Position numbers and translations under genes: made by a program. From Clostridia bacterium (GTDB taxonomy: Bacteria; Bacillota; Clostridia; Oscillospirales; Acutalibacteraceae), in assembly GCA_017410195.1 (NCBI GenBank), contig JAFQRF010000062.1, positions 1 through 45,326 of the forward strand: 45,326 bases of DNA, given 5' to 3'. Below are positions 1 through 45,326 of this stretch, piece by piece (the stretch's first letter is position 1; each line of letters starts with the position of its first letter). The notes below the pieces were generated by a model. It was not told where the DNA came from. It searched no databases and saw only the letters and a list, made by a program, of their open reading frames with translations.

Positions 1-1
1 G

Positions 2-1045
2 GCAGGTAACAGACCTATAGCACTTCTTGGCGGAGGCACTGGCATGATCGGTGATCCCTCGGGCAGAAGCGATCTCCGTCAGGTTCTCACCAAGGAAACA
101 ATCGAGCATAACGTTGAATGCTTCAAAAAGCAGATGAGCCGTTTTATCGAATTCGGCGAAGGCAAGGCTATGATGATTAACAATGCAGACTGGCTTCTCA
201 ACCTCAACTACGTTGACGTTCTCCGCGAGGTCGGTGCTTGCTTCTCTGTTAACAATATGCTCCGCGCAGAATGCTATAAGCAGAGAATGGAAAAAGGTCT
301 TTCCTTCCTTGAGTTCAACTATATGATTATGCAGAGCTACGACTTCTATCATCTCTTCAAGGAATACGGCTGTAATATGCAGTTCGGCGGTGATGACCAG
401 TGGTCAAATATGCTTGGCGGTACTGAGCTTATCAGAAAGAAGCTCGGCAAGGATGCTTATGCAATGACTATCACTCTTCTTCTTAACTCCGAGGGCAAGA
501 AGATGGGTAAGACTGCTTCGGGCGCAGTATGGCTTGACCCCGAAAAGACCTCACCTTATGAGTTCTATCAGTATTGGCGTAACGTTGCCGATGACGATGT
601 TCTCAAGTGTATTCGCATGCTCACCTTCCTTCCTCTTGAAGAAATCGACGCAATGGATTCGTGGGAAGGCAGCCAGCTCAACACAGCGAAGGAAATCCTT
701 GCATTCGAGCTTACAAAGCTTGTTCACGGCGAAGAAGAAGCAACAAAGGCTCAGGCTGCCGCAAGAGCAATCTTCAGCGGTGCGGCTGACCTTGACAATA
801 TGCCCGCAACAACTCTTACAGATGCTGATTTCACAGACGGTATGATTGATATTCTTGATATCCTTATGAAAGCTGAAATCACAAAGTCAAGAGGTGAGGG
901 CAGACGTCTTGTTCAGCAGGGCGGTATTTCCGTTGACGATGCAAAAGTTACCGATTTTGCAATGAGCTTCGCTCAGTCAGCTCTCAAGGAAAATCCCATC
1001 GTTGTTAAGAAGGGTAAGAAAATCTTCCATAAGATTGAGGCATAA
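2..1045 (+). CDS. tyrS: Tyrosyl-tRNA synthetase, 5' end cut by the window
   Basis: Class I aminoacyl-tRNA synthetase that charges tRNA-Tyr in the cytoplasm. The reading frame is open from base 2, so the gene runs in from the left edge; 347 residues are visible and the HIGH-containing start of the Rossmann domain (roughly the first 60-70 residues of a protein of about 410) is missing. Visible signatures are the post-HIGH segment [13 protein letters not shown], the tyrosine-site region with QFGGDDQW, a KMSKS-type loop reading KKMGKT, and a C-terminal S4 RNA-binding domain ([17 protein letters not shown]). Only 2 bases separate its stop from the next gene, suggesting cotranscription. The family call is secure; promoter and any T-box leader lie outside the window. 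Confidence 0.97.
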
Positions 1046-1047
1046 TT

Positions 1048-1830
1048 ATGTTGAATCCCAAAGAAAAATGTGCGGTTTTTCTTGATATCGACGGCACGTT
1101 GCTTGGCGACAGCTTTACGATTTCCGACGATAATCTCAAAGCTATTGCAGATGCACGGGCGAAAGGACATATGGTTTTCATAAATACAGGCCGTTCATGG
1201 GGTAATATTCCCGATGTTCTTCATGAGCAGTTTAATCTCGACGGAGTAATCTCAGGCAGCGGTGCGATGATAACGATGAACGGCGAAACGGTTTATAAAT
1301 CATGCATGAGCGAAGAACTTATCAGACGTGTTGCGGAATACATGTTCAATAACCGTCAATATTGGCTGATTTTTGAAGGGTTAAGGAATGTGTATGCCAT
1401 TCCGAATGAAATCCGAGAAAAAAGAAGCTATGAAAATATTGTTGACTCTCCTGAAGATTATAAAAAAATATGTTCAGAGGATGAAATTCAGGTTATTGCC
1501 ATGGGAAAAATAGTTACCGATGATTTCAAAGAGCTGTTTAAAGACGATTTGACTGTTTTTCAGTTTGATACCTATGCCGACTGTGTTATTAAAGGACTCA
1601 ATAAAGCGAAAGGTATCGAAAAGGTGCTTGAACTGACGGGTATCAAAAGGGAAAATACAATTGCAATCGGTGACAGCAACAATGATTACGATATGCTTGA
1701 ATATGCCGGGATAGGCGTTGCTATGGCAAATTCTCAGCAGAGAATACTTGATATGGCAGATTACATAACTGATTCCGCAAAGGAAAGCGGCGTTGCAAGA
1801 GCGATTGAAAAGCTTTTGCTTGAAAAATAA
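1048..1830 (+). CDS. HAD-superfamily (Cof-type) hydrolase
   Basis: Predicted cytoplasmic HAD phosphatase of 260 residues, usual length for the Cof/IIB subfamily. Motif I is FLDIDGT near residues 11-17 with both catalytic aspartates, motif II is the threonine of INTGRSW, motif III is a lysine in the LNKAKGIE segment, and motif IV is GDSNNDYDM with the metal-binding aspartates. The segment between motifs II and III is the cap domain that sets substrate choice. Members dephosphorylate sugar phosphates, flavin or pyridoxal phosphates, and the substrate cannot be read from sequence. The ATG lies 2 bases after the tyrS stop and a strong hairpin terminator follows, so it ends the tyrS transcript. 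Confidence 0.9.
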   Translation: MLNPKEKCAVFLDIDGTLLGDSFTISDDNLKAIADARAKGHMVFINTGRSWGNIPDVLHEQFNLDGVISGSGAMITMNGETVYKSCMSEELIRRVAEYMFNNRQYWLIFEGLRNVYAIPNEIREKRSYENIVDSPEDYKKICSEDEIQVIAMGKIVTDDFKELFKDDLTVFQFDTYADCVIKGLNKAKGIEKVLELTGIKRENTIAIGDSNNDYDMLEYAGIGVAMANSQQRILDMADYITDSAKESGVARAIEKLLLEK

Positions 1831-1837
1831 CTTAACG

Positions 1838-1870
1838 GCGGGGTGTTTTTCATCCCGCCCTTCTTTTTTT
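1838..1870 (+). terminator. Intrinsic terminator after the HAD gene
   Basis: Nine-base stem 1838-1846 with 1851-1859 (one G-U pair), loop TTTT, followed by a T-rich run to 1870. It closes the tyrS-HAD unit and insulates the sigma-factor promoter that begins about 30 bases downstream. Confidence 0.85.
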
Positions 1871-1898
1871 GAAATAATTAAAAAATTTATTAAAAAAG

Positions 1899-1925
1899 AC
1901 AGACCAATTCTTTTCTTCTTACGTC
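1899..1925 (+). promoter_or_regulatory. Putative ECF-sigma promoter of the sigma-factor gene
   Basis: ACAGACCAA at 1899-1907, 14 bases, then CGTC at 1922-1925, 60 bases before the ATG and behind an A-rich tract. Taking CAGACC as the -35 core gives a 16-base gap to CGT, the spacing seen in ECF promoters such as the SigW type (TGAAAC, 16, CGTA). The same element at the same spacing stands before 19289. No sigma-A-type promoter is evident here. The promoter role is inferred; the shared motif is seen directly. Confidence 0.65.
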
Positions 1926-1981
1926 TTAATAGTGTTGGGCATAAAAAATGCGTAAATATTTCCGGAAACGGAGGATAAATC

Positions 1982-4276
1982 ATGAAGGACAGCCAAGAAA
2001 GAATTAACGAACTTGCAGGAAAACTTAAAAAGGGTGACCAATCAGCTTTTGAAGAGCTTTATATGCTTACAAGCTCAAAGGCTTATTTCATTGCACTTAA
2101 AATTTGCGGAGATAAGCATGATGCTGAAGATATTGTTCAAGAAAGCTATGTTACTGCTCTTGCAAGAATTTCCACACTTGAAAAAACGGAGAGCTTTATG
2201 AGTTGGTTTAATCGAATCGTTGCAAACAAAAGTAAGGATTTTCTAAGAAAAAATAACCCTGATCTTTTTACGGAGGAAGAAGAAAGACTGCTCGGAAACA
2301 CCCTTGAGAACGGAGAGACTTTTTCTCCGGAAGCAAACATTGACCGCGAAGAACTCAGAACAGCGGTTATGAGTGCTGTGGATGAGCTTGCGGTTGAAAA
2401 GCGAGCTTGCGTTCTTATGAAATATTTTGAGGATATGAGTGTTATCGAGATTGCGGAAAGCATGGAGATTCCCGTTAGTACTGTCAAAAACAGATTGTGG
2501 AGCGCACGTAAGGAATTGAAATCCATGTTTGAAAGAAGAGGATTGACTGCGGCTTACAGTGTTGCGCCTTTCGGTGTTGTGACTTGGGCACTCAATTCAA
2601 CCTTCGAGACGGTTGCGCAGTCATTTGAAGGCAGCGCAACAGCGGCAAAAATCTTTTCTGGCATTGCGGTTGCAGGCACGGCAGCGGCAACCGGTGCGGC
2701 GGTGAGCGCAACTGCAGGAACAGCTGCGACAGGTACCGGCATTTTTGCAAAGGCAGCAGCGGCATCAACAATGCAGAAAATCGTTTCGGGACTGGTTGTT
2801 GCGGGAGTCGTGACGGGTTCAACAGTTGGAATAACCTCTGTTGTAAAAAATAATAAGAATACAGAAGATATTATTCCGACAACATCTTATACCGAAACCG
2901 TTGATTACAAAGCTGTACATGAGCCTGAGATACCCGTAGTGAACGAGGTTGCAGTTGACGCCGAAAACAAGGAAAGCGAAAAATACTCAACCAAAACCCT
3001 TGATTTCGGAGACCCTAAAAAAATGTCAGAAAAGGTTGATTACAAAGGAACCTTGAAGCTCGGTGATAACCATGTTGAATTTGAAGACGGTGTAAGCACA
3101 TACTACGTTAATTTCGAAGTTGAAGAACCGGGATATTATCTGTTTACCAGCGACCGTAAGGATATGTATACCTTCAGCTGGGTTTTCGTTCCTGAGGATT
3201 CACAGAGCGGTCAAATAGATGGTTATTATTCGGCGGTAATAAGCCCTTATGAAAATGAAGATATTCTGGAATATTTCGAAGCCGGCGAGCATACACTTCT
3301 CATTTCGAGAACCGAGGGCATAGATTCAACCGGTGTTAACGTTGAATATTTAGGCGAAGAGATAACGGATATTCAGATTGAGCAGGAAGACCTTGACAAT
3401 GTTATTTTGGGTTATGATGAAATCACTAAACGTGATGAAAGGGATAAGAACATGTTTTGGGTTATCGCGCATGATATGACCGAGGGGGAAGAAGGTTTAT
3501 ACGGAAATTCTTTCAGAACAAAGATTATCTTTTCTTCGGGAAAGGTGCATGATATGGGAGATGTGGGATTAAGCTACCATGTCAAAGGCGGAAAACTCAA
3601 GGAAGGAAAAAATACGGTAACATTTGAGTTGGGAGAAAAATTCGGCTTTCACAAGGAGTTTGTAATAACAGCGCATTCTCCGAAAGAATATGTAAAAGAT
3701 ATCGAGGTAAGTAACATTGATGAATTCAAAAAGGTAAAAATCAATGAGGAGGGCTTTATCCACAGCAAGCCCGAAAATTATGAGGTTACCGTAACCTATG
3801 CCGACGGAAGAAAAGAAACCTTTGACGGTGCAACATGGGACAGATTTATTGAACTTGACGACGGAAGAAAGCTTTTGGTTGTGTTTAACAGAGCAAGAGA
3901 AGACATGAGCATGGATTACAGGCTTCGCAGCAGAGATTATCTGCGCTTCAGAGTTTCAATCGGTGAAACCGATTACATTGACGAAGTCTGTACCGTTAAA
4001 GAATTCGATGTCATCGGCTACAGAAAAAGGCTTGACCAAAACAATCTTGAAGAAGTAAGAGAATATACCGTTAACATTGAAGATGGCATTGATCTTATGA
4101 AAGAAAATGCGGGCAGCGTTGAAGATTTTTTGTGGTATTCTGCGGAGCTTTCAAAAATAACCGGTTATAATTCTTATAAAATTGTCAAAAGAATCGCAGG
4201 TTTTGAACTCGACTATGCGATAACAACTTATAGAATTCTTACGAAAAATGAGTTTGATTTGTTCCAAAAAATATGA
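1982..4276 (+). CDS. ECF-type sigma factor fused to a membrane segment and large extracytoplasmic domain
   Basis: 764 residues, about four times a normal ECF sigma factor. Residues ~18-90 are sigma region 2 (FEELYMLT, DAEDIVQESY, WFNRIVANKSKDFLR) and ~128-185 are region 4, with the helix-turn-helix MSVIEIAESMEIPVSTVKNRL. Two Ala/Gly-rich hydrophobic stretches follow (~222-250 and ~264-288); the second is a good transmembrane helix, placing residues from ~290 outside. The outer part has beta-rich modules (EPGYYLFTS; ITDIQIEQEDLDNVILGY at 461-478; YVKDIEVSNIDE at 570-581) that align in order with the secreted protein at 19289-20539. ATG 1982 follows a good GGAGG. Inference: a one-component sensor in which an outside signal controls release or activity of the sigma domain, by proteolysis or otherwise. 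No separate anti-sigma gene is adjacent, so the fused region may take that role. Domain calls for sigma 2/4 are firm; the mechanism is not known. Confidence 0.88.
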   Translation: MKDSQERINELAGKLKKGDQSAFEELYMLTSSKAYFIALKICGDKHDAEDIVQESYVTALARISTLEKTESFMSWFNRIVANKSKDFLRKNNPDLFTEEEERLLGNTLENGETFSPEANIDREELRTAVMSAVDELAVEKRACVLMKYFEDMSVIEIAESMEIPVSTVKNRLWSARKELKSMFERRGLTAAYSVAPFGVVTWALNSTFETVAQSFEGSATAAKIFSGIAVAGTAAATGAAVSATAGTAATGTGIFAKAAAASTMQKIVSGLVVAGVVTGSTVGITSVVKNNKNTEDIIPTTSYTETVDYKAVHEPEIPVVNEVAVDAENKESEKYSTKTLDFGDPKKMSEKVDYKGTLKLGDNHVEFEDGVSTYYVNFEVEEPGYYLFTSDRKDMYTFSWVFVPEDSQSGQIDGYYSAVISPYENEDILEYFEAGEHTLLISRTEGIDSTGVNVEYLGEEITDIQIEQEDLDNVILGYDEITKRDERDKNMFWVIAHDMTEGEEGLYGNSFRTKIIFSSGKVHDMGDVGLSYHVKGGKLKEGKNTVTFELGEKFGFHKEFVITAHSPKEYVKDIEVSNIDEFKKVKINEEGFIHSKPENYEVTVTYADGRKETFDGATWDRFIELDDGRKLLVVFNRAREDMSMDYRLRSRDYLRFRVSIGETDYIDEVCTVKEFDVIGYRKRLDQNNLEEVREYTVNIEDGIDLMKENAGSVEDFLWYSAELSKITGYNSYKIVKRIAGFELDYAITTYRILTKNEFDLFQKI

Positions 4277-4283
4277 TATAAAA

Positions 4284-4312
4284 AGCGCCGCAGATTCAAA
4301 ATCTGCAGCGCT
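4284..4312. terminator. Bidirectional terminator between convergent genes
   Basis: Thirteen-base stem 4284-4296 with 4300-4312 and loop CAA, one mismatch on the plus strand that becomes a G-U pair on the minus strand. T-rich sequence follows on the plus side (from 4313) and A-rich sequence precedes it (T-rich on the minus side), so it can end both the sigma gene and the minus-strand gene ending at 4320. Confidence 0.85.
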
Positions 4313-4319
4313 TAATTTT

Positions 4320-5261
4320 TTATTTTTTAACTTTATTTGTCTTCTCTTTCGTCGAGGGTTTACCCGATTTTTCAAGAAGAACGAGAAGCAGACACCAGAA
4401 GGCGGCGAGAAGAACAAAGAGAATACAAACGAGAATAGCATTCTCAATTGCGAAGCTCAGAAGTCCGCCGACTGCCGGTAAGTAGCTTTTAACAATTCCG
4501 TAACAATCCGATGCTAACATGGTATATGGCAATTGATTTGAATTGGTTATATCAGTGGTGAATATCTCTGCATCTTCAAGACCGAGTGCGGATGCTGAAT
4601 TAATCATGTGAATGTCGCAGCCGGATGTTGTTGCCGAGGGAACGCAAAGAAGTTCTTCTGCCACATATTCATCGGGTTCAACCATTTTTGAAATGATAAG
4701 GTCGCCTTTTGAAACGAGTTTTTTGCCATTGGACTTCAGTATATCTGCGCTCATTGTGTTGAAGCAGAATCCTCCGATGTTTGAACCGCCGTTGTCGAGG
4801 AAAATCGAAACAAAGCATCCGAGGACAAAAACAACTACCGTTGCGGCAAGCAGAATTATCGAAATAATTTTGCCGGCTAATGCACCTTTGTTTTTCTTTT
4901 GGGGAGCTGATTCAACTTCTGTTTCTCCGTAATTGATGTTAGGGATAAACGGTGCGTTTTCCTGCTGTGCAGGTGCACCGACGGGGGAATAGCCTGCATT
5001 ATTCTGACCGATGGGAACAAGCGGTCTGGGCTTCTTTTCCTTCTTTTCGGGCTGAGGTGAATATGTAGGCTCCGCATCAAGCGACTGAGCAGGCTTTGAA
5101 AAATAACCCGAACTGCTTATATCCTGCGGTTTTGAGCTTGAATCGTTTGTTTTCTGCTGAGGAGCGGACACAAACTGATTTGCAGCGGATGTCTGCCCGC
5201 GTGTTTTAGAAACAAATTCAAGGTCAAGCTCATCTATGCTTTTAAGTTTGAACTGATCCAT
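4320..5261 (-). CDS. Membrane protein with divergent SipW-like (S26B) signal peptidase domain
   Basis: 313 residues from ATG 5261, preferred over an upstream TTG at 5282 because GAAAGG lies just upstream of the ATG. Residues ~1-125 are a hydrophilic Ser/Pro/Gln-rich cytoplasmic region; a first membrane helix (KIISIILLAATVVVFVLGC) follows, then an outside segment and a second helix near the C-terminus (AILVCILFVLLAAFWCLLL). The outer segment has the order of SipW/archaeal signal peptidases: a serine block (NTMSADI), KGDLIISKM, a histidine in CDIHMIN, and YGIVKSYLPAVGGLLSF. It departs from the usual SGSMEP block, so it may be a divergent peptidase or an inactive relative. It follows the DivIVA-like gene by 33 bases, and the pair probably forms one transcript. 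Confidence 0.6.
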   Translation of the reverse strand: MDQFKLKSIDELDLEFVSKTRGQTSAANQFVSAPQQKTNDSSSKPQDISSSGYFSKPAQSLDAEPTYSPQPEKKEKKPRPLVPIGQNNAGYSPVGAPAQQENAPFIPNINYGETEVESAPQKKNKGALAGKIISIILLAATVVVFVLGCFVSIFLDNGGSNIGGFCFNTMSADILKSNGKKLVSKGDLIISKMVEPDEYVAEELLCVPSATTSGCDIHMINSASALGLEDAEIFTTDITNSNQLPYTMLASDCYGIVKSYLPAVGGLLSFAIENAILVCILFVLLAAFWCLLLVLLEKSGKPSTKEKTNKVKK

Positions 5262-5294
5262 ATCGGTTATACTGCCTTTCAACTAAGATAATGA

Positions 5295-5621
5295 TTATTT
5301 TGAAATTTTTGCACGCAGAGCGGCGTTTTCCTTTGCAATTTCTTCGCTGAGCTTTGTTATTCTGTCGATACTTGCGAGAAGCGCAGGGTCGGCAGCGGGT
5401 GCTGCAACGGGTGCTGCAGCGGCGGCACCGTTTGCTTTGAGAGCTTTGTTTTCATCCGAAAGCTGACGGCAGATTTTCTTGAGCTTTTCATTGTTGGCTT
5501 CGGTAGCCTTGGCATATTCGAAAACCTTTTTATATTCTGTTTTAAGAACTGTTATATATTGCTCGACCTGTGCGCAGTTATAGCCTTCGGCAGTTTTCTG
5601 AAATAAATCTTTATTTTCCAT
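5295..5621 (-). CDS. DivIVA/GpsB-like coiled-coil protein
   Basis: 108 residues. The N-terminus (LFQKTAEGYNCAQVEQYI) matches the DivIVA-domain pattern F..GY....V..Y, which binds membrane lipid or division proteins in Firmicutes. It is followed by heptad-like coiled coil (~25-60), an Ala/Pro-rich linker (~65-80) and a short second coil at the C-terminus. It is shorter than DivIVA and nearer GpsB size. ATG 5621 follows GGAGG. The likely role is a scaffold at the membrane or septum; the neighbouring SipW-like membrane protein may be a partner, which is inference only. Confidence 0.75.
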   Translation of the reverse strand: MENKDLFQKTAEGYNCAQVEQYITVLKTEYKKVFEYAKATEANNEKLKKICRQLSDENKALKANGAAAAAPVAAPAADPALLASIDRITKLSEEIAKENAALRAKISK

Positions 5622-5661
5622 GGTTTTTCCTCCATAATTTTTTGTTTTATTAATTTACTAT

Positions 5662-5691
5662 ATCATATATCAACAAAAAATACAACATCAA
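5662..5691 (-). promoter_or_regulatory. Sigma-A-type promoter for the DivIVA-like gene
   Basis: On the minus strand TTGATG (5686-5691), 18 bases, TATGAT (5662-5667), about 40 bases before the ATG at 5621. Confidence 0.45.
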
Positions 5692-5787
5692 ATCCAAATA
5701 TTTATTGTTTTTTACAGAGTATTCTGTTGAATTCGGTATCAGTCTGCCGTTAAATCCGGTCAAACACGTTCATTTGATTGCATATAC

Positions 5788-5816
5788 TTGATTTTGCTGC
5801 AGATAATTGATATAAT
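5788..5816 (+). promoter_or_regulatory. Sigma-A-type promoter for the acyl-amido synthetase gene
   Basis: TTGATT at 5788-5793, 17 bases, perfect TATAAT at 5811-5816, 38 bases before the ATG at 5854. Because this promoter sits inside the longest open frame, it argues against a TTG start at 5788. Confidence 0.7.
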
Positions 5817-5853
5817 TAAAAAAGTTAAAATAAAGACAGGATGTGAATCAACT

Positions 5854-7584
5854 ATGCCTTTTTCAGACCTCGGTGTTTTGCTCGGAGATGTTTCTTTGCT
5901 TGAAATTGAGCATCACACAAAAAATCCTATGAAAGCGCAGGAGAATACATTAAAAAAGATTCTCGAAAGAAACAAAAATTGCGAAATCGGAAAAAAATAT
6001 AATTTTAAGGATATCAGATCCATCAGGGAATTCCAGGAAAAGCTTCCGATTACAACCTACGAAGACTATGAGTCCTATGTTGAAAGAATGCTTTTCAACA
6101 AAGAAAAGAACATAATGTTCACAGGCCCCAATATCAGATATTGTTCATCCTCAGGCAGTGTCGGCAAGCCGAAGATTCTGCCCAAATCAATAAAAGATCT
6201 CTGGAACATGCAGTGCATCGGTTTTTCATGCACGGTTGCAACCGCTGCTCATCACCTTAAGAAGGTTAAGGGAATAAAAATGCCTGCTCAGATGGGTCCT
6301 CTTGCTCTCGTTCTTACCGGTCACAGACTCGAAGACGGCAAGCAGTGCAACGGAGCAGGTCAGATTCCTCTTACTTATTTGAAAGCTATTCTTCCTTTTT
6401 TCTGCACTTCGCCTGTATCTCTTCTTTTTCCCGAGCATGAGGAGCTTCTTGATACGTCATATCTTCAGCTGCGTTTTGCTCTTGAAAACAGAAAGGTCAG
6501 TTACCTCGGCTCGATAGTCATAACCCTGCTTACAACAATGTTTGACTATCTTGAAGAGAACTGGCAGATGCTCTGCGATGATATCGAAAAAGGTATAATC
6601 AACCCCAAAGTGAAAATTACTCCCGAAGCATATGCCGAATATTCAGGAAAATTCAAGCCTAATCCCCGAAGAGCGGCAGAGCTTCGCAAGGAATTTGAAA
6701 AGGGATTTGACACTCCGATTGCTCCGAGAATATGGCCTATGCTTACATGGGCGTATGGAATGATTGGTGCAAATCTTAAGGTTTACGTTGAAAAACTGCG
6801 CAAATCGATCGGTCCCGATATTCCCATCCATAACATGGGTTATGCGGCTGCAGAGGGCTTCTTTGCTATGCCTACGGAGCTTGATGTCCACGACGGTGTT
6901 CTTCTTCCCCACTGCATTTTCTTTGAGTTCCTTCCGGTTGATGATGATGCCGAGGATGCGGACGATAACGCAAAACCGCTTCTTATTTCCGAGCTTGAAA
7001 TCGGCAAGAAATATGAGGTTATCGTTACCAATTTCTCGGGTCTTTACAGATACAGAATCGAAGATGTTGTCACCGTTACAAAGATGCACAACAACACACC
7101 GAGAATTGAGCTTCTTTACAGACGCAATCTCAGCCTTAACATTGCGAATGAGAAGTCAACAACCCAGATGGTTGACTTTGCCGCAAAAGAAACGGCGAAT
7201 AAAATGGGCAATGAGTTTGTCGGTCACAGCTTCTATGCCGACTATACCACAAATCCGCCGCGTTACTGCATGCTTGCAGAGCCGAAAAATCCCGTTTCAG
7301 AAGAAGAAAGACAGAAATATATTGATGTTCTGGATAATGAGCTTAATGAAGTTAACGAAAAATATTTCAAATACAGACGTTGGGGCATGCTCGGGAGACC
7401 CGAGGTTCTTTTTCTCAAAGAAAAGACCTACTGGGACTACAGAGAGTATCTGCGTTCAAAGGGCGTTGTTTTAAATCAGGTAAAGCCCGTTACGGTGCTT
7501 AATACGGAAGAAAGATGTGATTTCTTCTTCTCGCATGTTGCAACCGAAACAAAGCTGCCTTATATCCCTAAAGAAAGCAAATAA
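5854..7584 (+). CDS. GH3-type (auxin-responsive) acyl-amido synthetase family protein
   Basis: 576 residues from ATG 5854, chosen because AGGATGTG precedes it and a promoter occupies the upstream frame. The protein belongs to the GH3/JAR1 branch of the ANL adenylating superfamily, whose plant members join amino acids to acyl hormones through an acyl-AMP. Seen: the N-terminal ERNKNCEIGKKYNF region, FQEKLPITTYEDYESYV, the phosphate loop CSSSGSVGKPKILP, a YAAAEGFF block, and LYRYRIEDVV, the conserved GLYRYRIGDVV-like motif before the C-terminal lid. No signal peptide, so cytoplasmic. The bacterial substrate is unknown. The next gene starts 17 bases downstream and is probably cotranscribed. Confidence 0.85.
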   Translation: MPFSDLGVLLGDVSLLEIEHHTKNPMKAQENTLKKILERNKNCEIGKKYNFKDIRSIREFQEKLPITTYEDYESYVERMLFNKEKNIMFTGPNIRYCSSSGSVGKPKILPKSIKDLWNMQCIGFSCTVATAAHHLKKVKGIKMPAQMGPLALVLTGHRLEDGKQCNGAGQIPLTYLKAILPFFCTSPVSLLFPEHEELLDTSYLQLRFALENRKVSYLGSIVITLLTTMFDYLEENWQMLCDDIEKGIINPKVKITPEAYAEYSGKFKPNPRRAAELRKEFEKGFDTPIAPRIWPMLTWAYGMIGANLKVYVEKLRKSIGPDIPIHNMGYAAAEGFFAMPTELDVHDGVLLPHCIFFEFLPVDDDAEDADDNAKPLLISELEIGKKYEVIVTNFSGLYRYRIEDVVTVTKMHNNTPRIELLYRRNLSLNIANEKSTTQMVDFAAKETANKMGNEFVGHSFYADYTTNPPRYCMLAEPKNPVSEEERQKYIDVLDNELNEVNEKYFKYRRWGMLGRPEVLFLKEKTYWDYREYLRSKGVVLNQVKPVTVLNTEERCDFFFSHVATETKLPYIPKESK

Positions 7585-7601
7585 ATTCAGGAGTGGTACA
7601 A

Positions 7602-8795
7602 TTGAAAAATATCAATAAAATTGTTGCGGTATTTCTTTCGGTGATTATCGCTTTCGGCGCAACACTATCGGTTTCGGCATCACAGCCCGACGATGAAATC
7701 AAGACTCTTTCGGAATATAAAGAGCTTATCTGGGAAGAAGGTATTCCCGTTATAACAACAGACGGTTTGCTCAGCTTACTCAATACCGTATCATCCGTTT
7801 TCAGCTTTCTCAGAGGAGATGGTTTTCAGCCCGGCGCAAGGCTTGATATGAAGGTTGATGATTTCGTTGCCGAAAGATGCAACGCCGTCTATGAAAGCGG
7901 CGGACTTGATATCGTCGGTCTTCTCAAGAGTGTTCCCGATATGTCTGCACTTGCGCTGCTTGTTGATACATTCAATATTGATACTGCGGAACTCAGGGAG
8001 AAAATTTTTGTTGTAAGAGATAAATATAAAGCCGAAGGCAACGAAGCAATGGTCAAGGTTATGTTCATGCTCGGTTCATTTGTCAGCGTTGTTGAGGAAT
8101 GCGTTGTTTTTGCCGAACCTACCGAAGAAGATCCGACAAACTACGAAGTAATGCTCAGGCTTACTTATAAAGACGGTACGGGAGATATAATGCACCCGGG
8201 TATTTTCATCAATTCCGAAACGGGCAGATGTACCAACAAGGACGGCACGGGTCTTATCGGAACCGGTTTTGAGGTCAATCTTTCAGAAATGGTTGTTTAT
8301 GCAACAATCAATTCATGGATGAGAGATTTCGGCTTCTGTCTGTTTTATGATGTTGCCGCTTTGGCAATGCCGCTTCTCTGGAAATATGAAACACGCAGAT
8401 TCAAGTTTGATTATGACGGTCAGGAATGGATGATTCAGGCGTGGAAGGGTAATTATCTTATCACAAACGGTGCGGAGGTCGGCGTTTATAACCGTCATCC
8501 GCTCAGATTCGGAAGCTATTACGACTGCGCATCCGATGAGCAGCTTATGGAAATGTCTATGCAGCTTTATCACGGTGATGATCTTCTTGTTAATCAGAAG
8601 CCTCAGATGCATTGGTGGATTAACGGATTCAATATGTGCGGCAGACACTATATTCCTGCAAGCCTTACTTTGAAATTCTCCGTTGAAATGCCTGATTCTG
8701 AAATGGTTGAGGCGTTCACAAAATCAATTGACAGACACTATATGCACGATGTAACTTATACCGTTGAAGGAACAACGGTTTATGTTACTTGGTAA
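7602..8795 (+). CDS. Secreted protein with DUF4474-like C-terminal domain
   Basis: 397 residues from a TTG at 7602. A perfect AGGAG at 7589-7593 sits 8 bases before it and overlaps the alternative GTG at 7593, which is therefore excluded. The N-terminus is a classic signal peptide (KNINKIVAVFLSVIIAFG, ending near VSA-SQ). The middle is helical; the C-terminal half has FDYDGQEWMIQAWKGNY and GAEVGVYNR, which I recall as typical of the Firmicutes domain DUF4474. No enzymatic motif is recognised. Its tight linkage to the cytoplasmic acyl-amido synthetase may be functional, but that is inference. Confidence 0.75.
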   Translation: MKNINKIVAVFLSVIIAFGATLSVSASQPDDEIKTLSEYKELIWEEGIPVITTDGLLSLLNTVSSVFSFLRGDGFQPGARLDMKVDDFVAERCNAVYESGGLDIVGLLKSVPDMSALALLVDTFNIDTAELREKIFVVRDKYKAEGNEAMVKVMFMLGSFVSVVEECVVFAEPTEEDPTNYEVMLRLTYKDGTGDIMHPGIFINSETGRCTNKDGTGLIGTGFEVNLSEMVVYATINSWMRDFGFCLFYDVAALAMPLLWKYETRRFKFDYDGQEWMIQAWKGNYLITNGAEVGVYNRHPLRFGSYYDCASDEQLMEMSMQLYHGDDLLVNQKPQMHWWINGFNMCGRHYIPASLTLKFSVEMPDSEMVEAFTKSIDRHYMHDVTYTVEGTTVYVTW

Positions 8796-8803
8796 AATAA
8801 TTG

Positions 8804-8839
8804 CAGCCTTGTCACATTGCTGTGGCAAGGCTGTTTTTT
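8804..8839. terminator. Bidirectional terminator between convergent genes
   Basis: Thirteen-base stem 8804-8816 with 8821-8833 (one G-U pair), loop TTGC, then TTTTTT. It ends the DUF4474 gene and overlaps the stop of the minus-strand CDF gene at 8838. Confidence 0.85.
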
Positions 8840-9728
8840 AATGGTGGTGATGATGATGATCGTGAGGATGTTTGCGATTTACGGTGCAGTTGATTTCATT
8901 GCAATGTTCATTTGACGTTTCTGTTTCAAGCGTAGCATGTGAAATTCCATGCTCTTTCAGTTCTTCTCTGACTTTTTCTTTGATTTCGTGTGTGTCAGCA
9001 TCAGTAACGATGTGCATGGTTGCGTGGTTGTTGTGTCCGTCAATGCTGCGTATATGAATGTGATGAACGTCAATAATGCCGTCAATTTGCGACAAGTGTT
9101 TTTTTATTTCCTCAACCGATATTCCGTGCGGAGTCTTTTCAAGGAATATATCGATAATTTCTTTCATGTTTTTTGCAGAATTCACCGTAATAAAAATCGC
9201 AACGCCTATCGACATAAGAGGGTCAATAATTTTTAAATCGGTAAATTTCATTATAATTGCGCCGACCAGTACAACCGCCCATCCGAGGACGTCCTCAAGC
9301 ATGTGAAGGTTGACTGCTTTCTGATTAACCGAATCTCCTTCACGGGTAAAATATGCAGCCGCAAAGTTAACGGCAACACCGACAATCGCAAAAACAATCA
9401 TGCCGCTGCAGTTGATTTCTGTCGGAGCTATAATTCTTTTTGTCGCATTGTAAATTACGGCAATCGAACCGAAAAGCAGAATGAAATTCGTTATCGCACC
9501 GCCGATTACCGAATATCTTGAATAGCCATAGGTGTATTTATAATCAGGCTGTTTTTGGCTTTTCTTTTCAAGAACAAAAGCAATTCCGATGCTTGCCGCA
9601 TCACCGATATCATGAAGTGCATCTGAAATAACGGCAACGCTTCCCGTATAAATTCCGCCGACAAATTCAAATATAGAAAAGAAAAGATTGAGGATAAATG
9701 CAATTAAAATATTTTTTTCTGTTTTCAT
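8838..9728 (-). CDS. Cation diffusion facilitator (zinc-type) exporter
   Basis: 296 residues from ATG 9728, which follows GGAGG; the longer frame upstream would cover that ribosome site. Six predicted membrane helices. Helix 2 carries HDIGD (in SDALHDIGD) and helix 5 carries HMLED, so both halves of the transport site read HxxxD, the arrangement known from Zn2+-selective CDF proteins. A cytoplasmic ferredoxin-like C-terminal domain follows (VHHIHIRSIDGHNNHATMHI) and a terminal His run (HDHHHHHH), probably a metal buffer. Function: proton-coupled export of Zn2+ or a similar divalent metal from the cytoplasm. It is divergent from a TetR gene with a palindromic operator between them. Confidence 0.92.
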   Translation of the reverse strand: MKTEKNILIAFILNLFFSIFEFVGGIYTGSVAVISDALHDIGDAASIGIAFVLEKKSQKQPDYKYTYGYSRYSVIGGAITNFILLFGSIAVIYNATKRIIAPTEINCSGMIVFAIVGVAVNFAAAYFTREGDSVNQKAVNLHMLEDVLGWAVVLVGAIIMKFTDLKIIDPLMSIGVAIFITVNSAKNMKEIIDIFLEKTPHGISVEEIKKHLSQIDGIIDVHHIHIRSIDGHNNHATMHIVTDADTHEIKEKVREELKEHGISHATLETETSNEHCNEINCTVNRKHPHDHHHHHH

Positions 9729-9740
9729 GATGCCTCCGTA

Positions 9741-9769
9741 TTGACAAAGTATAATAGCCATAATACAAT
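9741..9769 (+). promoter_or_regulatory. Sigma-A-type promoter for the tetR-like gene
   Basis: Perfect TTGACA at 9741-9746, 17 bases, TACAAT at 9764-9769. The expected transcription start, near 9776, falls at the edge of the palindrome at 9777-9799. Confidence 0.7.
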
Positions 9770-9776
9770 ATATTCG

Positions 9777-9799
9777 TTACAGAACATGTTGTTCTGTAA
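9777..9799. promoter_or_regulatory. Palindromic operator, probable TetR-type binding site
   Basis: Perfect 10-base inverted repeat TTACAGAACA (9777-9786) and TGTTCTGTAA (9790-9799) around a 3-base centre. It covers the likely start site of the tetR promoter and lies about 50 bases upstream of the divergent CDF start, so one bound dimer could repress tetR and affect the CDF gene. A weaker related site, with TTGTTTG/CGAACAA arms, lies near 9849-9866. Confidence 0.7.
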
Positions 9800-9893
9800 A
9801 AATTATAACGCTGAATTATTTAGAAATTCAAGAGATAAAAATTCAAGGTTGTTTGTTACCGAACAATATTAAATTTTTGTACGGAGAAACAGT

Positions 9894-10466
9894 ATGGACA
9901 GAAGGCAAAGAAAAACAAGAGAAGCAATTTTTAAAGCTTTTACCGAGCTTTTATCCGAGAAAAATATCGGTCAGATTACGGTAGGGGAGATAATCGAAAG
10001 AGCGGATGTCGGCAGAGCGACTTTTTATGCTCATTTTGAAACAAAAGATTATCTCCAGAAAGAGCTGTGCGAAGAGCTTTTTTGCCATGTATTTGATTCC
10101 GTTTCAGACTCTCCGCATTGTCACAGGCATATTTTTGACTGCAACGCACCCGATTCGATTTATTTACATTTATTCCGTCACCTTGAGAAAAACGATAATA
10201 ATATTCTGGATTTACTCTCATGTGAGAACAATGACATTTTTATGCATTACTTTAAATCGGGACTTGCAAAGCTGATAAGCAGTCAGCCGGATACTTATGA
10301 AAATTCCGGTTTGCAGGGACTTCCCGATGATTTTCGGATTAATCACATCGCGTCAACTTTTGTTGAAACCGTCAGATGGTGGGTAGAGAATAAAATGCAA
10401 CAGTTACCCGAAGAAATAACGGGATATTTCATGATTGCCATAAACGCGAAAGGAGCCGCGGAATGA
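9894..10466 (+). CDS. TetR/AcrR-family transcriptional regulator
   Basis: 190 residues. The N-terminal DNA-binding domain is typical: RKTREAIFKAFTELLSEK, then ITVGEIIERADVGRATFYAHFETKDYL at ~28-54. The C-terminal ligand domain is helical (~75-190) and resembles the TetR_C group found in many Clostridia; the ligand is unknown. ATG 9894 follows ACGGAGA. It lies divergent from the CDF exporter and next to the palindrome at 9777-9799, so autoregulation with control of the exporter is the simplest reading. It converges on the flavin reductase gene, with no evidence of control there. Confidence 0.9.
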   Translation: MDRRQRKTREAIFKAFTELLSEKNIGQITVGEIIERADVGRATFYAHFETKDYLQKELCEELFCHVFDSVSDSPHCHRHIFDCNAPDSIYLHLFRHLEKNDNNILDLLSCENNDIFMHYFKSGLAKLISSQPDTYENSGLQGLPDDFRINHIASTFVETVRWWVENKMQQLPEEITGYFMIAINAKGAAE

Positions 10467-10487
10467 ACCGCAGCTCCTTTATTATTT
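10450..10487 (+). terminator. Intrinsic terminator overlapping the tetR stop codon
   Basis: Twelve-base stem 10450-10461 with 10468-10479, one mismatch, loop AATGAA containing the TGA stop, followed by T-rich TTATTATTT. The minus-strand side lacks a T run, so it mainly serves the plus strand. Confidence 0.75.
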
Positions 10488-10499
10488 AATAGTATTAAA

Positions 10500-12560
10500 T
10501 TACAGCTTCATTGCAACGTCCCATGCGCCCCAGATAACGGTGCGGAGATTTCCGACCTTAGCTGCATCGCCGATAACATGAACATGCTTGCTCTTTTCGG
10601 CAACGGGAGTGGGAACATAACCGACAGACATGATAACGGAATCTGCAGGAATGTCAAAGGTCTTTCCTTCCTTATCCTTAACCTTTACGCTGCCGTTGTT
10701 GATTTCGCAGAGAGCTGTTTCAAGATGAACGGGAACCTTGTTTGTCTTGAAGAAATCTCTGAGATAGCTTGTGTTTGCAAGAGCAACACCGGGAGTTGTG
10801 ATAAGGTCATCCTGCATTTCAACGATTGTGGGCTTTTTGCCCTGGAGATAGAGGTCATATGCAATTTCACAGCCTGTAAGACCGCCGCCGATAATTGTTA
10901 CGTTTTCGCCGACTGTCTTGTTGCCGAGAAGGTAATCAACTGCTTCAATTGCAGTGTCTGCACCCTTAACGGGGATTTTTCTTGCCTTTGAACCGGTTGC
11001 AACGATAACCTCGTCTGCACCGAGGGCGTTGATGTCTTTGATTTCGGTATTCATTTTAACTTCGATGGGAAGCTTTGAAACCTCACGGATGTACCATGCG
11101 ATAAGGTCACGGTCCTTCTCCTTGAATGAGGGAGCCGCTGCAGCGATGAATACGCCGCCAAGCTTGTCGGTCTTTTCATAAATTGTTACTTTATGACCGC
11201 GCTTTGCACAGACAATTGCTGCTTCCATGCCGCCGATACCGCCGCCGATAACAGCAATCTTCTTTGCTTTCTTTGCAGGCTTGATGTTGTATTTCTTTGA
11301 CTGCATTGTTTCGGGATTAAGTGCGCAGCGTGCAAGACCCATTGTATCTGTGAGATCCTGAGTATTTGCATGACCCTTTGAGGATGAGAAGTTGAAGCAG
11401 CCGCTGTGGCAGCAGATGCAGGGCTTGATATCCTCAAGTCTGTCTTCGATGATTTTTGTTATCCATTCGGGGTCGGTGAGGAACTGACGTGCAACGCCGA
11501 CACCGTCGATTAAGCCGTCTGCAACCGCTTTTGCACCGACATCGGGTTCCATACGTCCCGCACAAACAACGGGAATGTCAACGAACTTTTTGATGTGTGC
11601 AACGTCTTCAAGGTTGCAGTTCTGAGGCATATACATGGGGGGATGTGCCCAATACCATGAGTCATATGTACCGTTATCTGCATTAAGCATGTCATAGCCT
11701 GCATCCTGGAGATACTTTGCAGCTTTTTCGGATTCGGGCATTGCACGGCCGACTTCTTTATAGTCTTCACCGGGCATTGCGCCTTCGCAGAAGCCCTTCA
11801 TTTTTGATTCAACAGAATAACGGAGTGAAACGGGATAGTCCTTGCCGCAGGCTTCTTTGATAGCCTTAACAACTTCAGCGGCAAAACGGTATCTGTTTTC
11901 AAAGCTTCCGCCGTATTCGTCAGTACGCTTGTTGAAAAATTCGATTGCAAACTGGTCAAGAAGATAGCCTTCATGAACAGCGTGAACTTCAACACCGTCA
12001 ACGCCTGCATCGCGGCAGAGCTTTGCTGTTTTAGCAAATGCTTCGATGATTTCGTGAATCTGCTCAACGGTCATTTCGGGGCAGATAATATCGTGTGCCC
12101 AACGTGAGGGCTGGGGGCTGGGAGATGCAAGCTCATGCGAAGTATCAAGAATGGGCTTTAAAATTGCACGTGTAAATTTATTTTTATGAAGAGGAGCAAC
12201 AAGCTCGGTAATTGCCCATGAACGGCCCATACCTGCGGTAAGCTGAACAAAAAGCTTTGCGCCTGTCTTGTGGATTTCATCCATGAATTCTTTGAGATCC
12301 TCAAACATCTTGGGATTCTGCCAGAGCCATTTGCCCCAGAATGTGTCGCGAAGGGGAGCGATGCCGGGGATGATAAGACCGACATTGTTGTTAGCTCTTT
12401 CAAGGAAAAGCTTTGCGGCTTCCTTATCGAAATGACAGCCGCCGAGCTCAAACCAACCGAAAAGAGATGTACCGCCCATGGGACACATAACGATTCTGTT
12501 TTTGATTTCTACGTTGCCTATTTTCCAAGGGGTAAATAAGGCTTCGTACTGTTTGTTCAT
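10500..12560 (-). CDS. Old-yellow-enzyme type NAD(P)H:flavin / Fe-S oxidoreductase (enoate reductase-like)
   Basis: 686 residues from ATG 12560, which is preceded by AAGGAA at good spacing; the GTG at 12569 abuts that site. Residues ~1-370 are an FMN-binding OYE barrel (LFTPWKIGNVEIKNRIVMCPM, VHAVHEGYLLDQFAIEFFN, RTDEYGGSFENR). A 4Fe-4S motif CxxCxxxC follows (PCICCHSGC), with a fourth cysteine (ARCALNP) unusually far downstream, about 26 residues instead of the usual 11-12. The rest is an FAD/NAD(P) domain (VIGGGIGGMEAA; TIIGGGLTGCEIAYDL; SVGYVPTP). The architecture is shared by 2,4-dienoyl-CoA reductase, 2-enoate reductase, BaiCD and bilirubin reductase BilR. It reduces C=C bonds of an unknown substrate. 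It appears monocistronic. Confidence 0.85.
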   Translation of the reverse strand: MNKQYEALFTPWKIGNVEIKNRIVMCPMGGTSLFGWFELGGCHFDKEAAKLFLERANNNVGLIIPGIAPLRDTFWGKWLWQNPKMFEDLKEFMDEIHKTGAKLFVQLTAGMGRSWAITELVAPLHKNKFTRAILKPILDTSHELASPSPQPSRWAHDIICPEMTVEQIHEIIEAFAKTAKLCRDAGVDGVEVHAVHEGYLLDQFAIEFFNKRTDEYGGSFENRYRFAAEVVKAIKEACGKDYPVSLRYSVESKMKGFCEGAMPGEDYKEVGRAMPESEKAAKYLQDAGYDMLNADNGTYDSWYWAHPPMYMPQNCNLEDVAHIKKFVDIPVVCAGRMEPDVGAKAVADGLIDGVGVARQFLTDPEWITKIIEDRLEDIKPCICCHSGCFNFSSSKGHANTQDLTDTMGLARCALNPETMQSKKYNIKPAKKAKKIAVIGGGIGGMEAAIVCAKRGHKVTIYEKTDKLGGVFIAAAAPSFKEKDRDLIAWYIREVSKLPIEVKMNTEIKDINALGADEVIVATGSKARKIPVKGADTAIEAVDYLLGNKTVGENVTIIGGGLTGCEIAYDLYLQGKKPTIVEMQDDLITTPGVALANTSYLRDFFKTNKVPVHLETALCEINNGSVKVKDKEGKTFDIPADSVIMSVGYVPTPVAEKSKHVHVIGDAAKVGNLRTVIWGAWDVAMKL

Positions 12561-12707
12561 CGAAAACACTTCCTTATCAATCTCAAATTTGTGTTAACAT
12601 AAATAACCTATTATATAATAAATTAATTGTCGGCGGATGTCAAGTTGTTATTGAAATTCCCTGCAGCGAAAAGAATATTTATATCGGTATTAATGCGGTC
12701 TAAGTAC

Positions 12708-12736
12708 TTGAATAGTGATTAATATAATGATATAAT
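12708..12736 (+). promoter_or_regulatory. Sigma-A-type promoter for the ECF S-component gene
   Basis: TTGAAT at 12708-12713, 17 bases, perfect TATAAT at 12731-12736, about 30 bases before ATG 12768. No riboswitch fits between promoter and start. Confidence 0.7.
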
Positions 12737-12767
12737 AAAAAAAACTGTTTTTGAAAGGGAATTGAAA

Positions 12768-13307
12768 ATGAAAAAGCAAAATAATCTTTTGAATCTTGCG
12801 TTTTCGGCCATGTTTCTTGCGCTTGCCTATGTGCTGCCGTTTTTGACCGGGCAGGTGCCGCAGATAGGCAAGATGCTCTGTCCCATGCACATTCCCGTTA
12901 TTCTTTGCGGATTCATGTGCGGTGCGCCATGGGGGCTTATTGTCGGTTTTGCAGCGCCCCTCATCCGCTCGCTGACACTCGGCATGCCCGTTTTGTTCCC
13001 GAGTGCAGTCTCGATGGCTTTTGAGCTTGCGGTTTACGGTTTAATCAGCGGAATAATGTACCGTGTTTTGCCGAAAAAGAAAATATACATATATTGCTCG
13101 CTGCTTATCGCTATGGCTGCGGGACGTCTGGTTTGGGGTGCGGTTCAGTTTGTGTGTATGGGACTCGATCCGTCAAAATTCGGATTTGCGGCATTCTGGG
13201 CAGGAGCGGTAACAAATGCAGTTCCCGGAATTATAATTCAGATTGTTGTAATACCTTTAATTGTTATGCTTATCGAAAAATCAAAGTTCAAAAATTATTT
13301 ATCTTGA
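12768..13307 (+). CDS. ECF transporter S component (substrate-specificity subunit)
   Basis: 179 residues from ATG 12768, with GAAAGGGA 7 bases upstream. Five to six hydrophobic helices; PMHIPVILCGFMCGAPWG followed by a PLIRSLTLG loop is typical of pfam12822-type S components, which capture vitamins or other micronutrients and dock on a shared EcfT/EcfA1/EcfA2 module encoded elsewhere. None of those partners is in the window. Substrate cannot be assigned from sequence. The next gene, a secreted glucosidase, starts 56 bases downstream, with its own weak promoter overlapping this stop codon. Confidence 0.8.
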   Translation: MKKQNNLLNLAFSAMFLALAYVLPFLTGQVPQIGKMLCPMHIPVILCGFMCGAPWGLIVGFAAPLIRSLTLGMPVLFPSAVSMAFELAVYGLISGIMYRVLPKKKIYIYCSLLIAMAAGRLVWGAVQFVCMGLDPSKFGFAAFWAGAVTNAVPGIIIQIVVIPLIVMLIEKSKFKNYLS

Positions 13308-13332
13308 CACGGAAAATGTCAAGGTTTAATAA
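13304..13332 (+). promoter_or_regulatory. Possible promoter for the first GH3 gene
   Basis: TTGACA at 13304-13309 overlaps the stop codon of the preceding gene; 17 bases on is TAATAA (13327-13332). A 7-base inverted repeat CTTGACA/TGTCAAG (13303-13309, 13317-13323) covers the -35 and could be an operator. Weak -10. Confidence 0.4.
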
Positions 13333-13363
13333 AATATATATGCACACACGAGGAGGAAATATT

Positions 13364-15862
13364 TTGAAAAATGCAGCAAACAGAATTCTTAGGCAAACAG
13401 TTTCCGTTATTCTTGCAATTGTAATTTTTGTATCATCATCATTCAGCGTTTTTGCGGCTTCCGATATGATTTCGGAGGAAACGTCTGCAAAATCGGTCAG
13501 GATAGCAAAGCAGATTGAATCTGAGGGTATTGTTTTGCTCGAAAATGAAAATGATATTCTTCCGCTCAAGAATAAAAAGGTCAATGTTTTCGGCGCGGCA
13601 TCGTGTTCAATTGCGTTTGCGGGTGCGGCAGGCTCGGGTGCTGTGCGTTCATCGGATGCAATCGATTTTTATGATGCGCTCGAAAATGCAGGTATTGAAT
13701 ATAACAAAGACCTTTACAGAGCGTATGCAACCCACACGGGAACGCTGATTGACCTTGGAATTTTAAGCTATGTTATCACCGTTCTCAAGCAGTTTTTCGG
13801 CGGCGGTCAATCTGAAATGCCTGCATGGCAGTTAAGCGACGGGATGATGAAAAAAGCGGTTGAGTACTCGGATACCGCAATTATAGTCATCGGCAGGGTA
13901 GGCACAGAGATGAAGGATCTCAGCATTGAGCAGCTCAATCTTAACGATGACGAAAAAAAGATGATAGACAGAGTTTGCGATGCGTTTGATGATGTTATTG
14001 TTGTGTTCAATATTTCTAACATTATGGACATGTCATGGCTTGAGGATTACGACAGTATCAAGGCGGCTATGATTATGTGGCTTCCAGGTGAGGTCGGCAC
14101 GGACAGCGTCGGAAAGGTGCTTTCGGGCGAGGTTAATCCTTCGGGAAAGCTTGTTGATACAATTTCTTACGATATCGAAGACCATCCTGCATCAGAGAAT
14201 TTCGGCAACTATATGTATAAAGGTGTAATCGGAATTCCCAAGTATTTTGTCAACTACAGCGAAGGCATTTATGTCGGCTACAGATATTTTGAAACCTTCG
14301 CACCTGAAAAGGTCATGTATCCCTTTGGCTACGGCCTTTCGTATACGGATTTTGACTGGACTGTAAAATCATTCAATTATGATAAGGAAGAAATAACAGT
14401 CAAAGTCAATGTTAAAAACACGGGCGATGTTGCAGGCAAGGATGTTGTTCAGGTTTATTTCAGCGCACCTTATTGTGATGGCGAAATTGAAAAGAGTGCA
14501 ATTGAGCTTGCTGCATATGCAAAAACAAAAGAGCTTGCGCCGGGTAAGAGCGAAACTCTTGAAATCTCTTTTAACATTGAAGATATGGCATCCTATGATT
14601 CTGAAAACGAAGAAGCTTGGGTGCTTGACAAGGGTGAATACAAAATTCACATTGCTCATGATGTAAGAGATATTGAAAAGACATATAAATATAATGTCCC
14701 GAAGAAGGTTGTTTATAAAACCGACTCCGCTTCGGGCAATGAAGTGAAAAATCTTTTTGAGTTTGCGGAAGGCGACCTCGTTTATTTCTCACGTTCTAAT
14801 CCCGAGGTAACTTATCCCACACCTCCCGTTGACTATAAGGCAACAAGTGAAGTTCTGAACAGCGACAGAAGACCCGACCCCGTGACAGAAGGCGAAGCGC
14901 CAAAGACGGGTGTCCGTTATAAAGACGGAGTCATAACTCTCAACGATGTTGCAAAGGATGAAACTCTCTGGGATGCATTCCTTGACCAGCTTACGGTTGA
15001 TGAAATGATAAGCCTTGTTGCCGATTGCGGATACGAAACAACCGGTCTTAAAAGACTTGGTATTCCCGGTACTTCCGATAATGACGGACCTTCGTGCATT
15101 AAGGGCAGCGGCGGTCTTCTCTATACCGATTGCGGTCTTGCATTCCCCGTTGCAACCGCTCTTGCCTGCACATGGAATGATGAGCTTGCAGAAGAATTCG
15201 GTGACATAATCGGCGAAGAGGGTGTTCAGCTCGGTACGGATGTATGGTATGCACCCGGCTGTAACCTTCACCGCAGTCCTCAGGGCGGCAGAAACAACGA
15301 ATATTATTCCGAAGATCCGCTCCTTTCGGGTAAGATGTCCGCAGCGGTCACAAGAGGAGTGCAGTCCCACGGAATCATCGTTACCGTCAAGCATTTTGCT
15401 GCAAACGACCAGGAAACCAACAGACAGTCCAACGGACTTTATACTTGGCTTAACGAGCAATCGCTACGCGAGCTTTATCTTGAGCCGTTTGAGCTTTCCG
15501 TGAAGGAAGGCGGTGCAAAGGGAATTATGTCCGCTTATAACAGAATCGGTGACCAGTGGTGCGGCGGAAGTCCTGCGCTTCTCACCGACCTTCTGAGAAA
15601 TGAGTGGGGATTCGACGGCTTTGTTATCACCGATGCAAGTATTGACCTGACGGGCGAAGGTTATCTCGATCCTGCGCTTGCGGTTTATGCACGCAACAGC
15701 GGAATTCTGACAATGCTCTATGTTATTTCCGCACCGCAGACACTTATTTCAATGAAGCTTGCATACGCAAAAGACCCGATAGGCTTCGGCAACGCGCTCC
15801 GACTCTGTGTTTACGATATCTGCCGTATGAAAATGCAGTCAAATGCGTTTGAAGCGGCATAA
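13364..15862 (+). CDS. Secreted GH3 family beta-glucosidase with permuted domain order
   Basis: 832 residues from TTG 13364, 7 bases after AGGAGG. A longer open frame back to 13094 is out-of-frame overlap with the previous gene. Signal peptide (QTVSVILAIVIFVSSSFSVFA-A). The order is reversed relative to most GH3 enzymes: GH3 C-domain first (~30-330, RIAKQIESEGIVLLENENDI), fibronectin-III-like domain (~340-430, YPFGYGLSYTDFDW), then the TIM-barrel N-domain (~530-810). The barrel keeps RLGIP, DNDGPS, NLHRSPQGGRNNEYYSEDP, KHFAAND and the nucleophile aspartate in FVITDAS (D757). This order is known from Ruminococcus albus and Butyrivibrio enzymes. Role: removal of terminal beta-linked glucose or xylose outside the cell. 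It precedes GH16 by 20 bases. Confidence 0.92.
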   Translation: MKNAANRILRQTVSVILAIVIFVSSSFSVFAASDMISEETSAKSVRIAKQIESEGIVLLENENDILPLKNKKVNVFGAASCSIAFAGAAGSGAVRSSDAIDFYDALENAGIEYNKDLYRAYATHTGTLIDLGILSYVITVLKQFFGGGQSEMPAWQLSDGMMKKAVEYSDTAIIVIGRVGTEMKDLSIEQLNLNDDEKKMIDRVCDAFDDVIVVFNISNIMDMSWLEDYDSIKAAMIMWLPGEVGTDSVGKVLSGEVNPSGKLVDTISYDIEDHPASENFGNYMYKGVIGIPKYFVNYSEGIYVGYRYFETFAPEKVMYPFGYGLSYTDFDWTVKSFNYDKEEITVKVNVKNTGDVAGKDVVQVYFSAPYCDGEIEKSAIELAAYAKTKELAPGKSETLEISFNIEDMASYDSENEEAWVLDKGEYKIHIAHDVRDIEKTYKYNVPKKVVYKTDSASGNEVKNLFEFAEGDLVYFSRSNPEVTYPTPPVDYKATSEVLNSDRRPDPVTEGEAPKTGVRYKDGVITLNDVAKDETLWDAFLDQLTVDEMISLVADCGYETTGLKRLGIPGTSDNDGPSCIKGSGGLLYTDCGLAFPVATALACTWNDELAEEFGDIIGEEGVQLGTDVWYAPGCNLHRSPQGGRNNEYYSEDPLLSGKMSAAVTRGVQSHGIIVTVKHFAANDQETNRQSNGLYTWLNEQSLRELYLEPFELSVKEGGAKGIMSAYNRIGDQWCGGSPALLTDLLRNEWGFDGFVITDASIDLTGEGYLDPALAVYARNSGILTMLYVISAPQTLISMKLAYAKDPIGFGNALRLCVYDICRMKMQSNAFEAA

Positions 15863-15882
15863 ACCAAAGGAGAGTGCCGAAA

Positions 15883-16785
15883 ATGATAAAAACAATCCTA
15901 AAAATCTTAATCGCAATTCTTATGGCGATTAACCCTCAGTTGCCCGGAATACTCGACCTCGGCAGAATGCCTCAGGGCAAACAAATTGACCTTAACGAAT
16001 TTGAACTTGTCTGGAGCGATGAATTCAACGGCACCGAGCTTGATACAACAAAATGGGGCTATTCCTGGTGGATAACCGAGCGTAAGGGCGGTTATTGGCA
16101 TGAAGATATGGTCAGCGTAAAAGACGGCAACCTTGTCATCAGAGCTGAATATCTCGAAACCCCACCCGAGAATTACTATCTTGATTCGGGCATGGATATG
16201 CCCGAATATAAGCCCGGATGGTATACGGGCAAAGTAACAACCCGTGATAAATATGAGCAGTGCTACGGCTATTTTGAGGTGCGCTGTATTCTGCCTGCTG
16301 CAACGGGCATGTGGAGCGCATTCTGGATGATGAATGAGGGTGTCTACAATGTCAATAATTCAGGCGAAGACGGCACGGAAATCGATGTTTTTGAATCGTT
16401 CTACTATAAGGATAACTGGTGGGGCAACGATGCAATCTCAACCGGTATTCACTATGACGGATACGGTGAGGGTCACAGCGGTGTTGCGGTCGGTAAAATG
16501 TTCATAGACAATAATCCCTATGAAGAATATAACACTTACGGCGTTGAATGGAACGAAAACGAATATATTTTCTATATCAACGGAGTTGAAACGGGTCGAA
16601 CTTCTGCCGGCGGTGTTTCGAAAAATCCTGAATATCTGCTTCTTTCCTGCGAATTTGCAGGTGAAAACGGAGTTCAGTTTTCGGACAGACACGGTACGGG
16701 TGAAATAGACAAAACCCCGGAGGAAAACTGGCCTGCCGAATTCAAGGTTGATTATGTAAGATGCTATCAGTATAAAAACAAATAA
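15883..16785 (+). CDS. GH16 beta-glucanase/laminarinase-type glycosidase
   Basis: 300 residues from ATG 15883, with AAAGGAG upstream; GTG 15874 overlaps that site. The N-terminal MIKTILKILIAILM helix is hydrophobic but lacks a clear cleavage site, so it may stay as a membrane anchor. The rest is one GH16 domain: LVWSDEFNGTELDTTKWGY, GYFEVRCILP, WSAFWMM, and the catalytic EIDVFE with nucleophile E166, D168 and acid/base E171, ending WPAEFKVDYVRCYQY. It cleaves internal beta-1,3 or mixed beta-1,3/1,4-glucan bonds, and the upstream GH3 could finish the oligosaccharides. Exact specificity is not assignable by eye. Confidence 0.93.
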   Translation: MIKTILKILIAILMAINPQLPGILDLGRMPQGKQIDLNEFELVWSDEFNGTELDTTKWGYSWWITERKGGYWHEDMVSVKDGNLVIRAEYLETPPENYYLDSGMDMPEYKPGWYTGKVTTRDKYEQCYGYFEVRCILPAATGMWSAFWMMNEGVYNVNNSGEDGTEIDVFESFYYKDNWWGNDAISTGIHYDGYGEGHSGVAVGKMFIDNNPYEEYNTYGVEWNENEYIFYINGVETGRTSAGGVSKNPEYLLLSCEFAGENGVQFSDRHGTGEIDKTPEENWPAEFKVDYVRCYQYKNK

Positions 16786-16790
16786 AAGAT

Positions 16791-16834
16791 AACCGAACCT
16801 TTACCGTTATGGCAGAGGTTCGGTTTTTCGTTTT
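16791..16834. terminator. Terminator after GH16
   Basis: Ten-base perfect stem 16791-16800 with 16816-16825, 15-base loop, then TTTCGTTTT. It lies between convergent genes and may also serve the minus-strand ArsC-like gene ending at 16833. Confidence 0.75.
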
Positions 16835-17183
16835 ATAAAAGCTTTTCTTCCCATTCTTTTTCTTTGAATCCGATAAGAACAAATTCGTCAGAAACAAGCA
16901 GTGGTCTTTTGACAAGCATACCGTCCGATGAAAGAAGAGAAAGCATTTCTTCTTCACTCATTTCGGGAAGTTTATTCTTCAAATCCATTGATTTGTAAAG
17001 CAGTCCGCTTGTGTTGAACAGCTTTTTGAGCGGCTGACCGCTGAGATTATAAAAAACCTGAAGTTCATCAATGCTTGGATTTTCAAATTTGATATCACGC
17101 AGTTCATAGTTGATATGGTTTTCATCAAGCCACTTTTGAGCTTTTCGGCAGGTTGTGCATTTAGGATAGCATATGAATTTCAT
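16833..17183 (-). CDS. ArsC/Spx-family thioredoxin-fold protein
   Basis: 116 residues from ATG 17183; the open frame runs further upstream but CGAGGTG precedes this ATG and family length is about 115. The start FICYPKCTTCRKAQKWLDE holds a CxxC redox pair, and later segments (NPSIDELQVFYNLSG, LFNTSGLLYK, LVKRPLLV, LIGFKEKEWE) match the ArsC/YffB/Spx superfamily. It may be an arsenate-reductase-like or regulatory redox protein. It lacks arsenic-resistance neighbours. It is divergent from GH127 across an 85-base gap. Confidence 0.85.
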   Translation of the reverse strand: MKFICYPKCTTCRKAQKWLDENHINYELRDIKFENPSIDELQVFYNLSGQPLKKLFNTSGLLYKSMDLKNKLPEMSEEEMLSLLSSDGMLVKRPLLVSDEFVLIGFKEKEWEEKLL

Positions 17184-17208
17184 TTTTGCACCTCGTTTTC
17201 TTTTTTTG

Positions 17209-17237
17209 TTGACCGTGCGGAGTTTATTGTTTATAAT
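17209..17237 (+). promoter_or_regulatory. Sigma-A-type promoter for GH127
   Basis: TTGACC at 17209-17214, 17 bases, perfect TATAAT at 17232-17237, 32 bases before ATG 17269. Confidence 0.75.
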
Positions 17238-17268
17238 TAAAGTATATAACAAAGGTGAGGATAAATCA

Positions 17269-19188
17269 ATGAACAGAGAAAATTTTTCAAACCATATTCC
17301 TCTGAAAAATATAGAAATTACAGACCCTTTCTGGCTTGAAAAAACTGAGCTTGTCAGAAAAGAAGTCATACCCTATCAGTATAAGGCTTTGCACGACAGA
17401 ATTCCCGATGCCGAAAGGAGCTATGCAATCGAGAATTTCGTCAAGGCGGGAGAAACAGTCAGAAGGCTGAAAAACGGTGAAGAAGTGCCGGTATATCCTG
17501 CGGATAAGTGGCATTATGACGATAATAATGCCGCACCCGAAGCTTTTCACGGCTGGGTTTTTCAGGACAGCGATGTCTATAAATGGCTTGAAGCGGTTTC
17601 GTATTCGCTTTTAAATTATTCTGATAAGGAGCTTGAATCAAAAGCGAAAGCGGTAATTGATTTGGTCTGCAGTGCTCAGCTTGACAACGGCTATCTTGAT
17701 ACGCTTTATGTAATCAACAACCGTGATGAGATTTTCTCGAATCTTAAGGATTTTCACGAGCTTTATTGTTTCGGTCATATGGCGGAGGCAGCGGTTGCGT
17801 TTTACGATGCAACGGGTGAAAGGAAGCTGCTTGATGCGGCTTGCCGTTTTGCGGATTTGATTTGCAAAACCTTTGGTGAAAACGGAATAAAGGGTTATCC
17901 CGGTCATGAAATTGCAGAAATGGCGCTTGTAAAGCTTTATAACTTTACAGGTGAACGCCGTTATCTTGATGCAGCAAAATTCTTTATTGATGAAAGAGGA
18001 AAAAAGCCGTATTATTATGATATCGTTCTCGGTAAGGAAACCGTGAATGATAATTACCACTATAATCAGGCTCATTGCGAGCCGAGAAAGCAGAATGAGG
18101 CGGTCGGTCACGCAGTAAGGGGAGTCTATCTTTACAGCGGAATGGCGGATGTTGCAAAGCTTTTTAATGATGATGAGCTTTATCACGCATGTGAAAAGAT
18201 TATGGATAACATAATGAATAAGAAGATGTATGTTACGGGAGGAATCGGTGCAACGGTTGACGGAGAGGCGTTTTCTTTTGATTATGATTTGCCTAATGAC
18301 CTTGCCTACAGCGAAACCTGTGCTTCGATAGGTCTTATTTTCTTTGCACGCAGAATGCTTGAAATAAAGCCCGTTGCCCGTGTTGCCGATACCGTTGAGC
18401 GTGCGCTTTATAATACGGTTTTATCGGGAATGGCGCAGGACGGTAAGAGCTTTTTCTATGTAAATCCTCTTGAAGTGCTTCCCGAAGCATCTCAAAAAGA
18501 TTCAAGAAAACGTCATGTTAAGCCTGTAAGACAGAAATGGTTCGGATGTGCTTGCTGTCCTCCGAATCTTGCAAGGCTGATATCTTCAATCGGTGAATAT
18601 TGCTATACCGAAAATGAAAACATGCTTTATGTTCATCAGTTTATTGGAAGCAGGGTAAAAGCCGAAAATGCGGATTTGGTTATTAAATCATCATATGTTC
18701 AAAACGGAAAAATCAGTATTGAAATAAATCCCAAAAAGAGATTTACTTTTGCAGTCAGAATTCCTTCATGGTGCAATAAATTTAATTTTTCCGTTCCGAG
18801 CGAAATCAAAGACGGATATGCTTATTTTGAAATCTGTGATGAATGCATAATCGATTGTGATTTCGGAACGGAAGTTAAAATGATAAAATGCTCAAACCGT
18901 GTCAGAGCAAATACGGATAAGATTGCCGTAACGAGAGGACCCTTTGTTTATTGCGTTGAAGAAGCTGATAACGGAAAAAATCTTCAGATGCTTAAAATCA
19001 GCAAAAATCCGAATTTCAGAATTTTTGAAAATGAAATTATTGCCGACGGCTTCAGAGAAAAGGAATGCGAAACGCTCTATTCCGATTGGAGGGAGCCTGA
19101 ACTTGAGAAAGCAGAAATAAAGCTTATTCCGTATTATCTTTGGGGCAACCGAGGCGAAAATGAAATGAGCGTTTATATAAGAATTTAA
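17269..19188 (+). CDS. GH127 beta-L-arabinofuranosidase-type glycosidase
   Basis: 639 residues from ATG 17269, with AAAGGTGAGG upstream. No signal peptide, so cytoplasmic. Start NHIPLKNIEITDPFWLEKTELVRKEV-type sequence and an (alpha/alpha)6 barrel are typical of GH127. The zinc-thiolate active site known from Bifidobacterium HypBA1 is conserved: E349 and C351 in SETCAS, and the CC pair C429/C430 in GCACCPPN, the first of which matches the cysteine nucleophile. Function: removes beta-L-arabinofuranose from arabino-oligosaccharides such as those of plant hydroxyproline-rich glycoproteins after import. Some family members have other specificities. No arabinose transporter is nearby. Confidence 0.93.
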   Translation: MNRENFSNHIPLKNIEITDPFWLEKTELVRKEVIPYQYKALHDRIPDAERSYAIENFVKAGETVRRLKNGEEVPVYPADKWHYDDNNAAPEAFHGWVFQDSDVYKWLEAVSYSLLNYSDKELESKAKAVIDLVCSAQLDNGYLDTLYVINNRDEIFSNLKDFHELYCFGHMAEAAVAFYDATGERKLLDAACRFADLICKTFGENGIKGYPGHEIAEMALVKLYNFTGERRYLDAAKFFIDERGKKPYYYDIVLGKETVNDNYHYNQAHCEPRKQNEAVGHAVRGVYLYSGMADVAKLFNDDELYHACEKIMDNIMNKKMYVTGGIGATVDGEAFSFDYDLPNDLAYSETCASIGLIFFARRMLEIKPVARVADTVERALYNTVLSGMAQDGKSFFYVNPLEVLPEASQKDSRKRHVKPVRQKWFGCACCPPNLARLISSIGEYCYTENENMLYVHQFIGSRVKAENADLVIKSSYVQNGKISIEINPKKRFTFAVRIPSWCNKFNFSVPSEIKDGYAYFEICDECIIDCDFGTEVKMIKCSNRVRANTDKIAVTRGPFVYCVEEADNGKNLQMLKISKNPNFRIFENEIIADGFREKECETLYSDWREPELEKAEIKLIPYYLWGNRGENEMSVYIRI

Positions 19189-19214
19189 AAAATTTTAAAA
19201 AAATTTGAAAAATC

Positions 19215-19240
19215 ACAGACCAAATCCCCTTCTCAATCGT
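19215..19240 (+). promoter_or_regulatory. Putative ECF-sigma promoter, same motif as at 1899
   Basis: ACAGACCAA at 19215-19223, 14 bases, CGT at 19238-19240, 51 bases before the ATG and preceded by A-rich DNA, as upstream of the sigma gene. Nine plus three identical bases at identical spacing before the only two genes sharing the outer domain is unlikely to be chance. Confidence 0.65.
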
Positions 19241-19288
19241 TATATATATGAAGAGTTAAATTCTTAAAAAGTAAAGGAGGACTATTCA

Positions 19289-20539
19289 ATGAAAAGGAAA
19301 TTAAAAATTATCGCTCTTGTTTTTATGCTGATTTCTCTGCTTGCGGTCGGTGCGTTTGCTCAGGATAAAACAATTGAATGGGATTACGGCGGAGAGGAAT
19401 CACCCAGAGAAACATACAGTTTCGGCGGTCAGCTTCAGGTCGGTGATAACAAGGTTTCGCCCTTGACGGATGCATATAATATCATTTTCAGCGATTATTA
19501 CAGTGAAAATGTTTATTATGAATTCGATGTTGAAAAGAGCGGATACTATGATTTTGAAACCGTATCCGATGCATATTACGGCATTTATATTTCTCAGGAT
19601 ATAAAAGACGGCGTTGCTTACGGCGATGCGGAATATCTGACTTTTGAGGATGAGGGGTATAAGGTTTATCTTGAAGAAGGCGAATGCGTTGTCGGTCTGA
19701 TATTCTATTTCTATGACTGGAACGGATTAGGCGATATTTATAACAGCGAGCTAAATATTGAATTTATCGGTTCGGAAATAACCGATTTGCAGATTGCTGA
19801 TGAATACCTTGAAAATATAATTCTCGGCTATCACATCGCAACCGAGTATGACGAAGAAAATATCTGCAGTATTCTTGCGGAAGGCAAGCTTGTGTTTGAT
19901 TCGGACAAGGAGTACGAGTTTTTTGAATATCTTGATGTCAGGTATTCGGATGATATTGCTCCGGGCGAAAACATAATCACGTTTATGCTTCCGAATTATG
20001 AAAAAGAATATGCCGTGAAGATTAAAACGGTTGACGATTATATAAAGGATATCGAAGTCGGAAACATTGAAGAGGCAACGGTTGTTAAAGAAACATTTAT
20101 GCCCGATATTGTTTTTCAGCCCGATGAATATATCGAGATTATTATAACATTGCCCGACGGCACAAAGAAAAACGATGATTATATTGTTGAGCTTAACGGT
20201 GACAACTATATATGGATAACTTATGATTACATTCAGAAGGACGACGGCAAATGGTATTTTGTTGTTTCGGCAGCCGATAAGGAATATGTCTGCGAACCCT
20301 GCGAAACCGTTACGGCATCGTTTGATGAAAATTTAGGCTTGTATTGGAGCAGCGTGCTGGAATATGCAGTCGGGATGATAGGCGAAACATCGTGGTATTT
20401 GACCGATGCTTTTGATATGTTCTCGGGATTGAGTGTCGGCGAGAGAATGGAATATATCTCAATTGTGTTTTCTGAATTGAAAGAATATTATACCGAGGTT
20501 TACAATCTGACAGAATTGTTTATGAATTCTGTTTTTTAA
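19289..20539 (+). CDS. Secreted paralog of the sigma factor's extracytoplasmic domain
   Basis: 416 residues with a clean signal peptide (KIIALVFMLISLLAVGAFA-Q) and no later membrane helix or sortase motif seen. ATG 19289 follows AAAGGAGG. The mature protein is acidic and Tyr/Asp-rich and aligns in order with residues ~350-650 of the sigma fusion: LQVGDN with LKLGDN; SGYYDF with PGYYLF; ITDLQIADEYLENIILGY (164-181) with its counterpart, 12 of 18 identical; YIKDIEVGNIEE (251-262), 9 of 12 identical; then a PDEY-EIIITLPDG strand matching PENYEVTVTYADG. Function unknown; I infer a ligand, decoy or co-sensor for the sigma factor, which probably drives it. A terminator follows. Confidence 0.85.
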   Translation: MKRKLKIIALVFMLISLLAVGAFAQDKTIEWDYGGEESPRETYSFGGQLQVGDNKVSPLTDAYNIIFSDYYSENVYYEFDVEKSGYYDFETVSDAYYGIYISQDIKDGVAYGDAEYLTFEDEGYKVYLEEGECVVGLIFYFYDWNGLGDIYNSELNIEFIGSEITDLQIADEYLENIILGYHIATEYDEENICSILAEGKLVFDSDKEYEFFEYLDVRYSDDIAPGENIITFMLPNYEKEYAVKIKTVDDYIKDIEVGNIEEATVVKETFMPDIVFQPDEYIEIIITLPDGTKKNDDYIVELNGDNYIWITYDYIQKDDGKWYFVVSAADKEYVCEPCETVTASFDENLGLYWSSVLEYAVGMIGETSWYLTDAFDMFSGLSVGERMEYISIVFSELKEYYTEVYNLTELFMNSVF

Positions 20540-20549
20540 AGTCAGAATC

Positions 20550-20582
20550 AGCGGAGTGTACTTGAAGTACGTTCCGCTTTTT
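20550..20582 (+). terminator. Terminator nested with the next promoter
   Basis: Thirteen-base stem 20550-20562 with 20566-20578 (two G-U pairs), loop TGA, then TTTTT. The right arm and loop contain the -35 and spacer of the GH110 promoter. Confidence 0.75.
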
Positions 20583-20590
20583 GCTATAAT
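20562..20590 (+). promoter_or_regulatory. Sigma-A-type promoter for GH110
   Basis: TTGAAG at 20562-20567, 17 bases, perfect TATAAT at 20585-20590, 33 bases before ATG 20624. The -35 lies in the loop and descending arm of the preceding terminator. Confidence 0.65.
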
Positions 20591-20623
20591 GAATGTATTA
20601 AAAAGAAAGCGTGAAAAAACACT

Positions 20624-22267
20624 ATGAACGAACTCAGTAAATTTTTTTTGAATGTAAAAGACGGCGATGCTGTCACTCTTGAAAAAGATAAAACATACCA
20701 TGTCAGGCAGGATGATTCGTTTGAGTTTGAAGGTTATTATTGCACCAATACGGCAAAGCAGCATGAGAATCCCAACGGTCTGCGCCGCGTTGCTCTCTTT
20801 TTAAAGAACAAAAAAAATGTGTCAATTGACGGCAACGGAGCAAAAATTATTGTTCACGGCAAGATGACACCGTTCCTTTTTGACGAATGCGAAAACATAA
20901 CCGTCAGAAATCTTTCTGTCGATTACGCATGCCCGACCATGGCGGAATTCAGGGTTGTTTCCGAAAACAACGGTACATATGAACTGAAAATCAATCCCGA
21001 ATGCCTTTTCAGAATTGAGGGCGATAATCTTATATGGCAAGGTGAAAACGGATTTGACGGAAAACCCTACTGGGAAGACAGCTATATCGGCAATCGAAGG
21101 CACATCAAGGTGTATGACCCCTCAACCGAAACCATTTCCGATTTCAGGCGTGACGATCTTCCGTTTGAAACGATTGAGCAGATTGATGAAACAACTCTGC
21201 GTGTCACAATGAAAAACAAGGATGTCACTCTGCCGGTCGGATGCATTTTACAGACTCGCAACATTGTCCGTGACCAGACGGGAAGCCTTTTTCAAAGGTG
21301 CAAAAATCTGACATTTGAAAATTTGAGAATAAAGTTTATGCACGGTCTCGGAATGGTGTCGCAGTTTTGTGAGAATGTTACATACAGAAACTGCGATTTT
21401 ACCCCTGCCGAAGGCAGAACAATTGCAAGCACAGCGGATTTCTTTCAGTTTTCGGGCTGCCGGGGTAACCTCACGGTTGAGAATTGCCGTGCATGTGGTG
21501 CGCAGGATGACTATATAAATGTTCACGGAACGCACCTGAGAATAATTGAGAGAAACGGAAACAGATTAACCGTTCGTTTCATGCACGCCGAAAGCTGGGG
21601 CTTTCAGGCGTTTGAGGTCGGCGACGAGCTTGAATTCATAAAGTGGAATAACCTTCAGCCCTTCGGAAACGTTAAGGTTGCAGCTTTTGAAAAGTTAAAC
21701 GATGCGGATATCATAATCACCGTTGAGGGCGGTATTCCCGAGATTGAGCTTGAAAAAGATGTTGTTGAAAACGCAACCTGGACTCCGAATCTATATGTCA
21801 GAAACTGCGATTTCGGACCGACTGCAGGCAGGGGAATTCTCTGCACAACGAGGGGAGAGGTTATAATCGAAAACAACCGTTTCCGAAATTTATGGGGTCC
21901 TGCACTTCTCCTCGAAGATGACTGTAATTTCTGGTTTGAGTCGGGCTACACAAATGAGATAATCTTCCGCAACAATCACGTTATCGGCTGTGATTTCGGC
22001 AACACATGGCAGGATTCACCGATTATACGCTACACGCCGAAGGTTATGGATGAAAGCTCAGAGGAATTTGTTCACGGCAAGCTTACTTTGACAAACAACC
22101 GATTTGAAAAACCGTACCTCGGCAAGCACACAATCCATCTCGAATATCTCAGAGAAGCGGATATAAAAAACAATATCTTCGACGCACCGTATGATATTTA
22201 TACCAAATGTGTCGGCAAGGTTGAGGATGAAAATAATATAGTAAATTGCCCGATATCAACGCAGTGA
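20624..22267 (+). CDS. GH110 alpha-1,3-galactosidase-type beta-helix protein
   Basis: 547 residues, right-handed beta-helix. Blocks I remember from Bacteroides GH110 enzymes are present in order: GKMTPFLFDECENITVRNLS, MHGLGMVSQFCENV, a DFFQFSGCRGNLTVENC segment, the acidic pair in GAQDDYINVHGTHLRI that matches the catalytic aspartates, FMHAESWGFQAFEVGD, NATWTPNLYVRNC and GPALLLEDDCNFWFESG. No signal peptide, unlike many Bacteroides members, so it should act inside on imported oligosaccharides. Expected action: hydrolysis of terminal alpha-1,3-galactose (blood group B or linear alpha-Gal). The ribosome site before ATG 20624 is weak. Specificity (branched versus linear) cannot be read. Confidence 0.82.
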   Translation: MNELSKFFLNVKDGDAVTLEKDKTYHVRQDDSFEFEGYYCTNTAKQHENPNGLRRVALFLKNKKNVSIDGNGAKIIVHGKMTPFLFDECENITVRNLSVDYACPTMAEFRVVSENNGTYELKINPECLFRIEGDNLIWQGENGFDGKPYWEDSYIGNRRHIKVYDPSTETISDFRRDDLPFETIEQIDETTLRVTMKNKDVTLPVGCILQTRNIVRDQTGSLFQRCKNLTFENLRIKFMHGLGMVSQFCENVTYRNCDFTPAEGRTIASTADFFQFSGCRGNLTVENCRACGAQDDYINVHGTHLRIIERNGNRLTVRFMHAESWGFQAFEVGDELEFIKWNNLQPFGNVKVAAFEKLNDADIIITVEGGIPEIELEKDVVENATWTPNLYVRNCDFGPTAGRGILCTTRGEVIIENNRFRNLWGPALLLEDDCNFWFESGYTNEIIFRNNHVIGCDFGNTWQDSPIIRYTPKVMDESSEEFVHGKLTLTNNRFEKPYLGKHTIHLEYLREADIKNNIFDAPYDIYTKCVGKVEDENNIVNCPISTQ

Positions 22268-22294
22268 GATGTATCACCTTAAAGTTGACATTGG

Positions 22295-22362
22295 GTAGGG
22301 GCGGATATTATCCGCCCGATCAGATATTTTTTGTTTTGCGGGAGGCTGATAGCCGCCCCTAC
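22295..22362. repeat. GTAGGG/CCCTAC hairpin repeat, copy 1
   Basis: Outer arms GTAGGGGCGG (22295-22304) and CCGCCCCTAC (22353-22362); an inner hairpin pairs GGGCGGAT (22299-22306) with ATCCGCCC (22310-22317). The alternative pairings could interconvert. Confidence 0.7.
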
Positions 22363-22405
22363 TGCTATGTTTTATCTGAAAGTTTAAATTTTTAAAAATC
22401 TTTTA

Positions 22406-22587
22406 ATCAATCCTCAGTCTCGCTATGCTCGACAGCTCCTTTGCCAAAGGAGCCGAACATATCAAGAAATGCTTGCTGTAACAATAGCCTCCTTTTGGGA
22501 AACCCCTCTGCTTCGCTATGCTCATCACCTCCCCTAAAGGGGAGGCAAACCAGTGGCATTTTCGCAAGAAAATGACGGAGGATTGAT
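22406..22587. mobile_element. MITE-like element with imperfect 13-base terminal inverted repeats
   Basis: Ends ATCAATCCTCAGT (22406-22418) and ACGGAGGATTGAT (22575-22587) are inverted copies matching at 12 of 13 bases. Inside are two related modules, each CGCTATGCTC followed by a CTCC...GGAG hairpin (near 22421-22452 and 22514-22545), then a CATTTTC/GAAAATG hairpin. No transposase. No certain target duplication seen. Confidence 0.6.
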
Positions 22588-22675
22588 AAAAACCAAAGCA
22601 TAAATTTTCAGATATTACACTATATTACGTTGGGTTTTCATAAAATTAAATATAAACTTTTGTCTGAATACTAGC

Positions 22676-22705
22676 GTAGGGAACGCCGAGGACGGCGTTC
22701 CCTAC
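22676..22705. repeat. GTAGGG/CCCTAC hairpin repeat, copy 2
   Basis: Perfect 13-base stem GTAGGGAACGCCG (22676-22688) with CGGCGTTCCCTAC (22693-22705), loop AGGA. No T tail, so not a terminator. Confidence 0.75.
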
Positions 22706-22733
22706 AATAACATTTGAATTCTGCAAAATGTAA

Positions 22734-22763
22734 CGGGATGACTTTAAGGTCGTCCCGTTTTTT
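22734..22763 (+). terminator. Terminator-like hairpin with T6 tail
   Basis: Stem CGGGATGAC (22734-22742) with GTCGTCCCG (22749-22757), one G-U pair, loop TTTAAG, then TTTTTT. No closer terminator for GH110 was found, so this may be it, displaced by inserted repeats. Its core resembles the next hairpin, so it may itself belong to the repeat family. Confidence 0.6.
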
Positions 22764-22778
22764 GTGTGCGGTCTTTTC

Positions 22779-22800
22779 GGGACGACACGGAGGTCGTCCC
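22779..22800. repeat. Hairpin repeat, copy 3
   Basis: GGGACGAC (22779-22786) pairs with GTCGTCCC (22793-22800); the right arm runs on into CCTAC, the shared end of this repeat family. Confidence 0.65.
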
Positions 22801-22836
22801 CTACGATATATCAGTTAAATTTTGTTAAATTCACGG

Positions 22837-22853
22837 CGGGCTGACTCAGCCCG
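22837..22853. repeat. Hairpin repeat, copy 4
   Basis: CGGGCTG (22837-22843) pairs with CAGCCCG (22847-22853), followed by ACCTAC, again the family's end. Confidence 0.6.
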
Positions 22854-22871
22854 ACCTACAAGACAAGTAAG

Positions 22872-22909
22872 AAAGAACACCCAAAGCTTTTCAGCCTTGG
22901 GTGTTCTTT
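22872..22909 (-). terminator. Terminator of the histidine operon
   Basis: Perfect 13-base stem 22872-22884 with 22897-22909 and a 12-base loop, 10 bases beyond the hisIE stop. The minus-strand tail is only moderately T-rich. Confidence 0.7.
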
Positions 22910-22918
22910 TGTAATATC

Positions 22919-23554
22919 TTATTGCATCTTTTCCTGTTTAACCTTATGGTCAACGATGTGACGCTTTGCGAGTTCGGCGGTAACTTCGTCGAGACTGATA
23001 CCCATTTCAATCATCATAACAGTGATGTGATAGAGCAAATCAGCAATTTCATAGACGGTTTCTGCCTTATCGCCGCCCTTTGCGCCGATGATAACTTCGG
23101 TGCATTCTTCGCCGACCTTCTTGAGAATCTTGTCAATGCCTTTTTCAAAAAGATAGGTGGTGTATGAGCCTTCCTTCTTGTTGACCTTTCTGCCGACAAG
23201 CATCTCATAAAGTCCTTCGTATGAGAATTCTTCGGTTTCGGGTGTTACGATATCCTCAAAGAAACAGCTTTCGCTGCCTGTATGGCAGGCGGGACCCGCT
23301 TTGATAACCTCGATAAGAAGTGTGTCCTTGTCGCAGTCTGTGCGGATTGAAACAACCTGCTGAGTGTTGCCCGATGTTGCGCCTTTTCTCCAAAGCTCCT
23401 GACGTGAACGGCTGAAGAAACAAGTCTTGCCTTCGTTCATTGTGATTTCAAGGCTTTCTGCGTTCATATATGCAAGCATGAGAACCTTTTTGCTGTAATA
23501 ATCCTGAACTATCGCAGGGATAAGTCCGTCTTTGTTATATTTAAGTTCAATCAT
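22919..23554 (-). CDS. hisIE: Bifunctional phosphoribosyl-AMP cyclohydrolase / phosphoribosyl-ATP pyrophosphatase
   Basis: Steps 2 and 3 of histidine synthesis in one protein of 211 residues. HisI part ~1-110: [33 protein letters not shown], and the metal-binding [11 protein letters not shown] and [13 protein letters not shown]. HisE part ~115-211: a MazG-like all-alpha fold with the acidic [15 protein letters not shown] and YEIADLLYH segments. Last gene of the operon; its start lies 1 base after the hisF stop, so translation is probably coupled. Confidence 0.96.
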
Positions 23555-23555
23555 T

Positions 23556-24311
23556 TTATATCCTCATCTCTATGTTGTTGTCGTTAAGATAATTTTTCAA
23601 ATCCCTGATGCTCAGTTCTTTAAAATGGAAAATCGATGCCGCAAGACCTGCATCTGCACAGCCTGCTTTGAAAAGCTCAAGGAAATCTTCTTTTTTGCCT
23701 GCACCGCCGCTTGCGATAACGGGGATTGAAACAAGGTCGCTGATTTTCTGAAGCATTTCAAGGTCAAATCCCTGCTTTACGCCATCGGTGTCAATGCTGT
23801 TGACAACCAGTTCGCCTGCGCCGTTGTTTTCGCCCATCTTTGCCCATTCAAGAGCATCAATGCCCGTGTCGATTCTGCCGCCCTTGCTGAAAATGTGGAA
23901 CGAACCGTCAACGCGCTTGATATCCATTGAAAGAACAACGCACTGGTCGCCGTATTTTTTAGCCGCTTTTTCAATGATAGACGGATCTTTGATTGCGCCC
24001 GAATTTACCGAAACCTTGTCCGCACCGCATTTAAGCACTCTGTCAAAATCGTCAAGAGTGTTGATGCCGCCGCCGACTGTCAGCGGAATGAAAATTTCGC
24101 TTGCAACCTGGGTGAGTACATCAGTGAAGAGTGCTCTGCCCTCAAAAGATGCGGTTATATCATAGAAAACAAGCTCGTCTGCACCGCTGTCGTTATAAAA
24201 ATGAGCAAGCTCAACAGGCGATGCAACATCCTGGATTCCTTCAAAATTAACGCCCTTTACTACTCTGCCGTTGCGCACGTCAAGGCAGGGGATTATTCTT
24301 TTTGTAATCAT
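23556..24311 (-). CDS. hisF: Imidazole glycerol phosphate synthase, cyclase subunit
   Basis: 251-residue TIM barrel that uses ammonia delivered by HisH to make imidazole glycerol phosphate and AICAR. Catalytic aspartates are present: D11 in IPCLDV and the second in VVLSMDIKR. Phosphate-binding loops [10 protein letters not shown] and [12 protein letters not shown] are intact. Its ATG overlaps the hisA stop by 4 bases. Its partner HisH is two genes upstream. Confidence 0.97.
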
Positions 24312-25030
24312 TTCTGACCTCCTGCCGCCGCAAGTGCATCCTTAAGGCTGAGCTTTCCTTCATAGACAGCCTTGCCGACGATTGCGCCGTAGATGTTCAT
24401 TTTTCTGAGAGTTTCGATTTCGTGAGCAAAGGTTATGCCGCCCGATGCGACGATATCAAGACCTTTGATTTCGGAAAGCTCTCTGTATATTTCGAGGTTA
24501 GTGCCGGAAAGCATACCGTCCTTTGAAATGTCGGTATAAATAACGGTTGAAACACCCGTATCACGGAGCTTTTTGCAGAATTCAACGGAATTTACATTGG
24601 TTGTTTCCTGCCATCCGCTGACGGCAACAAGCCCTTCCTTTGCATCAACGCCGACTGCAACGGCGCTGCCGAATTCCTTGACAGCTTCTTCAACAAAGGG
24701 GTAATTTCTGACAGCAGCCGTACCGAGAATAACACGCTTTACGCCGAGTGAAAGATAATCTTCAATTCTTTGCATATTGCGGATTCCGCCGCCGACCTCA
24801 ATGAAAAGACCGTCGATTTTTGCAGCTTCTCTTATTGCGTCAAAGTTGACGGGAAGACCGTCTTTTGCGCCGTCGAGGTCAACCATATGCAGGTTGGTTG
24901 CTCCGTCCTTCATGAATTCCAGAGCCATTTCAGCGGGCGAATCGGCATAAATCTTAACCTGATTGTAGTCGCCCTTGGTAAGACGGACTACCTTGCCGCC
25001 GAGTATATCTGTTGCGGGAAATATCTGCAT
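24308..25030 (-). CDS. hisA: Phosphoribosylformimino-AICAR ribotide isomerase
   Basis: 240-residue TIM barrel catalysing the Amadori rearrangement of ProFAR to PRFAR, the substrate of HisHF. Catalytic aspartates lie in PATDILGGKVVRL (position ~8) and YTDISKDGMLSG; phosphate loops are VGGGIRNMQ and ASGGITFAHE. Residue after the first Asp motif differs slightly from the common PAIDLK but the aspartate is kept. 9 bases separate it from hisH. Confidence 0.96.
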   Translation of the reverse strand: MQIFPATDILGGKVVRLTKGDYNQVKIYADSPAEMALEFMKDGATNLHMVDLDGAKDGLPVNFDAIREAAKIDGLFIEVGGGIRNMQRIEDYLSLGVKRVILGTAAVRNYPFVEEAVKEFGSAVAVGVDAKEGLVAVSGWQETTNVNSVEFCKKLRDTGVSTVIYTDISKDGMLSGTNLEIYRELSEIKGLDIVASGGITFAHEIETLRKMNIYGAIVGKAVYEGKLSLKDALAAAGGQK

Positions 25031-25039
25031 ATTGCCTCC

Positions 25040-25648
25040 TTATAACTCTGAAAAAGCTTTTAAAAGAGCAAGACCCTTTGTGCCGCTCTTTTCGGGGTGG
25101 AATTGCATTCCGTAAACACTGCCGCTCTTTACGATTGCAGGTACAGCTACACCGTATTCGGCAAAAGCAAGGGTGTTGTCAACGCAGTTTCTTGCGTAGA
25201 ATGAGTGAACAAAATACATATAATCGCCCGGCTCAATGTATTTGAAAATCGGGTCTGCCTTTGCAAGATTAAGCTTATTCCAACCCATGTGAGGGATTTT
25301 TAAATCCGAAGGTATCTGACCTTCAAGCGGACCGACAAAGCCTTTAATCAGACCGAGACCCATATGCGCGCCGTATTCAAAGCTCTTTTCAAACAGAAGC
25401 TGCATTCCGAGGCATATGCCGAGAATGGGTCTGCCTTCTGCGGCAAGCTCGCAAAGAAGCTTGTCCATTCCGCAGTCGCGAAGTTTTTGTGCCGCATCGC
25501 CGAATGCACCGACGCCGGGAAGAATTATTTTATCTGCCGCAATAATTTCGTCTTTGTTGCCCGTGATTTTGCACTCAATGCCGAGTGCTTTGAGCGATGA
25601 CGAAAGCGAAAAAAGGTTGCCGCAGCCGTAGTCAATTATTGCAATCAT
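25040..25648 (-). CDS. hisH: Imidazole glycerol phosphate synthase, glutaminase subunit
   Basis: 202-residue class I glutamine amidotransferase that feeds ammonia to HisF. Nucleophile cysteine is in PILGICLGMQLLFE and the His/Glu of the triad are in YGMQFHPEKSG. The ATG overlaps the hisB stop by one base (TAATG), a sign of coupled translation. Confidence 0.97.
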   Translation of the reverse strand: MIAIIDYGCGNLFSLSSSLKALGIECKITGNKDEIIAADKIILPGVGAFGDAAQKLRDCGMDKLLCELAAEGRPILGICLGMQLLFEKSFEYGAHMGLGLIKGFVGPLEGQIPSDLKIPHMGWNKLNLAKADPIFKYIEPGDYMYFVHSFYARNCVDNTLAFAEYGVAVPAIVKSGSVYGMQFHPEKSGTKGLALLKAFSEL

Positions 25649-26235
25649 TATAAAATTCCTTTCGTTGAGGGAATTTCGCCGCCGAGTGTTTTGTCTTCAA
25701 AAACAGCCTTGCAAAGCGCTCTGCCGACCGCCTTGAAAATGCCTTCGATGATATGGTGGCTGTTTTTGCCCTCGAGCTGCTTTATATGGAGAGTGATATC
25801 GCTGTTGCGTACGAACGAAATAAAAAATTCTTCAACAAGCTCGGTATCCATTCCGCCGACAGCGGGAGAGGGAATCTTAACATCATAGTTGAGATATGCT
25901 CTGCCGCTGATGTCGATGCTTGCGAGAATAAGAGTTTCATCCATGGGCAGAAGAATGCTTCCGTAGCGTGAGATGCCTCTTTTTTCGCCGATAGCCTTTG
26001 CGAATGCCTGACCGAGAACAATGCCGACATCTTCAACCGTATGGTGATAATCAACGTGGGTATCGCCGACGCATTTAACCTTTAAATCCATTCTGCCGTG
26101 ACGGGCAAAAAGCTCAAGCATATGGTCGAGGAATCCGCAACCTGTGTTGATTTCATTTTTGCCTGTGCCGTCAAGAGCAAGTGAAAGCTCAATGTCGGTT
26201 TCGTTTGTTTTTCTTTTGATTTCGGCTTCTCTCAT
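25648..26235 (-). CDS. hisB: Imidazoleglycerol-phosphate dehydratase
   Basis: 195 residues, monofunctional dehydratase without the N-terminal histidinol-phosphatase domain found in E. coli. Metal-binding motifs are GFLDHMLELFARHG, DYHHTVEDVGI, and NSHHIIEGIFKA. It lies 2 bases after hisC. Because the phosphatase is absent here and no HisN/HisK gene is in the operon, the histidinol-phosphate phosphatase must be encoded elsewhere. Confidence 0.97.
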   Translation of the reverse strand: MREAEIKRKTNETDIELSLALDGTGKNEINTGCGFLDHMLELFARHGRMDLKVKCVGDTHVDYHHTVEDVGIVLGQAFAKAIGEKRGISRYGSILLPMDETLILASIDISGRAYLNYDVKIPSPAVGGMDTELVEEFFISFVRNSDITLHIKQLEGKNSHHIIEGIFKAVGRALCKAVFEDKTLGGEIPSTKGIL

Positions 26236-26237
26236 TT

Positions 26238-27296
26238 TTATGCCTCCGTTATTTTTTTGATGCAGTCAACAAGTGTCTGCATATCCTCTGCCGAACCGAC
26301 GGTTATGCGGAGGTAGTTATCTATTTTTGCTTTGTTGAAGTATCTTACAAGAATTCCGTTTTCGCGAAGCTTTGAAGCAAGCTCGGAAGCAGGGATTTTA
26401 TCGCTTGAAGCAAAGATAAAATTCGCCTTTGAATCCGTGCATTTAAATCCGAGCGCTCTCAAGTCTGCAAGAGTCTTTTCTCTTGTTTCGACAATCTGTG
26501 CAATCTTGTCGTCATAGTATTCGTTATCCGCAATTGCTGCAGCAGCCGCTTTTATTGAAAGCGTGTTGAGGTTGTAGGGATTAAACGAATATTTGAGTTT
26601 GTTGAGGTCGTCGATGATATCCTTTGAGCCGATGCCGAATCCGACACGCAGACCTGCGAGCGAATGGCTCTTTGAGAATGTACGCGTGACGAGAAGATTA
26701 TCGTATTTTTTGACAAGCTCCATGCAGCTTTCGCCGCAGAATGCCATATATGCTTCATCCATAATCACGAGATTATCGGGATTTGATGAAACAATCTTTT
26801 CAACCTCATCAAAGCTGAGAGCAAGACCTGTCGGCGCATTGGGGTTTGCGATAACGATATTCTTGTTTTTGCCGATGTAGTCATTAACATCAATTGAAAA
26901 ATCGTCTTTGAGAGGAATCTGTTCAAGCTCAACTCCGAAAATATCGGCATAAACGGGGTAGAAGCCGTATGAAATATCGGGGCAGCAAAGCTTTCCGCCT
27001 GCGCCGCAGAATCCCATGATTGCGAATGCGAGAACATCATCAGAACCGTTGCCGCAGAATACCATATCGTGTGTTACGCCGAATTGCTCTGCGATTGCCG
27101 AGCGGAGTTCCTTAAGTTCGGGGTCGGAGTAGAGATTGAGTTTGTCAATCACTTCTTCGCTGAGAACTTCTTTAACCTTCGGGGAAGGCGGAAAAGGGGA
27201 TTCGTTAGTGTTGAGTTTTATAACTTTAACATTAACCTGCTCGCCGGGTGTGTAGGGAACAAGCTTTTCGTAATTCTTTGAAAGAAATCTGCTCAT
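26238..27296 (-). CDS. hisC: Histidinol-phosphate aminotransferase
   Basis: 352-residue fold-type I PLP aminotransferase converting imidazole acetol phosphate to histidinol phosphate. Seen: LNTNESPFPPSPKV at the start, GNGSDDVLAF, IANPNAPTGLALS, DEAYMAF, and the PLP lysine in TRTFSKSHSLAGLRVGF. The operon position between hisD and hisB supports the specificity over related aromatic aminotransferases. Confidence 0.96.
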   Translation of the reverse strand: MSRFLSKNYEKLVPYTPGEQVNVKVIKLNTNESPFPPSPKVKEVLSEEVIDKLNLYSDPELKELRSAIAEQFGVTHDMVFCGNGSDDVLAFAIMGFCGAGGKLCCPDISYGFYPVYADIFGVELEQIPLKDDFSIDVNDYIGKNKNIVIANPNAPTGLALSFDEVEKIVSSNPDNLVIMDEAYMAFCGESCMELVKKYDNLLVTRTFSKSHSLAGLRVGFGIGSKDIIDDLNKLKYSFNPYNLNTLSIKAAAAAIADNEYYDDKIAQIVETREKTLADLRALGFKCTDSKANFIFASSDKIPASELASKLRENGILVRYFNKAKIDNYLRITVGSAEDMQTLVDCIKKITEA

Positions 27297-27305
27297 GGGT
27301 TCACC

Positions 27306-28583
27306 TTATTTCTCAAATCTGATTGCCGCACTCTTGCCGTGAGCGTGAAGACCTTCACGGTTAGCAAAAAGAACGATGTTGTCCTTAACTTTGCCGAGTG
27401 CTTCTTCGGTGTAATAGATATACTGTGATTTCTTTACGAAATCGTCAACCGAAAGGGGAGAGCTGAATCTTGCCGTACCCGATGTGGGGAGAGTGTGGTT
27501 TGTTCCTGCAAGATAGTCGCCGAGTGCTTCGGGAGTATTCTTGCCAAGGAAAATTGAACCTGCATTCTTTATCTTATCAAGAAGTGCAAAAGGATCATCA
27601 ACGCAGACTTCGAGATGCTCGGGAGCAATTTCGTTTGCGATTTCGATACCCTGCTCAATATTGTTTGCAATGATGATTTTGCCGTTGGTGTCGATTGATG
27701 ATCTTGCAATTTCTTCTCTGGGGAGGAGCGGGATCTGCTTCTCGAGTTCTTCGCTTACCGCATATGCAAGCTCTTTGCTGTCGGTAACAAGAACCGCGCT
27801 TGCGAGCTTGTCGTGTTCTGCCTGAGAAAGAAGGTCAGCTGCAACAAAAGCGGGGTTGCAGGTGCCGTCTGCAAGAACAAGGATTTCGCTCGGACCTGCA
27901 ATCATATCAATATCAACAAGACCGAAGAGCATTCTCTTTGCCGTTGCAACGAATACGTTACCGGGACCCACGACCTTATCTGCTTTGGGAACGCTTTCCG
28001 TACCGTATGCAAGAGCGGCAACCGCCTGCGCACCTCCCGTTTTGATGATTGTATCAACGCCTGCAATTTTTGCGGCACAAAGAATTGCAGATGGAATATT
28101 ACCGTTTTTATCGGGAGGAGTAACCATAATGATTTCGCTTACTCCTGCGATTTTTGCAGGGATGGCGTTCATAAGAACTGTTGAAGGATAGCTTGCTGTG
28201 CCGCCGGGTACATAGATACCGACCTTTTCAATCGGGGTGATTTTCTGACCCGAAACAGTACCGTCACCGTTGTTGATTTCAAATCCTTCATGAAGCTGCT
28301 TTTCGTGGAAATTCCATATATTTTTCTTTGCAAGCTCGAGGGTTTCTATGAGTGCCTTGTCCTCATTTTCATAGGCGGCATCGATTTCTTCCTGGGTAAC
28401 ACGGAGGTTTTCAATTTCCGCTTTATCGAATTTAAGGCTGTATTCTTTGAGTGCTTTGTCGCCGTTTTCCTTAACGTTTTTTATGATATCGGCAACAATC
28501 GCTTCAACGCCGCTTTCAAGCTTTATATCTCTGGTAAGAATTTCGCTTTTTTCAGCGCTGTCTATGTTGATAATCTTAATCAT
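27306..28583 (-). CDS. hisD: Histidinol dehydrogenase
   Basis: 425 residues, full length. Catalyses the last two NAD-linked oxidations from histidinol to histidine with a catalytic zinc. Typical segments: GIYVPGGTASYPSTVLMN, KVVGPGNVFVATAKR, IAGPSEILVLAD, LLSQAEHDKLASAVLVT, and GTNHTLPTSGTARFSSPLSV. Its ATG overlaps the hisG stop by 4 bases. Confidence 0.97.
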   Translation of the reverse strand: MIKIINIDSAEKSEILTRDIKLESGVEAIVADIIKNVKENGDKALKEYSLKFDKAEIENLRVTQEEIDAAYENEDKALIETLELAKKNIWNFHEKQLHEGFEINNGDGTVSGQKITPIEKVGIYVPGGTASYPSTVLMNAIPAKIAGVSEIIMVTPPDKNGNIPSAILCAAKIAGVDTIIKTGGAQAVAALAYGTESVPKADKVVGPGNVFVATAKRMLFGLVDIDMIAGPSEILVLADGTCNPAFVAADLLSQAEHDKLASAVLVTDSKELAYAVSEELEKQIPLLPREEIARSSIDTNGKIIIANNIEQGIEIANEIAPEHLEVCVDDPFALLDKIKNAGSIFLGKNTPEALGDYLAGTNHTLPTSGTARFSSPLSVDDFVKKSQYIYYTEEALGKVKDNIVLFANREGLHAHGKSAAIRFEK

Positions 28584-29203
28584 TTTGCCAACTCCTTTGT
28601 GAGCTTTTCCATAAGAGTGTCAATATCCTTGCCCTTGAATTTGTAGGAGGATTTATTGGCAATCAGTCTTGCGCTGATGGGCATAATCTGCTCATAAACG
28701 CGAAGATTGTTTTCTTTGAGTGTTTTGCCCGATTCAACGATATCAACTATGACATCGGAAAGTCCGAGAAGGGGAGCAATTTCAATTGAACCGTTGAGCT
28801 TTATGATTTCAATTTCACGGTTGAGTGAAATGTAATAGTCTTTTGCGATGTTAACGAATTTTGTTGCAACTCTGAGAGGTCTGTCAAAATCTTCAACGTA
28901 ATCGTTGGGTGCGGCAACGCACATATTGCACTTACCGAGACCGAGGTCGAGCAGTTCATATATATCAAAATCGCCTTCTTCAAGGATATCCTTGCCGACC
29001 ACGCCGATATCCGCCGCGCCGTGTGCAATGTAAATTGCAACGTCGGAGGGCTTTACGAGAAGATAACGTACGCCGTTTTCTTCATTTTCAAAGACAAGCT
29101 TTCTGTTATCGCTGTAAATTTCGCTGCAGTCATAGCCTATTGATGCGAAAAGCTCATATACCTTGTCGCCGAGTCTGCCCTTGGGCAATGCAATATTCAG
29201 CAT
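28580..29203 (-). CDS. hisG: ATP phosphoribosyltransferase, short catalytic form
   Basis: 207 residues, the short HisG that lacks the C-terminal histidine-sensing domain and needs HisZ as regulatory partner. Seen: LNIALPKGRLGDKVYELF, ADIGVVGKDIL, and the PRPP-binding loop in VDIVESGKTLKENNL. First committed step of histidine synthesis. It overlaps the end of hisZ by 7 bases, which fits the stoichiometric complex of the two. Confidence 0.97.
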   Translation of the reverse strand: MLNIALPKGRLGDKVYELFASIGYDCSEIYSDNRKLVFENEENGVRYLLVKPSDVAIYIAHGAADIGVVGKDILEEGDFDIYELLDLGLGKCNMCVAAPNDYVEDFDRPLRVATKFVNIAKDYYISLNREIEIIKLNGSIEIAPLLGLSDVIVDIVESGKTLKENNLRVYEQIMPISARLIANKSSYKFKGKDIDTLMEKLTKELAK

Positions 29204-30318
29204 GAGGACACCTCCCTTAATGCGCCGTTTTCAAATGAATAAACCGTTTTTGCTTTGTATCCTTCGGGAACGGTGTGTTCAACTCGGACCGAGAATCCTT
29301 TTTCTACGAAGCTTTCAACGAGCGAAAGCAGAGTTTCACTTCTGTTTGCAGAGTCAAAAATTATGAGAATATCACTGTCAAATTCGCGCTTTTTCTTGTA
29401 GTAGAGATTGAGATTGTCAAGGTAAACAGCAAAGCCGACAGCCTGGGTGTTTTCTCTGAGCTTTCCTGCAAGCTTATCATATCTGCCGCCGGAAAGTACT
29501 GCCGAAGGAGCTTTTTCAACATAACCCTGGAATATGATGCCGTTATAGTATTCGGTGTTGTTAAGCACGGAAAGGTCAATGAAAAGTCTGTCTGCAAGCT
29601 CACTTTTTCTGAGTGATGCGGCGATGAATCTGAGTTCTTCGCAGGCTTTTTCCATTTCTTCGTTGCAGGCAAGAGTGCAAAGTTCTTCTATTGCATTGTC
29701 GAGCTTGCCGTTGATGCCTGCAAGCTTTGCAAGAAGCTCTGTTTTTTCTTCGGATACGCCGCATTTTGCGCAGATATCGCGAAGGTCGTGAATGTTTTTA
29801 CCCTTTACGCATTCAATGATATCTTTTTTTGCGTTTTCACCGATTTCAAGCTCTGCAAGAAGCGAGGGGATAAATGCCATATGCGAAATCGAAAGAACAA
29901 AGTCCTTGTCGATTGTTTTTAGACTCTTAGCGGCAAGCATCAAAACTTCCGAAATAAGGTATTCATCAACCTTGCCGAGCACTTCAACGCCCGTCTGTTT
30001 GATTTCTTTATAGTCCATTGAGCTGTCGCTCATTCTGAAAACGCTTTCGTTATAATAGAGCTTTGTGAGTGCTCCCGAAAGCTTTGCATTCTTGACTATT
30101 GAAAGGGTTATATCAGGCTTGAGTGCCATGAGGCGTCCGTCTGAGTTGTTGAATGCAAGAATACCCTTGCCTGAGAGAAAATCTCTGTTGTCGCTGTAAA
30201 AGCTGTATTCCTCAAACTTTGCCATTCTGTATTCTTTATATCCCCACTGCTTGTAGAGCATTGAAAGCTCATAGGTGAGGCTGTCCTCTTTTGAGAGAGT
30301 AGCAAGAAATCCGTCCAT
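29197..30318 (-). CDS. hisZ: ATP phosphoribosyltransferase regulatory subunit
   Basis: 373 residues, a histidyl-tRNA-synthetase-like protein without the tRNA-binding domain. It binds histidine and confers feedback control on short HisG. Class II synthetase remnants: LKPDITLSIVKNA, YYNESVFRM (motif 2-like), and VLSGGRYDKLAGKL. First gene of the operon, 70 bases after the predicted start site; ATG 30318 has an upstream AGGAGA. Confidence 0.94.
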   Translation of the reverse strand: MDGFLATLSKEDSLTYELSMLYKQWGYKEYRMAKFEEYSFYSDNRDFLSGKGILAFNNSDGRLMALKPDITLSIVKNAKLSGALTKLYYNESVFRMSDSSMDYKEIKQTGVEVLGKVDEYLISEVLMLAAKSLKTIDKDFVLSISHMAFIPSLLAELEIGENAKKDIIECVKGKNIHDLRDICAKCGVSEEKTELLAKLAGINGKLDNAIEELCTLACNEEMEKACEELRFIAASLRKSELADRLFIDLSVLNNTEYYNGIIFQGYVEKAPSAVLSGGRYDKLAGKLRENTQAVGFAVYLDNLNLYYKKKREFDSDILIIFDSANRSETLLSLVESFVEKGFSVRVEHTVPEGYKAKTVYSFENGALREVSSC

Positions 30319-30345
30319 AATATTCTCCTGAAAATTAGTATGCAG

Positions 30346-30365
30346 GGCGGGACTTGTGTCCCGCC
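30346..30365. repeat. GC-rich hairpin in the his leader
   Basis: GGCGGGAC (30346-30353) pairs with GTCCCGCC (30358-30365), loop TTGT, preceded by AG and followed by GTAAG, similar to the hairpin family at 22295-22853. It lies between promoter and hisZ, without a T tail. Confidence 0.65.
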
Positions 30366-30394
30366 GTAAGTTTTACAATGAGATTATGCCAAGT

Positions 30395-30423
30395 ATTATA
30401 TCACACTTTATTGTGTTAGTCAA
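30395..30423 (-). promoter_or_regulatory. Sigma-A-type promoter of the histidine operon
   Basis: On the minus strand TTGACT (30418-30423), 17 bases, perfect TATAAT (30395-30400). The leader to hisZ is only ~70 bases, too short for a T-box or a histidine leader peptide with attenuator. Confidence 0.75.
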
Positions 30424-30500
30424 TTAGCGATTTACTACGCTAAATCGAATTCTTTTTGTGTTTTGTTTATGTAAATTACACAAGGAATAACATATACAGT

Positions 30501-30529
30501 CAAAAAGCGCATGGCATGAGCCACACGCT
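30501..30529 (-). terminator. Terminator after the DtxR-like gene
   Basis: Ten-base stem 30506-30515 with 30520-30529 (G-U pairs on the minus strand), loop of 4, then TTTTTG on the minus strand, 7 bases beyond the stop. It separates this gene from the his promoter. Confidence 0.75.
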
Positions 30530-30535
30530 GTTTTA

Positions 30536-30898
30536 TTATTTTGTTATTGCTTTTCTCAGGCATTCAAAGCTTTCCTGACTGATGACATGCTCGATTCTGC
30601 ATGCATCGATTGCCGCCTGGTCGTCGCTGACTCCTATTCCCTTCAGCCACGCCGTGATTGTTTCGTGCCTTTCGAAAACCTTGTTTGCAATTTCAAAGCC
30701 TGTTTCGGTGAGAGTGATAAGACCGTTGCCGTCGGTTATGATATAGCCGTGTTCTCTGAGATTTCTCATCGCAACGCAAACGCTGGGCTTTGAGAATCCA
30801 AGCTCTGTTGCAATATCAACGGAGCGGACCGTGCCTTTCTTTTTGCTGAGAATAAGTATCGTTTCGAGATAGTTTTCTGCTGATTCGCCCATTATCAT
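30536..30898 (-). CDS. DtxR/MntR-family metal-dependent regulator
   Basis: 120 residues from ATG 30898, 9 bases after GGAGG; a GTG at 30907 abuts that site. The winged helix-turn-helix is typical: GESAENYLETILIL, VRSVDIATELGFSKPSVCVAMRNL, LTETGFEIANKVFERHETI. Metal-site residues characteristic of the family appear in the RIEHVISQESFECL dimer region. There is no C-terminal SH3-like domain, as in MntR. It should repress metal-uptake genes when Mn2+ or Fe2+ is bound; none is nearby. Confidence 0.92.
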   Translation of the reverse strand: MIMGESAENYLETILILSKKKGTVRSVDIATELGFSKPSVCVAMRNLREHGYIITDGNGLITLTETGFEIANKVFERHETITAWLKGIGVSDDQAAIDACRIEHVISQESFECLRKAITK

Positions 30899-30933
30899 TT
30901 GTTTCACCCTCCGTTCGTTACAGCGGTTTCAAA

Positions 30934-30962
30934 AGTATAACACAGATATTTTTATTTTTCAA
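30934..30962 (-). promoter_or_regulatory. Sigma-A-type promoter for the DtxR-like gene
   Basis: On the minus strand TTGAAA (30957-30962), 17 bases, TATACT (30934-30939), in the 75-base gap between metH and this gene. Confidence 0.65.
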
Positions 30963-30973
30963 TAGTAATATAA

Positions 30974-33328
30974 TTAATTACAATAAATTTTCTCTGCAAA
31001 CCTGACTGATGCCATTGCATCGCTGCCGTAGCTGTCTGCATTTATCATTGCGGCATATTCTTCGGTCATAACCGCACCGCCAACCATAACCTTGCATTCC
31101 GGCGCTTCTTTTCTGAGAAGCTTTATGGTTTCTTCCATTGCAGGGACAGTTGTAGTCATAAGTGCGCTTAACCCGACAAGCTTTGCACCGCTTGATTTTA
31201 CGGAATCAACGATTGTTTCGGGTGCAACGTCTTTTCCGAGGTCGAGAACATCATAGCCGTAATTCTCAAGAAGAACCTTAACGATGTTTTTGCCGATATC
31301 GTGAACATCGCCCTTGACCGTCGCAATAATAACCTTTCCCTTTTTGTTTTCGCCGGCGGGAATTGCGGATTTAACTGCTTCAAATGCTTCCTTTGCTGCC
31401 TGAGCGCTCATAAGAAGTTGGGGAAGATAAACTTTCTTTTCTTCGAAGCCCTTGCCGACGGTGTTGAGTGCGGGTATGATCATTCCGTCAATTATTTCCA
31501 TGGGAGAAGTGGTTTTTAAAAGCTCGATCGCTACCGCGCCGGCCTGTTCCTTAAGACCGCTTATGATGCATACGTCAAGGCTCATATCCGATTTTTCAGA
31601 AGCCAGCGTCTGAACAGGGGAGAGCTTGTCTGCAAATTCGATGTAGTCCGAGCAATTTTCGTCTTTACCGGTCAAAGCCATGAAGCAATGCCAGGCTTTC
31701 ATCATTTCATCCGAAAACGGATTGATGATTGCGCAGTCAAGCCCGCATTGCATTGCCATTGTATAGAAAACGGAATTAACGTCCGCTCTCGAGGGAAGAC
31801 CGAAAGAAATATTTGAAACTCCGAGACTTGTTTTGATACCCGTTTTGTGGAGTTCTTTTACTGCTTTAAGGGTAACATTTGCACTCTCGGAATCGCTTGA
31901 AACCGCCATTGCAAGAGGGTCAACAATAATATCATTTTCATCAATTCCGTATTCCTTTGCACGGCTGATGATTTTTCTCGCAATTTCAACTCTTTCGGCT
32001 GCGGAAGCAGGTATTCCGTTTTCGTCAAGAGTGACGGCGATAACCGCACCGCCGTATTTTTTTATCAATGGAAAGACAGCTTTCATGCTCTCTTCTTTTC
32101 CGCTGACGGAGTTAATCAGAGCCTTGCCGTTATAGATTCTCATTGCTTTTTCCATTGCAATGGGGTCAACCGTGTCAATCTGGAGAGGGAGGTCGGTAAC
32201 GCCCTGAAGAGCTTTGATAACATTCACCATCATTGAAGTTTCATCGATTTCGGGCAATCCGACATTGACGTCCAGAATTTCAACGCCTTTTTTGTTCTGA
32301 GCAAGACCTTCGTTGAGAATGTAGCCGATATCGTTCTCACGCAGAGCTTCCTTGAATCTCTTTTTGCCCGTAGGATTTATTCTTTCGCCGATGATAACGG
32401 GGTGTTTTCCGATTTCAACGGCATGTGTATATGATGAAACAAGAGTGTGATTTTTCTTTTCGGGGAGTGCAAAAGGCAGATTTTTTGTCTTTTCAACCGT
32501 TTTTTTTATGTGTTCCGGAGTTGTTCCGCAGCATCCTCCGATGATTGTTGCGCCTGATTTGACGATATCACACATGATATCTGAAAATTCATCCGCATCA
32601 ATATCATAAACGGTTTTTCCGTTTTCGCTTCTGGGCAGACCTGCATTGGGATTAACGATAATCGGAACACTTGCATATTTTGCGAATTCGGGTACGATTT
32701 CTGCCATCTGCTTCGGTCCGAGTGAGCAATTCATGCCTATTGCATCCGCACCCAGACCCTCGAGCATCGCAATCATTGCCTTGGGGTCTGCGCCCGTCAT
32801 AAGTTTATGAGCATCATCGTAAACGCAAGTAATGAATATGGGCAGATCGCAGCTTTCCTTTGCTGCAAGAACAGCTGCTTTCGCTTCATATGAATCGTTT
32901 ATTGTTTCAATCAGAATGAGATCTGCGCCTGCGTTTGCACCGATTTTTATTGTTTCGGAAAAAATTGAGACAGCTTCTTCAAAGCTGAGGTCGCCGAGAG
33001 GCTCAAGCATCTTTCCCGTAGGACCTATGTCAAGTGCTACAAAGGCATTTTCATATTCTTCACATGCAGTCTTTGCATTGTTTACCGCAGCCGTAACGAT
33101 TTCTTCAAGATTATCAAATTTAAGTCGGTTTGCGCCGAAGGTACATGTGGTTATTATGTTTGCGCCCGCATCAAGGTAAAGACGGTGCATTTCAATTATT
33201 TTTTCAGGGTTAGTGATATTCCACGTTTCGGGTTTTTCACCTGCTTTTAGTCCCCACGACTGCAGAAGTGTTCCCGCGCCGCCGTCACAATAGGTTGTTC
33301 CGCTTTTGATTTTTTCAATGATTGTCAT
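30974..33328 (-). CDS. metH: Cobalamin-dependent methionine synthase lacking the reactivation domain
   Basis: 784 residues from ATG 33328. Transfers a methyl group from methyltetrahydrofolate through cobalamin to homocysteine. Domains: homocysteine methyltransferase ~1-295 with zinc cysteines in TTCTFGANR and IGGCCGTTPEH; pterin-binding barrel ~310-560 (VIIGERINPTGKKRFKEAL, EILDVNVGLPEIDE); four-helix cap ~590-670; B12-binding Rossmann domain ~680-784 with the axial-ligand motif GDVHDIGKNIV. The AdoMet-dependent activation domain that ends E. coli MetH (about 1200 residues) is absent and is supplied by the gene immediately upstream. No S-box or other leader element was recognised. No terminator was seen after it. 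Confidence 0.95.
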   Translation of the reverse strand: MTIIEKIKSGTTYCDGGAGTLLQSWGLKAGEKPETWNITNPEKIIEMHRLYLDAGANIITTCTFGANRLKFDNLEEIVTAAVNNAKTACEEYENAFVALDIGPTGKMLEPLGDLSFEEAVSIFSETIKIGANAGADLILIETINDSYEAKAAVLAAKESCDLPIFITCVYDDAHKLMTGADPKAMIAMLEGLGADAIGMNCSLGPKQMAEIVPEFAKYASVPIIVNPNAGLPRSENGKTVYDIDADEFSDIMCDIVKSGATIIGGCCGTTPEHIKKTVEKTKNLPFALPEKKNHTLVSSYTHAVEIGKHPVIIGERINPTGKKRFKEALRENDIGYILNEGLAQNKKGVEILDVNVGLPEIDETSMMVNVIKALQGVTDLPLQIDTVDPIAMEKAMRIYNGKALINSVSGKEESMKAVFPLIKKYGGAVIAVTLDENGIPASAAERVEIARKIISRAKEYGIDENDIIVDPLAMAVSSDSESANVTLKAVKELHKTGIKTSLGVSNISFGLPSRADVNSVFYTMAMQCGLDCAIINPFSDEMMKAWHCFMALTGKDENCSDYIEFADKLSPVQTLASEKSDMSLDVCIISGLKEQAGAVAIELLKTTSPMEIIDGMIIPALNTVGKGFEEKKVYLPQLLMSAQAAKEAFEAVKSAIPAGENKKGKVIIATVKGDVHDIGKNIVKVLLENYGYDVLDLGKDVAPETIVDSVKSSGAKLVGLSALMTTTVPAMEETIKLLRKEAPECKVMVGGAVMTEEYAAMINADSYGSDAMASVRFAEKIYCN

Positions 33329-33341
33329 CAATATTCCTTCT

Positions 33342-33992
33342 TTATCTGTACGGGCAGTTGATACCGCTGCAAATCATGCAGCCGGGTCCCGTGCATTTAT
33401 TCTTTTCTTTGCCGATTCCGATTATCGCCGTGACGGATTTTACCGGTACCATCATCAGGCTTTCGGTGAGGCTCATTCCGATGTTTTTCTTTGTTTGCAA
33501 AAATTCAACAATATCTTTCTGACATTCCAGCGGCATATCGCCGTAGCCGGGGCTGAACCTCGGTCTTAAGCATTCGCAGTTTTCGAATGAAAGATTGATT
33601 TTATCGCAGAATGCTTCAATCGCCGCCGAACCGATGCAATCCGTTACCATTCCCTTAAGCGGTGAAATTATTGAATTCCGTTCAATAAGTCTGTGCGATT
33701 CAATGCCTGTTGTTGCCGCAAAAACATATGCTTTTTCACAACCGTCAAGATTCCTTTTGAGTGAATTGCATATGATTTTTCCGTTTCCGAGGTCAATTTC
33801 ACCGTTTGCACTTACATCAACTTCTGCATAACACGCTCTGAAGTCGGCGGCTTTCAGAAATTCTTCGGTACATTCGGCAATCAGTGTTTTTGTATTATCG
33901 TCTGTTTCAGCGGAATAATAGCCGAGATAAACTGCAACCTCCTTCGGGTCGATGTTTATTTCGGCTGCCGCTGATTTTATAATATTAATCAT
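33342..33992 (-). CDS. Separate MetH reactivation-domain protein
   Basis: 216 residues corresponding to the C-terminal AdoMet-binding activation domain of MetH, which with AdoMet and reduced flavodoxin repairs oxidised cobalamin. Seen: VYLGYYSAETDD at the start, the VFAATTGIESHRLIERNSII segment, and RPRFSPGYGDMPLECQKDI, the counterpart of the AdoMet-binding R..PGY motif. The C-terminal GPGCMICSGINCPY holds several cysteines, which is common in stand-alone clostridial versions. It lies 13 bases before metH and 4 bases after gtrA; AAGGA overlaps the gtrA stop. Confidence 0.87.
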   Translation of the reverse strand: MINIIKSAAAEINIDPKEVAVYLGYYSAETDDNTKTLIAECTEEFLKAADFRACYAEVDVSANGEIDLGNGKIICNSLKRNLDGCEKAYVFAATTGIESHRLIERNSIISPLKGMVTDCIGSAAIEAFCDKINLSFENCECLRPRFSPGYGDMPLECQKDIVEFLQTKKNIGMSLTESLMMVPVKSVTAIIGIGKEKNKCTGPGCMICSGINCPYR

Positions 33993-33996
33993 CGTA

Positions 33997-34542
33997 TTAT
34001 CCTTGTTTGTTTTTGAAAATTATCAGCTTACTGAAAACATAGTTGATGATGACAACAACAACGCCGACTATGCATTTTGCTATGAAATCATTCCATGTGA
34101 GAAGCGATACCATAACAAACATCATAAGTGTTTCAACAACAAATGAAAAAATTCTTGCACCCATGAATCCCGTGAATTCTTTACCTGCAACCGAGGGCTT
34201 CCAGCTTTTTGATTCAAAAACCCATAGCTTGTTTGTCACAAATGCGAAAATAACTCCGACAACCCACGCGATTGCGTTTGCATCAAGATAGTCGCTTCCG
34301 CCGCTGAAAATTTTAAGTATTGCAGAGTCCTCGGGGATTATTGCGTTAAATACGCCGTCCCAACCGATGCCGATAAAAAGCTTTTTGAAAAGATAGAAGG
34401 TTGCAAGATTGACAACTGTAGTCAGCACTCCGAAAAAAACATAGGTGATTATTTCTTTTGTGAAAAGTTTATCGATAATTTTGCCGATAAAGCTTTCTCT
34501 TTTAAATAGTTTAAAAAGTAATTCTCTGATTTTTTCAATCAT
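33997..34542 (-). CDS. GtrA-family membrane protein
   Basis: 181 residues with four predicted helices and the GtrA-like start YVFFGVLTTVVNLATFYLF. GtrA proteins are thought to flip or carry lipid-linked sugars in surface polysaccharide glycosylation. It has a longer than usual soluble N-terminus (~1-30) and a loop after helix 1. It is the first gene of a likely unit with the MetH reactivation gene and metH, an odd pairing with no evident functional link. ATG 34542 follows GGAGA. Confidence 0.88.
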   Translation of the reverse strand: MIEKIRELLFKLFKRESFIGKIIDKLFTKEIITYVFFGVLTTVVNLATFYLFKKLFIGIGWDGVFNAIIPEDSAILKIFSGGSDYLDANAIAWVVGVIFAFVTNKLWVFESKSWKPSVAGKEFTGFMGARIFSFVVETLMMFVMVSLLTWNDFIAKCIVGVVVVIINYVFSKLIIFKNKQG

Positions 34543-34581
34543 AATATTCTCCGTGAATCATTTATTTACCGCAATACATAC

Positions 34582-34610
34582 ATTTTAAAACAAAAAAATA
34601 ATAAAGTCAA
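34582..34610 (-). promoter_or_regulatory. Sigma-A-type promoter for gtrA-metH unit
   Basis: On the minus strand TTGACT (34605-34610), 17 bases, TAAAAT (34582-34587), 40 bases before ATG 34542. It stands back to back with the divergent promoter at 34618. Confidence 0.6.
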
Positions 34611-34617
34611 TAAAGGC

Positions 34618-34645
34618 TTGCATTTTTAATACATTGTGATAAAAT
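34618..34645 (+). promoter_or_regulatory. Sigma-A-type promoter for the DUF1624-like gene
   Basis: TTGCAT at 34618-34623, 16 bases, TAAAAT at 34640-34645, 17 bases before ATG 34662, so the leader is very short. Confidence 0.5.
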
Positions 34646-34661
34646 ATTATGAGGTGAATTT

Positions 34662-35444
34662 ATGAGAAAAGCGGAAAAGAACAAAAACAGACTGAATTTT
34701 CTTGACGAAATAAGAGGGTTTGCGGTTTTTTGCATGATTTTTTATCATGCATTCTATATTCTCGGCTCTTTTTTCGAACTGGAATGGGCGGCTTATCTTT
34801 TTGATTTCTTTATGCCAGTTCAGCCTTGGTTTGCGGCGATTTTTATTTTTGCCTGCGGAATGTCTTGCACGCTTTCGAAAAATAATCTTAAAAGAGGATT
34901 GATTCTTCTCGGCGTTGCGGTCGGATTTACTCTTGTAACGGTAATTCTTTTGCCTGCTTTGGGATTTGTCGGAACGGAAATTTATTTCGGAATTCTTCAT
35001 CTTCTTGCTGTTTCGGTTTTAACTTATGCGTTGAGCGAAAGAAAGCTGAGAAATATTTCTCCGTTTACGGGAATACTTCTTTGTGCCGTGCTTTATGCAT
35101 TCACAAGCGGAATCTCCGAAGGTGAGTTCGGCTACGGAAGTCTTGTAAGATTCTCTCTTCCCGAAGGGCTTTATGAGCATAATTATCTCATGCCCCTCGG
35201 AATATATTCACCCTCTTTTTATTCGGCGGATTATTTTCCAATATTTCCCAATATTTTTATTTTCTTTTCGGGTGCATTTACAGGAAGAATATGCTCGGAA
35301 AGGGGATATCCCGAATGGATTTATCCCGAAAGAGTACCTTTTTTCGGCGTTCTCGGAAAGCGTTCGTTAATCATTTATATTGTTCATATGCCGGTGATTT
35401 TTGCGGCGGCGTATGTAATAGATTTGTTAATAAATTTGTTTTAG
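34662..35444 (+). CDS. DUF1624 / HGSNAT-like membrane acyltransferase family protein
   Basis: 260 residues with about seven membrane helices. The start RLNFLDEIRGFAVFCMIFYHAFY and the later SADYFPIFPNIFIFFSGAFTG and GKRSLIIYIVHMPV segments match the bacterial DUF1624 family, related to heparan-alpha-glucosaminide N-acetyltransferase and the wider acyltransferase-3 group. The RG...H pattern holds the likely catalytic histidine (YH in helix 1). It probably acetylates an envelope glycan, but that is inferred. GAGGTG precedes ATG 34662. The next gene starts 15 bases later. Confidence 0.82.
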   Translation: MRKAEKNKNRLNFLDEIRGFAVFCMIFYHAFYILGSFFELEWAAYLFDFFMPVQPWFAAIFIFACGMSCTLSKNNLKRGLILLGVAVGFTLVTVILLPALGFVGTEIYFGILHLLAVSVLTYALSERKLRNISPFTGILLCAVLYAFTSGISEGEFGYGSLVRFSLPEGLYEHNYLMPLGIYSPSFYSADYFPIFPNIFIFFSGAFTGRICSERGYPEWIYPERVPFFGVLGKRSLIIYIVHMPVIFAAAYVIDLLINLF

Positions 35445-35459
35445 ATAGGAGATAAAAAC

Positions 35460-36290
35460 ATGAGTGAAGCATGCAGCGGCAATTGCGCAAGCTGTGCAAG
35501 CAATTGCGATTCAAGAAAAGAAGCGCAGGATATGAGAATTCCCTGCGGACCTTTCAGCAGCATCAAAAAAGTAATCGGAGTTGTCAGCGGTAAAGGCGGT
35601 GTCGGTAAATCACTTGTTACCTCGATGCTCGCAAGTGCGATGCAGGCAAGAGGCAACGCCTGCGCCGTGCTTGATGCGGATATAACAGGTCCCTCAATTC
35701 CCAAGTCGTTCGGTATCAAAGAAAGAGCAAAGGCAGACGAAAGCGGACTTCTCCCCGAAGAAAGCAAGACGGGTATCAAGATTATGTCAATTAACCTTCT
35801 TCTTGAGAACGAAGAATCACCCGTAGTATGGAGAGGCCCCGTTATTTCGGGTGTTATCCAGCAGTTCTGGAAGGATGTTGCATGGGGCGATGTTGACTAT
35901 ATGTTTGTTGACATGCCTCCCGGAACAGGCGATGTCTCTCTGACCGTGTTCCAGAATCTTCCCGTTGACGGCATTATTATTGTCACTACTCCTCAGGATC
36001 TTGTTACAATGATTGTCAAAAAAGCTTTCAATATGGCAAAGCTTATGAATATTCCCGTTCTCGGTCTTGTTGAGAATATGAGCTATGTTGTATGCCCCGA
36101 CTGCGGAAAGGAATTCAAGATTTTCGGTGAGAGCAAGATTGATGAAATTGCAGCCGAACTCGGTGTACCTGTTCTTGCAAAGCTCCCCATCGACCCCAAA
36201 ACCGCAGCGCTTGTTGACAAGGGTGCAATTGAGCTTGCTGACGATAAGTATATCGCACCTGCAGTTGACTTTATTTCAAAAATGGATTAA
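35460..36290 (+). CDS. Mrp/NBP35-family Fe-S cluster carrier ATPase
   Basis: 276 residues. Deviant Walker A VVSGKGGVGKSLVTSML at ~40, Walker B-like FVDMPPGTGD, and DADITGPSIP, all typical of the Mrp/ApbC/NBP35 group. It keeps the CPDC cysteine pair (YVVCPDCGKEF) that holds a bridging 4Fe-4S cluster in the dimer, and has an extra N-terminal cysteine cluster (CSGNCASCASNC), as in eukaryotic NBP35 and many anaerobes. Role: ATP-dependent assembly or transfer of Fe-S clusters in the cytoplasm. It lies in a unit with the upstream membrane protein and serS (37-base gap). Confidence 0.94.
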   Translation: MSEACSGNCASCASNCDSRKEAQDMRIPCGPFSSIKKVIGVVSGKGGVGKSLVTSMLASAMQARGNACAVLDADITGPSIPKSFGIKERAKADESGLLPEESKTGIKIMSINLLLENEESPVVWRGPVISGVIQQFWKDVAWGDVDYMFVDMPPGTGDVSLTVFQNLPVDGIIIVTTPQDLVTMIVKKAFNMAKLMNIPVLGLVENMSYVVCPDCGKEFKIFGESKIDEIAAELGVPVLAKLPIDPKTAALVDKGAIELADDKYIAPAVDFISKMD

Positions 36291-36327
36291 AATTACGGAT
36301 ATAAAAACTTTCAGGAGTTGAAAACAA

Positions 36328-37614
36328 ATGCTTGATATCAGATTTGTAAGAGAAAATCCCGATATAGTTAAGGAAAATATAAAGAAAAAGTTTCAGGACA
36401 GCAAGCTTCCTCTTGTTGATGAAGTAATCGAGCTTGATGCTCAGTCAAGAGCAATCAAGACCGAAGCCGACAGCCTCAGAGCTAACCGCAACAAGGTTTC
36501 AAAGGAAATCGGTATGCTAATGGCTCAGGGTAAGAAGGAAGAAGCTATGGCGGCAAAGTCAAAGGTAACCGAGTTTTCCGAAAGACTTGCAGAGTGCGAA
36601 AAGCTTGAAGCAGAGTATTCAGAGAAGGTCACAAAGATTATGATGACCATTCCCAACATCATCGACCCCAGTGTTCCCATCGGTAAGGACGACAGCGAGA
36701 ATGTTGAAGTCACAAAATACGGTGAACCCGTTGTTCCCGATTTCGAAATTCCTTACCATTCAGAAATTATGGAGCGTTTCAACGGTATCGATCTTGATGC
36801 TGCAAGAAACGTTGCGGGTAACGGCTTCTACTACCTTATGGGCGATATCGCGCGTCTTCATTCCGCTGTTATTTCATATGCAAGGGATTTTATGATTGAC
36901 AGAGGGTTTACCTATTGTGTACCTCCCTTTATGATCAGAAGCAATGTTGTAACAGGTGTTATGAGTTTTGCCGAAATGGATGCAATGATGTATAAGATTG
37001 AAGGTGAGGATCTTTATCTTATCGGCACAAGCGAGCATTCAATGATCGGTAAATATATCGATACAATCGTTAACGAAGACACCCTTCCCCACACTCTCAC
37101 AAGTTATTCACCCTGTTTCCGAAAGGAAAAGGGTGCACACGGCATCGAAGAGAGAGGTGTTTACAGAATTCATCAGTTCGAAAAACAGGAAATGATTGTT
37201 GTCTGTAAGCCCGAAGACAGTATGATGTGGTTTGACAAGCTCTGGCAGAATACGGTTGACCTTTTCCGTTCGCTCGATATTCCCGTCAGAACTCTTGAAT
37301 GCTGTTCAGGCGACCTTGCTGATCTTAAGGTCAAGTCCTTTGACGTTGAAGCCTGGTCACCCAGACAGAAGAAGTATTTCGAAGTCGGTTCCTGCTCAAA
37401 CCTCGGCGATGCTCAGGCACGCAGACTCAAAATCAGAGTCAACGGCAAGGACGGCAAGTATTTTGCACACACCCTCAACAATACTGTTGTTGCTCCTCCC
37501 AGAATGCTTATTGCATTCCTTGAGAACAATCTCAACGAAGACGGCAGTGTGAATGTTCCCGTTGCGCTCAGACCTTATATGGGCGGCAAGGAAAAGCTTG
37601 TTCCCGTTAAATAA
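36328..37614 (+). CDS. serS: Seryl-tRNA synthetase
   Basis: 428 residues, full length. The N-terminal antiparallel coiled-coil arm that binds the tRNA-Ser long arm covers ~25-105. Class II core: TSEHSMIGKYI, motif 2 FRKEKGAHGIEERGVYRIHQF, serine-site ECCSGDLADLKVKSFDVEAW, and motif 3 NNTVVAPPRMLIAFLENN. AGGAG precedes ATG 36328. No T-box lies before it, since the gap to the Mrp gene is short. A hairpin 165 bases beyond its stop is the nearest possible terminator. Confidence 0.97.
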   Translation: MLDIRFVRENPDIVKENIKKKFQDSKLPLVDEVIELDAQSRAIKTEADSLRANRNKVSKEIGMLMAQGKKEEAMAAKSKVTEFSERLAECEKLEAEYSEKVTKIMMTIPNIIDPSVPIGKDDSENVEVTKYGEPVVPDFEIPYHSEIMERFNGIDLDAARNVAGNGFYYLMGDIARLHSAVISYARDFMIDRGFTYCVPPFMIRSNVVTGVMSFAEMDAMMYKIEGEDLYLIGTSEHSMIGKYIDTIVNEDTLPHTLTSYSPCFRKEKGAHGIEERGVYRIHQFEKQEMIVVCKPEDSMMWFDKLWQNTVDLFRSLDIPVRTLECCSGDLADLKVKSFDVEAWSPRQKKYFEVGSCSNLGDAQARRLKIRVNGKDGKYFAHTLNNTVVAPPRMLIAFLENNLNEDGSVNVPVALRPYMGGKEKLVPVK

Positions 37615-37658
37615 AGTGATTTAGGACACAGCAAGGAAAGATGCGTAAGAATAAGGGT

Positions 37659-37859
37659 CTGTCTCACGGAGATGAAGAAGCCGTTTTCTTTTAATGCAAG
37701 GCGTAAAAAATGCGTCAAATCGGAAAATTGCTAAAATAAAACATGAAATAATCTGTTTTAATTGTATATCGTAATTAAAATGGCTTGCAAAGGTTGGGTT
37801 TCCTCTGCAAGCCATATTTATTTTATTCTGTTTCATTTGGTTTTCGTTGCGTGAGACAG
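37659..37859. mobile_element. MITE-like remnant with 10-base terminal inverted repeats
   Basis: CTGTCTCACG (37659-37668) and CGTGAGACAG (37850-37859) are perfect inverted copies bounding 201 bases of A+T-rich non-coding DNA. No transposase and no clear target duplication. Confidence 0.5.
37780..37815. terminator. Hairpin downstream of serS
   Basis: Fourteen-base stem with one mismatch, 37780-37793 with 37802-37815, then ATTTATTTTATT. It may act as a weak terminator for serS or the minus-strand unit; it lies inside the element bounded at 37659 and 37859. Confidence 0.55.
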
Positions 37860-37869
37860 CAAATTTTAA

Positions 37870-38325
37870 TTATTGTGTAATAGTCAGACGGTAAAACGAA
37901 GGTCTTTCGGGATTTCTTATATCGGGCATGTTAAAATTATCGGAACTAACGAAATTCCTTATGACATTAACCGATAAATCGGAAACAGAAACGGTTTTAT
38001 TATGAATTACCGGGCTTTCGTCGTATTCGTAATAAAAATCAAGCCACACATTCCATAATTCAACCGAATCTGCATTTTTTAAAACGATTTTTATGTATTC
38101 TATAAGATTTTTTGCACGGCCGTCAGTATAGTTCCATTCAAGGCATACTCCGAATTTTTTATCGGAATAGCTTTGAGTATCCTTGAAACTGTTAAGAAAG
38201 AAATTGTCATCAGCCCCGCCGTCGAATATTTCTCCGGTATCAACATTGATTTCAATAGGGTATTCTTTTGAAGGTGAATAATTTTCAAGCGGACAGTCTG
38301 ATGTTAAAAATATACATTTACTCAT
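37870..38325 (-). CDS. Hypothetical protein (151 aa)
   Basis: Not recognised. 151 residues, acidic, no signal peptide and no membrane helix. Starts SKCIFLTSDCPLENYSPSKEYP, has aromatic-rich middle (ELWNVWLDFYYEYDESPVIHN) and ends SFYRLTITQ. ATG 38325 follows GAGG that overlaps the end of the previous gene, 9 bases away, so it is the third gene of the SGNH unit. Size and composition are like contact-system immunity proteins, but no toxin is nearby, so this stays speculative. Confidence 0.75.
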   Translation of the reverse strand: MSKCIFLTSDCPLENYSPSKEYPIEINVDTGEIFDGGADDNFFLNSFKDTQSYSDKKFGVCLEWNYTDGRAKNLIEYIKIVLKNADSVELWNVWLDFYYEYDESPVIHNKTVSVSDLSVNVIRNFVSSDNFNMPDIRNPERPSFYRLTITQ

Positions 38326-38334
38326 ATTTATCCT

Positions 38335-38751
38335 CTATTCTTCCGCCACAAAAATCATATCGCCTTCATGATATATTTCGAGAATACATTCATAATGCCG
38401 GCGGTTATGCAAAAGATAACCGCTGAGTTTTGTTGAGTTATATCCGTACGTTTCATCCATAACGCAAAAACCGAGCGGAACAAATTTTTTAATAAAATCC
38501 TTCAGAAACAGTTTCTCGCCCGTGAAGGTGCCGATGTTTCCGCAAAAATCAAGGAGATATGCATAGCTGTAATCCCATCTAACATTATGGAATTCAACGT
38601 AACCGTCCGGCTGACTGCAGGGCGGTGTTGTTTTTATAATTCCAGACTGCGTGCGCATGACAATGTTATTTACGGTTGTTTCGAAAGAAATAACATTCAT
38701 GTCGTGAAGACTGTACGGTGCGTTAATATTTTCTCTGATTGTTCTAACCAT
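38335..38751 (-). CDS. Hypothetical protein (138 aa)
   Basis: Not recognised. 138 residues, predicted cytoplasmic, beta-rich. It carries YSLHDMNVISFE near the start, then DGYVEFHNVRWDYSYAYLLDF, FLKDFIKKF and a YECILEIYHEGDMIFV C-terminus. This is a pattern I associate loosely with small orphan proteins of Clostridia. ATG 38751 follows GAGAGG. It lies 18 bases after the SGNH gene and 9 before the 151-residue gene, so they are likely cotranscribed. Confidence 0.75.
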   Translation of the reverse strand: MVRTIRENINAPYSLHDMNVISFETTVNNIVMRTQSGIIKTTPPCSQPDGYVEFHNVRWDYSYAYLLDFCGNIGTFTGEKLFLKDFIKKFVPLGFCVMDETYGYNSTKLSGYLLHNRRHYECILEIYHEGDMIFVAEE

Positions 38752-38769
38752 TGATTTGCCTCTCGTAAA

Positions 38770-39621
38770 TTAGCCGAAAATCCCCGTAAAGAAATTATAT
38801 ATAACCGAAATCGCGTTGAATACAAATCCCGCAATTCTTAAAGTTGAAGTGAAGATTGCGGAAATCTCTATATCCTTGCCTTTTACGGCAATGACGGGAG
38901 CAGCATCGCTTCCGAGGCTGATTTCATAAAGCTTGTCAAGAATAACATTTGCAATTATCTCGTTGCCATTTGCGCTGGGATGTATTTCATCGTCTGCGTA
39001 GTTTGCCATATCGTCGCCGAGTGCCGATGCAACATCAACAACAACGATTTCACCCGGATTTTCGGTGTTATACTTTTCGATTGCAGCATTGATTCTGTCT
39101 GCGCCCTGCTGATAAGGCGCTCTCAGATAACCCGACTGCGGATTATAAAGCGTTTGCATAAGAATAACCGCATCTGCATTATGCGAATTGATGATATCAA
39201 CTATTTTGCAGAAATTGGTGTAAAAGCCTTCTGCAATTCGGTCGAATTCGGTGTGGTCACCCAGAACAATTGAGTCAAACATAAGGTCAATAAGGTTGCT
39301 CATAAGGAAATCGTTGCCACCGATTGAGATGCTGATAATATCTGCCTTTTTAAGATCGGCAATTACCGTTTCATCGCTTAAACGGTTTATGAGATTTGTT
39401 GTTGTGTGACCGGGAACCGAGTGGTTGACATAATCGTAGCCGTTGGTATCTGCAACGATTTTTCCGTAGCAGGCTTCACGGGAATTTGTAAGACCTGAGC
39501 CGTATGCTATCGAATCGCCGAGTACAAGATAAAACGGTTTTTCGCCTTCTGCATATCCGCAAACCGTAAATATACAGAATATCATTGCGATGCTGAGAAT
39601 AAATGCAGTAAATTTTTTCAT
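38770..39621 (-). CDS. Secreted SGNH/GDSL-family hydrolase with C-terminal hydrophobic tail
   Basis: 283 residues. Signal peptide FTAFILSIAMIFCIFTVCGYA-E. SGNH blocks: nucleophile serine in LVLGDSIAYGSG, glycine in NHSVPGHTT, asparagine in SIGGNDF, and the Asp/His pair in DDEIHPSANG. It is expected to act outside the cell as an esterase, for example deacetylating carbohydrates. The last ~28 residues (SAIFTSTLRIAGFVFN then ISVIYNFFTGIFG) form a hydrophobic or amphipathic helix that may hold the enzyme at the membrane. AAAGGAGAG precedes ATG 39621. Confidence 0.9.
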   Translation of the reverse strand: MKKFTAFILSIAMIFCIFTVCGYAEGEKPFYLVLGDSIAYGSGLTNSREACYGKIVADTNGYDYVNHSVPGHTTTNLINRLSDETVIADLKKADIISISIGGNDFLMSNLIDLMFDSIVLGDHTEFDRIAEGFYTNFCKIVDIINSHNADAVILMQTLYNPQSGYLRAPYQQGADRINAAIEKYNTENPGEIVVVDVASALGDDMANYADDEIHPSANGNEIIANVILDKLYEISLGSDAAPVIAVKGKDIEISAIFTSTLRIAGFVFNAISVIYNFFTGIFG

Positions 39622-39651
39622 TTTTAAATCTCTCCTTTTTCCTTTTTCTTA

Positions 39652-39680
39652 AATATATCATCATATTTTTTTGGGGTCAA
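39652..39680 (-). promoter_or_regulatory. Sigma-A-type promoter for the SGNH unit
   Basis: On the minus strand TTGACC (39675-39680), 17 bases, TATATT (39652-39657), 31 bases before ATG 39621. Confidence 0.6.
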
Positions 39681-39755
39681 TATGTATTTTTTCAGCTTTG
39701 AAACAATACTGCCGTATGTTGAATAAAATTAAACATATTGGTTTGAATTTCGTTA

Positions 39756-39784
39756 TTGAAACACTGAAAAATTCAAAGTATAAT
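39756..39784 (+). promoter_or_regulatory. Sigma-A-type promoter for the second GH3 gene
   Basis: TTGAAA at 39756-39761, 17 bases, perfect TATAAT at 39779-39784, 32 bases before ATG 39816. Confidence 0.75.
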
Positions 39785-39815
39785 AAAATTAAGAATTGAA
39801 CAAAGAGGTGTTTCA

Positions 39816-42419
39816 ATGAAAAAGAAATTTTTAAAGATTATTTCCCTGACACTTGTATTATCGCTTCTGATTGGCAATATTGCTTTTGCAACAAGCGGTG
39901 ATGTTGACCCTGAAATTATAGCAGAAACAAAAGAAACCGCAATCCGGATTGAAAGTGAAGGAATTGTTCTTCTCAAAAACGAAGATAATTTTCTTCCTCT
40001 TGAAAACAAAAAGGTAAATGTCTTTGGTGCAGGTTCGGTTTGCCCGTTTTTCGGAGGAGCAGGCTCCGGTGCGATAACAACCGATGATCCCGTTACTCTT
40101 TACGAAGCATTTGAAGCAGAAGGCATTGAGTATAACACAGAGCTTCGCGCTCTTTATGAGAAGCATTGCCTTTCAAATGAGCTGCCCAAAACCGATAACA
40201 CGGTTATCAATAATCTTCTGCAGGTGCTTCTTGCAAAGAATACCCTTGAAGAAATGAACCCGAAGTATCTCACGAATGAGCTTCTTAAGAGTGCGGCTGA
40301 GTTTTCGGATACGGCGATAATCGTTATCAGCAGAACAAGTGCGGAGGGTACAGACCATACGGTTGAAACTCTCAGCTTATCCGACGATGAAAAAGCAATG
40401 GTTGAAAAAGTAACATCCTCATTCGGCAATGTTGTTGTTCTTTTCAATATCGGCAATGTTATGGAAATGGGTTGGATTGATGAATACGACAGCATCAAAG
40501 CAGCGGCGATTATCTGGATTCCCGGTGAATTCGGCATGATGGCTGTGCCTCATATGCTTGACGGTAAGGTCAATCCCTCGGGCAGACTGACCGATACAAT
40601 AGCATACAGCATCGACGATCACCCCTCAAGCGAATGCTTTGGCAGCAACGATTATAATGGCGGCGAGCATTTTGTTGAATACTACGAAGGCATCTATATC
40701 GGCTACCGCTATTTTGAAACATTCGCAAAAGACAAGGTGCAGTATCCTTTCGGCTACGGTCTTTCTTATACAAGCTTCGAAAAGCAGGTTGTTTCAACTG
40801 ATTTTGATGCTGAAAATATAACCGTAAAAGTCAAAGTCACTAACACAGGTGACATAGCAGGCAAAGAAGTCGTTCAGCTCTATTACAGCGCACCTTATAT
40901 TGAAGGCGGCATTGAAAAGAGTGCAATCTGTCTGGGCGGTTTTGCAAAAACAGATATGCTCGACCCCAATGAAAGCGAAACACTCACAATCTCATTCAAA
41001 ACGGACGATATGGCGTCCTATGATCATAAAAACAATGAGGCTTGGGTACTTGAAAAGGGTACATATAAAATCATTGTTGCAAACGATGTAAGAAATCATA
41101 TTGCGGAATATGAATATAAGGTCAGAGATACAAAAATAATCAAAAACGATTCCGCAACGGGAACGGAAATTGAAAATCTTTTTGATGATGTTTACAGCGG
41201 ATATGAGATTATGTCGAGAGCCGACTTTGAGGGTACATATCCCGAACTCCGTAAGCTTGATAAGAAAGACTATCTGATTGATGTTGACAAAACTCCCGAC
41301 CCCGTAACAGAGGGCGAAGCGCCGAAAATGGGTGTTAAATACGACAAAACCATTACTTTGCAGGATGTTGCGGAGGATGAAACACTTTGGGATGCATTCC
41401 TTGATCAGCTTACGCTTGACGAAATGACAATGCTTGTTATCAACGGCGGCTATGAAACTCACGGTGTTGAGCGTCTCGGAATTCCTCATACAATGGATAA
41501 TGACGGACCTTCAAGTGTTAAAGGCAGAAATGGTCTTGTTTATACCGACAGCGGTACGGCTTATCCATGTGCAACCGCAATCGGATGCACATGGAATGTC
41601 GAGCTTGCTTATGAAATGGGTAAGGGTGCAGGTAAGGAAGCTGCAGATATGGGTACGGATACATGGTATGCACCCGGTGCAAATATTCACCGCAATCCCA
41701 GAGGCGGAAGAAACTTTGAGTATTTTTCGGAAGACCCTGTAATCTCGGGAATAATGGCGGCTGAAATCATCAATGGTGCGAACTCTGAAAGTCTTGTTAC
41801 AACAATAAAGCATTTTGCTCTCAATGACCAGGAATCACACAGAAACGGGATTTTTACCTGGTGCGATGAACAGACAATGCGTGAAATTTATCTCAAGGCG
41901 TTTGAAATTCCCGTCAAGGAAGCTAATCCGAAGGGGATTATGTCGGCATATAACCGTATAGGTACAAAATGGTGCGGTTCAAGCTCTGCACTTCTTAAAG
42001 ATTTACTTCGCAGCGAATGGGGATTTGAAGGATTCGTTGTTTCCGACTATTCTTCAAACTTCACGGGCGGAGGATATATGAGTCCTGTTCTTGCGGTTTA
42101 TAACGGCAACGATACCATTCTTTCCGGTATGTGGGCATTGCAGGCTGTGCAGCATAAGGCTGCTGTGAAACTTGCTTATGCAAAAGACCCCGTCGGATTT
42201 GGCAATGCTCTGCGTGAAGCCTGCAAGAATCTCTGCATAATGAAAATGGAAACAAAGGCATTCAAAAATCCCGAAATAACCTACGATTCTTCGCTTATCG
42301 GTTCACTTGATACGTTTGATGATTGGGAGTTTGAATTCCCGTATATTTTCACACTTATAAGATTTGTTTTTAACAATATTCTTAATGTCGTTATTTATGC
42401 ATTCAGATTTATTCTGTAA
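39816..42419 (+). CDS. Second secreted GH3 beta-glucosidase, permuted, with C-terminal helix
   Basis: 867 residues, paralog of the enzyme at 13364-15862 along its length and with the same reversed order: signal peptide (LKIISLTLVLSLLIGNIAFA), GH3 C-domain (IRIESEGIVLLKNEDNFLPL), fibronectin-III-like domain (YPFGYGLSYTSFEK), then the catalytic barrel (RLGIPHTMDNDGPSSVKG, NIHRNPRGGRNFEYFSEDP, KHFALNDQES). Nucleophile aspartate is D744 in FVVSDYS. Unlike the first copy it ends with a hydrophobic tail (IFTLIRFVFNNILNVVIYAF) resembling that of the SGNH hydrolase. Expected: removal of terminal beta-glucose or xylose at the cell surface. It precedes an alpha/beta hydrolase by 28 bases. Confidence 0.93.
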   Translation: MKKKFLKIISLTLVLSLLIGNIAFATSGDVDPEIIAETKETAIRIESEGIVLLKNEDNFLPLENKKVNVFGAGSVCPFFGGAGSGAITTDDPVTLYEAFEAEGIEYNTELRALYEKHCLSNELPKTDNTVINNLLQVLLAKNTLEEMNPKYLTNELLKSAAEFSDTAIIVISRTSAEGTDHTVETLSLSDDEKAMVEKVTSSFGNVVVLFNIGNVMEMGWIDEYDSIKAAAIIWIPGEFGMMAVPHMLDGKVNPSGRLTDTIAYSIDDHPSSECFGSNDYNGGEHFVEYYEGIYIGYRYFETFAKDKVQYPFGYGLSYTSFEKQVVSTDFDAENITVKVKVTNTGDIAGKEVVQLYYSAPYIEGGIEKSAICLGGFAKTDMLDPNESETLTISFKTDDMASYDHKNNEAWVLEKGTYKIIVANDVRNHIAEYEYKVRDTKIIKNDSATGTEIENLFDDVYSGYEIMSRADFEGTYPELRKLDKKDYLIDVDKTPDPVTEGEAPKMGVKYDKTITLQDVAEDETLWDAFLDQLTLDEMTMLVINGGYETHGVERLGIPHTMDNDGPSSVKGRNGLVYTDSGTAYPCATAIGCTWNVELAYEMGKGAGKEAADMGTDTWYAPGANIHRNPRGGRNFEYFSEDPVISGIMAAEIINGANSESLVTTIKHFALNDQESHRNGIFTWCDEQTMREIYLKAFEIPVKEANPKGIMSAYNRIGTKWCGSSSALLKDLLRSEWGFEGFVVSDYSSNFTGGGYMSPVLAVYNGNDTILSGMWALQAVQHKAAVKLAYAKDPVGFGNALREACKNLCIMKMETKAFKNPEITYDSSLIGSLDTFDDWEFEFPYIFTLIRFVFNNILNVVIYAFRFIL

Positions 42420-42447
42420 TTCAATTTTTATAGGAGGAGAGAGAAAT

Positions 42448-43332
42448 ATGTTACAGATTTTGCAAAGAATTATTGCTGTTATCCTTTCATCGTTTAGCGT
42501 TTTTTCAACCTTTATAGGCGGCTTATCATTTGAAGAATACGACATATTTAAAAATCTTGCTTATGGTGAAGCCGAAAGAAATATCATGGATATCTATGTA
42601 CCCGAATCTGCATATAACAATGAACACAACGGTGTTATTCTTTATATTCACGGAGGTTCGTGGACAGGCGGCAACAAAGAGGATATGGCGGAAAAATGCG
42701 AGAGATTTGCAAAGAAAGGGTATATCACCGCAACGATGAATTATACCCTCTATGCAGACGGCCTTTTCGGCAAAGTAACAGCTCTTACAATGTGTGACGA
42801 AATAGATATGGCGATTGACAGAATCAAAGCTTTTTCAGATGAAAATGAGCTTAATATAACGAAGCTTGCTGTTTCAGGCTATTCTGCTGGTGCGCATCTT
42901 TCGATGCTCTACGGCTTTTCGAGAGCTGATGAATCATCGATTGAACTTGTGTTTACTGCAAATCAGGTCGGTCCTTCGGATTTTCATGCAGAAGTATGGG
43001 GCAGCACTAATCTTGCCGGCATGCTTTCCGGAATTGAAATTACGGATGAGATGATTGCAAACGGTGAAGCTGAAAAAGTTATAAATCTTGTTTCTCCGAC
43101 CGCTTATGTATCCGAAGATACTGTTCCTTCAATCCTTGCTTACGGCGGCACGGATATGATTGTTCCGTCGGGTAACGCCGAAAGAATAAAGGCTGCTTTT
43201 GAAAATACAGGTGCGGTACATAACTTCATTCTCTATCCGCTTTCCAATCACGGTCTGGGTCTTGATCCGCTTTGTGAAATGGAATATATCAATACCGTTG
43301 AGCAGTATTGCGTTAATTATTTCGGATATTGA
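42448..43332 (+). CDS. Alpha/beta hydrolase (esterase family), probably membrane-anchored
   Basis: 294 residues from ATG 42448, after AGGAGGAG. The N-terminal helix LQILQRIIAVILSSFSVFS lacks a clear cleavage site. The catalytic fold shows the oxyanion HGGSW, nucleophile elbow GYSAGAH, acid in GGTDMIVP and histidine in SNHGLG, the layout of BD-FAE/carbohydrate esterase-like members. Probably removes acyl groups from glycans next to the glucosidase encoded upstream. The longer open frame from 42364 overlaps the GH3 gene and has no ribosome site. Confidence 0.88.
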   Translation: MLQILQRIIAVILSSFSVFSTFIGGLSFEEYDIFKNLAYGEAERNIMDIYVPESAYNNEHNGVILYIHGGSWTGGNKEDMAEKCERFAKKGYITATMNYTLYADGLFGKVTALTMCDEIDMAIDRIKAFSDENELNITKLAVSGYSAGAHLSMLYGFSRADESSIELVFTANQVGPSDFHAEVWGSTNLAGMLSGIEITDEMIANGEAEKVINLVSPTAYVSEDTVPSILAYGGTDMIVPSGNAERIKAAFENTGAVHNFILYPLSNHGLGLDPLCEMEYINTVEQYCVNYFGY

Positions 43333-43452
43333 TTTGTAAGAATTATTAAAACTGTGCTATGTAAGTCGGTTACAGCAAAACAAATGACTGTAAATGTATC
43401 TGCCAAGGGGCGTCTTTTAGCCGCCTTCCGATATGACAGCATAAGCAATTTT

Positions 43453-43487
43453 GAAACGGTATAACCTCGGTTATGCCGTTTCTTTTT
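43453..43487 (+). terminator. Terminator overlapping the recombinase stop codon
   Basis: Stem GAAACGGTATAA (43453-43464) with TTATGCCGTTTC (43471-43482), one G-U pair, loop CCTCGG, then TTTTT. It ends the GH3-esterase unit at some distance. The stop codon of the minus-strand recombinase lies in the right arm. Confidence 0.7.
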
Positions 43488-44595
43488 GTGTGCATCTGCT
43501 GTAAAACTTATTTAATAATTCGTTTGGTAATATGCCTGCATAGTTGTAACTGATTATAACTTTCTGCACTCTTTTACCTGACGATTTATCAGGTTTTTGA
43601 ACATAAACAGCTTTCACCATATCATTGAGAACAGTAGGTGTCAGTTCTTCAATGCCGACATATTTTTTTGCTGTGCGGATAAACTTTTCAATGTTATCTG
43701 TTTTTTCTTGAATTTCCTGAATTTCTTTGTTTAACAACTCGATTTTTTCTTTCAGTTCGGTTTGCTCGGTTTCGTAATCATCAGAAAGCATTTTAAATCT
43801 TGTTTCTGAAAGATTACCGTTTACAAGGTCTTCGTAAACACGTTTGAATAATCGGTCAAGTTCGGAACAACGGTTTTCTGCCTTTTGAAGCATTTTTCTT
43901 TTGGCATAAAGTTCTTTCTTCGTTTCACTTGATTTCAACGCTCCGAGTGCTTCTCTGAATTCGTCTTCAAAAGCTGAAACACACAAGCAGACAAGTTGAA
44001 TATTTTGAAGTGTTCCTTCTTCAAGAACAACTGCACGTATAAAATGAGAATCACATTCTTCTGTACTTCGCTTTCTTGACGATGAGCATACAAAGTGGTC
44101 TTGCCGTGTTTCATAATTGTTCATTGCACAGTAATACATTTTACTACCACAATCTGCGCAACGGGCAATTCCCGAAAACATATTTGTCCTGCCTGTTCTT
44201 GTCGGTCTGCGTTTGTTTTTTCGAAGCTCCTGAACACGGTTAAATGTGTCTTCATCAACAATGGCTTCGTGTGTGTTCTCAAAAATCTGCCACTTTTCAG
44301 GCGGGTTAAGAACTTTCTTTTTGGTTTTGTAGGAAGGCTTGTTTGTTCTGAAATTAACCGTATGACCGATGTATTCACATTTTTCGAGAATTCCCGAAAT
44401 TGTTTTCGGATCCCAACCGTAAGGGTCTGCGGTTGGTTTCGACGGATAATTACGACCAATTCTTTTCCAATAATTTGACGGCGTTTCAGCTTTGTCTTCT
44501 TTAAGAATTCTTGCAATCTGAGCCGTTCCGTAACCTTCCATGCAAAGATTAAAAATTCTTTTAACTACTTGAGCCGCTTCTTCGTCAACAATCCA
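43471..44595 (-). pseudogene. Large serine recombinase, catalytic N-terminus missing
   Basis: About 375 residues of homology from WIVDEEAAQVVKRIFNLCME to the end. Present: the recombinase domain (YGTAQIARILKED, GWDPKTISGILEKCEYIGHT), the zinc ribbon with cysteines in CADCGSKMYYC and VCSSSRK through EECDSHFI, and a long coiled coil (~220-330). Absent: the resolvase-type catalytic domain with the serine nucleophile, normally ~150 residues before this point. The upstream continuation of the open frame (to 44724) is antisense to a different, plus-strand coding remnant and has no recombinase character. It therefore cannot cut DNA by itself. It marks an integrative or conjugative element. Confidence 0.85.
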
Positions 44596-44611
44596 AACCG
44601 ACAGAACAACG

Positions 44612-44842
44612 GCGGACACAGTTTCGCCTGCGGCAGATGCACAAAAGCAGTTGCAGGATGCGTTGAGTTTTGAGGGCAGCGACGAAGAAAAGAAGGTCAG
44701 AATGTATCTCAACTCTCTCGGCATAGACTACGACTCTTTGACCAAGGAGGAGCTTGTAACACAAATAAATATCCTCAAAAAATCAAAGCATATGAAAAGT
44801 CCGTATAGTCAGAGAGGTAAAACTAAAAAGAAGCGTAAATGA
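44612..44842 (+). pseudogene. 3' remnant of an unknown element gene
   Basis: Plus-strand frame without start, open from just after a stop at 44570 and ending at a TGA at 44842. The readable part begins near ADTVSPAADAQKQLQDAL, continues SFEGSDEEKKVRMYLNSLGI and DYDSLTKEELVTQINILKKS, and ends in a Lys/Arg-rich tail (GKTKKKRK). Codon use and the charged end look like real coding. It abuts the truncated recombinase head to head, so both genes lost their 5' ends at the same junction near 44600. Not recognised as a family. Confidence 0.55.
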
Positions 44843-44846
44843 GAAA

Positions 44847-44884
44847 AGCAGGTAACACCCGTAAAATTGCGGTAGTTACCTGCT
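44847..44884. terminator. Bidirectional terminator between convergent genes
   Basis: AGCAGGTAAC (44847-44856) pairs with GTTACCTGCT (44875-44884), extended by an inner CCG/CGG; TTT-rich on both outer sides. It lies 4 bases after the remnant's stop and 6 before the end of the minus-strand gene. Confidence 0.75.
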
Positions 44885-44890
44885 GAATTT

Positions 44891-45145
44891 TTATCTCATA
44901 TCAGAAAGTGGCGTGTAGTCGGTGCTGTTTCTCAAATATTCTTCCATCTTGCCGTTGAGCAGTAATCTGATATAGCTCAGCGGTTCGTTGTAGATAAGAT
45001 AATCGAGCTCCGATACCTCATACATATTGTCAGCATATTCATTCTCAACGGCTATGCAGTCGATTGAAACCATTGAGCCGTCAATGAGTTTTACATCAAC
45101 ATAAGCGGTGTCGATGTTGAATTCACAAGATTTAATATGGTTCAT
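44891..45145 (-). CDS. DUF6061-like small protein of an integrative element
   Basis: 84 residues from ATG 45145, with GGGAGG 7 bases upstream; a longer TTG frame would cover that site. The sequence NHIKSCEFNIDTAYVDVKLI, DGSMVSIDCIAVENEYADNM and SELDYLIYNEPLSYIRLLLN resembles small proteins I recall as DUF6061 from Tn916/Tn1549-like conjugative elements. Function unknown. Its start overlaps a possible upstream short frame. Confidence 0.7.
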   Translation of the reverse strand: MNHIKSCEFNIDTAYVDVKLIDGSMVSIDCIAVENEYADNMYEVSELDYLIYNEPLSYIRLLLNGKMEEYLRNSTDYTPLSDMR

Positions 45146-45248
45146 TAAGATACCTCCCAAAAATGTTTTGAAAGCATTCAGCGTGGGTTGTTTGTTTCGG
45201 TATCCTTAATTCGTACAGGCGTACACCTTCGGTCGAAGAAAACGGCAT
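45132..45248 (-). CDS. Possible 38-residue ORF upstream of the DUF6061-like gene
   Basis: ATG 45248 follows AAAGGAAGCTGA at good spacing and the frame ends inside the next gene (overlap 14 bases), which would couple translation. Sequence starts MPFSSTEGVRLYELRIPK and is not recognised. The ribosome site and overlap are the only support. Confidence 0.3.
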   Translation of the reverse strand: MPFSSTEGVRLYELRIPKQTTHAECFQNIFGRYLNEPY

Positions 45249-45274
45249 TCAGCTTCCTTTCTCAACAGCCACAC

Positions 45275-45303
45275 CTTGCCGAAAAAGCAAGTTTTTCGAC
45301 AAG
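45275..45303. repeat. Hairpin at the right edge
   Basis: CTTGCCGAAAAA (45275-45286) pairs with TTTTTCGACAAG (45292-45303), one mismatch, 5-base loop. It sits in a minus-strand frame open from the window end to a TGA directly abutting ATG 45248, so it may be inside a gene cut by the edge or be an element signal. Confidence 0.5.
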
Positions 45304-45326
45304 CTGAAACGGGTCGGCTTTTCCGA

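Follow-up and report, generated by a model that had tools for sequence, protein, structure and literature searches.

Can a single protein be both an ECF sigma factor and its own membrane receptor? The question is raised by a 764-residue protein encoded on the forward strand at positions 1982..4276 of the 45,326-nt stretch of clostridial DNA analyzed here (the window). A first-pass annotation of the sequence described a complete ECF-like sigma2/sigma4 pair fused in frame to several hydrophobic segments and a ~475-residue beta-rich outer domain, and proposed that sensing and transcription are joined in one chain. The gene is a single intact ORF that starts with ATG and is preceded by GGAGG, a good ribosome-binding site. 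Sigma70 region 2 (residues 32-92; 2075..2257, + strand) and region 4 (residues 128-179; 2363..2518, + strand) match Pfam PF04542 Sigma70_r2 (E 3.4e-11) and PF08281 Sigma70_r4_2 (E 1.3e-11), both above cut-off, which bears out the complete pair. With these two families and no other sigma region in Pfam, sigma3 included, the protein classifies as an ECF (group 4) factor, and it scores 92.7 bits against TIGR02937 (cut-off 42.9). SigW of Bacillus subtilis is both its nearest solved structure (residues 12-181, E 7.5e-25) and its closest curated sigma model (NCBIfam NF007223, 121.5 bits), yet the score falls below the equivalog cut-off of 209. A frameshift or an assembly chimera is ruled out by the occurrence of the same full-length protein in other genomes. 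The fusion of sigma, membrane and outer domains is real and conserved.

Hydropathy (19-residue window) peaks at residues 267-285 (1.82), with a weaker maximum at 224-242 (1.51), and does not exceed 0.43 in the 471 residues beyond the membrane segment. The predicted membrane-spanning segment (residues 264-289; 2771..2848, + strand) is conserved in 32/32 aligned fused relatives; residues 264-290 are gap-free in every row, and the peak reaches at least 1.43 in all 32 and at least 1.5 in 30. A crossing is thus predicted within residues 220-290, the range in which the original reading required one, but of the several hydrophobic segments described after the sigma domains only this one is a reliable crossing. 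Residues 187-259 reach 1.5 in nine of the 32 relatives, and most remaining rows lie at 1.2-1.5. This region begins, directly after sigma4, with a hydrophobic stretch that is conserved in the alignment (residues 187-215; 2540..2626, + strand), in which A195 and P196 are at least 90% conserved and A203 is invariant (24 rows). A similar stretch is recognizable by eye in other genera, and we infer that it is a candidate self-inhibitory or sigma-docking element. The Ala/Gly-rich linker that follows (residues 216-263; 2627..2770, + strand) is variable in the alignment; homologue L023 has lost part of the 187-259 stretch, including part of this linker.

Might the hydrophobic part be no anchor at all, the protein being a soluble cytoplasmic sigma that is regulated by its C-terminal domain, as ECF41/ECF42 factors are? 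The segment is rich in Gly, Val, Ser and Thr and only moderately hydrophobic (1.82), as would suit such a protein. We consider this reading very improbable, given that the segment is free of gaps in all 32 relatives, that the domains downstream include CAP and LRR_5, and that homologues of the outer domain have signal-peptide-like starts.

These homologues also bear on topology. Residues 293-764 (2858..4273, + strand) form a predicted extracytoplasmic domain that is homologous to secreted proteins. The ~470 residues beyond the segment agree with the length first proposed; their beta-rich character is no more than hinted at by crude Chou-Fasman averages, which give 36% strand and 26% helix for residues 340-690, compared with 25% and 62% for the sigma part and 41% and 50% for the last 74 residues. 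No Pfam family matches residues 293-764 above cut-off, the sole match being FokI_dom_2 below it, and the best match among solved structures is no better than E 0.32. A second gene in the window (19289..20539, + strand) encodes a stand-alone homologue of 416 aa without a sigma domain, identified by sequence match, which is 35% identical to residues 339-636 of the sigma protein (E 5.1e-13). Five secreted homologues of this kind were found in the same genome (G000). Stand-alone homologues, including the product of 19289..20539, have signal-peptide-like starts by eye; if they are exported, the outer domain of the fused sigma most likely lies outside, which fits one crossing. A second crossing is disfavored both by the deletion in L023 and by the secreted homologues, which suggest that the C-terminal half is outside. 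We therefore prefer a single reliable crossing over several, two being still compatible with hydropathy alone.

In a set of 60 related genomes that counts the source genome, the fused protein has matches at E<=1e-40 in 19, all within the 37 of the same genus; those of its relatives that are named come from Clostridia MAGs. A profile of the sigma-to-membrane core matched 12 of the 197 genomes from the order at E<=1e-45, spread over 12 of the 111 genera sampled. Loci from nine of the 11 other genera each encode a hydrophobic segment after sigma, and one of the nine has a second, weaker segment near the C-terminus. Mean pairwise identity among 32 relatives is 0.54 in sigma2, 0.50 in sigma4, 0.39 in residues 187-215 and 0.45 in the membrane segment; in the outer part it is 0.05-0.16. 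Pfam recognizes CAP in 4/32 and BspA-type LRR (LRR_5) in 2/32 of these outer domains, and WG repeats, Big_2 and Cu_amine_oxidN1 in one each of the nine other-genus loci. A constant sigma-membrane core combined with differing outer domains looks like a sensor family. L008 (G000 contig 14) encodes another long sigma-like protein, which has a strong hydrophobic segment and, by eye, WG-like repeats.

Free sigma genes of 191-208 residues that lack the membrane half occur once each in the source genome and in G011, with shared neighbors. In a sigma tree rooted by one distant outgroup, the two nest within the fused clade (support 97/88), so the membrane half was probably lost. Their existence suggests that the sigma half can stand alone as a gene product, which a model of sigma release would need.

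No recognized anti-sigma or protease gene adjoins 1982..4276 in the window (Pfam; gene 44-1045 judged by eye). The convergent neighbor, 4320-5282, has no Pfam match; between the two genes the sequence contains a terminator-like inverted repeat with flanking A and T runs (4284..4319, no strand assigned). Nor is an anti-sigma or protease gene a constant neighbor in nine related loci, L047-L055 (ORFs by eye, flanks of up to 3 kb, with a Pfam scan of neighbors covering two protease genes only). The reported absence of an adjacent anti-sigma or site-1/site-2 protease gene holds within these limits, and a linked anti-sigma gene was rejected. Neither zinc-finger nor FecR nor any other anti-sigma family appears among the Pfam matches of the 32 relatives (25 families) and of the nine other-genus loci. 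In another branch, two fused sigma genes (L055 3001-6296 and L053 2989-6337) are directly followed by a gene for a papain-type (Peptidase_C1) protease, possibly a dedicated site-1 protease. Elsewhere in the window, 5788-7584 encodes a full-length protein of the Pfam GH3 family, to which the plant auxin/jasmonate acyl-amido synthetases belong, here in a gut Clostridia genome; 43471-44724, near the window end, encodes a large serine recombinase with DUF4368 that possibly marks a mobile element.

Does the sigma half work as a sigma factor, and on which promoters? Comparison of the DNA upstream of the 1982..4276 gene with that of its paralogue L002, and then of a secreted homologue, yielded the pattern GACCAA-N14-CGT. 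The predicted autoregulatory ECF promoter obtained by this motif comparison, GACCAA-N14-CGTCTT, lies at 1902..1927 (+ strand); the chance expectation for GACCAA-N12..16-CGTCTT in the window is 0.01. The second copy in the window, a near form (GACCAA-N14-CGTTAT; 19218..19243, + strand), precedes the secreted homologue at 19289..20539. GACCAA-N14-CGTC is present upstream of 8/9 distinct full-length homologues, the 1982..4276 gene included, when the identical pairs L047/L019, L049/L020 and L050/L023 are each counted once; two of the eight (L048, L020) are closely related and have the same site. The -10 forms are CGTCTT in five, CGTCTA in two and CGTCAT in one, and the ninth homologue, L023 (= L133), has a weak copy of 12 bits. 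That the motif is conserved upstream of the gene speaks for a functional sigma domain.

The source genome contains 10 matches to GACCAA-N14-CGTNNT, three of them the sites that yielded the pattern, versus two for the reversed pattern. Across the 60 genomes, the CGTCTT form occurs at 29 sites. These lie in eight of the 12 genomes that have a fused sigma at E<=1e-70 and in 0/48 others; the Fisher value of 1.9e-7 is a guide only, as the restriction to CGTCTT and the E threshold were set after seeing the data and the test ignores kinship of related genomes. This form alone is exclusive: the broader CGTNTT pattern, as searched, has matches in 23/60 genomes, some without the sigma. In four of the 12 genomes (G020, G023, G033 and G034) the close fused sigma is present without a CGTCTT site, and G023 has CGTCTA before its sigma gene. 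In 33 aligned sites, an A directly precedes GACCAA every time, though it lies outside the search pattern, and the sites also share an A/T-rich stretch upstream and TGAAAGG-like bases downstream. Leave-one-out motif scores, which are partly circular because the sites were picked by GACCAA and CGT, are 17-53 bits for 32/33 sites and -11.4 for one, compared with -3.7 for the best of 34 control regions. Negative scores at L104, L107, L127, L152 and L153, where the start or search range was misplaced, are not real misses, nor are those of second and third genes of a cluster, which need no promoter of their own. An ORF of at least 80 aa with a loosely defined Shine-Dalgarno sequence begins within 350 nt of 31/33 sites, a count without control.

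Two of the ten sites in the source genome precede both full-length fused sigma genes, 1982..4276 and its paralogue. All five secreted homologues stand behind the motif or its near form in three units, as judged by spacing, two of the sites being on contig 30 and one (CGTTAT) in the window. Other sites precede an operon of NfeD and flotillin, a transporter of the MFS_2 type, a small gene of unknown family and an M50 peptidase-like gene, the last scoring 28.9 bits in the locus scan (cut-off 27.2) but falling below cut-off in the genome search. The small protein stands behind the motif in two species (L014 1782-2036 and L101, G028 contig 6); in one of them it belongs to a longer protein that seems to begin with a helix-turn-helix. 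A perfect motif at L018 (G000 contig 69, 17299-17324) has no ORF behind it, and by eye a terminator-like hairpin lies ~100 nt downstream, possibly marking a small RNA or the terminator of a convergent gene.

In relatives, translations inspected by eye place the motif upstream of fused sigma genes, of secreted homologues (G011, G006, G032), of NfeD and a similar transporter (G011), of ABC transporters (G006) and of other genes. Together, these sites suggest that the fused sigma activates its own gene along with several secreted proteins resembling its outer domain; perhaps these proteins serve as decoys or as partners in feedback to the receptor, which is a guess. Secreted homologues were rejected as a universal target: exact sites precede them in G000, G011, G006 and G032 only, two of the five secreted genes of G011 lack one, and G022 has five such genes and zero motif matches. 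NfeD/flotillin was likewise rejected as a conserved target, having the motif in two genomes only (2/12 with a located NfeD start, 18 of 30 NfeD loci being unresolved; 2/31 with an NfeD match by the site list). In these two genomes the association is a SigW-like trait and hints at envelope stress, since sigma-W of B. subtilis is described as controlling floA and floT (PMC8581546).

Assignment of the motif to the fused sigma rests on autoregulation and co-occurrence, and the genome holds further ECF-like matches; one of the ten sites lies just behind another sigma-like gene (L014). Another sigma of the genome could thus read the motif, the fused proteins being mere targets. This seems to us quite unlikely, because the only two of the ten sites that precede sigma genes precede the two full-length fused ones, and because the distribution of the CGTCTT form over the 60 genomes follows that of the fused clade.

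How, then, would an extracellular cue reach the promoter? The model that we favor, and hold to be somewhat more probable than its competitors together, is a one-piece envelope-signaling sigma that is tethered, senses through its outer domain, is released by proteolysis and fires promoters of the GACCAA-N14-CGTCTT type. One helix would anchor the cytoplasmic sigma2/sigma4 half at the membrane, with the ~470-residue domain outside sensing a surface or secreted cue. Upon stimulation, the outer part would be trimmed and the membrane helix cut, probably by an RseP-like site-2 protease, freeing a ~30 kDa sigma fragment to bind RNA polymerase and activate its own gene and paralogue, the secreted outer-domain copies and some membrane-related genes. 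Membrane sequestration and the hydrophobic stretch 187-215 are candidates for keeping the factor inactive without an anti-sigma. The genome encodes an RseP-like site-2 protease (226.9 bits, cut-off 147.55) and one S41 (Prc/CtpA-type) peptidase; neither these nor the M50-like gene is next to the fused sigma gene. By analogy with IutY and RsgI, release probably proceeds by intramembrane proteolysis. An xAA triplet is present in the membrane segment of 23/32 relatives and absent from the 764-residue protein. Such triplets are described as a route by which ClpXP destroys released RsgI fragments (PMC12203970), and the freed sigma of the relatives that bear them might likewise be short-lived.

Cleavage may also be dispensable. 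A membrane-tethered holoenzyme would have the anchored sigma active in place, as are the membrane-bound regulators ToxR and CadC, with the outer domain altering its availability. Such an arrangement would suit a fused sigma gene that has no constantly linked protease gene and a product with no recognizable anti-sigma domain that would require destruction, and the conserved hydrophobic stretch and membrane segment could position the sigma. We nevertheless regard it as unlikely. Stand-alone sigma paralogues nest within the clade, which suggests a viable free form; in two other-branch loci the gene directly after that of sigma encodes a papain-type protease; and IutY, described as the only fused ECF factor with an experimentally characterized activation (PMC8999054), is reported to be cut (PMC5411451).

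The proposal that sensing and transcription are joined stands in part, insofar as the fusion is conserved and a motif precedes the gene; that the sigma is its own receptor is our inference, and such a union has precedent in IutY and ECF52. More tentatively, with the odds against it, these proteins could constitute a new class of one-component membrane sigmas of gut Clostridia without an anti-sigma domain, whose regulon includes secreted outer-domain copies as decoys, ligands or feedback partners. The regulon can be tested directly through its promoter motif, and secreted look-alikes of a receptor's outer domain invite the concrete question of whether they take part in cell-surface feedback.

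Among known systems, SigW is short, its model spanning 187 positions, and is paired with a separate anti-sigma, RsiW, whereas the protein described here is fused. Nearer in layout is IutY of Pseudomonas putida (ECF243), which has a FecR-like anti-sigma domain. Like the 764-residue protein, it is reported to be a single polypeptide in which one membrane segment links an ECF sigma to an outer domain; two-step proteolysis by Prc and then RseP frees a ~23 kDa sigma from it (PMC5411451). IutY differs in being 374 aa long, with a periplasmic anti-sigma domain, and in working with an outer-membrane receptor; the outer domain here is larger, and Pfam finds no FecR-like anti-sigma domain in it or in the 32 relatives. 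ECF52 (for example, SCO4117 of Streptomyces coelicolor), ECF48 and ECF53 are described as having a sigma, a membrane region and a long sensor-like outer part; for ECF52/SCO4117 proteolytic release has been proposed and the sigma half alone affects development, and ECF52 contains a zinc-finger domain and is called exclusive to Actinobacteria (PMC5826349, PMC8999054). The 764-residue protein shares the membrane segment after sigma, by hydropathy and conservation; Pfam finds no zinc finger between sigma and membrane region in it or its 32 relatives, and no carbohydrate-binding module in residues 293-764.

The fused groups 48, 52, 53 and 243 are said to carry anti-sigma-like extensions, and ECF115, a Bacillus factor, a C-terminal extension of ~70 residues (PMC8999054). 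The family may work like the fused groups but fails their defining domain tests; a numbered group of the 2021 ECF classification may already include it. A literature search with partial coverage (titles and abstract starts) returned no Clostridia example of a fused or membrane-bound ECF factor. Fused ECF factors are known already; new here are the lack of an anti-sigma domain and the promoter motif GACCAA-N14-CGTC. The SigI/RsgI system of Clostridium thermocellum, whose one-helix sensors are described as having outer domains for different substrates and being cut by RseP (PMC12203970), is likewise a clostridial sensor family with one helix and varied outer domains, but its sigma and sensor are two proteins. 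If our model is correct, uncultured gut Clostridia have shortened the chain of sigma, anti-sigma and sensor to one protein, in which the sigma-membrane core stays constant while the outer sensors differ.
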